Assembly: GCA_010692635.1 (NCBI GenBank)
Contig: JAAHGL010000007.1
Location: 86,049-129,932 of the forward strand
Source of the DNA: Symploca sp. SIO2C1
Lineage (GTDB): Bacteria; Cyanobacteriota; Cyanobacteriia; Cyanobacteriales; Coleofasciculaceae
DNA length: 43,884 nt
Direction of reading: 5' to 3'
Position 1 is the first letter of the stretch; each line of letters opens with the position of its first letter. The position numbers and the translations under genes are program-made. This document shows, piece by piece, positions 1 through 43,884 of this stretch. The notes beneath the pieces are model-generated. The model did no database searches. It was not told where the DNA came from and worked only from the letters and a program-made list of their open reading frames with translations.

Positions 1-108
1 AAGACTTTTACTAACGGAAAATCTGGCAGCAACTGTTCTAATTGATAGCTTTTGTGCTAAATGTGCTGCCACGATTTTTTCTCGCAGATCGACTGAATAT
101 GCTTTCAT
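1..108 (-). CDS. IS630-family transposase, N-terminal part (runs off window)
   Basis: A reading frame on the minus strand starts at the ATG at 108-106 and stays open to the window edge, giving 36 residues that begin MKAYSVDLREKIV and continue with a helix-turn-helix-like stretch ending RFSVSKSL. This opening is typical of the N-terminal DNA-binding part of IS630-family (Tc1/mariner-like) transposases. The catalytic DDE domain would lie outside the window, so activity cannot be judged. The sequence just upstream (109-172) would be the non-coding end of the same insertion sequence, next to a broken PIN-domain gene. Confidence 0.75.
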   Translation of the reverse strand, partial: MKAYSVDLREKIVAAHLAQKLSIRTVAARFSVSKSL

Positions 109-172
109 TCGTTATATCACCCTTATCGAACACTCAAATTAAGTGTACCGCATAACAGCGGGAACCGCTGTA
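1..172 (-). mobile_element. End of an IS630-type insertion sequence
   Basis: The transposase start lies at 108, and homology to the neighbouring PIN gene begins abruptly at about 173. The proposed boundary is the TA at 171-172, matching the TA target-site duplication expected of IS630 elements. The outermost bases, read inward, form a short inverted repeat (CAGCGG...CCGCTG). The other end is outside the window, so the terminal repeat and target duplication cannot be confirmed. Confidence 0.55.
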
Positions 173-540
173 TTAGTGAACTAGCGCGTCCCCGACCTAA
201 TCTAGGGGTATTAGAATGGAGTACTGAAGTTTCATCAATTTTTGTGAGTGTGATTACTCTAGAAGAAATTGCTTTCGGGTTAACTTCAAATCCCAATTCT
301 CGAATACAAAATTGGTTTGATCAATTCTTAAGAAACTATTGCCAAGTTATACCAATTACGACTGAAATTGCCCAGCGTTCTGGTGAATTGAGGGGTCAAT
401 TGAGAACACAGGGCAAGCCTCGCTCTCAAGCAGATATGTTAATTGCTGCTACTGCTCAAGTGCATCGGTTCACCCTCGTAACGCGAAACATTCGTGATTT
501 TGAGGATTGCGGAATTTCGCTGCTAAATCCTTTTACTTAG
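173..540 (+). pseudogene. VapC-like PIN-domain toxin, 5' end lost to IS insertion
   Basis: The frame is open from about 97 to the TAG at 538-540. From 173 it reads as a VapC/PIN protein: ISELARPRPNLGVLEW, then SVITLEEIAFG, SQADMLIAATA and VTRNIRDFEDCG. A complete protein of this type begins with a short strand carrying LDTN, whose Asp is the first metal-binding residue. Here that part is replaced by the end of an IS630-like element. A GTG at 244 could start a 98-residue product, but it would lack the first catalytic Asp. The remaining acidic residues (the E of LEEIAFG, the D of QADML, the D of NIRDF) are present. No antitoxin gene is visible; it would lie beyond the IS. The 3' end overlaps the convergent gene by 8 bp. 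Most likely an inactive remnant. Confidence 0.7.
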
Positions 541-2170
541 TCAGCTTTAAAATTACTGGAGAACCAAATAAGTTAGTCAAGCCTGAGAGTCGAGCTAACT
601 TCTCCATCAAGGAAGAAACGCTAGGAGATTTCAACGCGCGATGCAGTACCATCGGTACAAAGAATTGAGGGTATCTCTGGGCTTTACTCAGACCAATAGA
701 TTGAAAAAATTCTAGCAGCTCATGTTCCTGATAACAGATAAACTCTCGTGTGTTTCCTTCCAACCCTTTTTTGAACTTAAATAAATATGGCGCGATCGCA
801 TTTACACTCCTCACTGTAGGATAGTCTACTATTACTGCCTGCTTGGCTACTCGATTGAGTTCCCTTAAAAAAGATTGCCATTGAGTCACATGAGCTAAAA
901 ATCGATAGCTGATAACAATGTCAAAAGCTCCATCTGGATAAGGCAGCTCCAGAACATTGCCAACTTTGAAGTCACAAAGGTTAGCATCGAGATACTTCTG
1001 AATCTGCGCCTTACAAACTTCAGCACTACCAAGCACAGTAACCTGATAGCCATTTTCAATCAGAGGAGTAGTAATTTGACCGTGTCCTCCCCCAACATCT
1101 AAGATTGTGGCATTAGGGTAGGATGCCAGCATGTTTAAGGTAATTGCTGCTTGTACTTCTAAAAACCAAGCTCCAATCTCGCCAGCAAAGCGGGAGGCAT
1201 AATCGTCAGAAGAGGTTTCGATATCTGCTGTTTCTGGAAAACCATTAGTAGAAACCATTTTCTTACTCACCTTAGTTTCCTCAAAGATTAAAGCTTTCTG
1301 CCTCCTGCCTTCTGCCTCTTGCCTTCCTGTACTAGGTTTATTTCCATACCTAATTGCCAACTGATTACGAATAAACCGCCAAGGGGTTTCTAATGAACCA
1401 TAAGGTTGAATAGTTGTCGTTGAATCGAGTAGCATCTGTTTAATATACTTTCCCGGTTCTTCGGTACTCAATTCACCCTGAAGGGTAAAACCAAAACTTC
1501 CAGGACGGTAGTATTCAGAAGCTAGAGGTAGGGGATCAGTTCCCGGTAAAATCCGTAATCCTTTGGCTTCAGCTTGTTGGAAATGAGCTGGTTTTTGCCA
1601 GAATACAGGACGACCTCCATTATCACCTAAAAAGAGAATAGGAAAATTGCTATTATCCAAAACATCATGCAAAAATTTTCCCCTCTTGCCCATCCATTTA
1701 CCAAATCCCCAGGGTATGACAGGGATACCACCTGCTGCCATAATAGAGTTAATTGTAGCTTCTAAGGGTAAATCATCGGCAAAAATCTGGTTAGTTATCA
1801 ACGCCAAAATTTCCAGTTTTTCTGCTGTCACAATTTGACGACCCGCAATTACGAAAATTCCTTGCCCATCTTGTTTACTGGCATATAGTGATAAATTTTC
1901 CTGAGTGGGGTGAAAAGTCCACTCATTTTGGACAATGTTCTGATTAATCTGGCTTTCTTGAGCAACAAAAAACCTTTTAAAACAATCTTGAATACCTATT
2001 TCTGTTAAGAGCAGTACAGCAGAAAAGTTATCTTGATAACCTTGTTGCTCTGCAAAGCTTTGAAAGTTATCCCAAGCTGAATTGAGAAGTTTAGTTAAGT
2101 CAAAACAGTCGTAAAGGTGGACGTGAGCATCGGCAAGGATAAACTGATGATTGTGGGTATAAGCTTCCAT
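533..2170 (-). CDS. Two-part protein: PHP-like N-terminal domain plus SAM methyltransferase
   Basis: Frame of 545 residues. The N-terminal ~270 residues start with ADAHVHLYDCFDL, an HxH motif like that of PHP/amidohydrolase-type metal hydrolases; the exact family is not certain. The C-terminal part (about 320-545) is a class I SAM-dependent methyltransferase: ATILDVGGGHGQIT is the SAM-binding loop, followed by ELPYPDGAFDIVIS and a post-motif LRELNRVAKQAVIVDYPT. The two parts are joined by a stretch read from a heptamer array (residues about 280-291). A second possible start, Met at 1258, stands just before the methyltransferase part, so this could be two genes fused by the array. The ATG overlaps the stop of the upstream membrane protein by one base (TAATG), suggesting translational coupling. 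Substrate unknown. Confidence 0.75.
   Translation of the reverse strand: MEAYTHNHQFILADAHVHLYDCFDLTKLLNSAWDNFQSFAEQQGYQDNFSAVLLLTEIGIQDCFKRFFVAQESQINQNIVQNEWTFHPTQENLSLYASKQDGQGIFVIAGRQIVTAEKLEILALITNQIFADDLPLEATINSIMAAGGIPVIPWGFGKWMGKRGKFLHDVLDNSNFPILFLGDNGGRPVFWQKPAHFQQAEAKGLRILPGTDPLPLASEYYRPGSFGFTLQGELSTEEPGKYIKQMLLDSTTTIQPYGSLETPWRFIRNQLAIRYGNKPSTGRQEAEGRRQKALIFEETKVSKKMVSTNGFPETADIETSSDDYASRFAGEIGAWFLEVQAAITLNMLASYPNATILDVGGGHGQITTPLIENGYQVTVLGSAEVCKAQIQKYLDANLCDFKVGNVLELPYPDGAFDIVISYRFLAHVTQWQSFLRELNRVAKQAVIVDYPTVRSVNAIAPYLFKFKKGLEGNTREFICYQEHELLEFFQSIGLSKAQRYPQFFVPMVLHRALKSPSVSSLMEKLARLSGLTNLFGSPVILKLTK
1297..1324. repeat. Heptamer array (4 x YYTGCCT) inside a coding frame
   Basis: Four consecutive 7-bp units of the form tctgcct/cctgcct/cttgcct lie within the PHP-methyltransferase frame. 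They encode a charged linker (RQEAEGRRQK) unlike either flanking domain. Related units occur outside genes at 7542-7569 and 28687-28714. Confidence 0.85.
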
Positions 2171-2751
2171 TATTCTTCCTTTCCTCCTTCTTTTTTCGTC
2201 ATTATTATGCTCCCTGCTCCCCTGCCTTCAATAAGGGAGGTTTTCCGCCAAGAAACTACCCACAACAGCAAAGCTGAGTATATTAGTTCAAAAGTGAGTG
2301 GTATGATGTGGCTATAGTCCCATAAGCCCCTTGAGTGATGCACTCCAGGAAAAATTGCCACGGGGGATTTAAAGTAGCGATCGCTAAAAGGTAAAAAAAG
2401 TTGTAATCCATTGCCCCCTTTAGTAAAAACATCTAACAATAGATGGGAACTATAGAGTATCAAAGTAAATAAAAATAATTGCTTAAAGGAAAATTTCCAT
2501 AAGTAGCTAAGTATCAACCCCACAATCGCACTGAAAATAATGGTAAAAGTCAGACTATGAGTTAAACCTCGATGATATATATTTCCTGTGATTAATTGAG
2601 GAATAAAATCTAGGTCAGCAGCAGCCGCAACAATGACGGGATAAAATATCTGCACATCCCATTTCTTACCCCTGTGATTGCTGAGTTTATCTAGGGGCAG
2701 AAATTTGCCTAGTACGTATCCAGAAACTGAGTGAGCAAGGGGAGAGGGCAT
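2170..2751 (-). CDS. Membrane-bound metal-dependent hydrolase, DUF457/YdjM type
   Basis: Product of 193 residues when started at the ATG at 2751-2749 (MPSPLAHSVSGYVLG). The frame continues 33 codons upstream, but those are read from a heptamer array and look like noise, so the internal start is preferred. The protein has the features of the DUF457/YdjM family: the N-terminal PSPLAHS, a DLDFIP segment, HRGLTHSL in a conserved His cluster, several hydrophobic segments, and SSHLLLDVFT. Family members are inner-membrane proteins predicted to be metal-dependent hydrolases; the substrate is not known. It lies 174 bp downstream of sqdX and is coupled by a 1-bp overlap to the next gene. The C-terminal tail is charged (MTKKEGGKEE). 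Confidence 0.8.
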   Translation of the reverse strand: MPSPLAHSVSGYVLGKFLPLDKLSNHRGKKWDVQIFYPVIVAAAADLDFIPQLITGNIYHRGLTHSLTFTIIFSAIVGLILSYLWKFSFKQLFLFTLILYSSHLLLDVFTKGGNGLQLFLPFSDRYFKSPVAIFPGVHHSRGLWDYSHIIPLTFELIYSALLLWVVSWRKTSLIEGRGAGSIIMTKKEGGKEE

Positions 2752-2756
2752 CGTTT

Positions 2757-2812
2757 GAGTAATAAGTAATGAGTAATGAGTAATAAGTAATGAGTAATAA
2801 GTAATGAGTAAT
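2757..2812. repeat. Heptamer array (8 x RAGTAAT)
   Basis: Eight 7-bp units alternate between gagtaat and aagtaat, immediately upstream of the DUF457-type gene. The array makes the reading frame appear longer at its 5' end. Confidence 0.9.
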
Positions 2813-2925
2813 AAACACACTACTAAGGTCAGATTTCCCCAATTACCCACTTCCCTAATTCCCTATCTCCCCATAACTTGATTTTACGTGAGGAATGAAA
2901 CAGCCCTGCTTTCCAAGGGGGAAGC

Positions 2926-4059
2926 TTAAGCGGCTGCTGACATTGATTGGGAGGCAACCACTGCTCTATAGTAACCTTGCAGTTGACGGGTTGCTGCTGA
3001 CCAACTCCAGCGTTCTGCTTCTGTCCTAGCATTTCGACGTAAGCTATCTCGTTCTTCTTGCTGCTCTAAAAGACGCTGGGTAGCAATGAGCGCGCCTTGA
3101 TCATCTGCGGGATCAAACAGGTAGCCATTAATGCCATCGGTGACAATATCCGGAATTCCTCCAGAGCGTGCCGCTACTACTGGACAACCGGCTGCCATTG
3201 CTTCTAAGAGCACTAATCCTAAGGTTTCTGTTCGTGAGGGGAAGATAAAGGCATCGGAGGAAGCAAAGGCAGAACCCAAAGGTTTACCCGTGAGGTAACC
3301 AACAAAGTGAGTAGGGGTGTCAGCAAAGTGCTTTTCTAAGGCACTGCGATGGGGGCCATCACCAACTAAAGCCAAACGAGCGCCGGGGATTGCTTCTAGT
3401 ACGGGTTTGATACGGTCAATTTCTTTTTCAGCGGAAAGACGTCCTACATACAGGAGTAAAGGACTTTCAGGATGTCCCTGAGAAAGATGCGATCGCATTT
3501 CTAGTGATGCCAGCTCAGGTTGGAAGGTTTCTGTATCTACTCCTCGTTGCCACAAATCTAACCTTTCTACACCATGCTCTCTCAATTGCTCTACCATGGC
3601 TGTGGAGGTACATAAATTCAGCTGAGCTTGATTGTGACTAGCTTTAATTAATTCCCACATTACAGGTTCCAGCATTCCCAGTCCATAGTGTTGGAGGTAC
3701 TGGGGTAAATGGGTGTGGTAAGAGGCTACCAAGGGAATTTGCATTGTCTTGGCATAGTACAAACCAGCCAACCCTAATACAGCAGGATTAACCACATGAA
3801 TCAAGTCCGGTTGAAACTTTTCTAAAGCTACACCAATTGATGGTCTTGGCAGTGCTAGTTTCAGCTCTGGATACAGAGGTAGTGGAAAACCGGAGACTCC
3901 GTAAATTTTGGCTCCTTGGTATTCTGTCAGCCCACCATCTGGCGATACAATTAGCACCTTCTCGCCTTGACGTTGTAGGTGTTCGACTGTATGACGCAGC
4001 CTGGTCACAATGCCATCAACTTTGGGTAAAAAAGTTTCGGTGAATAGAGCTATGTGCAT
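2926..4059 (-). CDS. sqdX: Sulfolipid synthase SqdX (UDP-sulfoquinovose:diacylglycerol sulfoquinovosyltransferase)
   Basis: A 377-residue GT-B fold, family 4-type glycosyltransferase. It starts MHIALFTETFLPKVDGIVTR, a hallmark of SqdX and its plant counterpart SQD2. It continues with a donor-binding half containing LLYVGRLSAEKEID, FPSRTETLGLVLLEAMAAGCPVVA and GGIPDIVTDG. It transfers sulfoquinovose from UDP-sulfoquinovose to diacylglycerol, making the sulfolipid SQDG of thylakoid membranes. Length and start match the family. It lies in the same orientation as sqdB, the donor-synthesis gene, with one small gene between them; this sqdB-sqdX linkage is usual in cyanobacteria and supports the assignment over other family 4 transferases. 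Confidence 0.93.
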   Translation of the reverse strand: MHIALFTETFLPKVDGIVTRLRHTVEHLQRQGEKVLIVSPDGGLTEYQGAKIYGVSGFPLPLYPELKLALPRPSIGVALEKFQPDLIHVVNPAVLGLAGLYYAKTMQIPLVASYHTHLPQYLQHYGLGMLEPVMWELIKASHNQAQLNLCTSTAMVEQLREHGVERLDLWQRGVDTETFQPELASLEMRSHLSQGHPESPLLLYVGRLSAEKEIDRIKPVLEAIPGARLALVGDGPHRSALEKHFADTPTHFVGYLTGKPLGSAFASSDAFIFPSRTETLGLVLLEAMAAGCPVVAARSGGIPDIVTDGINGYLFDPADDQGALIATQRLLEQQEERDSLRRNARTEAERWSWSAATRQLQGYYRAVVASQSMSAAA

Positions 4060-4111
4060 AATTTAGCAAGGATGGGATATTTTTTTGGGGAAGTCCCTGA
4101 TTGTGGTCAGC

Positions 4112-4408
4112 TTAGGACTTTTTAGGATCTATGGTACAGATTCCATGAATACCAATAGCTGCAATTACACCACCTAACAAGACTCCTACTCCTTCAGCGA
4201 AGCAATTTATTCTGTGCCTTTGCTCCGCCGCTTGAGCAATAGATAAGTCACTTATTGTTGATGATGGAGATTGAGATGCTTTCTGGTAAGACTGATAGGC
4301 AGCTTCTAATGCTAACCATTCAGGAACCAAGTAGTAGGAACTCACTGCAGAAGCAGCGCAACCTGGTAGCACCAGAAACAGTAAGAGAATCATCCGTTGT
4401 ATGTTCAT
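4112..4408 (-). CDS. Small lipoprotein-like membrane protein between sqdB and sqdX
   Basis: 98 residues. The N-terminus is MNIQRMILLLFLVLPGCAAS, a hydrophobic segment ending in a lipobox-like LPGC, so it may be lipidated or membrane-anchored. A polar middle (LEAAYQSYQKASQ) is followed by a second hydrophobic stretch, GVGVLLGGVIAAIGIHGI. Spacing is 74 bp from sqdB and 52 bp from sqdX on the same strand, so co-transcription is likely. I do not recognise a named family. Its place inside the sulfolipid pair suggests, but does not prove, a link to SQDG synthesis or membrane organisation. Confidence 0.65.
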   Translation of the reverse strand: MNIQRMILLLFLVLPGCAASAVSSYYLVPEWLALEAAYQSYQKASQSPSSTISDLSIAQAAEQRHRINCFAEGVGVLLGGVIAAIGIHGICTIDPKKS

Positions 4409-4482
4409 TCGATAGGTTAAGATCCCATCTTTTTAGCTCAGGGGCAATAGCCAAAATTGCCCCTTGTCTATTGTCTGCTAAG

Positions 4483-5640
<1,158 letters not shown>

Positions 5641-5724
5641 TCAATAAATTTTGCTTGCCGATACTCGGTAAATGTACCAGGTTTATGCCCCTAGTGACAC
5701 CCTCTACCTCTGTTGTTATCTACT

Positions 5725-7455
5725 TCAAATTTTATGTGTTACCCTTACTACCTCTTGCAATTCTTGCTCAATCCTTGGCAGACTCCAGCCGAGTTCTGCA
5801 CCCATAGTTTGAGCACAAATATTGAGCACTTCATCTCCTGGATGTCCGGCACTTCCTAGTTCTGTTCGACGAAAAACCACATCAGTTAATTTCTTAGCCA
5901 TCTCCTCATGTACTCCATGAATAACCTCCGCCTTGAGTACTGCCAAATCATCTATAGGTTTCTGGTGTTGAAAAGGCAGAGGGAAGGAGGCAGAAGGCAG
6001 AAGGTTCTCTTCCGAAGGGGATGGGGGCTCTTCCTGAAGACGAGTCACTGAACTTTTTCCAGTGGGATTTTGTTCGAGGTATCTCAACACATTGAGATAA
6101 GTAGAACCATAGTTATAAACTAGACGGCGCATTGTCTGCTCACCTAATCCGTAGGGTGCTTTAGCTATCGCTTTTGCTAAAAAAGTATCAAACTGTTCAA
6201 TATTACCGCCATGAACTGGCGTAGATGCTGAAACTGACTTTGGTGATTTTTGACCCCATGACTTAAATACTTGATCAACCACCTTTTGAGCCACATCCCT
6301 AGCAGTTGTATATTTGACTCCCACCACCGAAATTAGTCCTGGCAATCCTTCCTGAGAATGGTCACGCAACTGATAGTCTTTTGCTAGAATTGGTTCTCCA
6401 GTCTTGTGGTTAATACCAGTTCTGGGAAGTAAACCAGTATGAACTAAATCTATATCTTCTCTCTGTAAAGCAACCGAAGGACAAGCTTGGTTGATTTCAG
6501 CAATAAACTCTTGGATTTCTGCTTCTGTAACCAGTAAATCATCCGGCTGTTGATCGTAAACTGCATAAGCAGTGCCAATCATTGATTTACCGCGCCAGGG
6601 AGCGACAAAGAGAAAGCGGGAGCCTTTCTTGCTGGAGACACCAACAGCATAAGTCTCGAAGAGTTGACGACGAATCACCAAATTCATCGCCTTAGCAAGA
6701 GGTACTTGGGGATGTTGCTGCGTACCTTTGAGTAAACCCAAAACACGATTAATCCAAGGACCACTAGTGTTTACAACTATCTTGGCACAGATGTCTAAGT
6801 TATCTCCTGTAAGTAAATCTTTAACTTGGACACCAGTTACGCTATTTCCTGATTGGAGAAAACCGGTAACTTCAACATAATTAGCTACAGCAGCACCAAC
6901 TTCCTCAGCTGAGCGCAGCAATGAAATGGTAAGTCGCTCTGAGTTATAGACTTGAGCATCATGGAAGAGAGCGCCTCCAGTGACTCCCTGGTGAGGAATA
7001 CCGGGAAGCAGCTTTTGGTATTCTTGTGGAGAAATTATGCGACCATTAGGAATATGTTTTTGCTGATCTGGGAGTTGATTGCGATCGCAACTGATTAGAT
7101 CATTAACAGCTAAAGCGATCGAAAACACCTCTTTTCCCTTCATCCCGTGTCCATAAGTGGGGAGTAGTACTGGCAGCGGATGAACTAGGTGAGGCGCGAT
7201 ATCCATTAAGGTTCTCCGCTCATGGATTGATTCGCGCATCCGCTTCAAGTCAGCCTGTTGTAGATACCGTAATCCCCCGTGGATGATCTTCAAGCTGTTG
7301 GCAGAGGTAGCACCACCGAAATCTGCCTTTTCCACCAAGGCTACTGATAGACCCCGCAGGCTTGCTTCCCAGGCTACCCAGGCACCATAGATACCACCAC
7401 CGATGATTAAAACGTCATAAATGTTTCTGCTTAGCTCTACTAGGTTTCTCTTCAT
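5725..7455 (-). CDS. glpD: FAD-dependent glycerol-3-phosphate dehydrogenase
   Basis: 576 residues from the ATG at 7455-7453 (MKRNLVELSRNIYD); the longer open frame upstream is read from repeat-like sequence. The FAD-binding loop is VLIIGGGIYGAWVAWEA. ATSANSLKIIHGGLRYLQ, VVNTSGPWINRVL and TGLLPRTG follow. The C-terminal domain has the usual EVIHGVHEEMAKKL and RRTELGSAGHPG. The enzyme oxidises sn-glycerol 3-phosphate to dihydroxyacetone phosphate at the membrane, which fits a neighbourhood devoted to glycerolipids. Odd: residues about 471-497 (SVTRLQEEPPSPSEE through FQHQKP) form a Pro/Ser-rich insertion between the catalytic and C-terminal domains, encoded by a heptamer array and its flank. 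Confidence 0.93.
   Translation of the reverse strand: MKRNLVELSRNIYDVLIIGGGIYGAWVAWEASLRGLSVALVEKADFGGATSANSLKIIHGGLRYLQQADLKRMRESIHERRTLMDIAPHLVHPLPVLLPTYGHGMKGKEVFSIALAVNDLISCDRNQLPDQQKHIPNGRIISPQEYQKLLPGIPHQGVTGGALFHDAQVYNSERLTISLLRSAEEVGAAVANYVEVTGFLQSGNSVTGVQVKDLLTGDNLDICAKIVVNTSGPWINRVLGLLKGTQQHPQVPLAKAMNLVIRRQLFETYAVGVSSKKGSRFLFVAPWRGKSMIGTAYAVYDQQPDDLLVTEAEIQEFIAEINQACPSVALQREDIDLVHTGLLPRTGINHKTGEPILAKDYQLRDHSQEGLPGLISVVGVKYTTARDVAQKVVDQVFKSWGQKSPKSVSASTPVHGGNIEQFDTFLAKAIAKAPYGLGEQTMRRLVYNYGSTYLNVLRYLEQNPTGKSSVTRLQEEPPSPSEENLLPSASFPLPFQHQKPIDDLAVLKAEVIHGVHEEMAKKLTDVVFRRTELGSAGHPGDEVLNICAQTMGAELGWSLPRIEQELQEVVRVTHKI
5975..6002. repeat. Heptamer array inside glpD
   Basis: Four 7-bp units (ggcagag, ggaagga, ggcagaa, ggcagaa) within the glpD frame. 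The adjoining bases (TCTCTTCCGAAG) nearly match sequence beside the repeat at 17030-17110, so the inserted segment seems to belong to the same dispersed family. Confidence 0.85.
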
Positions 7456-7541
7456 TAGAATCCCCTTGTTTTTTAGGAGCCCCCCAACTAGCGGCACGCC
7501 GCCCCCTACGAATGAAAGAAACAAGCCAAATTCTCTTCCCT

Positions 7542-7569
7542 TCTGCCCTCTGCCTCCTGCCTCCTGCCT
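7542..7569. repeat. Heptamer array (4 x YCTGCCY)
   Basis: Four 7-bp units (tctgccc, tctgcct, cctgcct, cctgcct) between glpD and the DUF309 gene, in the stretch upstream of the glpD start. Confidence 0.9.
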
Positions 7570-7632
7570 TGTTTCTTAAAAGCATAACCGGCAAGATGCC
7601 AGTTCCATTGAACCCCTAAACTCCTGAACTTC

Positions 7633-8070
7633 TTAGTTTCCCGAAAGAGTGCTAATTTTTGGCAAACGGGTAACAGAATTAGTACTGATATCACCAGAAG
7701 CATTAGCTGGTAGTGATTCTAGCTGTTTAACAAAATCGGCTACTTGTTCTGGCCCTGTCTCTTGCAACGCTTGCAATAACTGCACACTTTGGATAAGTAG
7801 TTCAGCGACATCAATCCCTTCATAAACTGGTTGATAGCCCCTCAGGCGTCCTATTCCCTCACCTAGCAAGATTACTGCACCTTGCCAGTTAAGATTGCCC
7901 AGATGATAGCAGCCAACAGCAATTTGAAGGATACCCTGGTAAAAACGCTTTTGTGGCTCTAGCGCTTCCATCCATAAAGCTTCCAGAGTATCGTGACAAG
8001 CATAAAACTCCTGTTGATTGAATTGCTCGACACCCTGGAAAAATTCTGCTGGTGGTACGGCAGAGGTCAT
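7633..8070 (-). CDS. DUF309 family protein
   Basis: 145 residues. The N-terminal half shows the DUF309 pattern: FFQGVEQFNQQEFYACHDTLEALWMEA, then FYQGILQIAVGCYHLGNLNWQGAVILLGEG. This is an all-helical small protein family of unknown function, common in cyanobacteria and plastids. Its ATG overlaps the ftrC stop by 4 bp (ATGA), so the two are very probably co-translated. The C-terminal ~35 residues (QLESLPANASGDIST...) are low in conserved character. No catalytic role can be assigned. Confidence 0.85.
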   Translation of the reverse strand: MTSAVPPAEFFQGVEQFNQQEFYACHDTLEALWMEALEPQKRFYQGILQIAVGCYHLGNLNWQGAVILLGEGIGRLRGYQPVYEGIDVAELLIQSVQLLQALQETGPEQVADFVKQLESLPANASGDISTNSVTRLPKISTLSGN

Positions 8071-8432
8071 GCTAAGCTCTTTCTCGTTGTTTCCAGATCT
8101 TCCATAGAAATCTCCCGTTTGTCGCCAGCAAACTCATTATCTGAAGTCAGGAACAACATACAGTGGCACTCTCTGCGCTCCTGCATCGGAACGCAAGGAC
8201 AATTCCAATAAGTTGCTTTTACCTCTGCTTCTTTGTCTTCGTAATGGCGGCAGGGACACAAAGGAGCACCAAGCTGATCTTTGTGTTTAGCAAGTCCTTC
8301 AATCACCACAGCAGTTACAGAAGGGTCAACACAGAAGAAAGTCCCAGTATTCTTCGCATATTGCTCGGCAAACTTTTTCATTGCCTTCAGATTTTTATCG
8401 CTGGAAAGCTTAGTGGTTTCTGTCGTGGTCAT
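8067..8432 (-). CDS. ftrC: Ferredoxin-thioredoxin reductase, catalytic beta chain
   Basis: 121 residues with the complete FTR catalytic signature CPC-x16-CPC-x8-CHC (residues about 58-91). This signature holds the [4Fe-4S] cluster ligands and the redox-active disulfide. The enzyme passes electrons from photosynthetically reduced ferredoxin to thioredoxins and so links Calvin-cycle enzymes to light. Length and start are standard for cyanobacteria. It overlaps the downstream DUF309 gene by 4 bp. The variable chain gene (ftrV) is not in the window. Confidence 0.96.
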   Translation of the reverse strand: MTTTETTKLSSDKNLKAMKKFAEQYAKNTGTFFCVDPSVTAVVIEGLAKHKDQLGAPLCPCRHYEDKEAEVKATYWNCPCVPMQERRECHCMLFLTSDNEFAGDKREISMEDLETTRKSLA

Positions 8433-8531
8433 AGAATATTTTACCTAGTAAAGGATACAGCGATTTCTGGAAACTATTTGACAAATTGCTCTTTTGCTGA
8501 ACTTGTCACCAATGTGATATCTAACATAATA

Positions 8532-9455
8532 TCAGACCACAAAATTTTCTGTAATGCTGAGATCATCTAAAGCTACCTGAATACTAAACTGTTCTCCAGA
8601 ATCGCATTTAAAGCGTGGCAGTTGAATAAAATTATCAAAACTTCGAGATGGTACTTCTTGGATAGTTTCACCTGATTGAGACAGCAAAGCTAATCGGAAA
8701 TTAGGGGGGAGATAAGTATCTGTACCAGCTGGATGCACCTGCACACAAATTCCTACTTTCTCCTCCTCTTCAGATGTCAGTGCCATCAACAGAGCCACTG
8801 GTTGATTCCCTAGTTGCACCCCCAAGTCAATCAACTTTGCTCCTTTAACTGTAGGTTGCCAGGCACCCCGAAAAGCTAAGGCTAAATTCCCTGGTTTTGG
8901 AGTCACAAATTCTTCTAATGTCTGCCAACCTGCTTCAAAGATATCTTCCAACCATTTACTCAGGTTTACCTGCTTAGTTTGACGGAACTGATTTAAATAT
9001 TCAGGTAAATTTTCCAGGGATTGCAAGCGTTCCAATGGTAATTCTTCCGTCTCCACCTTTTCGGCAAATCCTAACAGAGTTGCCTCTCTCAAAGACTCGT
9101 CTAATTGTACAGCAATATAACCAATCCGCTCATACCACGCCTCTGCTGGGAGGTAAACAGATTCTGCACCTGGTAACACAGGTCTACATTCTAGCTTGCC
9201 ATAATTTTTTACTTCCAAATCAGCCACATCCATTAAAGTTTGCATGATCGGCTCCCAACTATCACTCTGCTCCAAATCTGTCTCAAATCCCAGGCACTGT
9301 AGATAAAAATTTACTGCATATACTGCCAAAGTATTGAGGTAAACTTGTTTGGCTTTTCGAGGACGAGATTGGTGTCGTTGAAACTGCTGTGCTCTTCCAT
9401 GAGCTTCTAAAGCGAGGGAAACTTTGAAGGTTAAAGGTTCTAGTTGGATATTCAT
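8532..9455 (-). CDS. DUF1822 family protein
   Basis: 307 residues from the ATG at 9455-9453 (MNIQLEPLTFKVSLALEAHGRAQQFQ). A 34-codon upstream extension is open but atypical. The segment KQVYLNTLAVYAVNFYLQCLGFETDLEQSDSW is characteristic of DUF1822, a cyanobacteria-specific family of unknown function. A C-terminal beta-rich region (VGICVQVHPAGTDTYLPPNFRLALLS) is also usual there. DUF1822 genes often sit near sigma-factor or stress-regulon genes, but none is visible here. It stands alone, about 100 bp upstream of ftrC on the same strand. Confidence 0.8.
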   Translation of the reverse strand: MNIQLEPLTFKVSLALEAHGRAQQFQRHQSRPRKAKQVYLNTLAVYAVNFYLQCLGFETDLEQSDSWEPIMQTLMDVADLEVKNYGKLECRPVLPGAESVYLPAEAWYERIGYIAVQLDESLREATLLGFAEKVETEELPLERLQSLENLPEYLNQFRQTKQVNLSKWLEDIFEAGWQTLEEFVTPKPGNLALAFRGAWQPTVKGAKLIDLGVQLGNQPVALLMALTSEEEEKVGICVQVHPAGTDTYLPPNFRLALLSQSGETIQEVPSRSFDNFIQLPRFKCDSGEQFSIQVALDDLSITENFVV

Positions 9456-9814
9456 GATTGGTTGCCGCTCTAGTTGTTGAACAAAAAATTCGTGGTAATT
9501 TGCAAAAAATGCAGTTAATATCTCATTATTTTTATTTTGTCTTACATTTACAAACAATATGAATTACTTTATTAAATCTTTGATTATTTAGTTAAATACT
9601 TTATCAATACTTCATTAATAAGATGATGCTCTATTTTTAAGTAAAAAATCAAATATAATCAATTATATAAATATTTTTTAAATCAGTTTTTGATTTATGA
9701 CAACAACGCTGGGACAAAGTAATTGATTTTGGTACAAAGATGCCAAATTTTGCTTAAATTTATTCTCAGTTTTTGCCAGAAACTTTAGCTAAGGCTATGG
9801 CTATAAAATTAGCA
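9456..9814. other. AT-rich gap upstream of the DUF1822 gene
   Basis: About 360 bp without a supported gene. The part 9555-9720 is strongly AT-rich with runs such as TATATAAATATTTTTTAAATC. It probably holds the promoter of the DUF1822 gene (minus strand). No clear hairpin terminator or tRNA is seen. Confidence 0.5.
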
Positions 9815-10189
9815 TCAGAAAGTTTCCAATTCAGCATCTTCATATTGCAAAAGTTGCGATCGTACTTGCTGGTAGATCTCCAAGCTAACACCAGATAGAG
9901 GCTGACCTCTAGGGGAACGACAAATTTTGCGCGATCGCAAGATAGCATCAACTAGTGCAGCGCAGAAATAACCCACCAGCGACAAAAGGTCAAAAAGCTT
10001 ACGGTACAAGCTTTCTTCCCTTAGAGCCTCCTGCCTCCTAATCTGAAAATAGACGCGGGGACGCGGGGACGCGGAGACGCGGAGAGAGGGATTTTCATGC
10101 ATGGTGGTGAAAAAAAATTTTTCATTGGGACTGCTTTGTTTCTTGCAAGCAGTCTCCAGAATGCGATCGATTAATAGAGCATGTACCAT
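9815..10189 (-). CDS. Hypothetical protein, apparently invaded by repeats
   Basis: Open frame of 124 residues. The middle (about residues 19-60: FFFTTMHENP, SLRVSASPRPRV) is read from a dispersed repeat core and an octamer array. The first ~18 residues (MVHALLIDRILETACKKQ) and the last ~65 (LYRKLFDLLSLVGYFCAALVDAILRSRK..., ending LLQYEDAELETF) look like ordinary protein, with one hydrophobic segment. One reading is a small membrane protein that took up a repeat in frame; another is a chance frame. Family not recognised. Confidence 0.35.
   Translation of the reverse strand: MVHALLIDRILETACKKQSSPNEKFFFTTMHENPSLRVSASPRPRVYFQIRRQEALREESLYRKLFDLLSLVGYFCAALVDAILRSRKICRSPRGQPLSGVSLEIYQQVRSQLLQYEDAELETF
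10052..10083. repeat. Octamer array (4 x GACGCGGR)
   Basis: Four 8-bp units (gacgcggg twice, gacgcgga twice). A shorter copy of the same motif occurs at about 33354-33372. This is the clearest array with an 8-bp rather than 7-bp period. Confidence 0.85.
10091..10134 (+). repeat. Dispersed ~45-bp repeat, copy A
   Basis: Core TGGTGGTGAAAAA..TTTTTCATTGGGACTGC, also found at 17030-17072 (reversed) and 28643-28690. The centre is an A/T-rich near-palindrome (GTGAAA..TTTCA). A short tandem array lies on the left side. Confidence 0.8.
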
Positions 10190-10341
10190 CCTACCTGTAC
10201 CTTATTTATTCGGTTAACCAGTTGACTCATCTCAACTGAGAGAATTAGGACACTCTATTTTTTACTCCGTCTAAAGAACCGGTAGTTATGGTTTTTGTTA
10301 CATAACTTAATATTAAGGCAAATCAAGATTGTTGAACAGGA

Positions 10342-10357
10342 TGTGATCTACATCAAT
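10342..10357 (+). promoter_or_regulatory. Possible CRP-family (SYCRP1-like) binding site
   Basis: TGTGATCTACATCAAT matches 13 of 16 positions of the cyanobacterial cAMP-receptor-protein consensus TGTGATCTAGATCACA. It lies about 165 bp upstream of the exported pentapeptide-repeat gene. One half-site is perfect and the other partly degenerate, so it is a candidate only. Confidence 0.35.
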
Positions 10358-10519
10358 TAATAAAAGTAACTGTGGTCACACTGGGTTAAGGATGATTATC
10401 ACCCAACCAAAGAAAAATCATCACAGTTGTCGTCATACGTGAATCACGACTCTCCCAAAGACAATCTGGAATGATAATAACATCAAGTCCTAAAGGACAA
10501 GTTGTGGGAGGAAAAGGAT

Positions 10520-10990
10520 ATGAATAAGCAAATTTTTGGAGCAGCAGCATTCCTCATCTTGTGTGTTACAGCAGCACCAGCACAAGCAGAAAATCCTGCC
10601 CACCTCCTGCAGTTGCTCGAGACGAATAGCTGTCCTGGATGTGACTTAAGCGGTAGTAATTTAAGCCAAACCCAGTTGATTGGTGCAAATTTGAAGAATG
10701 CCAACTTAGAGGGGGCTAACTTAAAGGGAGCCAATTTATCTGAAGCTAATTTAGAGGGAGCACTGCTCAAGGATGCTGTCTTAGATAATGCCGATTTAGT
10801 ACAAGCTAACCTAACAGCAGCTAACCTAACCAATGCTAGTTTAGATTTTGCCTACCTCGATGGTGCGGAGCTAAGTAATGTGGTGTTGTCAGAGGAAAAC
10901 TTGTTAGGAACCGATTTTATTAATTTACCGGAAGCCCCACTCTATTCTGATACGATATCTTCTGAGGAAGCTAGTTCACTGCCCCGTTAG
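10520..10990 (+). CDS. Exported pentapeptide-repeat protein
   Basis: 156 residues from the ATG at 10520, chosen because GGGAGGAAAAG stands just upstream as a ribosome binding site and because it gives a clean signal peptide (MNKQIFGAAAFLILCVTAAPAQA, cleavage after AQA). The mature part opens with HLLQLLETNSCPGCDLSGSNLS, a common cyanobacterial start in which a Cys pair precedes the repeats. About 16 pentapeptide units of the form A(N/D)Lxx follow (residues 45-125), expected to form a right-handed beta-helix. The short acidic tail has no repeat. Likely in the thylakoid lumen or periplasm; function unknown. Convergent with chlN. Confidence 0.88.
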   Translation: MNKQIFGAAAFLILCVTAAPAQAENPAHLLQLLETNSCPGCDLSGSNLSQTQLIGANLKNANLEGANLKGANLSEANLEGALLKDAVLDNADLVQANLTAANLTNASLDFAYLDGAELSNVVLSEENLLGTDFINLPEAPLYSDTISSEEASSLPR

Positions 10991-11037
10991 GGACTTCCAA
11001 ATAAAAAAATAATTTCCTTCTTACTTGAAATAACTAT

Positions 11038-11073
11038 AGATGTGGAGACGCGATATATCGCGTCTCCACATCT
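11038..11073. terminator. Perfect 36-bp palindrome between convergent genes
   Basis: A perfect palindrome centred at 11055/11056 (core GACGCGATATATCGCGTC) lies between the pentapeptide gene (+) and the end of chlN (-). Its position suits a bidirectional terminator, although there is no long T-run on either side. It may instead belong to a dispersed family, since GGAGACGCG also appears at 10052-10083 and near 33360. Confidence 0.6.
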
Positions 11074-11095
11074 TGTTCAAACCCTATGCAAAGAT

Positions 11096-12563
<1,468 letters not shown>

Positions 12564-12602
12564 TATTACCAATAACAAATAACAAACAACTAATAACCAA
12601 TA

Positions 12603-13469
12603 TCAGACCATCATTAGGTCTAGTTCTTCTTCCTCAGTATTTGCTTGCGGCTTAGTAGGATTGAGGTAGAAGTCAGACAACAAGGAGAACAACTCTCGAT
12701 CTTGAGCATCATTGGGTACTACACCCTCTGGCTGACCTAAAATCTGGTCAGCAATATTTAGGTAGTAGTCGCAGACTGCTTGAAGAGATGGATCAGTTTC
12801 TGCCATTTCAAATAAAGTTTTGCCTTTAACTCGAGAGACGCGAATGTCTTCAATCAGGGGTAGAATCTCCAGTACTGGCATCGGTACTGCTTCAATATAT
12901 TTGTCGATCAAGTCACGCTTGGATGTGCGGTTACCAATTAAACCAGCTAGACGCAGCGGGTGGGTGCGAGCTTTCTCACGTACAGAAGCGGCAATGCGAT
13001 TGGCAGCAAACAGAGCATCAAAACCGTTGTCTGTGACAATCATGCAGTAGTCGGAATAGTTCAGAGGAGCAGCAAAGCCACCACATACGACGTCACCTAG
13101 TACATCAAAGAGAATGACATCGTACTCATCAAAGGCGTTAAGTTCTTTGAGCAGTTTGACTGTCTCACCAACGACATAGCCACCACAACCAGCACCAGCT
13201 GGCGGGCCACCTGCTTCGACACAATCAACACCAGCATAGCCTTTATAGATGACATCTTCAGGCCAGACATCTTCATAGTGGAAATCCTTGTCCTGAAGTG
13301 TATCGATAATAGTCGGAATCAGGAAACCCGTCAGAGTAAAGGTACTATCGTGCTTGGGGTCACAACCAATTTGCAGAACCTTTTTGCCACGCTTAGCTAG
13401 AGCAACTGAGATATTGCAGCTAGTTGTAGATTTACCGATGCCGCCTTTTCCATAAACTGAAAGTTTCAC
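12603..13469 (-). CDS. chlL: Light-independent protochlorophyllide reductase iron protein
   Basis: 288 residues, NifH-like. The P-loop is [15 protein letters not shown]. The cluster ligands are in [16 protein letters not shown] and [21 protein letters not shown]. The ATP-driven homodimer passes electrons to ChlN-ChlB. The start is a GTG at 13469-13467, with AGGAAG a few bases upstream and a second purine-rich stretch (AGGAGA) further up. The C-terminus ends acidic ([12 protein letters not shown]). Co-directional with chlN. Confidence 0.97.
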
Positions 13470-14000
13470 GCTTCCTTATCTCCTACTTATTTTGCTTAAA
13501 ACTTGAATCTTTTCTCTTAGCGTTGATTGAATTATTCACTAACTACCAAGGAAAAGAAAGAGTCTTTATGAAAACTAAAGGGTTTAAACACGAAATATTA
13601 TGCTTATTAAATTAATTAAAGCCTATTAATCCCTAAAATTTCATTTAAGTATCAAAAAATATTTTAATTTAATCTTTTGTTTATTTTTTAAATATAAATA
13701 AAAACAAAAAACAAAAACAATCATAGATTTCAGCAAATCAGCAATTATATATAGATGTTTACTAGAACTATGCAGCTCTTGATAGAACTGCGAATTCCTC
13801 TTCTAGATAACTCTTCAAGTCTTATTAACTAGCTTGAAGCCAGGTTGCCAGCTCGCAACTTTGGCTGAGCCATCTAGTCTTTGGCAAGTAGTGTAGAAGG
13901 TTTTGGTAACCAAGCAATGATGTTTGTAAAAAAAAATTAATTTTTTGGGGAGTAATGACCACTAGGATAAATAATCCAATAATTTTTTCCCCTAACTACT
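13470..14000. other. Long chlL upstream region, no gene seen
   Basis: About 530 bp. The part 13590-13760 is very AT-rich with A-runs and should include the chlL promoter and leader. The part 13760-13960 has mixed composition but no open frame of note, no tRNA and no strong terminator. An A-run, TTAATTTTTTGGGG, lies near 13930-13950. Confidence 0.5.
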
Positions 14001-14414
14001 CTAGAACTTAGCTTTCTGCTGTCGTGCTTCCTGGAGTTTAGCGATTGACCCTAGCAATGCCTCATAGTCTGTGATGGGTTTGGCAAAGAAATCATCTGCT
14101 TGGGAGACTTCCAAAAGATGTTGCTGCTCACTCAACATAGCGTAAGCGGTAATTAAAATAACTGGGATATCTGCTGTCTGCGGATCACTTTTAAGGAGAT
14201 AGGCAATGTCTGCTCCACTGACATCTTTAGCTTCCCACTGTGCAGCAGGTAAGTTGACGTCCATCAATACTATATCTATTTCTCCAGCCCGACAGCGCTG
14301 GAAAATTTCTCCTGGCTCATCTGTGATCGCAACCTGATGACCACCAAGGCGTTGAATCAGTTTAGCAGTTCCTCTGGCTAACAAATGATCGTCATCTACA
14401 AGTAAAATTTTCAC
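14001..14414 (-). CDS. Single-domain response regulator (CheY-like receiver)
   Basis: 137 residues, one receiver domain. Acidic pocket DDD near residues 6-8, phospho-acceptor Asp in DIVLMDVNLPA, Thr/Ser-type residue in VILITAYA, and Lys in DDFFAKPI. There is a small insertion after the acceptor strand (AAQWEAKDVSGAD), and the N-terminal helix carries LARGTAKLIQRLGGHQVAITD. No output domain. Transcribed away from the phototaxis operon, with 373 bp between the two starts; a role in that pathway is plausible but not shown. Confidence 0.88.
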   Translation of the reverse strand: MKILLVDDDHLLARGTAKLIQRLGGHQVAITDEPGEIFQRCRAGEIDIVLMDVNLPAAQWEAKDVSGADIAYLLKSDPQTADIPVILITAYAMLSEQQHLLEVSQADDFFAKPITDYEALLGSIAKLQEARQQKAKF

Positions 14415-14479
14415 AGCTAATTTTAGCCTTAACTATCAAAACAACCTAGAATTCACTAGCACTAATACCTTTATATAAG

Positions 14480-14530
14480 GTAAGGGAGCAAAAACGACAA
14501 AGTGATTTTTGCTCCCTTACTGTTTTTTTT
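14480..14530 (+). terminator. Strong intrinsic terminator in a divergent gap
   Basis: A 15-bp perfect stem (GTAAGGGAGCAAAAA pairing with TTTTTGCTCCCTTAC), an 11-base loop and a run of eight T's at 14523-14530. It reads on the + strand, yet no + strand gene precedes it; the neighbours diverge. It may end a small RNA, or act as an attenuator before the phototaxis operon. Confidence 0.8.
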
Positions 14531-14787
14531 GCCATGAGTAAATCTGAGACATTTGCAAATCTTTACGAAGTAAATGTGATATAATTAAAAAATTAAAAAA
14601 TTTTGTATCAATAAAATCACTTTCCGATAAAGTTGCCAGAAATACTCCCTGAACTATCTCTGGTAAAGGTATCCTCTATTAAAAAAAATGCCTTGGTATA
14701 TTGAGAGCATAAGTCACTTGTTTCAATTAACTTTACATAACTTCATACAAAAATTATTTTAATTAGTGACCATATAACATAGCTGTG

Positions 14788-16017
14788 ATGAAAAATACCT
14801 CAATAAGTTTAATGAAACTAGCAAAAGAATTAGATATCCTGAAGCTGGCTGAAGAATTAGGAGTCTTGAGCAAACAGAGGGCAACGGGCAAACTCATTGT
14901 CAGAAATCAAGCAGGAGAAGTTATACTCCACCTTTTCTATGGTAGGTTGCTCTATGCTACAGGTGGATTCCATTCAGTCAGACGCTGGCACAGAGCATTA
15001 AAGCAACATTGTCCTGATTGGGCTATCGAACCAGCACCCTTGTGGTGCAATAAGCCTTGGGAATATCAACTCCTCCATCAAGGCATTTGTGAAAATCAAC
15101 TAACAGTTCCGCAAGCCAAGGCAATAATTCGTAGCGTTGCTCTAGAAGTTTTGTTAAGTCTAGGTAACTACAAAGGCTTACAAAGAGAATGGGAGCCTAG
15201 TCCAGAAACCGATTTAGATATTTCATTGAGCTTAGCCTTATCCTACCTGGAAGTAGAACCGGTGCTAACGAAAGCAGTACAGATGCATCAACAATGGCAA
15301 GCTGCTGGTTTAGGAAACCTCAACCCAAACCTAGCACCAGTCTTAACAAGGCAGGTAGATTCTAAATCCCTTTCCGGTTGGGGGAAGTACCTCAATGGCC
15401 AGTTACCTTTGTGGGATATTGCTGGGCAACTCAAAAAATCGGTTATAGCTGTAACTCGCACCTTGCTACCCCTAGTTAACAAAGGACTGCTGCGATTCCA
15501 AGAAATTCCCGACCTACCAGTACCCATTAGCAAACAGACTAGTACTAGCCGTAGTCTAGTAGAAGTCAAGCCAAAGGTATCCTCTGAAAAACAGCCTTTG
15601 ATTGCCTGTATTGACGATAGTCCCGTGGTAGCTCAAACTTTAAAAAGGTTTTTGGTACCAGCAGGCTATCAAATCCTAAGTATTCAAGATTCGATGCGAG
15701 GGATTGCCCAACTTGCTCAACACAAGCCAGATTTAATCTTCCTAGACCTAATCATGCCAAATGCTAATGGCTATACTGTCTGTAAATTTTTGAGAAGTAC
15801 CCCCTTATTTCAGAAGACACCAATTATTATCTTGACTGGTCGGAATACCATCATTGATCGTACCCGTGCCAAGCTAGTCGGTGCTTCTGGTTTTTTAGGC
15901 AAGCCTCCAGAACAGGAAAAAACTCTCCAACTGATTGAGAAACATCTATGTGCTCTTCAGGAGGAGCCTGTCGCAAAAGACTTGGTATCAACAGAAGTGC
16001 CTAGTTTTGCATCTTAA
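14788..16017 (+). CDS. pixG: PATAN-domain response regulator (PixG/PatA-like)
   Basis: 409 residues from the ATG at 14788 (a GTG lies one codon before). The N-terminal ~240 residues form a PATAN-type module starting LAEELGVLSKQRATGKLIV and FYGRLLYATGGFHSVRRWHRALKQ. The C-terminal receiver (about 270-395) has CIDDSPVVAQTL, acceptor Asp in LIFLDLIMPNANGYTVCKFLR, IIILTGRN and a KPP loop. Relatives are PatA of heterocyst patterning, PixG/TaxP1 and PtxA. First gene of a five-gene set in the pix/ptx order, which decides the name. It should receive phosphoryl groups from the CheA-like kinase and act on motility output. Confidence 0.88.
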   Translation: MKNTSISLMKLAKELDILKLAEELGVLSKQRATGKLIVRNQAGEVILHLFYGRLLYATGGFHSVRRWHRALKQHCPDWAIEPAPLWCNKPWEYQLLHQGICENQLTVPQAKAIIRSVALEVLLSLGNYKGLQREWEPSPETDLDISLSLALSYLEVEPVLTKAVQMHQQWQAAGLGNLNPNLAPVLTRQVDSKSLSGWGKYLNGQLPLWDIAGQLKKSVIAVTRTLLPLVNKGLLRFQEIPDLPVPISKQTSTSRSLVEVKPKVSSEKQPLIACIDDSPVVAQTLKRFLVPAGYQILSIQDSMRGIAQLAQHKPDLIFLDLIMPNANGYTVCKFLRSTPLFQKTPIIILTGRNTIIDRTRAKLVGASGFLGKPPEQEKTLQLIEKHLCALQEEPVAKDLVSTEVPSFAS

Positions 16018-16105
16018 CTAAAAACGAAGATTAGGCAAGGGCAATTAATTGGGCGAAATCCTTGTATCCTTAATCCTTGGCATCCCAACTTGATAGAGGT
16101 GATAC

Positions 16106-16471
16106 ATGGCGACATTATTGGTTGTGGAAGACAGTGCTACTGAGGCCAAGATATTGACGGACTGTTTACACCAATCAGGCTTCAATGTCATCAGTGTCAC
16201 AACAGCAGAGGCAGCAAAGGCAATCCTTGAGCAAAAACCCATTGATGCAGTTTTGCTAGATGTTGTCTTGCCCGGTCAAAGTGGCTTTGGTCTTTGTCGA
16301 GAACTGAAAAATCAACAAAAAACTGCTCATATTCCCATTATTATTTGCTCTAGCAAGTCAGAAAGAATAGATAAAAATTGGGGTATGCGGCAAGGAGCCG
16401 CTGCCTATATTACCAAACCTATTGACCCTGAAGAAATCGTGGAAACGGTTAGACAGTTTATCAATAGCTAA
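16106..16471 (+). CDS. pixH: CheY-like response regulator of phototaxis operon (PixH-like)
   Basis: 121-residue stand-alone receiver: LLVVEDSATEAKIL, acceptor Asp in DAVLLDVVLPGQSGFGLCREL, IIICSSKSER, AAYITKPIDPEEIV. AGAGGTGA ends a few bases before the ATG, a good ribosome binding site. It lies 88 bp after pixG and runs directly into the repeat tract before pixI. In the family, PixH/PilH-type regulators act beside PixG as phosphate targets of the same kinase. Confidence 0.9.
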   Translation: MATLLVVEDSATEAKILTDCLHQSGFNVISVTTAEAAKAILEQKPIDAVLLDVVLPGQSGFGLCRELKNQQKTAHIPIIICSSKSERIDKNWGMRQGAAAYITKPIDPEEIVETVRQFINS

Positions 16472-16577
16472 TTAAAAATTGAAAATTGAAAGTTGTTCAT
16501 AGCTAATGGACAATGAACAATGAACAATTTAACAATTTAACAATGAACAATGAACAATTAGCAATTAGCAATAACCA
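16471..16577. repeat. Heptamer-type repeat tract spanning the pixI start
   Basis: Units attaaaa, attgaaa, attgaaa from 16471, then gaacaat, ttaacaat, gaacaat and tagcaat units, mostly paired, to about 16577. Both in-frame ATG candidates for pixI (16513, 16543) lie within this tract. Confidence 0.8.
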
Positions 16578-17019
16578 ATTTCTAAGTTTTTCTCTCACTC
16601 CTGAGATTTGGGCAATTATACCTAGTAAGCAGTTAGCGACTATCATCAGTTTAGACCCTACTACCATTGTACCAATTCCCGATATGCCAGCACCTGTTGT
16701 TGGTGTTTTTCCTTGGCAAAGTGAGGTTTTATGGTTAGTTGATCTTGCCTACTTACTAGGTTTTGAACCGTTATTAACCCCAGAGTATCATCAGTCCAAA
16801 CGCAGTGTATTGAGAGTGACCAGCCTAGGGAAAACCGTAGGCTTGCTAGTTCACCAGGTTGGTCGGCTGATTAGGTGTAAAGCTGAGCAAATTCAGCTTT
16901 CGCCTACTAAAATGATTACTTCTACCCCAGCCCAATACATCAAAGGAACTATCCGCAATTATCAAGGGGAAACTCTGCTAATTGTTGATGTAGAAGCAAT
17001 TTTACAAGGTTTTGAATAG
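16513..17019 (+). CDS. pixI: CheW-like adaptor (PixI-like)
   Basis: 168 residues at most. The CheW-like domain begins about residue 23 (QFLSFSLTPEIWAIIPSKQLATII) and contains PAPVVGVFPWQSEVLWLVDLAYLLG, SLGKTVGLLVHQVGRLIRC and YQGETLLIVDVEAILQ. It couples the chemoreceptor to the CheA-like kinase. The first ~22 residues are asparagine-rich and read entirely from a repeat tract, so the true start is uncertain (16513 or 16543). The gene ends 11 bp before a dispersed repeat that opens the foreign segment separating it from pixJ. Confidence 0.87.
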   Translation: MNNEQFNNLTMNNEQLAISNNQFLSFSLTPEIWAIIPSKQLATIISLDPTTIVPIPDMPAPVVGVFPWQSEVLWLVDLAYLLGFEPLLTPEYHQSKRSVLRVTSLGKTVGLLVHQVGRLIRCKAEQIQLSPTKMITSTPAQYIKGTIRNYQGETLLIVDVEAILQGFE

Positions 17020-17029
17020 GAGGCATAAG

Positions 17030-17072
17030 GCAGTCCCGATGAAAAATTTTTCACCACCATTCATGAAAGTAT
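17030..17072 (-). repeat. Dispersed ~45-bp repeat, copy B
   Basis: Reverse-orientation copy of the GGTGGTGAAAAATTTTTCATYGGGACTGC repeat. It is followed by heptamer-like units (ttcctgt, tccctgt, ttcctac, tccctgc) at about 17084-17113. It marks the left edge of the segment between pixI and pixJ. Confidence 0.8.
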
Positions 17073-17150
17073 ACTCTTCCGAAGTTTCCTGTTCCCTGTT
17101 TCCTACTCCCTGCGAATAACTCTGCTAGCAAGATACCAGTTCCACCCCGT

Positions 17151-17585
17151 TCAGTTTTGGGAAGATTGATCTGATTGTTGTTGAAGTTGTTGGACTTGTT
17201 CAACTGATAAGCCGGTTCCCTCAGCTACTAGCTCAATGGATGAACCGAGCTCTAACAGCTTGAGCGCGATTTCTAGCTGTTTCTCTTGACCACCTTCTTG
17301 GCGACCTTCTTGGTGACCTTTTTGGTGACCTTTTTGGTAACCTTCAGCACTCACTTCCTGATAAAATCTGGTTTGTTTCCATTCTGTAAGTCCAAACATT
17401 ACTTCCAACTCTCTCCAAGGACGTTTAGGAAATTTATACACCAATGCTTGTTCTATATATAATTTTCTTCCCCATTCTAAATTCTTGCGTAGGTACTCAA
17501 TTGTGAACAGATAAGTGTAGAGAGTCGAGAGATTGAGGTTATTACTGAAATGGGGAGAAAAGGGAGAATTCGGCACAAGGGACAA
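17151..17585 (-). pseudogene. C-terminal fragment of an Rpn-like (PD-(D/E)XK) nuclease/transposase-related gene
   Basis: The 144-residue frame contains only the tail of this family: LYIEQALVYKFPKRPWRELEVMFGLTEWKQTRFYQEV, then (Q)EG/KG repeats (GHQKGHQEGRQEGGQE) and a short helical end. In complete cyanobacterial members a nuclease domain of roughly 170 residues precedes this; here it is missing. The first ~25 residues (MSLVPNSPFSPHFSNN) resemble nothing known and overlap the divergent CHAT frame. Probably a dead fragment. Confidence 0.65.
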
Positions 17586-18305
17586 ACACGATGGAAGCGA
17601 TCGCTAATTTGGTTGAGTGCAGATATCTTGGTTGTCTGGTTATTTGTGATCGCGCCAGCCCCAATAGTAGGACAAACTGATGATAACTATTCACCACAAA
17701 CAGAGTTATCATCAGGGGGTGTGGAAAGTAACACTATCAATGACCGACTCGATAGTAACAGTTATACAGCTGAGAACGGCAAATATTTTAACATTGGGGT
17801 AGAATACGGTTCTGGTACAAGCTCTCCTACCAAAATTACCAACCTAGAAAACCCCCTACTGCGTTCCGGTTTGGCTTTAGCTGGTATCAACCTGCGTCAG
17901 AGTGGCACCGAAGATGGGGTGCTGACGGCCCTAGAAACTGCTGGACTTAATTTGTCTGGTACAAAATTAGTAGTACTCTCAGCTTGTGAGACAGGGGTGG
18001 GAGATATTGCTAATGGTGAAGGGGTTTATGGTTTACGGCGTGCTTTGGTGATGGCGGGAGCTGAGAGTCAACTGTTTAGTCTGTGGAAAGTTGATGATAC
18101 GGGAACTAAAGACCTGATGGTGAAATATTACCAGCGTTTGCTCAACAATGAAGGTCGTTCTCAAGCCTTGCGACAGACGCAGCTAGAGATGCTCAGGAGT
18201 CAGAATTACCAGCACCCCTACTATTGGGCGGCATTTATCCCTTCTGGAGATTGGACACCAATTTGGGAATTGGGAATTGGGGAGAGAAAATATAGATTTT
18301 TTTGA
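17550..18305 (+). pseudogene. CHAT-domain protein with large internal deletion
   Basis: 251 residues. Residues ~20-45 (LIWLSADILVVWLFVIAPAPIVGQ) look like the signal/anchor of a larger protein. Residues ~100-245 are the end of a CHAT (caspase HetF-associated with TPR) domain: LRSGLALAGINLRQSG, LVVLSACETGVGDIANGEGVYGL, SLWKVDDTGTKDLMV, YYQRLL, HPYYWAAFIPSGDWTP. The catalytic Cys motif (SACETG) is present, but the His motif (ATHG type) and the TPR array are absent. The gene thus looks like the two ends of a TPR-CHAT gene joined by a deletion. It lies in the foreign segment inside the phototaxis operon, on the operon strand. Confidence 0.7.
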
Positions 18306-18324
18306 CTCTTTGGCTTTTCCTTAT

Positions 18325-18362
18325 ATAGGGTTTTTTTAGTAACCAAACCCCATATATGGGAG
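18325..18362. other. Small inverted repeats after the CHAT fragment
   Basis: TATAGGGTTT is followed by AAACCCCATATA, giving a short stem with a T-run in the loop, and CCCATATATGGG at 18351-18362 is a 12-bp palindrome. Could act as a weak terminator before pixJ. Confidence 0.4.
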
Positions 18363-18403
18363 TTGACAAAATGCACAAGCCTTGAACTTCTCTCCTAAAA
18401 CCT

Positions 18404-18431
18404 AACACCTAACACCTAACACCTAACACCT
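18404..18431. repeat. Heptamer array (4 x AACACCT) just upstream of pixJ
   Basis: Four exact units end 17 bp before the pixJ ATG, and a degenerate unit (aaaacct) precedes them. The same unit occurs inside MITE copies at 28188-28411 and 41331-41530. Confidence 0.9.
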
Positions 18432-18448
18432 AGCAACTACCAACCAAA

Positions 18449-21400
18449 ATGACTCAAATATATAGACATACCAAGCGGCACGATAATCGGAATGATCATA
18501 GAGGAGGCGGTAATGTGCAGCACCAGATGGCTCCCGAATCAACTGTAGAAGAGACAGTTACTATCGTTCCAGTTCAACAGGAGTGGCAAGCAGAATTCGA
18601 GTCTCAAACAAACAGAAAAACTTTGGGTTTGAAGTCTAAAGCCACTGTTCTCGCCCAAGAGTTAAATGTCTGGCGCTCCAACATGGATCTGATGGCAGAT
18701 CAAATCCAGTCACTGCTCGAGAGAGAAGGAGCTGCTGCTGAGCGAGCGCACATGTTGAATGAGATTACCTCCCATATTCGGGAATCTCTCAACCCAGCTG
18801 ATATTTTCAATGCAACTGTTGAAGATGCCCGTCAAGCCCTTGGTGCAGATAGAGTAGTAGTCTATCGGTTTGACTCCCAATTGAACGGTAAGATAGTAGC
18901 AGAATCAGTTGAAGCAGGTTGGCCTGTAACCTTAGGAGTCAAAATCACCGATCCTTGTTTTGCTGATCGTTATGCCCAGGCTTATCAGAAAGGTCGAGTG
19001 CAAGCAACTAACAATATCTATGAGGGAGGCTTAACTGATTGCCATATTGCTCAACTCGAACCCCTGGAAGTAAAAGCCAACTTAGTCGCTCCGATTTTGA
19101 CAAACCAGAAGCTCATTGGTTTATTGATTGCCCATCAATGTTCTGAGCCAAGGAGTTGGACGGAATCAGAAATCGTTTTTTTCCGCCAATTAGCTATTCA
19201 AGTAGGCTATGCCCTCGATCAAGGTCTGCTACTCAAACGACAGCAAATTGCTGCCAAACAAGCTAGACTATTGAACGAAATTACCTTACAGCTGCGGCAG
19301 TTTCTTACCACTGAGGAAATTTTTGATGCAGTAGTGGAAGAGACTCGCGAGGCTATAAGTGCTGATCGGGTTGTAGTTTATCAGTTTGACCCCCAATGGC
19401 AAGGTACAGTGGTGGCAGAATCAGTCGGACGGGGTTGGCCTACAGCTTTGGGAACAACTATTGCAGACCCCTGTTTTGCTCAGCGCTATGTCAAACCCTA
19501 TTTGCGGGGACGAGTAAGTGCTACTAGAAATATTTATGAAGCAGGTTTAACGGAATGCCACCTCAAACAGTTAGAACCCTTTGCTGTCCAAGCAAATTTA
19601 GTTGCCCCAATCATCGCTCAAAAACAACTGCATAGTTTGTTGATTGTTCATCAATGTTCAGAACCCCGCTCTTGGAAGTCCTCAGAAATTGACTTTATCA
19701 AGCAACTAGCCACCCAAGTTGGTTTTGCCCTTGATCAGGTAACCCTCCTACAACAGCAACAAAACGCCATTGAGCGAGCCAGACGTTTAAATCAAATTAC
19801 CTCTCATCTGCAAAAATCCCTTAATCCAGAAGATATCTTTAACTCCGCTGTGGAAGATACTCAAGATATCTTACAGGCGGACAGGGTATTAGTTTATCAA
19901 TTTGATCCCTACTGGCAAGGCACTGTAGTAGCAGAAACAGTAGCACGGGGGTGGCCTATAGCCTTAGGATCACAAATTGCAGACCCCTGCTTTGCCGAGC
20001 GTTATGTTAAGTTCTATCTCAAAGGACGAGTAAAGGCGACGGAGAATATTTATGAAGCAGGTTTGACACAATGCCATATTAACCAGTTAGAGCCCTTTGC
20101 TGTCCAAGCAAATTTAGTCGCCCCAATTGTTGAGAACCAAAAGCTACATGGTTTGTTAATTGCCCATCAATGTTCTAGTCCGAGGAAATGGCAGCCGTGG
20201 GAAATTGACTTTATTCGGCAAGTTGCCATCCAAGTCGGTTACAACCTTGAACATTCCTTTTTGCTGCAACAGCAACAGACAGCTGCCCAGCAAGCCACAC
20301 AACTAGCTCAACAAGCCAGACAACTTAATGAGATTAGTGTCCGGATTTTGGAGTCCCTAGAGCCAGACCGAATTTTCCGCATAGCAGTAGATGAGTCCCT
20401 CAAACTCATGCAAGCGGATCGCATCGTCATCTACAGCTTCGATGAAAACTGGGATGGGGAAATTGTTGTGGAAACTGTCAAGCCTGGTTGGCCCCAAATC
20501 ATCAACATGGAAACCGATGTTCCTTGTTTCCCCCCTGACTATGTAGAACCTTACCGCAAAGGCAGAGTAAGTGCGATCGCAGATGTAACTAAAGCCGGTT
20601 TAACTTCTTGCCACGAAGAGCAACTAGGAAAATGGCAAGTTAAGGCAAATGTAGTAGTGCCGATTTTGTTGAAACAAAAGCTCTATGGTTTACTCGGTGC
20701 CCATCAATGTTCTGAGACAAGGGAATGGCAGGATTCAGAAATTGAGGTCTTTAAACAAGTTGCCCTGCAAGTCGGTTACGCCCTTGAACAAGCCCTACTG
20801 ATTAAACAAGTTGAACAAGCTCGCCAAACAGCAGAACAGGTTTCCATTGAGCAACGGCAACAAAAAGAAATGCTCCAAGACCAAATTGAAGCCTTCCTGG
20901 GAGAGATTGAAGGCTCCTTCTCTGGGGACCTAACAGTGCGAGCAAGAGTAACAGTAGGAGCAATGGGCACTGTAGCAGACTTTTTTAATGCCACTGTTGA
21001 AAGTCTGCAACAACTAGTGCGACAAGTGCAATCATCAGCAACTGTGGCAACCACCACTGCCAAAGAAAGTGAAAGTGACGTTAAGAGACTGGCTACTGAG
21101 GCACTGCGTCAAGCCGAAGCGATTAGCGCAGCTCTCAACCAAGTGCAAGTGATGGCAAATTCTATTCAAAGGGTTGCTGCTAATGCTCAAGCTGCCGAAA
21201 TTAAGGTACAGCAAGCTAATCAGACCCTCAAATCTGGTGATCTGGCAATGGATCGCACCGTTGAGGGAATTCTGGCAATTCAGCAAACAGTGGAAGCTAC
21301 TGCTCGCAAAGTAAAACGCTTAGGAGATGCTTCCCAGAAGATTTCTCGGGTAGTTAGCCTGATTAGTGACTTGGCAAACCAGACTAACCTTCTAGCATTA

Positions 21401-21859
21401 AATGCCTCAGTAGAAGCAACCCGTGCTGGAGAAGATGATCATGGATTTGGTTTAGTTGCCAATGAGGTGCGCAGCTTAGCAGAACAGTCTGCCAGTGCTA
21501 CTCAGGAAATTGAACAAATTGTCGAAGCCATCCAAGCAGATACTAACGAAGTAGTAACAGCAATGGAAACTGGGATGGAACGGGTGCTCACTGGTACTGA
21601 ATTAGTCCAAGAAACCCGTCAAACCATTGCTGACTCAACAGCGGTGAGTGCCACAATTCTACAGTTGATTGAAGAAATTGCTCAATCTGCCACAGCTCAG
21701 GCTCAAACTTCAGGGGATCTATCGAATACGATCAAGGAAGTGGCTGCGATCGCTAATCAAACTTCTGAACAATCTGTCACTGTGGCAAATTCATTTACTC
21801 AGCTACTAGGGGTAGCGGCCCAACTCCAAGATAGCGTCGCTCAGTTTAAAGTTAAGTAA
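18449..21859 (+). CDS. pixJ: Phototaxis chemoreceptor with four tandem cyanobacteriochrome-type GAF domains
   Basis: 1136 residues. After a ~100-residue helical N-terminus come four GAF domains (about 105-270, 275-445, 450-615, 635-800), a HAMP-like region (about 810-880) and an MCP signalling domain (about 880-1136; hairpin tip NQTNLLALNASVEATRAGE). Each of GAF 1-3 has a DPCF motif (Cys170, Cys342, Cys514) and a Cys-His (Cys198, Cys370, Cys542), the two-cysteine pattern of DXCF cyanobacteriochromes that bind a phycocyanobilin/phycoviolobilin chromophore. GAF4 has VPCF (Cys693) and Cys721-His. No transmembrane helix is evident, so the receptor may be soluble. Relatives are PixJ/TaxD1 and PtxD. 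No good ribosome binding site is visible; a heptamer array lies just upstream. Confidence 0.93.
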   Translation: MTQIYRHTKRHDNRNDHRGGGNVQHQMAPESTVEETVTIVPVQQEWQAEFESQTNRKTLGLKSKATVLAQELNVWRSNMDLMADQIQSLLEREGAAAERAHMLNEITSHIRESLNPADIFNATVEDARQALGADRVVVYRFDSQLNGKIVAESVEAGWPVTLGVKITDPCFADRYAQAYQKGRVQATNNIYEGGLTDCHIAQLEPLEVKANLVAPILTNQKLIGLLIAHQCSEPRSWTESEIVFFRQLAIQVGYALDQGLLLKRQQIAAKQARLLNEITLQLRQFLTTEEIFDAVVEETREAISADRVVVYQFDPQWQGTVVAESVGRGWPTALGTTIADPCFAQRYVKPYLRGRVSATRNIYEAGLTECHLKQLEPFAVQANLVAPIIAQKQLHSLLIVHQCSEPRSWKSSEIDFIKQLATQVGFALDQVTLLQQQQNAIERARRLNQITSHLQKSLNPEDIFNSAVEDTQDILQADRVLVYQFDPYWQGTVVAETVARGWPIALGSQIADPCFAERYVKFYLKGRVKATENIYEAGLTQCHINQLEPFAVQANLVAPIVENQKLHGLLIAHQCSSPRKWQPWEIDFIRQVAIQVGYNLEHSFLLQQQQTAAQQATQLAQQARQLNEISVRILESLEPDRIFRIAVDESLKLMQADRIVIYSFDENWDGEIVVETVKPGWPQIINMETDVPCFPPDYVEPYRKGRVSAIADVTKAGLTSCHEEQLGKWQVKANVVVPILLKQKLYGLLGAHQCSETREWQDSEIEVFKQVALQVGYALEQALLIKQVEQARQTAEQVSIEQRQQKEMLQDQIEAFLGEIEGSFSGDLTVRARVTVGAMGTVADFFNATVESLQQLVRQVQSSATVATTTAKESESDVKRLATEALRQAEAISAALNQVQVMANSIQRVAANAQAAEIKVQQANQTLKSGDLAMDRTVEGILAIQQTVEATARKVKRLGDASQKISRVVSLISDLANQTNLLALNASVEATRAGEDDHGFGLVANEVRSLAEQSASATQEIEQIVEAIQADTNEVVTAMETGMERVLTGTELVQETRQTIADSTAVSATILQLIEEIAQSATAQAQTSGDLSNTIKEVAAIANQTSEQSVTVANSFTQLLGVAAQLQDSVAQFKVK

Positions 21860-21862
21860 GTA

Positions 21863-21883
21863 GGTGTTAGGTATTAGGTGTTA
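21863..21883. repeat. Short heptamer array after pixJ
   Basis: Three units (ggtgtta, ggtatta, ggtgtta) begin 4 bp after the pixJ stop codon. Confidence 0.8.
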
Positions 21884-21903
21884 GGTTTTTTGTCTAATGG
21901 TCA

Positions 21904-21952
21904 ATTAGCAATTAACAATTAAAAATTCACAATTAACAATGAGTAATGAACA
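21904..21952. repeat. Heptamer array containing the pixL start codon
   Basis: Seven units in register: attagca, attaaca, attaaaa, attcaca, attaaca, atgagta, atgaaca. The last unit provides the pixL ATG and the first two codons. Confidence 0.88.
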
Positions 21953-24900
21953 TTGATACCGATGACCAAGCTTATGAATTTTTTGTCCAAGAAGCCTTGG
22001 AACTGTTGCAACGCCTTGAAGAAGGTTTGCTGAGTCTCCAAACTGATCATGCCGTGCAAAAAATTCATGGACTGATGCGAGCAGCCCATTCAATCAAAGG
22101 AGGTGCAGCCTGTATTGGTTTAACCGGCATTGAAACTATCGCCCATAACTTAGAAAATGGCATTAGGGCATTGTATCAAGAGGAGACAGTCTTCGACTTG
22201 GAGTTAGAAGAGCTGCTCCTGAGAGCCTTCGATCATCTGCGAGCACCCATTATTGAACAGATTGAAACGGGTAAATATGATGCTCAGGCAGCAATAGAAA
22301 AAGCCAAGCCTGTATTTGAGCAGCTAGAGGAAAAACTGGGACATCCCCTAGCAGAATCAGCAGAATTGCCGGAAGTAGAAATGGAGGGAGATATTACCCA
22401 ATTTCTCTTTACTGAAGAAGTGACTCAGGGACTCCATCGCTGGGAAACCTTGTTAGCCAATCCCCAAGCTCCAGAAATTATAGAAGATATCAAAACCCAG
22501 GCAGAGGTGTTTGCCAGTCTGGGAGAAATGTTGAACTTACCAGATTTCGTTGCGATCGCTAATACTACTCTTCAGGCTTTGCAAGCTAACCCTCAAGCCC
22601 TTGTCACCATTAGTCAACTAGCATTAGCAGACTTTCGACAAGTACAACAGGCAGTTTTAACTGATGATCACAAACAGCCAATAAATCCTAGTGAAGCGTT
22701 GGTCAAACTGACTCACAAACAGGAAAAACACGACTATCCTCCCTTTAGTGTTCTCGCTCCTTCTTCAACCCCCAGTCAAGTCCCTGATGGCGATAGCACA
22801 CAAAAGGCGAACAGCGCACAATCTCCGTTAGTACCATCGCCTACTACCCAACCTAGTCAACAGACAGCTGTTCCTTCAGAATTGGCACAAACTAATGAGT
22901 CCTCAAGTACAACTGAAGATTTTTCTAATCCTATAAATAAGTCATCAGGATTCCAGTGGCTAGGTAACTTAATAAAAGGTTGGTTTCAAGGAAAACCGTC
23001 CCTAGAGACTTCATCTCTCCCTTCCCTATCAATAGAGGAGCCAACAAAGGCAGTTTTACCTGAAGCTGACAACTTGAACTCGACTGATTCTGAGAAATCA
23101 TCTGTCAAAATTCCAACCTCTATTCAGAAAGAAGTAAGCCAGGAAGAACCAACTGAGATACCCCTACCTCTAGTAGACAAATCTACCCCGACTGAGTCTG
23201 ATGACTTATCTGTCAACATTCCAACCTCTACTCAATCGACTTCCTCTGTCCCTATCCAGGAAGAAGTAAGCCAGGAAGAACCAACTGAGATACCTCTACC
23301 TCTAGTAGACAAATCTACCCCGGTTGAGTCTGATGACTCATCTGTAAAAATTCAACCAATAAGCAACAATCAACAACCAACTCCACCATCTTCTCCTGAG
23401 AATACCCCTTCCCTGACTAAAGAACAGGTTGAGCACAAGGAACAAGCAGAGGCAGCTGTCCGTACAAAAGACAGCTCAAAACGACCTCTAGGGGTACGAG
23501 TCGATATCAATCGCCTTGATATAATTAATAATTTAGTAGGAGAGTTAGTAACTCAAGATAATAGTTTTCTACTACAAGTTCAACAGAATAAAGCAACATT
23601 AGAGTCTTTGAAAAGATGGTTTCATCGCTTCAATAAACTAGCAAATAAACTGCAAAATATTCAAAATATTCCGCCTGAAAGTCAAATTAACAAATTAGAA
23701 GATTCTGGTTTTTTCAATGAACAGACTCCAAATTATCCAGAACAGATTATAGTCGAAGAAATTGCTCAACTAGGAGAAGTTATTCAAGATATAGAATTAC
23801 TGCATCGACAAAATCAACAAATTATCAAAAAAAGGCAACAAACCCTCAAACAAGTTCAAAATAATCTTCTGCAAGCCCGAATGCTAAATGTAGGAGAATT
23901 ACTGAACCGCTTTCCGCGGACGATTCGGGATCTGTCAGCCAAACAAAAAAAACAGGTCAAGTTAGATTTAATTGGTAAAAACACCTTAATTGAAAAGGCA
24001 ATTCTAGAAAAGCTTTACGATCCATTAGTGCATTTAGTCAGGAATGCTTTTGACCACGGTATTGAATCTCCGGAACTACGGAAACTCTCCGGTAAATCTC
24101 CTCAAGGAACAATTACTCTTAAAGCTTACAAACGGGGAAATTATACTTATATAGAAGTGGAAGATGACGGTCAAGGAATTGATATAGAAAAAATTCGCTT
24201 CACTGCTGTAGACAAGAAACTAATTTCTAGTAATGAAGCGGCACAGATGTCAAAAAATCAATTATATAATCTACTATTTACGCCTGGTTTTTCCCTCTCG
24301 CAGGAAATTAGTGAATTATCGGGTCGAGGGATGGGTTTAGAGGCAATGCTTCTGCAAATTGAGGCATTGAAGGGGAGTGTCACTGTTATGTCTGAGTTAG
24401 GTCAAGGCACAACCTTTACCTTGCGTTTGCCCTGGACTTTAACAATTACTAAACTGTTAGTGTTTCGGGTAAAAGGTAATTTACTAGCGATTCCCGTAGA
24501 TACAATTACCAGCATTTTGTCAGTTACGGCTAATGATATCAAAAGTCGTGCTCGTGTTAAGGGACACCAAGTTTATAACTGGCAAGGAAAAATAGTGCCC
24601 ATAGTCCAGCCTATTTTTTCGGCTTACCATTATCCATCTAGATCACTAACTCCAATAGCTCTAGCGGGAAGTCTACCCCTACACTATAGACAACGGACAG
24701 TTACCACCCGGAAGCATCCTAAAACTCAGCAACCTTCTGGAAAAGTGATGCTACTGCTAGTTTCTCAGGGTTCTGATACAATTGCCCTGAAAATTGACCA
24801 AATGTTGATGGAACAGGATTTGGTTATTAAACCTTTTGATAAGGCACTGACCGCACCATCTTACTTCTATGGCTGCACAATTTTGGGGGATGGTCGTCTA

Positions 24901-25473
24901 GTACCGGTGTTAGATGGACCAGCTTTGGTAGAACGAGTATTAAGTGTAGACATTAATGAGGCAACGCCATCACCAACAGCCCCAATTAGTCAGGAGCATC
25001 CCTTAGTAACATCAGCTCGATCCCTTAGAGAGCAACGAGGAAGTCTTGAAAAACTTGAGACAATAGCGAGTCAGATTAAACCTGCTCCCAAACCAACTCT
25101 ACCAACTATTCTAGTCATTGATGATTCCCTCACCACTCGTCAAACTATCTCTTCAACCTTGCAAAAAGCTGGATATCCTGTTATTCAAGCCCAAAATGGT
25201 GCAGATGGACTAGCCCAACTTCAGCAACATCCTCAGATTCAGGGAATCATCTGTGATGTAGAAATGCCCCAAATGAATGGTTTTGAATTTCTCCGTAGCT
25301 GTCGCAAGCAATTTCCAAAAGATGAGCTACCAATTTTGATGCTAACATCTCGCACGAGTGAGCGATATCGTCAGTTCGCTAAGCAGTTGGGCGCTAATAG
25401 CTATTTAACCAAGCCTTATTTAGCTCAGGAATTAGTTACTACTTTAAGTAATTGTCTCAGGCTAAATTCCTAA
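21946..25473 (+). CDS. pixL: CheA-like hybrid histidine kinase (PixL-like)
   Basis: 1175 residues. The Hpt domain comes first, with phospho-accepting His48 in AAHSIKGGAACIGL. A second helical module covers about 140-245. A long Pro/Ser/Thr-rich linker (about 260-510) contains an internal duplication. The kinase core follows: LNVGELLNRFPRTIRDLS, HLVRNAFDHGIESPE (N box), VEDDGQGID, GRGMGLEAM. Then come a CheW-like domain (about 840-1010) and a C-terminal receiver (acceptor Asp in GIICDVEMPQMNGFEF, Lys in SYLTKPY). It takes signals from PixJ through PixI and phosphorylates PixG/PixH. Last gene of the set, 86 bp after pixJ. No Shine-Dalgarno sequence is seen; the start lies in a heptamer array. 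Confidence 0.93.
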   Translation: MNIDTDDQAYEFFVQEALELLQRLEEGLLSLQTDHAVQKIHGLMRAAHSIKGGAACIGLTGIETIAHNLENGIRALYQEETVFDLELEELLLRAFDHLRAPIIEQIETGKYDAQAAIEKAKPVFEQLEEKLGHPLAESAELPEVEMEGDITQFLFTEEVTQGLHRWETLLANPQAPEIIEDIKTQAEVFASLGEMLNLPDFVAIANTTLQALQANPQALVTISQLALADFRQVQQAVLTDDHKQPINPSEALVKLTHKQEKHDYPPFSVLAPSSTPSQVPDGDSTQKANSAQSPLVPSPTTQPSQQTAVPSELAQTNESSSTTEDFSNPINKSSGFQWLGNLIKGWFQGKPSLETSSLPSLSIEEPTKAVLPEADNLNSTDSEKSSVKIPTSIQKEVSQEEPTEIPLPLVDKSTPTESDDLSVNIPTSTQSTSSVPIQEEVSQEEPTEIPLPLVDKSTPVESDDSSVKIQPISNNQQPTPPSSPENTPSLTKEQVEHKEQAEAAVRTKDSSKRPLGVRVDINRLDIINNLVGELVTQDNSFLLQVQQNKATLESLKRWFHRFNKLANKLQNIQNIPPESQINKLEDSGFFNEQTPNYPEQIIVEEIAQLGEVIQDIELLHRQNQQIIKKRQQTLKQVQNNLLQARMLNVGELLNRFPRTIRDLSAKQKKQVKLDLIGKNTLIEKAILEKLYDPLVHLVRNAFDHGIESPELRKLSGKSPQGTITLKAYKRGNYTYIEVEDDGQGIDIEKIRFTAVDKKLISSNEAAQMSKNQLYNLLFTPGFSLSQEISELSGRGMGLEAMLLQIEALKGSVTVMSELGQGTTFTLRLPWTLTITKLLVFRVKGNLLAIPVDTITSILSVTANDIKSRARVKGHQVYNWQGKIVPIVQPIFSAYHYPSRSLTPIALAGSLPLHYRQRTVTTRKHPKTQQPSGKVMLLLVSQGSDTIALKIDQMLMEQDLVIKPFDKALTAPSYFYGCTILGDGRLVPVLDGPALVERVLSVDINEATPSPTAPISQEHPLVTSARSLREQRGSLEKLETIASQIKPAPKPTLPTILVIDDSLTTRQTISSTLQKAGYPVIQAQNGADGLAQLQQHPQIQGIICDVEMPQMNGFEFLRSCRKQFPKDELPILMLTSRTSERYRQFAKQLGANSYLTKPYLAQELVTTLSNCLRLNS
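23101..23350 (+). repeat. Internal duplication in the pixL linker
   Basis: A segment encoding EVSQEEPTEIPLPLVDKSTP occurs twice, starting at 23131 and 23263 (132 bp apart), nearly identical in DNA. The flanking SVKIPTS/SVNIPTS/SVKIQP echoes mark the unit edges. The recent duplication lengthens a disordered linker and keeps frame. Confidence 0.85.
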
Positions 25474-25590
25474 GAAAGAAGGAGTTCAAGAGTTTGAGTA
25501 AACCCCAATTAGCGATCGCAAATTCCTTAATGAAAGATATCAATCAACCTGCCTAGCTCTTATATCAAGTTCGGTTGAATACTTACATTA

Positions 25591-25872
25591 GGGCTTGCTG
25601 TATAAGTGTGGAAGCTATGGCATACTTGGCTTTCAATGATTTTTTGACCAAGCCTTGTGCAAGGAAATGGTCTATAGAAGCTTATTTTCCTTGCACTTTG
25701 ATGGGAAATCCCTGAGTAACCTTGGGGAATGGAAGTGCTCACCCACGAGGATAAATGCTTCATTCCTTCTTACTTGTTACTTGTTACTTGTTACTTGTTA
25801 CTTGTTACTTGTTACTTGTTACTTGTTACTTGTTACTTGTTACTTGTTACTTGTTACTTATTCAGCAAACCC
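25591..25872 (+). mobile_element. MITE family 1, copy 1
   Basis: 282 bp, ends GGGCTTGCTG...CAGCAAACCC, flanked by TA on both sides. Internal features shared with the other copies: GTGTGGAAGCTATG near the left end, a dyad around CCTTGCAC, and GGGAAATCCCT. Copy 1 carries a 13-unit heptamer array directly against its right terminal repeat. No transposase inside. Confidence 0.85.
25770..25860. repeat. Heptamer array (13 x TTACTTG) inside MITE copy 1
   Basis: Twelve exact TTACTTG units and a final TTACTTA: the longest and most perfect tandem array in the window. It creates a spurious open frame. Confidence 0.97.
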
Positions 25873-26090
25873 TAAATACTTACTGGACAGCTATTATTGC
25901 CATTCGTTATATGAGTAATTTTTAACTATTATTTTGTTCCAAACATACTCGATATTTGGAACAAAAAACGTTAATTATGCTATAATTAAATTAGTTCTAG
26001 TTAAGCACAAATTAAGTTATTAAAGAGCAGCCATTGGCTGATAATTAATGGCACAGAAAATACCGATATAATCTGTAGTTATTCACCACT

Positions 26091-27809
26091 ATGTCCGAGC
26101 AATCCAAACCAGCACAGCAAAGTACTTCAACCTTGGAAGAAATCCGCGCCGCGCGGTTAGAGAAAGTTGAACAACTTAAAACATTAGGTCTTAATCCTTA
26201 TGCTTATCGTTGGGAGTCTACCCACCATGCTGCAGAACTCCAGGAAAAATTTGCTGAGTTAGCTAATGGTGAAGAAATAAATTTGGAAGTTGCGATCGCA
26301 GGTCGCATCTTAGCACGGCGCGTCTTCGGCAAACTAGCTTTCTTCAATCTTCAGGACGAAACAGGCACAATTCAGCTGTATTTGGAGAAGAAACGCATCG
26401 GTACCAAGATGGCAGATGTACCTAATGCCTTTAACCACCTCAAGCAGTTGACAGATATTGGGGACATTCTGGGAGTTAAGGGAACTATTAAGCGTACCGA
26501 AAAAGGGGAATTATCAGTATATGTCAGCGAATACACCATGCTGACAAAATCTCTGTTACCCTTACCGGATAAGTGGCATGGTCTTACAGATACAGAAAAG
26601 CGCTACCGTCAGCGTTATGTTGACCTGATTGTTAATCCTACTGTACGGGAAACCTTTCGCCGCCGTGCTCAAATCACTGCAGCTATTCGCCGCTATTTAG
26701 AAGAGCAAGACTTTATTGAAATCGAGACACCCGTTTTCCAGAATGAACCAGGAGGAGCTGATGCTCGTCCTTTCATTACCTACCACAACACCCTAGAGAT
26801 GGAGTTGTACCTGCGGATTGCTACAGAATTGCACCTCAAGCGGTTAATTGTTGGTGGATTTGAAAAAGTCTTTGAGTTAGGCAGAATTTTTCGTAATGAG
26901 GGAGTTTCGACTCGCCACAATCCTGAATTCACAATGATTGAGGCTTATCAAGCCTATGCTGACTACCATGATATGATGCAGCTAACGGAGAATCTGATTA
27001 GTCATGTTGCTCAAACCGTCTTAGGAAGCTTAAAAATTACCTATCAAGGTGAAGCAATTGATTTAACTCCCCCTTGGCGCAAGATAACGATGCATGAATT
27101 GGTAAAGGAGCAAACAGGTTTAGATTTCCAGCAGTTTGAAAACCTTGATGCAGCCAAAGCTGAGGCTCGGAAAGTAGGAGTTGAGAACTTAGAAGAATGT
27201 CAATCCCTTGGTAAACTCCTCAACGAAACCTTTGAGCAGAAGGTAGAGGAAACCCTAATTCAGCCTACCTTTGTACTGGATTACCCTGTCGAAATTTCTC
27301 CCCTTGCCAAGCCTCATCGCTCGGAGTCTGGTTTGGTAGAGCGCTTTGAACTGTTCATTACCGGACGAGAGACGGCAAATAGCTTTTCTGAGTTAACTGA
27401 TCCTATCGATCAAAGAACCCGCCTGGAAGCTCAAGCAGCGAAGAAAGCTGCTGGAGATTTAGAGGCTCAAGGCGTTGATGAAGATTTTCTGACAGCTTTA
27501 GAACATGGTATGCCTCCTACAGGCGGTTTAGGGATAGGCATCGATCGCTTAGTGATGCTACTAACCGATTGTGCCAGTATTCGAGATGCGATCGCATTTC
27601 CGTTGCTCAAGAGTTCGAGCGTAGTGATTAAATCTTTTGACTATGATGAACCGACTCAAATCCTGCGAGTGGAATTCAATAGTGGCAGTGTTTACAAGTA
27701 TCAAGATGTACCCGATAGTGTATATCAAGGTCTAAAGAGTGCGCCATCTGTAGGTCAATATTTTAACTCCCATATTCGGGAAAAATACGGTCATGACCGA
27801 GAGTTTTAA
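26091..27809 (+). CDS. lysS: Lysyl-tRNA synthetase, class II, with KTSC tail
   Basis: 572 residues. OB-fold anticodon-binding domain (about 50-165: [31 protein letters not shown]). Class II core with motif 2 ([26 protein letters not shown]) and motif 3 ([19 protein letters not shown]). It charges tRNA-Lys in the cytosol. After the usual end (IAFPLLK, about residue 506) there is a ~65-residue extension, [19 protein letters not shown] and [15 protein letters not shown], matching the KTSC domain known from the C-terminus of some cyanobacterial and other LysS proteins; its role is not established. Followed by a hairpin at 27842-27880. Confidence 0.97.
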
Positions 27810-27841
27810 GACTTAAGGGACTTGTATACTTAAAAAAAGCG

Positions 27842-27880
27842 ACATTTCGTCCAACTCCTTCAATGGGTTGGACGAAATGT
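27842..27880 (+). terminator. Hairpin downstream of lysS
   Basis: A 14-bp perfect stem (ACATTTCGTCCAAC with GTTGGACGAAATGT) and an 11-base loop, 33 bp after the lysS stop. There is no T-run after it, so it could be a factor-assisted terminator, an mRNA 3'-end stabiliser or a palindromic dispersed repeat. Confidence 0.6.
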
Positions 27881-27894
27881 TGCCCCGCCCCTTT

Positions 27895-27922
27895 GTCATT
27901 AGTCATTAGTCCTTTGTCCTTT
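27895..27922. repeat. Heptamer array (paired GTCATTA / GTCCTTT)
   Basis: Two gtcatta units are followed by two gtccttt units, between the lysS hairpin and MITE family 2. Confidence 0.88.
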
Positions 27923-27931
27923 GTACTAATG

Positions 27932-28150
27932 ACTCACCGTTCGCTTATTTTGTCTAGTGGTTAGGAAAAATTGCGATACGCTATATATAGTGTATTTCAC
28001 CGATTTCCAAAACAAATCCAGATTAAGCGATCGCCGATAATCCAATAAACACATTTTGTAAAATTTGTCAAGCAACTTAACCGTAACCTGGAATCCCCAT
28101 TCCTTCGTGACAATTTCTCTAACTCGTTTTCAAATGGGCGAACGGTGAGT
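27932..28150. mobile_element. MITE-like element, family 2
   Basis: 219 bp bounded by inverted repeats ACTCACCGTTCGCTTATTT and its near-complement ending GAACGGTGAGT (17 of 19 matching). No coding capacity. The interior is AT-rich, with an internal palindrome (ACGCTATATATAGTGT) and one HIP1 site. No clear target duplication. Only one copy in this window. Confidence 0.65.
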
Positions 28151-28187
28151 AACGAGTAACAAGCTTTGAGTTAATCTCAACGAATTA

Positions 28188-28411
28188 GGGCTTGCTGTAT
28201 AAGTGTGTAAGCTATACCATACAGTGCTTTCGAGCATTTATTTGCCGAATAAGTGCAAGGTTTTTGAGCGAAAAGGTACAATTTCCTTGCACCTTAGCGT
28301 GGAAAATCCCTAACACCTACCACCTCTTTCCCTCACCTAACACCTAACACCTAACACCTAATACCTAATACCTATTCTTTCCCCGAAATTTACAACTTAT
28401 TCAGCAAGCCC
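28188..28411 (+). mobile_element. MITE family 1, copy 2
   Basis: 224 bp, ends GGGCTTGCTG...CAGCAAGCCC, same orientation as copy 1. Its array is built from AACACCT and then AATACCT units (about 28332-28375), in the slot where copy 1 has TTACTTG. The six bases GAATTA flank both sides, a possible target duplication. Confidence 0.85.
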
Positions 28412-28438
28412 GAATTAGTATTATTTTCAAGTTTTTAA

Positions 28439-28512
28439 CGGGACTGACGGGGCTCGAACCCGCAACTTCCGCCGTGACAGGGCGGTGCTCTAACCAATTG
28501 AACTACAGTCCC
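28439..28512 (-). tRNA. tRNA-Asp (GTC anticodon)
   Basis: A 74-nt cloverleaf on the minus strand: acceptor GGGACTG/CAGTCCC, D-loop AATTGGTTAGAG, anticodon loop CTGTCAC with GTC in the centre, T-loop GGTTCGAGCC, discriminator G as expected for tRNA-Asp. CCA is not encoded. The gene lies between a MITE and a repeat copy, downstream of chlP on the same strand. Confidence 0.95.
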
Positions 28513-28618
28513 AAATTTTCGAGCCGTTTATAATTATTACTCTAATTAGCTAATTTGTCAACTCCTTTTGAAAAGAAGGCAGAAGTTATAGTGCTTCGCG
28601 CTGGGGAAGGGGAAAAAC

Positions 28619-28714
28619 TAGGGAGTAGGGAGCAGGGAAGAATCTACTTTCATCACCTGGTGGTGAAAAAAATTTTTTCATTGAGACTGCCCTCTGCCCC
28701 CTGCCTCCTGCCTT
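28619..28714 (+). repeat. Dispersed ~45-bp repeat, copy C, with an array on each side
   Basis: Core at 28643-28690 (CTGGTGGTGAAAAA..TTTTTTCATTGAGACTGC). Left array tagggag/tagggag/cagggaa at 28619-28639; right array ctgccct/ctgcccc/ctgcctc/ctgcctt at 28687-28714. The right array ends 7 bp before the chlP stop codon. Confidence 0.85.
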
Positions 28715-28720
28715 CCTATA

Positions 28721-29944
28721 CTAAGGAGCTAAAGCATTACCGCGCAGTAAGCTACCAACAGTTTTGGCAGTAATCTTCATCTGAATCAGAGGATTTGCTG
28801 GTACGACTGTTTTGTAGAGATAGCTATCGAAGGTGAGCTTCTGAACATCCTTATCAGCACACATTTCTACAAAAGCTTCACGGGTAGCATCGGTGCGATA
28901 GAAGACTCTTTGCAGAATATCCAGTACCTTATAAGTCATGCCGTACTTCTTATCCCAGCGCTTCAAATAAAGCTTGAGATCATCTTCTGTGGGAATGCGA
29001 GTACCACCGTTGGAGGTTTCGACAATGGTTTCGGCACACATTCTGGCTGATTTCGCAGCAAAGTAAATCCCTTCACCAGAAGACTTAGTAACTGTACCAG
29101 CGGCATCTCCTACTAAAGCTACCCTACCCCGAACTCGACGTGGTCTGGGATGCTCTGGAATGGGATGAGCTTCTACTTTGATGATTTCTCCCCCTACCAG
29201 CTTACTAGCCGCACGGGCGCGAATACCAGCTTGCAGCTGTTTGATTTTGGCTTGGTTCACCTTCATGGTGCCAGTACCAACAGCAACGTGGTCATATTTA
29301 GGGAACACCCAAGCGTAGAAGTCTGGGGAAACATCATCACCTACATACATTTCTGCTAGGTCTTCGTAATATTCCATCATATTACCTGGCAGACGAATCC
29401 GCTCTTGGAAAGCGATCGCATAATTGTAATCACCAGCATCAATTGCCTTGGCAACCCGAGAATTGGCTCCATCGGCTCCAATTACCAAGTCTACCTTCAG
29501 AGTTTTTTGCTCTCCCTTGGCACTACCGTTGGAATGATCAGCATAGTGAAGGGTATAAGGTTCGGTGTTACTTGTCGGAATTTCTAGTTTATGGACTGTG
29601 CCGTTAATTAGGTTAGCTCCTAACTCAGCAGCACGATTACGCATGAAGCCATCCAGCACTTCACGGCGACACATACCAATATATTCATCTTCTTTGATGA
29701 GATTAATATCGACCTCGACATTAGAGGGCGAGATCATCTTCATCTTTCTTACTCGCCGATCAATAATTTCTGGCGGTAGTTCAAACTCGCTTACCATACA
29801 CAGCGGAATTGCACCGCCGCAGGGTTTAGCATTATCGAGCTTGCGCTCAAATAGATAAGTTTCGATTCCAGCTTTTACCAAAATCTCGGCAGCCGAAGAA
29901 CCTGCAGGTCCTGACCCAACAACTGCAACCCTTAGTGCTGGCAT
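28721..29944 (-). CDS. chlP: Geranylgeranyl reductase
   Basis: 407 residues from the ATG at 29944-29942 (MPALRVAVVGSGPAGSSAAEILVKAG); a start 12 codons upstream is possible but less like the family. The FAD/NAD-binding GSGPAGSSAA loop, FERKLDNAKPCGGAIPLCMV, MCRREVLDGFMRNRA, VIGADGANSRVAKAI and RGRVALVGDAAGTVTKSSGEGIYFAAKSARM are all characteristic of ChlP. It reduces the geranylgeranyl chain to phytyl for chlorophyll, tocopherol and phylloquinone. Single gene with its own upstream region of about 270 bp. Confidence 0.96.
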   Translation of the reverse strand: MPALRVAVVGSGPAGSSAAEILVKAGIETYLFERKLDNAKPCGGAIPLCMVSEFELPPEIIDRRVRKMKMISPSNVEVDINLIKEDEYIGMCRREVLDGFMRNRAAELGANLINGTVHKLEIPTSNTEPYTLHYADHSNGSAKGEQKTLKVDLVIGADGANSRVAKAIDAGDYNYAIAFQERIRLPGNMMEYYEDLAEMYVGDDVSPDFYAWVFPKYDHVAVGTGTMKVNQAKIKQLQAGIRARAASKLVGGEIIKVEAHPIPEHPRPRRVRGRVALVGDAAGTVTKSSGEGIYFAAKSARMCAETIVETSNGGTRIPTEDDLKLYLKRWDKKYGMTYKVLDILQRVFYRTDATREAFVEMCADKDVQKLTFDSYLYKTVVPANPLIQMKITAKTVGSLLRGNALAP

Positions 29945-30101
29945 GTTGTCTCCCAATCTTTTTAGAGTTACGGAGTGCATCGTATCATGTCCCTTTGGCT
30001 GATCTGAGCAATACCTGGGAATATGGGGTCAAGTTGAAATACAGCTTAACAACTTTGCGCAATATAAGTTCATAATTACTGGTGTAAGCGATCGCTTTTT
30101 A

Positions 30102-30143
30102 GGGAATAGGGAATGGGGAATGGGGAATTGGGAATTGGGAAAT
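30102..30143. repeat. Heptamer array (6 x GGGAAWK-like)
   Basis: Units gggaata, gggaatg, gggaatg, gggaatt, gggaatt, gggaaat, with identical neighbours in pairs, in the gap between chlP and the aldo/keto reductase. Confidence 0.88.
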
Positions 30144-30214
30144 AATCCAGCAGTTAACAATATACGAAAAAGCAGATACCATGATCCTTACTCCTGCCAT
30201 CTGCCTCCTTTACA

Positions 30215-31234
30215 ATGAACCTACCTCCATCAAGCCGATTACAGTTAACTCCAGATTTGAATATTTGCCGTATCTTGAATGGCATGTGGCAAGTGTCTGG
30301 TGGTCATGGACGCATCAACCCTAAAATAGCAATTCAGAGTATGTTCGATTATCTGGATGCTGGCTTTACTACTTGGGATTTGGCAGATCATTATGGCCCA
30401 GCAGAAGATTTTATTGGAGAATTTAGGCGTCAATTAGTTGCAATCCGTGGACAGGAGGCTCTTTCTAACGTCCAAGCTTTTACCAAATGGGTACCTAGAC
30501 CTGGGAGAATGACTAGGCAGGTGGTAGAAAAAAACATTGATATCTCCCTGAGAAGGATGGGAGTAGAAAGCCTCGACTTGATGCAATTCCACTGGTGGGA
30601 ATACCGGGATAAAAATTACCTGGATGCCCTTAAGTATATGGCGGAACTGCAAGAGGAAGGTAAGATTAAGCACCTAGCTTTGACTAACTTTGATACAGAG
30701 CACCTCAAAATCATCACTGAAGCAGGTATCAAAATTATCGCCAATCAGGTGCAGTTTTCCCTCATCGATCGTCGTCCTGAAGTGAATATGGTGCAGTTTT
30801 GTCAGCAAAATGGTATTAAACTGTTTGCCTACGGTACTCTTTGTGGTGGCTTATTAAGTGAAAAATATCTGGGGCAACCGGAACCACGAGGAGGAATGCT
30901 TGCTACCGTTAGCTTGAGGAAATATAAGAATATGGTGGATGCTTGGGGTGGTTGGAGTTTATTTCAAGAATTGTTAGCCACACTCCAGGAAATTGCTGAT
31001 AAATATGGGGTAAGCATCTCTAATGTGGTAGTTCGTTATATTCTTGATAAACCAACAGTAGCGGGCGCTATTGTTGGTGCAAGGCTAGGAATATCAGAGC
31101 ATATAGAAGATAATGCCAGGATATTTGATTTGATGCTAGACGAGTCAGATTACAAACAACTTGATGCTGTACTGAGCAAGTCAAGGGATTTGTACCAGCT
31201 AATTGGTGATTGTGGTGATGAATATCGGAGATAG
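30215..31234 (+). CDS. Aldo/keto reductase family protein
   Basis: 339 residues, (beta/alpha)8-barrel NADPH-dependent oxidoreductase. Catalytic tetrad residues can be placed: Asp and Tyr in TTWDLADHYGPAEDFIGEF, Lys in AFTKWVPRPG, His in LDLMQFHWWEYRD. The C-terminal cofactor-loop region (VVRYILDKPTVAGAIVGARLGISEHIEDNARIF) is conserved. Substrate cannot be told. The WHVSGGHG-like opening (GMWQVSGGHGRINPKIAIQSM) occurs in a plant/cyanobacterial AKR subgroup. Monocistronic; divergent from chlP. Confidence 0.9.
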   Translation: MNLPPSSRLQLTPDLNICRILNGMWQVSGGHGRINPKIAIQSMFDYLDAGFTTWDLADHYGPAEDFIGEFRRQLVAIRGQEALSNVQAFTKWVPRPGRMTRQVVEKNIDISLRRMGVESLDLMQFHWWEYRDKNYLDALKYMAELQEEGKIKHLALTNFDTEHLKIITEAGIKIIANQVQFSLIDRRPEVNMVQFCQQNGIKLFAYGTLCGGLLSEKYLGQPEPRGGMLATVSLRKYKNMVDAWGGWSLFQELLATLQEIADKYGVSISNVVVRYILDKPTVAGAIVGARLGISEHIEDNARIFDLMLDESDYKQLDAVLSKSRDLYQLIGDCGDEYRR

Positions 31235-31321
31235 GGAATTTGAGAAGCTCAATGCTTACTATTAATAGCAATAAAGCTATAGTTTGTTAACCGCTCCTAT
31301 TGGCGTGACACGACTAAAACA

Positions 31322-31401
31322 GTAGGTTGGGTGGAACGAAGTGAAACCCAACACAGTGTACACCGGGGTGTTGGGTTACGCTATCGCGACCCCCAACCTA
31401 C
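31322..31401. repeat. Palindromic dispersed repeat upstream of nadE
   Basis: An 80-bp element with ends GTAGGTTGGG/CCCAACCTAC and an inner dyad AACCCAACAC/GTGTTGGGTT around ACAGTGTACACCGG. Such GTAGGTTGGGTGGA...-type hairpin repeats are common in cyanobacterial genomes. It spuriously extends the nadE frame upstream. Confidence 0.8.
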
Positions 31402-31429
31402 CTATCGCACCATATTAGTACTAGCCACT

Positions 31430-33211
31430 ATGAAACTAGCGATCGCTCAACTCAATCCTACTATCGGTGACCTTACTGGTAATGCTCAACAAATTTTGGA
31501 GGCTGCCAATAATGCGTTTAATCAAGGTGTTCGTCTTTTGCTGACACCAGAACTCTCCTTGTGCGGCTATCCTCCTAGAGACTTGCTGCTCAACCCCAGT
31601 TTTGTGGCAGCAATGACAACCCAAGTACAACAGTTGGCGCAGCAGTTACCACCGGAAGTAGCAGTATTGGTGGGAATTGCTACGCCGAATTCCACCGCTA
31701 ATGCAGCTGGAGGTAAATCTTTATTTAATAGTATTGCTCTACTCGAACAGGGAGAAGTGCAGCAGGTTTTTCATAAACGCCTCTTGCCAACCTACGATGT
31801 TTTTGATGAACACCGCTACTTTGAACCAGGATTGCAGAGTAATGCTTTTACTCTAGATGGGGTAGGTATCGGTGTTACCATCTGTGAAGACTTGTGGAAT
31901 GATGAAGAGTTTTGGGGGAAACGTAACTATCAAGTCAATCCCATCGCTGATTTAGCTCAGCAGGGGGTAGATATTCTCGTCAATCTTTCTGCTTCTCCCT
32001 ACAGTACTGGTAAGCAGCAAGTGCGGGAAGCTATGTTGCGCCACAGTGCAAGGCGTTATCAGCAAACTATTCTTTACGCCAATCAGGTGGGGGGTAATGA
32101 TGATTTGATGTTTGATGGTAGCAGTGTAGCCTTTAACCAATCCGGTGAGGTGGTAGCCCGAGCCTGTGCCTTTGATTCAGACTTAGTAATTTTGGAATTT
32201 GATGAAGAAAGGCGAGACTTACTACCAGGAAAGATTTCCCCTTCTCCTACTAGCATTGATGAGGAAATTTGGTTAGCCTTAGTCCTTGGTGTTCGAGACT
32301 ATAGTCATAAATGTCGCTTTAATAAAGCGGTAATTGGTTTGAGTGGGGGTATTGATTCGGCATTAGTTGCCGCGATCGCAACAGCAGCTTTAGGTAAGGA
32401 TAATGTTTTGGGTATACTGATGCCCTCTCCTTACAGTTCTGACCACTCTATCAAAGATGCTCAAGACTTGGGTAAAAACTTGGGTATCAATACTCAAATT
32501 ATCCCAATTGGGGACTTGATGCAAAGTTATGACCAAACCTTAGAACCCTTATTTACTGGTACAGAATTTGGTCTTGCTGAGGAGAATATTCAAGCCCGGA
32601 TTCGGGGTAACTTATTAATGGCGATCGCTAATAAATTTGGCTATTTGCTTCTGTCTACTGGGAATAAGTCAGAAATGGCAGTGGGTTACTGTACCCTCTA
32701 CGGGGATATGAATGGTGGATTAGCCGTAATTGCCGATCTCCCCAAAACTCAAGTTTACTCTCTATGTCAATGGCTTAATTCCGTAGCACAGCAAGAGATT
32801 GCTCTCAATCATCAAAATGAGCAAATAGCTAATAATCGGCTATCAGCAATTACTAATCACCAAGGAGAAATTATTCCTACTAATATTCTGGTGAAACCTC
32901 CGAGCGCTGAACTTAAACCAGATCAAGTTGATCAAGATTCTTTACCTTCCTATGAAGTCCTAGATGATATTTTGCACCGACTGATTCATGAACACCAATC
33001 AGCTGAGCAAATCATCACAGCTGGTCACGATTCCACTATAGTTGATAAAATTATCCGACTGGTAACAAGGGCAGAATTTAAGCGCCGACAAGCACCTCCA
33101 GGATTAAAGATTACAGATCGAGCTTTTGGGACTGGCTGGAGGATGCCTATTGCTAGTCGTTCGGTAACAGTAACTACTCAGCAGGTTCGACAATCAGTTA
33201 AGACCAAATAG
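31430..33211 (+). CDS. nadE: Glutamine-dependent NAD+ synthetase
   Basis: 593 residues from the ATG at 31430 (MKLAIAQLNPTIGDL). The upstream open stretch is repeat-derived and rejected. The N-terminal nitrilase-type glutaminase has the Glu-Lys-Cys triad (Glu in LTPELSLCGYPPRD, Lys in VFHKRLLPTYDVFDEHRYF, Cys in VTICEDLWND). The C-terminal ATP-pyrophosphatase synthetase has SGGIDSAL and STGNKSEMAVGYCTLYGDMNGG. It amidates nicotinic acid adenine dinucleotide using glutamine, the last step to NAD+. Full length, cytosolic. Confidence 0.96.
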   Translation: MKLAIAQLNPTIGDLTGNAQQILEAANNAFNQGVRLLLTPELSLCGYPPRDLLLNPSFVAAMTTQVQQLAQQLPPEVAVLVGIATPNSTANAAGGKSLFNSIALLEQGEVQQVFHKRLLPTYDVFDEHRYFEPGLQSNAFTLDGVGIGVTICEDLWNDEEFWGKRNYQVNPIADLAQQGVDILVNLSASPYSTGKQQVREAMLRHSARRYQQTILYANQVGGNDDLMFDGSSVAFNQSGEVVARACAFDSDLVILEFDEERRDLLPGKISPSPTSIDEEIWLALVLGVRDYSHKCRFNKAVIGLSGGIDSALVAAIATAALGKDNVLGILMPSPYSSDHSIKDAQDLGKNLGINTQIIPIGDLMQSYDQTLEPLFTGTEFGLAEENIQARIRGNLLMAIANKFGYLLLSTGNKSEMAVGYCTLYGDMNGGLAVIADLPKTQVYSLCQWLNSVAQQEIALNHQNEQIANNRLSAITNHQGEIIPTNILVKPPSAELKPDQVDQDSLPSYEVLDDILHRLIHEHQSAEQIITAGHDSTIVDKIIRLVTRAEFKRRQAPPGLKITDRAFGTGWRMPIASRSVTVTTQQVRQSVKTK

Positions 33212-33231
33212 AGATAAGTTGGTTATCTGTT

Positions 33232-33287
33232 ATTTGTCATTGGTCATTTGTCATTGGTCATTCCCAATTCCCAATTCTTCATTCTTC
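33232..33287. repeat. Heptamer array of paired units
   Basis: Eight units in register: atttgtc, attggtc, atttgtc, attggtc, attccca, attccca, attcttc, attcttc. Four different unit sequences share only the first AT and the period, showing that period rather than sequence is conserved. Confidence 0.9.
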
Positions 33288-33444
33288 ATTTGAATTAGTC
33301 TAGTATAATATGCGGAACGATAAGCTTTGACGCATCCAATTTGCACGTTTTGACTGACGCGGAGACGCGGAGAGGGATTAGGCGCTTTAAAATATGCAAT
33401 ATAAATGCGAATTAGCTTAGAACACTAAACTAATTCGCTGTACG

Positions 33445-36400
33445 ATGATATTTTCTCCGATGATAATCACTCCTGGGGTACATAAGCCACGTGAAAGTCG
33501 GCTGACCGTAATACTTAATAGTTTCCGTATCGTGGGACTGCTAATTCTCACAGTCCTAGCCTTATTGGTTACATCACCAGCAACGGCCAATGCACAAGAA
33601 GTCGTTCTTGAATTTGGTGAGTTTGGTGGTCAGCAAGGAGAGTTTCTTGCCGCTTCAGGTATCAATGTTGATCAAGACGGTAACATCTTTATTGCTGATC
33701 GCTCGCGTAACAAAATCCTAAAATTTGATGCTGAGGGTGAGTTCCTTGATGAGTCACCCTCCTTTTTCGATATTGATGTTGACCTTAATCCACCCCTCTC
33801 TTTTGATCAAGTCAGTGACGTAGCCCTAGATACAGAGGGTAGAATTTACGCGGCGAATGAAGATGATGCTGAAATTGTAGTTTTAGACTCCGACTTCAAT
33901 CCATTATTCAACTTTGGAGGAGGATGTGAAAGTCCTGCACTTCCGGGAGAAAGCTGTAGTGATCCAGATGGTGATGGTCCGTTAGAAATCGGTGATGGAC
34001 AGTTTAATAAGGTATCCGGTATCGCCTTTGATCCATCGGGTAGAATAGTGGCTATGGATTCAAGTGCTCAATCATCCAGTAGTAATCGGGTTCAGATCTT
34101 CGATCTCAATGGTAATTTCCTCTTTAAATTCGGTACTGGTGGCTCAGGAAATGGTCAGTTTGAAATTCCTTCAGGAGTAGATGTAGATTCTGCGGGAAAT
34201 ATTGTCGTAGCAGATACTGGAAATCACCGAATTCAAGTCTTTGATGCTGACGGAAATTTCCTGCAAGCTTTTGGCAGCGAATGTCAGCTGTTATCCAATA
34301 CAGGGTGTAGTGATCCTGATGGTGATGGTCCCTTAGAAGTGGGTGATGGACAATTTTATTTACCAAGCGATGTCACCGTTGACTTCGCCGATAATATCTA
34401 TGTCACTGATTCTAATGGTCGTGTACAGATTTTTGACAATCAGGGAAACTTTATTGGTAAATTTGATGTTCCTAATAATAATGGTATTGCGATCGATAAT
34501 CTAGGACGGGTTTATGTAACGAGTCCTACTACTGTGCGGGTTTATGAAATAGATAGTGATGGAGATGGCTTGTTGGATCTATGGGAACAAGCTGGAATCG
34601 ATATTGATGGCGATCATGAAATTGACCTTGATCTTCAGTCTTTGGGTCAAGATTTTAACGGCAATGCAATTACTCCCGATTCCAACCATAAAGATATTTT
34701 TGTTGAAATTGACTATTTCGACTGCAATCAACCAGGCAGTGATTGTGTTCCAGGAGATATTCACTCTCATCAGCCGATGACGGCAGCGCTGGAGACAGTG
34801 CGCCAAGCGTTTGAAAATGCACCTGTTTCTAATCCCGACAACATTGACGGTATTAATCTGTGGGTTATCCGAGACGAAGCGCTTTCCCATCAACTCAATT
34901 GTGATCTTGACGATGGCTGTTTTGATGGGATTAAAACGACTAACTTTGGTACACCATCAGAACGGAATGATCCCAATACTATTGCCGCAAAAAAATTAGT
35001 TTTTCATTACAATCTCTGGGTACACGATAAAGGAACAAAAAGCGATGGCACTCAGAATACAAGTTCTGGTGAAGCCGATGGTGAAGCAGGAATAAGTGGT
35101 GATGACTTGATTGTTTCTTTAGGTACTAACTGGAACCAAGGAACCACTGAAGAACAAGCGGGAACCTTTATGCATGAACTCGGACATAATTTAGGACTTG
35201 GGCATGGTGGGGGAGATAACGAAAAAAATTGTAAGCCCAATTACCTCAGTGTGATGAGTTATACGTTTCAAACCGTTGGTCTTCAACCGACTGGTACAAC
35301 GGGACTTCCCTCTATCGCTATTTTTGATTATTCTCGCCAAGCCCTACCCGCTTCTGGAACCCTTAATGAAAGCAGCTTAGATGAAATGATTGGCATACAG
35401 GATAGCGGGTTTGATACTTTCTATGGACCTCCTATAGATCGTGATGGAACAGACAATAATGGCGATGGAGACATAACTGATGATTTTCTGGTTGGTCAAG
35501 GGATTGGACCGATCAATTGGGATAATGACGATTTGAACCAGATCAGTAATTCTGTCAACGCAGACATCAACAATCTTGAGATTCCCCGATGTGGGCTTAA
35601 TAGCAGTAACAATCCCAACTCTACACCAGGAGAAGTGTTAGACGGCTTTGATGATTGGAATAATCTTTTGTTTAACTTTCGGGAATCCGAACTCTTTGCT
35701 GAGGGCGTTCATGAAGGCTCGACAGACACTGATGAATTAGATTTCGAGACTGCTGAGAGAATTAAAACTAGTATTTGGCGCTCCAAAGGCGGAGACAAGT
35801 TTGAGTATAGTGCCAAGCTGATCTGTGGTAAACAGAAAAAAACAAACGATATGCGCCTTGCTCGTGGATTTTATACAACTGCGATTAATGTACATAATCC
35901 CGACCGGGAAAACGTTCAATTCTTCAAAAAGCTAGCTTTAACCTATCCACCTAAAGAACAAAAGCCCGGACAAGTGTTCCCCATTGCCCTAGACTCTCTT
36001 GCACCTGATGAAGCACTAGCGGTTGATTGTACAAACATTTTACAGGAAGTATTTGATGGCAAGTTTCCTGAACCTTATATTAAAGGTTTTGTCGTCATCC
36101 AAAGTCCAAAAAGCCTAGATGTGTCGGCTGTTTACACAACGGCATCATTAAATTGGAAAGGAAAGGCAAGCAAGCAAAGCGGCATTGATGTAGAACAAAT
36201 TCGAGAACGAGTTCGAGAGTTGCCAGAAGAAGTAGAATTGACTGATTTAGTTCCCCTCGCCCCTTTACCTCCCCCTCCCTTTGATCAAGAGTTTGGGGTT
36301 CAGTTACCTGAGGGAACTCCAGGTTCGCTTTTCTGCGCTTCCTCTCTTCCTCAAGGTGGAGCATCTCAATCCATAAGCGTTACTGTCAGTAATCAAGGAT

Positions 36401-36657
36401 TAGCAACAGCAAATCTTTCAATGACAGAGGCTGATTTTTTCTTGTTGGATGAACAAATGTTAATGGCAACCCCATCACTAGAGCCAGGTGAAGTAGTGAC
36501 ACTAGATTTCGACATCCCTCAAGGTTGCTACAGTGCTGGTAATGGAAGCTGCGAGTTTAGATTAACAGTAGATGCTGGAGCTCAGAACGGTGTAGTTCCT
36601 GAATCGAATGAGGACAACAATAGCGTCGAAAGTCGTTGTCTTGCTCCCGCTGGTTAG
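33445..36657 (+). CDS. Secreted NHL-repeat protein with metzincin-type protease motif
   Basis: 1070 residues (a second ATG at 33460 is possible). Signal peptide about residues 20-51, ending TANAQE. Residues ~55-365 are NHL beta-propeller repeats (INVDQDGNIFIADRSRNKILKFDAEGEFL; VDSAGNIVVADTGNHRIQVFDADGNF), with SDPDGDGPLE insertions. Residues ~369-390 are calcium-binding-like (DSDGDGLLDLWEQAGIDIDGD). A zinc-protease signature HELGHNLGLGH (His577-His587) is followed by a Met-turn-like VMSYT (Met604), the metzincin arrangement. The tail (about 955-1065) is CARDB-like (VSNQGLATANLS...NNSVESRC). Probably an exported calcium-dependent peptidase; target unknown. The combination is unusual. Confidence 0.85.
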   Translation: MIFSPMIITPGVHKPRESRLTVILNSFRIVGLLILTVLALLVTSPATANAQEVVLEFGEFGGQQGEFLAASGINVDQDGNIFIADRSRNKILKFDAEGEFLDESPSFFDIDVDLNPPLSFDQVSDVALDTEGRIYAANEDDAEIVVLDSDFNPLFNFGGGCESPALPGESCSDPDGDGPLEIGDGQFNKVSGIAFDPSGRIVAMDSSAQSSSSNRVQIFDLNGNFLFKFGTGGSGNGQFEIPSGVDVDSAGNIVVADTGNHRIQVFDADGNFLQAFGSECQLLSNTGCSDPDGDGPLEVGDGQFYLPSDVTVDFADNIYVTDSNGRVQIFDNQGNFIGKFDVPNNNGIAIDNLGRVYVTSPTTVRVYEIDSDGDGLLDLWEQAGIDIDGDHEIDLDLQSLGQDFNGNAITPDSNHKDIFVEIDYFDCNQPGSDCVPGDIHSHQPMTAALETVRQAFENAPVSNPDNIDGINLWVIRDEALSHQLNCDLDDGCFDGIKTTNFGTPSERNDPNTIAAKKLVFHYNLWVHDKGTKSDGTQNTSSGEADGEAGISGDDLIVSLGTNWNQGTTEEQAGTFMHELGHNLGLGHGGGDNEKNCKPNYLSVMSYTFQTVGLQPTGTTGLPSIAIFDYSRQALPASGTLNESSLDEMIGIQDSGFDTFYGPPIDRDGTDNNGDGDITDDFLVGQGIGPINWDNDDLNQISNSVNADINNLEIPRCGLNSSNNPNSTPGEVLDGFDDWNNLLFNFRESELFAEGVHEGSTDTDELDFETAERIKTSIWRSKGGDKFEYSAKLICGKQKKTNDMRLARGFYTTAINVHNPDRENVQFFKKLALTYPPKEQKPGQVFPIALDSLAPDEALAVDCTNILQEVFDGKFPEPYIKGFVVIQSPKSLDVSAVYTTASLNWKGKASKQSGIDVEQIRERVRELPEEVELTDLVPLAPLPPPPFDQEFGVQLPEGTPGSLFCASSLPQGGASQSISVTVSNQGLATANLSMTEADFFLLDEQMLMATPSLEPGEVVTLDFDIPQGCYSAGNGSCEFRLTVDAGAQNGVVPESNEDNNSVESRCLAPAG

Positions 36658-36689
36658 GTTGATAATCGACTCCTGCCAAAGACACTGTT

Positions 36690-37295
36690 ATGACTTACAC
36701 TCCCACAAAACCTCTCACCTTTGATGAATTTATTGCCCAATACGGCGATGACTTTCGCTACGAATTAGCCGATGGAGAACTCATTGAGATGGAAGCAACA
36801 GGGCCCCACGAAACTGTTGGCGGCAAACTTACTATCCAAATCGGTATTGCGATTACAAATGCTCAGCTTCCGTGGTTTATTCCCCGCACTTGCCTCATTC
36901 AGCCCCTTGCCGATGTTGCCACTGCTCGCCGCCCCGACATTGTAGTTCTCGATGAAACCAGGTTGGCTAGGGAACCCCTATGGCAACGAGAACCCGTAAT
37001 TACCTTAGGTTCTTCCATCAAACTGATAGTCGAAGTAGTCAGCACCAATTGGGAAACTGACTATGCTCGCAAGGTTGAAGAATACGCGCTGCTCGGCATC
37101 CCTGAATATTGGATTGTTGATTTTCGAGGATTAGGAGGAACTGCCTTTATTGGCAAACCTAAACAGCCTACGTTCACTGTCTGTCAACTGGAGGTGGACG
37201 AGTATCGCCAGCAACAGTATAGATTGGGAGATGCGATCGCATCTCCCCTCTTCCCTGCTTTACAACTTCGATTAGATGACGTTCTTCCTCGATAA
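36690..37295 (+). CDS. Uma2 family (DUF820) nuclease-fold protein
   Basis: 201 residues. Restriction-endonuclease-like fold of the Uma2/DUF820 family: LTFDEFIAQYGDDFRYELADGELIEM, RRPDIVVLDETRLA, IKLIVEVVSTNWETDYARKVEEYALLGIPEYWIVD. The Asp of RPDIVV, the Glu of VEVVS and the Lys of RKVEEY are the PD-(D/E)XK-type residues. The family is greatly expanded in cyanobacteria and its role is unclear. It follows the metzincin gene after 32 bp. A HIP1-centred palindrome lies near its 3' end. Confidence 0.9.
   Translation: MTYTPTKPLTFDEFIAQYGDDFRYELADGELIEMEATGPHETVGGKLTIQIGIAITNAQLPWFIPRTCLIQPLADVATARRPDIVVLDETRLAREPLWQREPVITLGSSIKLIVEVVSTNWETDYARKVEEYALLGIPEYWIVDFRGLGGTAFIGKPKQPTFTVCQLEVDEYRQQQYRLGDAIASPLFPALQLRLDDVLPR
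37226..37247. repeat. HIP1-centred perfect palindrome in the Uma2 gene
   Basis: A 22-bp perfect palindrome with GATGCGATCGCATC at its centre, inside the coding region. A similar one (AAGAGCGATCGCTCTT) lies between genes at 38653-38668. Confidence 0.85.
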
Positions 37296-37331
37296 TTTTC
37301 AAGGGTAATTTCGCTGAAAACAGATAACTTT

Positions 37332-37709
37332 ATGGTTCAACGGATAGAGGAAATACTCGGTACTACAATTACAGAATATACGCCCAACGCTATCAAATTT
37401 GAGGGCTTGTCTTTGGAAACCTTACAACAGATTATTGAAGAGGGATACACCACACTCTCGGCAAATTTTAATGCTGCTCCATCAGTGGGTTCATTCATCG
37501 AATTTGGTCAGTACTGCCAGAGAAGCGGAGTAATGGCAATCTTTGATGGAATTGCATTTGCCGACAAAGAAGCTTCAAATTTGGTTGTTGATACGATAAC
37601 AGTTATTGGCGTAAAAGACTTGAATTTTGCTGGGGAATTTGTACAATTTGTTTGGGGTTGCGATGAAATGGAAATTAGTTCCCAAAAATTATATGCTTGG
37701 TGGGATTAA
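37332..37709 (+). CDS. Hypothetical protein
   Basis: 125 residues starting MVQRIEEILGTTITEYTPNAIKFEGLS. Mixed alpha/beta composition, no signal peptide or membrane segment. Recognisable stretches such as APSVGSFIEFGQYCQRSGVMAIFDG and VQFVWGCDEMEISSQKLYAWWD do not lead me to a family. It follows the Uma2 gene by 36 bp on the same strand and precedes xisH by 136 bp. Codon use is like its neighbours. It could be a small accessory protein of the toxin/defence type common in such clusters, but nothing in the sequence proves it. Confidence 0.6.
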   Translation: MVQRIEEILGTTITEYTPNAIKFEGLSLETLQQIIEEGYTTLSANFNAAPSVGSFIEFGQYCQRSGVMAIFDGIAFADKEASNLVVDTITVIGVKDLNFAGEFVQFVWGCDEMEISSQKLYAWWD

Positions 37710-37845
37710 GGAAATGACACCGCTTGTTTCGCTTATTGCGTTTATTTTGTTAAACATTTATGATCGATAGTCAACGGATGCAAGCCTTTGTGAACTCGCT
37801 GCTAAGGCTCAAGAGTTAAATAGGGGCTATTTTAGAGAATAGCGC

Positions 37846-38259
37846 ATGGCAAAAGACATCTACCACAATAGGGTAAGAACTGCCTTGGAGAAAGACGGGT
37901 GGACAATTACAGATGAACTGTTCCGACTCACAATTGGCTCTCGCTCAGTCTACATCGATTTAGGAGCAGAAAAACTCATAGCTGCTGAAAAGGCAGGTCG
38001 TAAAATTGCTATTGAAATCAAAAGTTTTTTAAGTCCATCACCAGTCAATGACTTAGAAAGTGCATTAGGTCAATATATTCTTTATCGAGATGCTCTGAAA
38101 CGCTCACAATCAGAACGCATTCTTTATCTGGCTATTTCCAATGAAGTCTATTTAGATTTTTTTCAAGAAGAAATTGCGCAAATGGTAGTAGAAAGCCAAC
38201 AGCTGAAATTGATTATTTTTGATTCTAATAAAGCGGAGGTTGTAAAATGGATAGATTAG
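37846..38259 (+). CDS. xisH: XisH family protein
   Basis: 137 residues. MAKDIYHNRVRTALEKDGWTITDELFRL and IDLGAEKLIAAEKAGRKIAIEIKSFLSPSPVNDLESALGQYILYRDAL are diagnostic of XisH, named as a controlling factor for fdxN element excision in Anabaena. It carries a PD-(D/E)XK-like core (the Glu and Lys in IAIEIKSF). xisHI pairs are very common in cyanobacteria, usually with no excision element nearby, and none is seen here. It overlaps xisI by 13 bp, so translation is coupled. Confidence 0.92.
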   Translation: MAKDIYHNRVRTALEKDGWTITDELFRLTIGSRSVYIDLGAEKLIAAEKAGRKIAIEIKSFLSPSPVNDLESALGQYILYRDALKRSQSERILYLAISNEVYLDFFQEEIAQMVVESQQLKLIIFDSNKAEVVKWID

Positions 38260-38582
38260 ATCAATATCGAGACATTATTCAACGTATCCTAGAAACACAC
38301 CATCGAATCCCCTACAGTCACGGACAAATTGAGAGTAAATTGATAATTGATAGCGATCGCAATAATTTCGTACTGATGAATGCAGGTTGGGACGGCAAAC
38401 GCAGAATTCACGGTTGTGTTGTTCATGTCGAAATAATTGACGGTAAAATCTGGATTCAAAGAGACGGCATAGAAGATGGAATTACTGATGAACTTGTCGC
38501 CGCTGGAGTGAGCAAAGACAAAATCGTTTTGGCATTCCATCCACCCTACGTGCGACAGCATACTGGATATGCCATTGCTTAA
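38247..38582 (+). CDS. xisI: XisI family protein
   Basis: 111 residues: MDRLDQYRDIIQRILETHHRIPYSHGQIESKLIIDSDRNNFVLMNAGWDGKRRIHGCVVHVEIIDGKIWIQRDGIEDGITDELVAAGVSKDKIVLAFHPP condenses the whole XisI pattern, including WIQRDGIEDGI and LAFHPP. It is the constant partner of XisH, encoded with a 13-bp overlap. The pair may act as a two-component accessory or toxin-antitoxin-like unit; that is inference. Confidence 0.92.
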   Translation: MDRLDQYRDIIQRILETHHRIPYSHGQIESKLIIDSDRNNFVLMNAGWDGKRRIHGCVVHVEIIDGKIWIQRDGIEDGITDELVAAGVSKDKIVLAFHPPYVRQHTGYAIA

Positions 38583-38652
38583 AATTCGAGAGCATCTCAT
38601 TTACTTTTCTTAATATAGGTCAGTTTTTCATACCAAACCTACTTAGATAAGT

Positions 38653-38668
38653 AAGAGCGATCGCTCTT
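38653..38668. repeat. HIP1-centred 16-bp palindrome
   Basis: AAGAGCGATCGCTCTT in the gap between xisI and the C39-like peptidase gene; could serve as a weak hairpin. Confidence 0.7.
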
Positions 38669-38728
38669 CTTTTAAGTTAGAGTTTAAAGGTGTTATAGTA
38701 CAGTCTTTAATAGAACACTTAACAATTG

Positions 38729-39226
38729 ATGCAAGAGCGTTCGGGTGCTGCGGGTGGAAGTTGGCAAGTAATTGATGAAGTATTGGATTCAAATGTTGTG
38801 CGACAGCAGGATAATCTATCATGTGCTCCAGCTTGTGGTGAAATGCTGCTTCAAGAGCGAGGGATTAGTGATGTTACTCAAGCAGTGATTGCTGCTGAAA
38901 CGGGAGTGCCTGTAGATGTGAGATATCTAGCTGTTGTACTGAATAAATTAGCTCCAAGTAAGATTGGCGTATGGCGTGGTGGTAATTTTGGGGTTGAGCT
39001 AGCAGAAATGCCAATTCTTCTTGAAAGATTAATTACAAAGGGTTCCTGGGCAGCAGAAATGAAAGAATTTGGCAATCCTCTTGCTCATTTAGTGGTTGTT
39101 GACGGATTTGATAAGGCTGGAAGGTTACTGATTCGAGATCCTTGGCATGGCACTAGGTATAAAATGGAGAAAGTAGAGTTTTTGAATTATTGGAATACAA
39201 GAGGTCTTTACCTGGAGAACAACTGA
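38729..39226 (+). CDS. C39/papain-like cysteine peptidase
   Basis: 165 residues from the ATG at 38729. Papain-like fold of the peptidase C39-like/AvrRpt2-like type: Gln and Cys in VRQQDNLSCAPACGEMLLQERG (catalytic Cys in SCAPAC), His in PLAHLVVVDGFDKAGRLLIRDP, and Asp in RDPWHGTRYKM. There is no ABC-transporter part, so this is a stand-alone peptidase. The N-terminus has a Gly-Gly (GAAGG) that resembles a processing site, possibly by chance. No signal peptide. Its stop overlaps the next start by one base (TGATG), forming a tight two-gene unit. Substrate unknown. Confidence 0.75.
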   Translation: MQERSGAAGGSWQVIDEVLDSNVVRQQDNLSCAPACGEMLLQERGISDVTQAVIAAETGVPVDVRYLAVVLNKLAPSKIGVWRGGNFGVELAEMPILLERLITKGSWAAEMKEFGNPLAHLVVVDGFDKAGRLLIRDPWHGTRYKMEKVEFLNYWNTRGLYLENN

Positions 39227-39570
39227 TGAAGGCAAGTGTGATTTCAATTCAGCCTCTAGAAGGAACAAATCAATTTCAAGTTCTCATGTTAATTGGTAAT
39301 AACCATAAGCAATTTACTTTTACGGTTGAGCAGCCTCAGCAAGAATCCTTTGCTGTTATTGGTGGAGATATTGATTTCTGTAAGTTTTTCAGCTTTAATC
39401 AACATATATCAGCTAAAGTAGGGGATTTAGTCGGGCAAGTTGATAGAGGTCAAATCATTAAATTACCTGTGGCTGTGGGTGATTTTTATACTCCAGAAGT
39501 AGCAATAGAGCAGCAAAAGCGTTTCCGTTCAAGGGATGACATGTTCAACAAGCAGCCAGTAGCTGAATAA
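39226..39570 (+). CDS. Hypothetical partner of the C39-like peptidase
   Basis: 114 residues from the ATG at 39226, which overlaps the TGA of the peptidase gene by one base. Beta-rich N-terminal half (VISIQPLEGTNQFQVLMLIGNNHKQFTFTVEQ) and a charged C-terminus (EQQKRFRSRDDMFNKQ). No signal peptide, no membrane segment, and no family that I recognise. The coupling implies that the two products are made in similar amounts, as for an inhibitor, substrate or immunity partner; this is inference. A MITE starts 3 bp after the stop. Confidence 0.65.
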   Translation: MKASVISIQPLEGTNQFQVLMLIGNNHKQFTFTVEQPQQESFAVIGGDIDFCKFFSFNQHISAKVGDLVGQVDRGQIIKLPVAVGDFYTPEVAIEQQKRFRSRDDMFNKQPVAE

Positions 39571-39573
39571 GTA

Positions 39574-39796
39574 GGGCTTGCTGAACGAGTGTAGAAGCAA
39601 TGTCAGACAGTGCTTTCAAGGATTTTGTAGGCGAAATAAATGCAAGGAAATTGCATCTTTGGCCTCAAAAACCTTGCACAATTGAAGAAAATCCCGCTTG
39701 CTTTACATCGATTATCACTCTGGAACTGTTCCCTGTTCCCCGTTCCCTGTTCCCTCCTCTTTCTGCCAGACTGTTTCCGACTTATTCAGCAAGCCC
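39574..39796 (+). mobile_element. MITE family 1, copy 3
   Basis: 223 bp with ends GGGCTTGCTG...CAGCAAGCCC and TA on both flanks. The interior keeps the AGTGCTTTC and CCTTGCAC landmarks. The array slot holds four CTGTTCC-type units at 39726-39753. Confidence 0.85.
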
Positions 39797-39807
39797 TAAC
39801 AATTAAC

Positions 39808-39844
39808 AAGGAATGAAGCATTTATCCTAGTTTTGAGCACTTGC
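39808..39844. repeat. Short dispersed repeat shared with MITE copy 1
   Basis: AAGGAATGAAGCATTTATCC followed by T and, after a short gap, GAGCACTT is the reverse complement of a segment inside MITE copy 1 (25733-25768). Here it lies just outside MITE copy 3, so it is either a separate repeat or a remnant of a longer element. Confidence 0.7.
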
Positions 39845-39938
39845 ATTATATGAAGTGGGATTTATAGCCTCATTATTCAAAAAATCATAAGTTCTCCCTT
39901 ATCTCTCCATCTCCCCACACTCCCCACACTCTCTTCTC

Positions 39939-40092
39939 TTACCACGGGCTGCCTATCATCGTGAAAGCTGCCCAGTAATAGGGATGGGATAACTTTTGAT
40001 TGCCCCGTGCTGCCATTTCTGGTGGTAAAGGTATCTCCCCTAGTTGTTCTAGCCCTTGCAGTTTACCGTTTTCCAGACGGATTTTTCCTTCT
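39939..40092 (-). pseudogene. C-terminal remnant of a CHAT-domain gene
   Basis: A minus-strand frame of about 50 codons ends with LSHPYYWAAFTMIGSPW and a TAA at 39941-39939. It is preceded by GLEQLGEIPLPPEMAARGNQK. HPYYWAAF..IG.PW is the usual last strand of CHAT peptidase-like domains. Nothing upstream remains: the frame stops at the 98-bp inverted-repeat element at 40093, beyond which bioB lies. A dead gene end, from a different CHAT subgroup than 17550-18305. Confidence 0.75.
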
Positions 40093-40190
40093 GGAGTTTA
40101 GACTAAATCCCATTTTTACACCATATATGGTGGTTATCAACTGATAAATTACTCTATATATGGCGTATTTTTTGAGTTAGTCTAAACTCC
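40093..40190. mobile_element. 98-bp MITE-like element, family 3
   Basis: Perfect 14-bp inverted repeats GGAGTTTAGACTAA/TTAGTCTAAACTCC bound a 98-bp AT-rich segment with an internal palindrome CACCATATATGGTG. It joins a CHAT remnant on one side and bioB on the other. The right repeat encodes the last two codons and stop of bioB. No target duplication recognised. Confidence 0.75.
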
Positions 40191-41228
40191 AATTACTAGC
40201 TCCTCTTTAAGTTCACCTTCCCAAGGAGAACCATCTGCTGACTCCAAAACAAACCCAGCATCCTGGATCATCTTGAAATCATTGGCTGCAGCTTGACCTG
40301 CTGTGGTTAAATAGTCACCAATGAAGATGGAATTTGCTGGATAGAGTCCAAGAGGTTGGAGAGACTGGAGGTGTACTTCTCGCCCTCCAGCAATTCGGAT
40401 TTCCTGTGCCGGGAGCAGGAAGCGGAAAAGACAGAGAATGCGTAAGCAGCGGCGGGGGTTGAGTTCTCGTACCTCGGCTAAGGGAGTTCCTGGGATAGGA
40501 ATCAGAAAGTTGATTGGGACACTAGTTACTTCGAGTTCCCGCAAAGCAAATGCTAGATCAATGACATCTTCATCTGATTCTCCCATACCGAGGATGCCTC
40601 CACAGCAAGTAGTGATTCCTGCGGTTTGCACATTTTTGATTGTTGCTACCCGATCATTGAAAGTATGGGTAGTGCAGATTTGGGAATGGTAGTTTTCTGA
40701 GGTGTTGAGGTTATGATTTACCCTGTCTACTCCTGCTTCTGCTAAGCGGTGTGTCTGCTCTTCACTCAATAGCCCTAGGCAAGCACAAACTTTGAGTTCG
40801 TATTTTGCCTTCACTTCCCGCACTGCCTCTAGAACCTTGGTGAAGACGAACTCGTTGGGAGAGCGCCCAGAGATCACAAAACAGAAAGTTCCTGCCTTTA
40901 ATTCCTGGGCTCGTTCAGCAGCACTGAGGATTTTTTCTTGGGCTAGCAGAGGATACTTGGCAATCTCTGCTGTGGAGATTTTGGATTGGGAGCAGTAGTT
41001 ACAATCTTCTGGACACAAACCACTCTGAGCATTGAGGAGGAAGTGGAGCCGCACCCGATTTTCCCAGTAGTGATGGCGCACTCGGTAGGCAGCAGCTAGC
41101 TGTTCGAGAAGAACTACATCGGGGGCATGTAGTACAGCTAGGGCTTCCTCTCTCGTAAGTCGCTCACCTGCCAGGGAACGCTCAGCTAGGAGGTTCCAGT
41201 TGGGAAGGCTCTTCGGGCATTGGCTCAT
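40182..41228 (-). CDS. bioB: Biotin synthase
   Basis: 348 residues. Radical SAM CxxxCxxC motif in [85 protein letters not shown] and [36 protein letters not shown] follow in the expected order. It inserts sulfur into dethiobiotin, the last step of biotin synthesis. The extreme C-terminus ([10 protein letters not shown]) is formed partly by an inserted element, so the original stop may have been different. Other bio genes are not in the window. Confidence 0.95.
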
Positions 41229-41234
41229 GATCGG

Positions 41235-41269
41235 TTATTGGTTGTTGGTTTTTGGTTGTTTGTTGTTTG
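41235..41269. repeat. Heptamer array upstream of bioB
   Basis: Units ttattgg, ttgttgg, tttttgg, ttgtttg, ttgtttg directly upstream of the bioB start, followed by roughly complementary A-rich sequence (CTAATAACAAACTAA), so a hairpin is possible. Confidence 0.8.
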
Positions 41270-41330
41270 TACCAAAAATCTGTAACTAATAACAAACTAA
41301 AGCAGAACTTACCTAGCTACACCATATATA

Positions 41331-41530
41331 GGGCTTGCTGAATAAGTCGTAATTTTCGGGTTCCATAGGTGTTAGGTGTTAGGTGAGGGAAAGAGGTGGT
41401 AGGTGTTAGGGATTTTCCACAAGTGGTGCAAGGTTTTTGAACTAAAAGATACCATTTCCTTGCACTTGGGCTCGAAAAAAATGATTGAAAGCCTTGTATT
41501 GCATAGCTTCCACACTTATACAGCAAACCC
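41331..41530 (-). mobile_element. MITE family 1, copy 4 (reversed)
   Basis: 200 bp with GGGCTTGCTG...CAGCAAACCC ends and TA flanks, inverted relative to copies 1-3. Read on the minus strand, its interior closely follows copy 2, including the (A)ACACCT-type array (41366-41386 in + orientation: taggtgt, taggtgt, taggtga), but with fewer units. Confidence 0.85.
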
Positions 41531-41636
41531 TACATAGAGTTAAAGGTGCGTTATGCTACGCTAACACACCCTATAAATAGAGGCTTTGCCTAAGTCCTGT
41601 AAAGGCAAGGCAATTGTCATCCTGTAAATTCCAGAC
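41531..41636. other. Dyads downstream of the membrane pentapeptide gene
   Basis: An imperfect stem GGTGCGTTA/CTAACACACC at about 41546-41571 and a shorter GCCT..AGGC dyad near 41586-41610, at the 3' side of the minus-strand pentapeptide gene. Possible terminators; no T-run. Confidence 0.35.
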
Positions 41637-43664
41637 TTAAACACCTACTAAGGTTAAGCCCAAACGTTCCTCAATGATGGGTAACAATTTTTGGCTTTCT
41701 TCCACCAATTGGGAATTCTTGGGCAAACTAGCAAATTTACTATTCAAAATCTTAATTGCTGTTTGAGCTAGATTGCGTATGGCTATCTCTTGGGGATTTT
41801 TTGCTGCTCCAGCTAAGGTTGCCACCTGTACTAATGCCTCAGCTGTATCTTCCTCACTTAAGTCAGCTTCAGCTTCAATTGCTCTTTGCAGCTTAGTTAA
41901 TAATTCTTGGATTTTTAGTTCGTCTCGTTTGAAAGGAGTAGTTAACTGAGTAATGACATGGGTAACACTACCACTGATTTCTCCTAAAATGACACTCCCA
42001 GTCATCTTGCTTGTTTGACTAATAGGCACCAAGTTCTTCTCTTGAGTGAGATAACTGAAGTAATCTTTGATTTTCTGGTTATCAGTGTCTTTTGGTAAGG
42101 TAATAGTCAGTACAAAATCATCATTATTTTTTTCAAGTTTGTGAGGAATAATTCCTGGATTATCCTCCATTAGTTGTTGATAGGTGGTAATAAAAGCTTC
42201 TCGATTCATACGCTTGGGCAGGTATATTCTTACAATATTCATCCAGAAACTTTGACAGATCTTTTCAAAATCACCAGAACCAAAAGTAAATACTTCATTC
42301 GGATCTTGAGGACGACGCTTCCGATCACCTTTTATCGGACAAGGATGTTCTAAAAGATAAATATAGCGACAATCTACCCGATCAAGCATTGTAGTGGAGT
42401 CAATCTCCCATGCTTCTAGACAAGACCCTGTTAAGTAAGCCCCCCTAAAATTAGTAGCATTTGCTTGAACTTGAGCAAGGTTCGCTTCTTCTAAATTAGC
42501 CCCTTGCAAAGTAGAGTGGCTAAGATTTGCTTTTTTTAGGTTTGCCTGGTTGAGATTTGCCCCAATCAAATTTGTTCCTTGAAGATTGGCACCTTCATAA
42601 GATTTTTTGTAGCCATTGCCAGTTACTAATAAGTCTCTAACCGCAGCCTGACGCAAAATAGAATCACCAACTCTAGCTAAATCAAGTTGTTTGGCTTCAT
42701 ACCAACGAGTACGAGTGATAATAGCTTCGAGAAAGTTAGTATTGTTGAGTAGAGCATAGTTGAAATTAGCGTCCGTTAAGTTTGCTTGACGAAAACTTGT
42801 TCCACCTGTAGAGGCAAAGACAACAGTAATATGGTGAATCCAAGCATATTTATCATCACCAGCTAGAGCCTGCCAAGCAATGTAATGACCTACTCCAAGT
42901 ACAGCCACAACTACCGTAACAGCAAGGATACTCCAACCTACTAGAAGCCCGAGTCCACCTAAATCTAGGGCTCCGCTAGCCCCAAACCCTATTTCTGCAA
43001 CAGTCCTAACCTCTCTAATAGTTCTCACTCCAGCTACGGCTACGACTACAAGCACAGCAATAGTCCCACCAGCAGAGCTTGCCACAGCCACAGCTACGGC
43101 TACTCCTAATGCTACTGCTATAGCTCCAATCACAGCTGAAATTATCGCGACAATCCCAGCTAAACCTGCAACCAGACTTACTACGAGCGCCACAACCGCA
43201 GTTACGCCTAATGCTACAATTCCAAGACCTTGAACTATGATGGCAATGAAAACAATTATCAGTGCTATTAAGGTGATTACACCAGCAAAAATACTATGCT
43301 GTTCGATAAAATCAGGAGTAAAAAACCATGTTATCCAGGAACTAGTGATTGGGGTAATCCATCCTGAGATCGTTAATAGTATTAATGAGACTATTACTAA
43401 AGAACTTGTCCAATGTTTTAATAATCCTGCTTGGGTGTGACTGAAATTAGCCTTGGTGAGAATAGCATTAGTGAAATTAGCACCTCGGATATCTGAGTAG
43501 GAGAAATTTGCACCGGTTAAATCTTCCCCTTGAAAAGATTTACCTCTGAGGTTGGCATGACGGAAGTCTTTTCCGATATTTGAGGAGGAGAAATTTGCAC
43601 CGATTGAATCTTCCCCTTCGAGGGATTTGCCTCTGAGGTTGATATGACGAAATTCTTTGTGCAT
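41637..43664 (-). CDS. Membrane protein with two pentapeptide-repeat blocks
   Basis: 675 residues. Block 1 (about 1-76) has pentapeptide repeats, with a 29-residue tandem duplication: KEFRHINLRGKSLEGED... then KDFRHANLRGKSFQGED.... Residues ~85-270 are strongly hydrophobic, Val/Ala/Gly-rich, with about six or seven predicted membrane segments (ITLIALIIVFIAIIVQGLGI; AVIGAIAVALGVAVAVAVAS). Block 2 (about 290-435) has further repeats (GANLQGTNLIGANLNQANLKKANLS). Residues 460-675 form a soluble domain with SFWMNIVRIYLPKRMNREAF and a helical end. The domain order resembles cyanobacterial membrane-anchored pentapeptide proteins; function unknown. A repeat cluster lies upstream. Confidence 0.82.
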   Translation of the reverse strand: MHKEFRHINLRGKSLEGEDSIGANFSSSNIGKDFRHANLRGKSFQGEDLTGANFSYSDIRGANFTNAILTKANFSHTQAGLLKHWTSSLVIVSLILLTISGWITPITSSWITWFFTPDFIEQHSIFAGVITLIALIIVFIAIIVQGLGIVALGVTAVVALVVSLVAGLAGIVAIISAVIGAIAVALGVAVAVAVASSAGGTIAVLVVVAVAGVRTIREVRTVAEIGFGASGALDLGGLGLLVGWSILAVTVVVAVLGVGHYIAWQALAGDDKYAWIHHITVVFASTGGTSFRQANLTDANFNYALLNNTNFLEAIITRTRWYEAKQLDLARVGDSILRQAAVRDLLVTGNGYKKSYEGANLQGTNLIGANLNQANLKKANLSHSTLQGANLEEANLAQVQANATNFRGAYLTGSCLEAWEIDSTTMLDRVDCRYIYLLEHPCPIKGDRKRRPQDPNEVFTFGSGDFEKICQSFWMNIVRIYLPKRMNREAFITTYQQLMEDNPGIIPHKLEKNNDDFVLTITLPKDTDNQKIKDYFSYLTQEKNLVPISQTSKMTGSVILGEISGSVTHVITQLTTPFKRDELKIQELLTKLQRAIEAEADLSEEDTAEALVQVATLAGAAKNPQEIAIRNLAQTAIKILNSKFASLPKNSQLVEESQKLLPIIEERLGLTLVGV

Positions 43665-43732
43665 AGGTAATGACAGAGTATAAAACTTTTTTGTGCAGAT
43701 TTAGTGCAGAAAATTCAAAAAATTAATCATTC

Positions 43733-43753
43733 GTTATTGGTCATTGGTTATTA
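43733..43753. repeat. Short heptamer array
   Basis: Units gttattg, gtcattg, gttatta upstream of the membrane pentapeptide gene (minus strand). Confidence 0.75.
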
Positions 43754-43755
43754 AG

Positions 43756-43884
43756 TAAGTAGGTGAAAAAAAACGATCATTGGATTTGTAGGGGCGGGTT
43801 TAGCTAAGATGCTTGCTACGTGTCCTGTTTCTCTCCTTCAAAACCCGCCCTGCCCATGTGAGTTTATTTATGCCCACCTACTTA
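43756..43884. repeat. Nested inverted-repeat element at the window end
   Basis: Outer arms TAAGTAGGTG (43756-43765) and CACCTACTTA (43875-43884) enclose inner arms GGGCGGGTTT (43792-43801) and AAACCCGCCC (43841-43850). No coding capacity. Probably a dispersed hairpin element; it may continue beyond the window. Confidence 0.7.

Follow-up and report, generated by a model that had tools for sequence, protein, structure and literature searches.

The window analysed here, a stretch of 43,884 nucleotides from the cyanobacterium Symploca sp. SIO2C1, contains an operon in the order PATAN-REC, REC, CheW, receptor, CheA-REC (Table 1). The DUF4388 domain of the first protein is presumably PATAN-like. 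Judged by sequence, the receptor gene occupies the PixJ position in an operon of the pixG-H-I-J-L type, and all of the components given for the tax1/pix cluster in PMC5812497 (PATAN-CheY, CheY, CheW and CheA) are present. Between the CheW and receptor genes lies a broken TPR-CHAT gene. Its first and last parts match a gene of 1223 aa in the corresponding position of L080, and its middle part is missing. The genome has one match to CheR and one to CheB, both on contig C68 and away from the operon, so that methylation-based adaptation of the receptor would be possible.

The receptor ORF begins with ATG and encodes 1136 amino acids. Pfam recognizes four GAF stretches (PF01590, whole-protein E 3.4e-75) and an MCPsignal domain, but no HAMP domain was called by Pfam in the whole receptor protein at E values up to 5, the linker at residues 801–860 included. 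The label HAMP-like, which we use for this linker, is an assumption of ours.

Table 1. Genes of the operon and features of the receptor, numbered from the first nucleotide of the window
Feature	Position	Strand	Remarks
DUF4388 + receiver protein, PixG position	14785..16017	+	Pfam
Single receiver domain, PixH position	16106..16471	+	
CheW, PixI position	16513..17019	+	
TPR-CHAT gene remnant, between CheW and receptor	17550..18305	+	1223 aa in sister genome
Receptor gene, PixJ position	18449..21859	+	four CBCR GAF domains, HAMP-like linker, MCP domain, no TM
Remnant-like match to pre-membrane motif of anchored PixJ relatives	18623..18655	+	residues 59–69
Match to N-terminal HAMP end and subsequent coil of anchored PixJ relatives	18656..18754	+	residues 70–102; hairpin and first HAMP part absent
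GAF1	18755..19222	+	residues 103–258; DPCF C170, Cys-His C198
GAF2	19271..19738	+	residues 275–430; DPCF C342, Cys-His C370
GAF3	19787..20254	+	residues 447–602; DPCF C514, Cys-His C542
GAF4, MCP-proximal	20324..20794	+	residues 626–782; DVPCF C693, Cys-His C721; pocket Asp replaced by Val691
HAMP-like linker	20849..21028	+	residues 801–860; stretch recurs in relatives
MCP signalling domain	21221..21751	+	residues 925–1101; Pfam
CheA with C-terminal receiver, PixL position	21946..25473	+	

Predicted chromophore pockets of the four GAF domains

The initial annotation had described four tandem two-cysteine GAF domains, and the cysteines lie exactly where it had placed them (170/198, 342/370, 514/542 and 693/721); the ORF translation likewise contains DPCF plus Cys-His in GAF1–3 and VPCF plus Cys-His in GAF4, as it had read them. 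Each GAF has one extra cysteine, at 231, 403, 575 and 754, in an HQC motif. The definition of the DXCF cyanobacteriochrome (CBCR) in PMC11284453 is a cysteine within Asp-Xaa-Cys-Phe plus the canonical cysteine. Both are found in GAF1–3; GAF4 has both cysteines, with Val691 in place of the Asp. All four GAFs can be aligned over 160 residues without gaps, the identities being 62–67% within GAF1–3 and 46–51% between these and GAF4. The GAF tree leaves the mutual branching of GAF1–3 open, and a close tandem duplication of them is not claimed. A heptad reading of the spacing between the GAF cysteines (172, 172 and 179 residues) was dropped, because the GAF starts of relatives are spaced otherwise (174, 173, 172, 168 and 173 in L071).

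The closest solved chain by sequence is the GAF domain of TePixJ (3vv4), with E values of 1.3e-45 for the whole protein (best stretch in GAF2) and 2e-40 for the GAF4 piece, and the likeness lies in the DXCF/Cys-His pocket. Alignment to PixJ had been proposed as a check on each cysteine; the DPCF and Cys-His of TePixJ align with those of GAF1–4. The pocket residues of TePixJ named in PMC6955287 are C494, C522, H523, Q526, N535 and D492. Counted along the alignment, each of the four GAFs has the same residue as TePixJ at the first five of these positions, and D492 has an identical counterpart in GAF1–3 only. In GAF4 it is Val691 that aligns with Asp492 and Asp690 stands directly before it, in agreement with the earlier description of this Asp as displaced.

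An AlphaFold2 model of the receptor, built on eight sequences, is weak overall (mean pLDDT 58, pTM 0.33), and its MCP part (pLDDT <50) is unusable. GAF2–4 mostly reach pLDDT 70–90 in blocks of ten residues, and long helices connect the domains. The top structural match among those listed is again TePixJ (4glq; Z 25.9, rmsd 1.7, 149 residues aligned). According to PMC11284453, DXCF domains typically isomerise phycocyanobilin to phycoviolobilin and switch between blue and green. Three genes in the genome match bilin reductases.

The shifted acid of GAF4 and the variable upstream array

In the window and 40 fetched stretches we surveyed 169 GAF domains with a length of 120 aa or more, shorter and split pieces having been dropped. 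Both cysteines are present in 69 of them, and the first letter of the motif in these 69 is D in 59, V in five, T in two, A in two and N in one. The nine GAFs with V, T or A stand last in three Symploca-type receptors and in the six receptors of a second group, g40 (G104, G088, G136, G120, G047 and G070); all nine have Asp or Glu one residue earlier, giving [D/E]-[V/T/A]-P-C-F, although they are not independent rows, as they come from two genera, the window's own and g40, which belongs to another family. GAF4 and the last GAFs of the three g40 receptors placed in the GAF tree form one clade there (six rows, SH-aLRT 100). GAF4 and the linker were searched against 388 genomes of the class; of the 29 best loci retrieved, not counting that of the window, 27 had DPCF and the other two were g40. 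A DNA-pattern search for EVPCFP in 386 genomes gave nine matches, one of them in a CBCR-type GAF (G088), and is no measure of how rare this lineage is, because the pattern misses the Asp, Thr and Ala forms and leaves the window itself unmatched. Among the sequences compared, the displaced Asp of GAF4 is a conserved feature of a small lineage. The part of PMC5240096 consulted does not describe the shifted-acid motif, which is no proof of its absence from print.

The GAFs of the receptor are under purifying selection, with dN/dS of 0.03–0.11 for every GAF in all three pairs of three orthologs, and all twelve GAF cysteines are retained in these orthologs. GAF4 has 11 variable columns of 157, against 71 of 468 in GAF1–3 together (Fisher p 0.009); compared with single GAFs, the difference holds for GAF2 (p 0.02) and GAF3 (p 0.004) and is not significant for GAF1 (p 0.13). 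The most variable in the window's genus are GAF2 (24/156) and GAF3 (28/156).

The g40 receptors resemble that of the window in having no membrane span (6/6), in their last GAF, with [D/E][V/T/A]PCF and CHEEQLGKWQVKANVVVPIL, and in their operon position, which is the same in all four genomes examined of the six that have the receptor. They differ in having six GAFs; none of the upstream five has the DXCF cysteine, and three of them lack the canonical one as well. In total, all 30 upstream domains have lost the DXCF cysteine and 18 of the 30 the canonical cysteine, so that upstream GAFs can evidently persist without a full photosensor role. Mean pairwise identity among the six g40 receptors is 0.939 in the last GAF and 0.664–0.817 in the other five. 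With the last GAF the best conserved, the MCP-proximal GAF would be the conserved input; the upstream array is not the same in the two groups.

These losses in g40 raise the question of whether GAF4, and perhaps GAF1, is the sole working sensor in the window's receptor as well, the other GAFs being spacers or dimerisation modules kept for their geometry. The retention of the g40 upstream GAFs despite their lost cysteines and the variability of GAF2 and GAF3 would agree with this, as would Synechocystis PixJ1, in which, according to PMC5812497, only the second GAF binds a chromophore. However, the cysteines and DPCF motifs of GAF1–3 are kept in the three orthologs at dN/dS of 0.07–0.11, and we regard a sole sensor as improbable.

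Conversely, the pocket Asp of GAF4 might have decayed, so that this domain binds bilin with little or no photochemistry and sensing falls to GAF1–3 alone. In two insert-Cys CBCRs, variants of the Asp at this position still bind phycocyanobilin and show lower photoconversion (PMC5240096), and for this reason GAF4 should differ from DXCF domains in yield or colour. Decay, however, is disfavoured by conservation, because the shifted acid occurs in 9/9 of the lineage members compared and because, in both groups, no other GAF is as well conserved as this one. Conservation is no proof of photochemistry, but we think a decayed GAF4 quite unlikely.

The missing membrane anchor

The initial annotation had noticed no membrane segment, and this is borne out by hydropathy: the best 19-residue Kyte–Doolittle score is 1.32, inside GAF1, and the maximum before GAF1 is only 0.24, as judged by a hydropathy scan rather than a trained membrane predictor. 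The two membrane spans of PixJ1 are thus absent from the window's receptor. Among its relatives, the maximum before GAF1 is at most 0.54 in 9/9 members of the lineage versus 2.13–2.60 in 5/5 anchored relatives. Anchor states were assigned with a single hydropathy cut-off of 1.8, near which L101 (1.79) and L068 (1.76) fall; the 1.76 stretch of L068 is outside the N-terminus, where its value is 0.45, and L075, cut by a contig end, was given no state. A persisting membrane attachment or association, whether by way of a partner or of an upstream segment that was overlooked, is unlikely. Although the anchored relatives have a hairpin at the same place, these hydropathy values oppose such a reading, and a gene-start artefact was rejected because only five codons separate the ATG from an in-frame stop and the open frames of two orthologs (1150 and 1140 aa) are too short for an additional hairpin. 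A peripheral association may nonetheless occur.

In a tree of the linker and MCP comprising 35 rows, the nine span-free receptors form one clade (100/95), which is joined with the five anchored receptors in a clade of 14 rows (100/100). The fewest changes of anchor state on this tree are two, the second falling among eight soluble receptors with multiple GAFs. The tree omits seven rows that are long or odd (L094, L086, L103, L104, L091, L096 and L077), and of these L077, L096, L103 and L104 score as soluble. In the MCP tree that includes them L077 falls with the large multi-GAF soluble group, L096 among anchored receptors, and L103 and L104 beside the anchored L086. Since L096 and L103/L104 lie near anchored rows, the changes would probably exceed two if the omitted rows were included. 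The nine-row clade is starred in both MCP trees. The MCP clade of the window includes anchored GAF-MCP receptors beside cheA (3/3 of those examined, namely L083, L084 and L085; also L079), in a tree that contains no named PixJ. The MCP of the window lies outside the clade of soluble receptors with 5 to 12 GAFs, PtxD itself being absent from the tree.

In the anchored relatives a HAMP domain lies between the membrane part and GAF1, and Pfam lists it above the cut-off in three of the five, below the cut-off in one and not at all in one. No HAMP was found by Pfam in residues 1–105 of the window protein at E values up to 1. The match of this region to the HAMP end and coil of the anchored relatives has a score reached by 0 of 1000 shuffles, in the window and also in two g40 members; for the match to the pre-membrane motif the counts are 0/1000 in the window and 416/1000 and 680/1000 in the two g40 members. 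These counts flatter the matches, because the stretches were chosen after the alignment had been seen. With the HAMP end kept and the pre-membrane motif probably kept, the anchor was probably cut out internally, and for the window's genus such an excision is probably the simplest account; in g40, the remnants speak for the downstream side of the excision alone. The receptor has apparently descended from an anchored one and its lack of an anchor looks derived, although this argument is weakened by the rows left out of the tree and by the remnant stretches having been picked post hoc.

Proposed signalling and comparison with known receptors

The initial annotation, in taking the protein for a PixJ-type receptor with two-cysteine CBCR GAFs and no anchor, is backed by the domains, the pocket alignment, the operon and the relatives. 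Its further suggestions, that the chromophores in series could widen the spectral or intensity range and that the receptor may form soluble clusters, are possibilities. We consider it likely that the protein is a cytoplasmic phototaxis receptor of the PixJ type that has lost its hairpin, in which GAF1–3 are of the blue/green type, GAF4 serves the MCP as its conserved input and the upstream GAFs are variable modifiers. Each GAF would hold a phycocyanobilin-derived bilin through the cysteine of its Cys-His pair. In GAF1–3 the DPCF cysteine would provide a second, light-breakable bond and thus a blue/green-type photoswitch. GAF4, adjoining the HAMP-like linker, would also be a two-cysteine bilin domain, and because it has Val for the pocket Asp and the acid one residue earlier, a difference in chromophore protonation, colour or photoconversion yield is expected. 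The switch signal is predicted to pass along the helical spine to the MCP tip and, through CheW, to the CheA kinase of the same operon, which may act through CheY and PATAN-CheY proteins on type IV pili. The lineage would have lost the N-terminal membrane hairpin together with the first part of HAMP, and GAF4 would remain as the conserved input below a variable, modifying array.

A more specific version of this scheme is offered tentatively, as a possibility. GAF4 may represent a two-cysteine CBCR type of its own, with the pocket Asp shifted out of the DXCF motif by one residue, to the position before it, and with a chromophore protonation unlike that of DXCF domains; it could be the conserved output switch of a lineage made cytoplasmic by hairpin excision, with interchangeable upstream GAF arrays setting the working range.

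The receptor resembles PixJ1 (TaxD1) of Synechocystis in its CBCR GAFs, its C-terminal MCP and its pix/tax1-type gene cluster. In contrast, PixJ1 has two membrane spans and two GAFs, one of which binds a chromophore (PMC5812497), whereas the window's receptor has four two-cysteine GAFs and no span. Several CBCR GAFs in series on an MCP and a che-type cluster are also features of PtxD (NpF2164) of Nostoc punctiforme, which differs in having seven GAFs, of which two carry a second cysteine link (PMC5812497). Membrane spans are absent from some cyanobacteriochromes, according to the same source. PixJ proteins are described as having one to five GAFs in series plus an MCP (PMC13383048), and the combination of GAFs and MCP in the window agrees with this description. 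Multi-GAF receptors of the PixJ and PtxD kinds are in print, and the core finding is therefore not new; several GAFs or a missing span are, taken alone, nothing unusual. The new points are the shifted acid in GAF4 and the loss of the anchor.

The motile Synechococcus elongatus strain printed as PCC 7924 in PMC8794177 is taken here to be UTEX 3055. Its PixJ, with five GAFs, and a PixJ homologue of Phormidium lacuna (WP_087710364.1), with four GAFs and an MCP, are likened to the window's receptor by description alone (PMC8794177). The role of PixJ in movement is disputed. A 2021 report, as cited in PMC9090330, holds that PixJ does not account for the phototaxis of Nostoc punctiforme, and in Phormidium lacuna PixJ is described as a light-induced down-regulator of photophobotaxis (PMC13383048), so that it may down-regulate sensitivity. 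A PixJ-position receptor that has lost the hairpin, with its operon retained, offers a natural test of the need for an anchor, and the shifted acid of GAF4 is a natural variant for probing the role of the DXCF Asp in colour and yield. Among phage records, 22 have a match to the receptor and none covers 80% of it; one plasmid record covers 80%.

Large multi-GAF MCPs and a plasmid-borne relative

The genome of Symploca sp. SIO2C1 itself encodes two very large MCPs (L087 and L088, on two other contigs; see table), and hydropathy analysis revealed no membrane span in either. Some of the GAF stretches counted in these two proteins are probably halves of a single split domain. In the anchored MCP of the fetched stretch L074, ten GAF domains carry the motif LTPCH and one carries LNKCH. 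The relative on a plasmid of Allocoleopsis franciscana PCC 7113 matches the receptor with 48% identity over 90% of its length, the match being split over three pieces.

Disrupted gene and distant chemotaxis genes

The start and end portions of the TPR-CHAT remnant within the pix operon align with a 1223-aa gene in the sister genome (L080), and the central portion is absent. On contig C68 of the receptor's own genome, two adjacent bilin reductase genes lie no more than about 8 kbp from the CheB and CheR matches.

Positions of the features considered
Sequence	Positions	Feature
Window	17550-18305	Broken TPR-CHAT gene
Window	26091-27809	D/K/N-type class II tRNA synthetase; KTSC domain at C-terminal end
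Window	33445-36657	1070-aa NHL-repeat protein; weak metallopeptidase-like and CARDB matches
C68	6146-14262	One CheB and one CheR match, the only ones in the genome, and two adjacent bilin reductase genes
L087 (contig C426)	6790-14664	MCP, 2624 aa, 12 GAF stretches
L088 (contig C290)	6416-11926	MCP, 1836 aa, 9 GAF stretches
L074	2042-10504	Anchored MCP, 2820 aa, eleven GAF domains
NC_019760.1	29155-31152	Plasmid-borne relative, in three pieces
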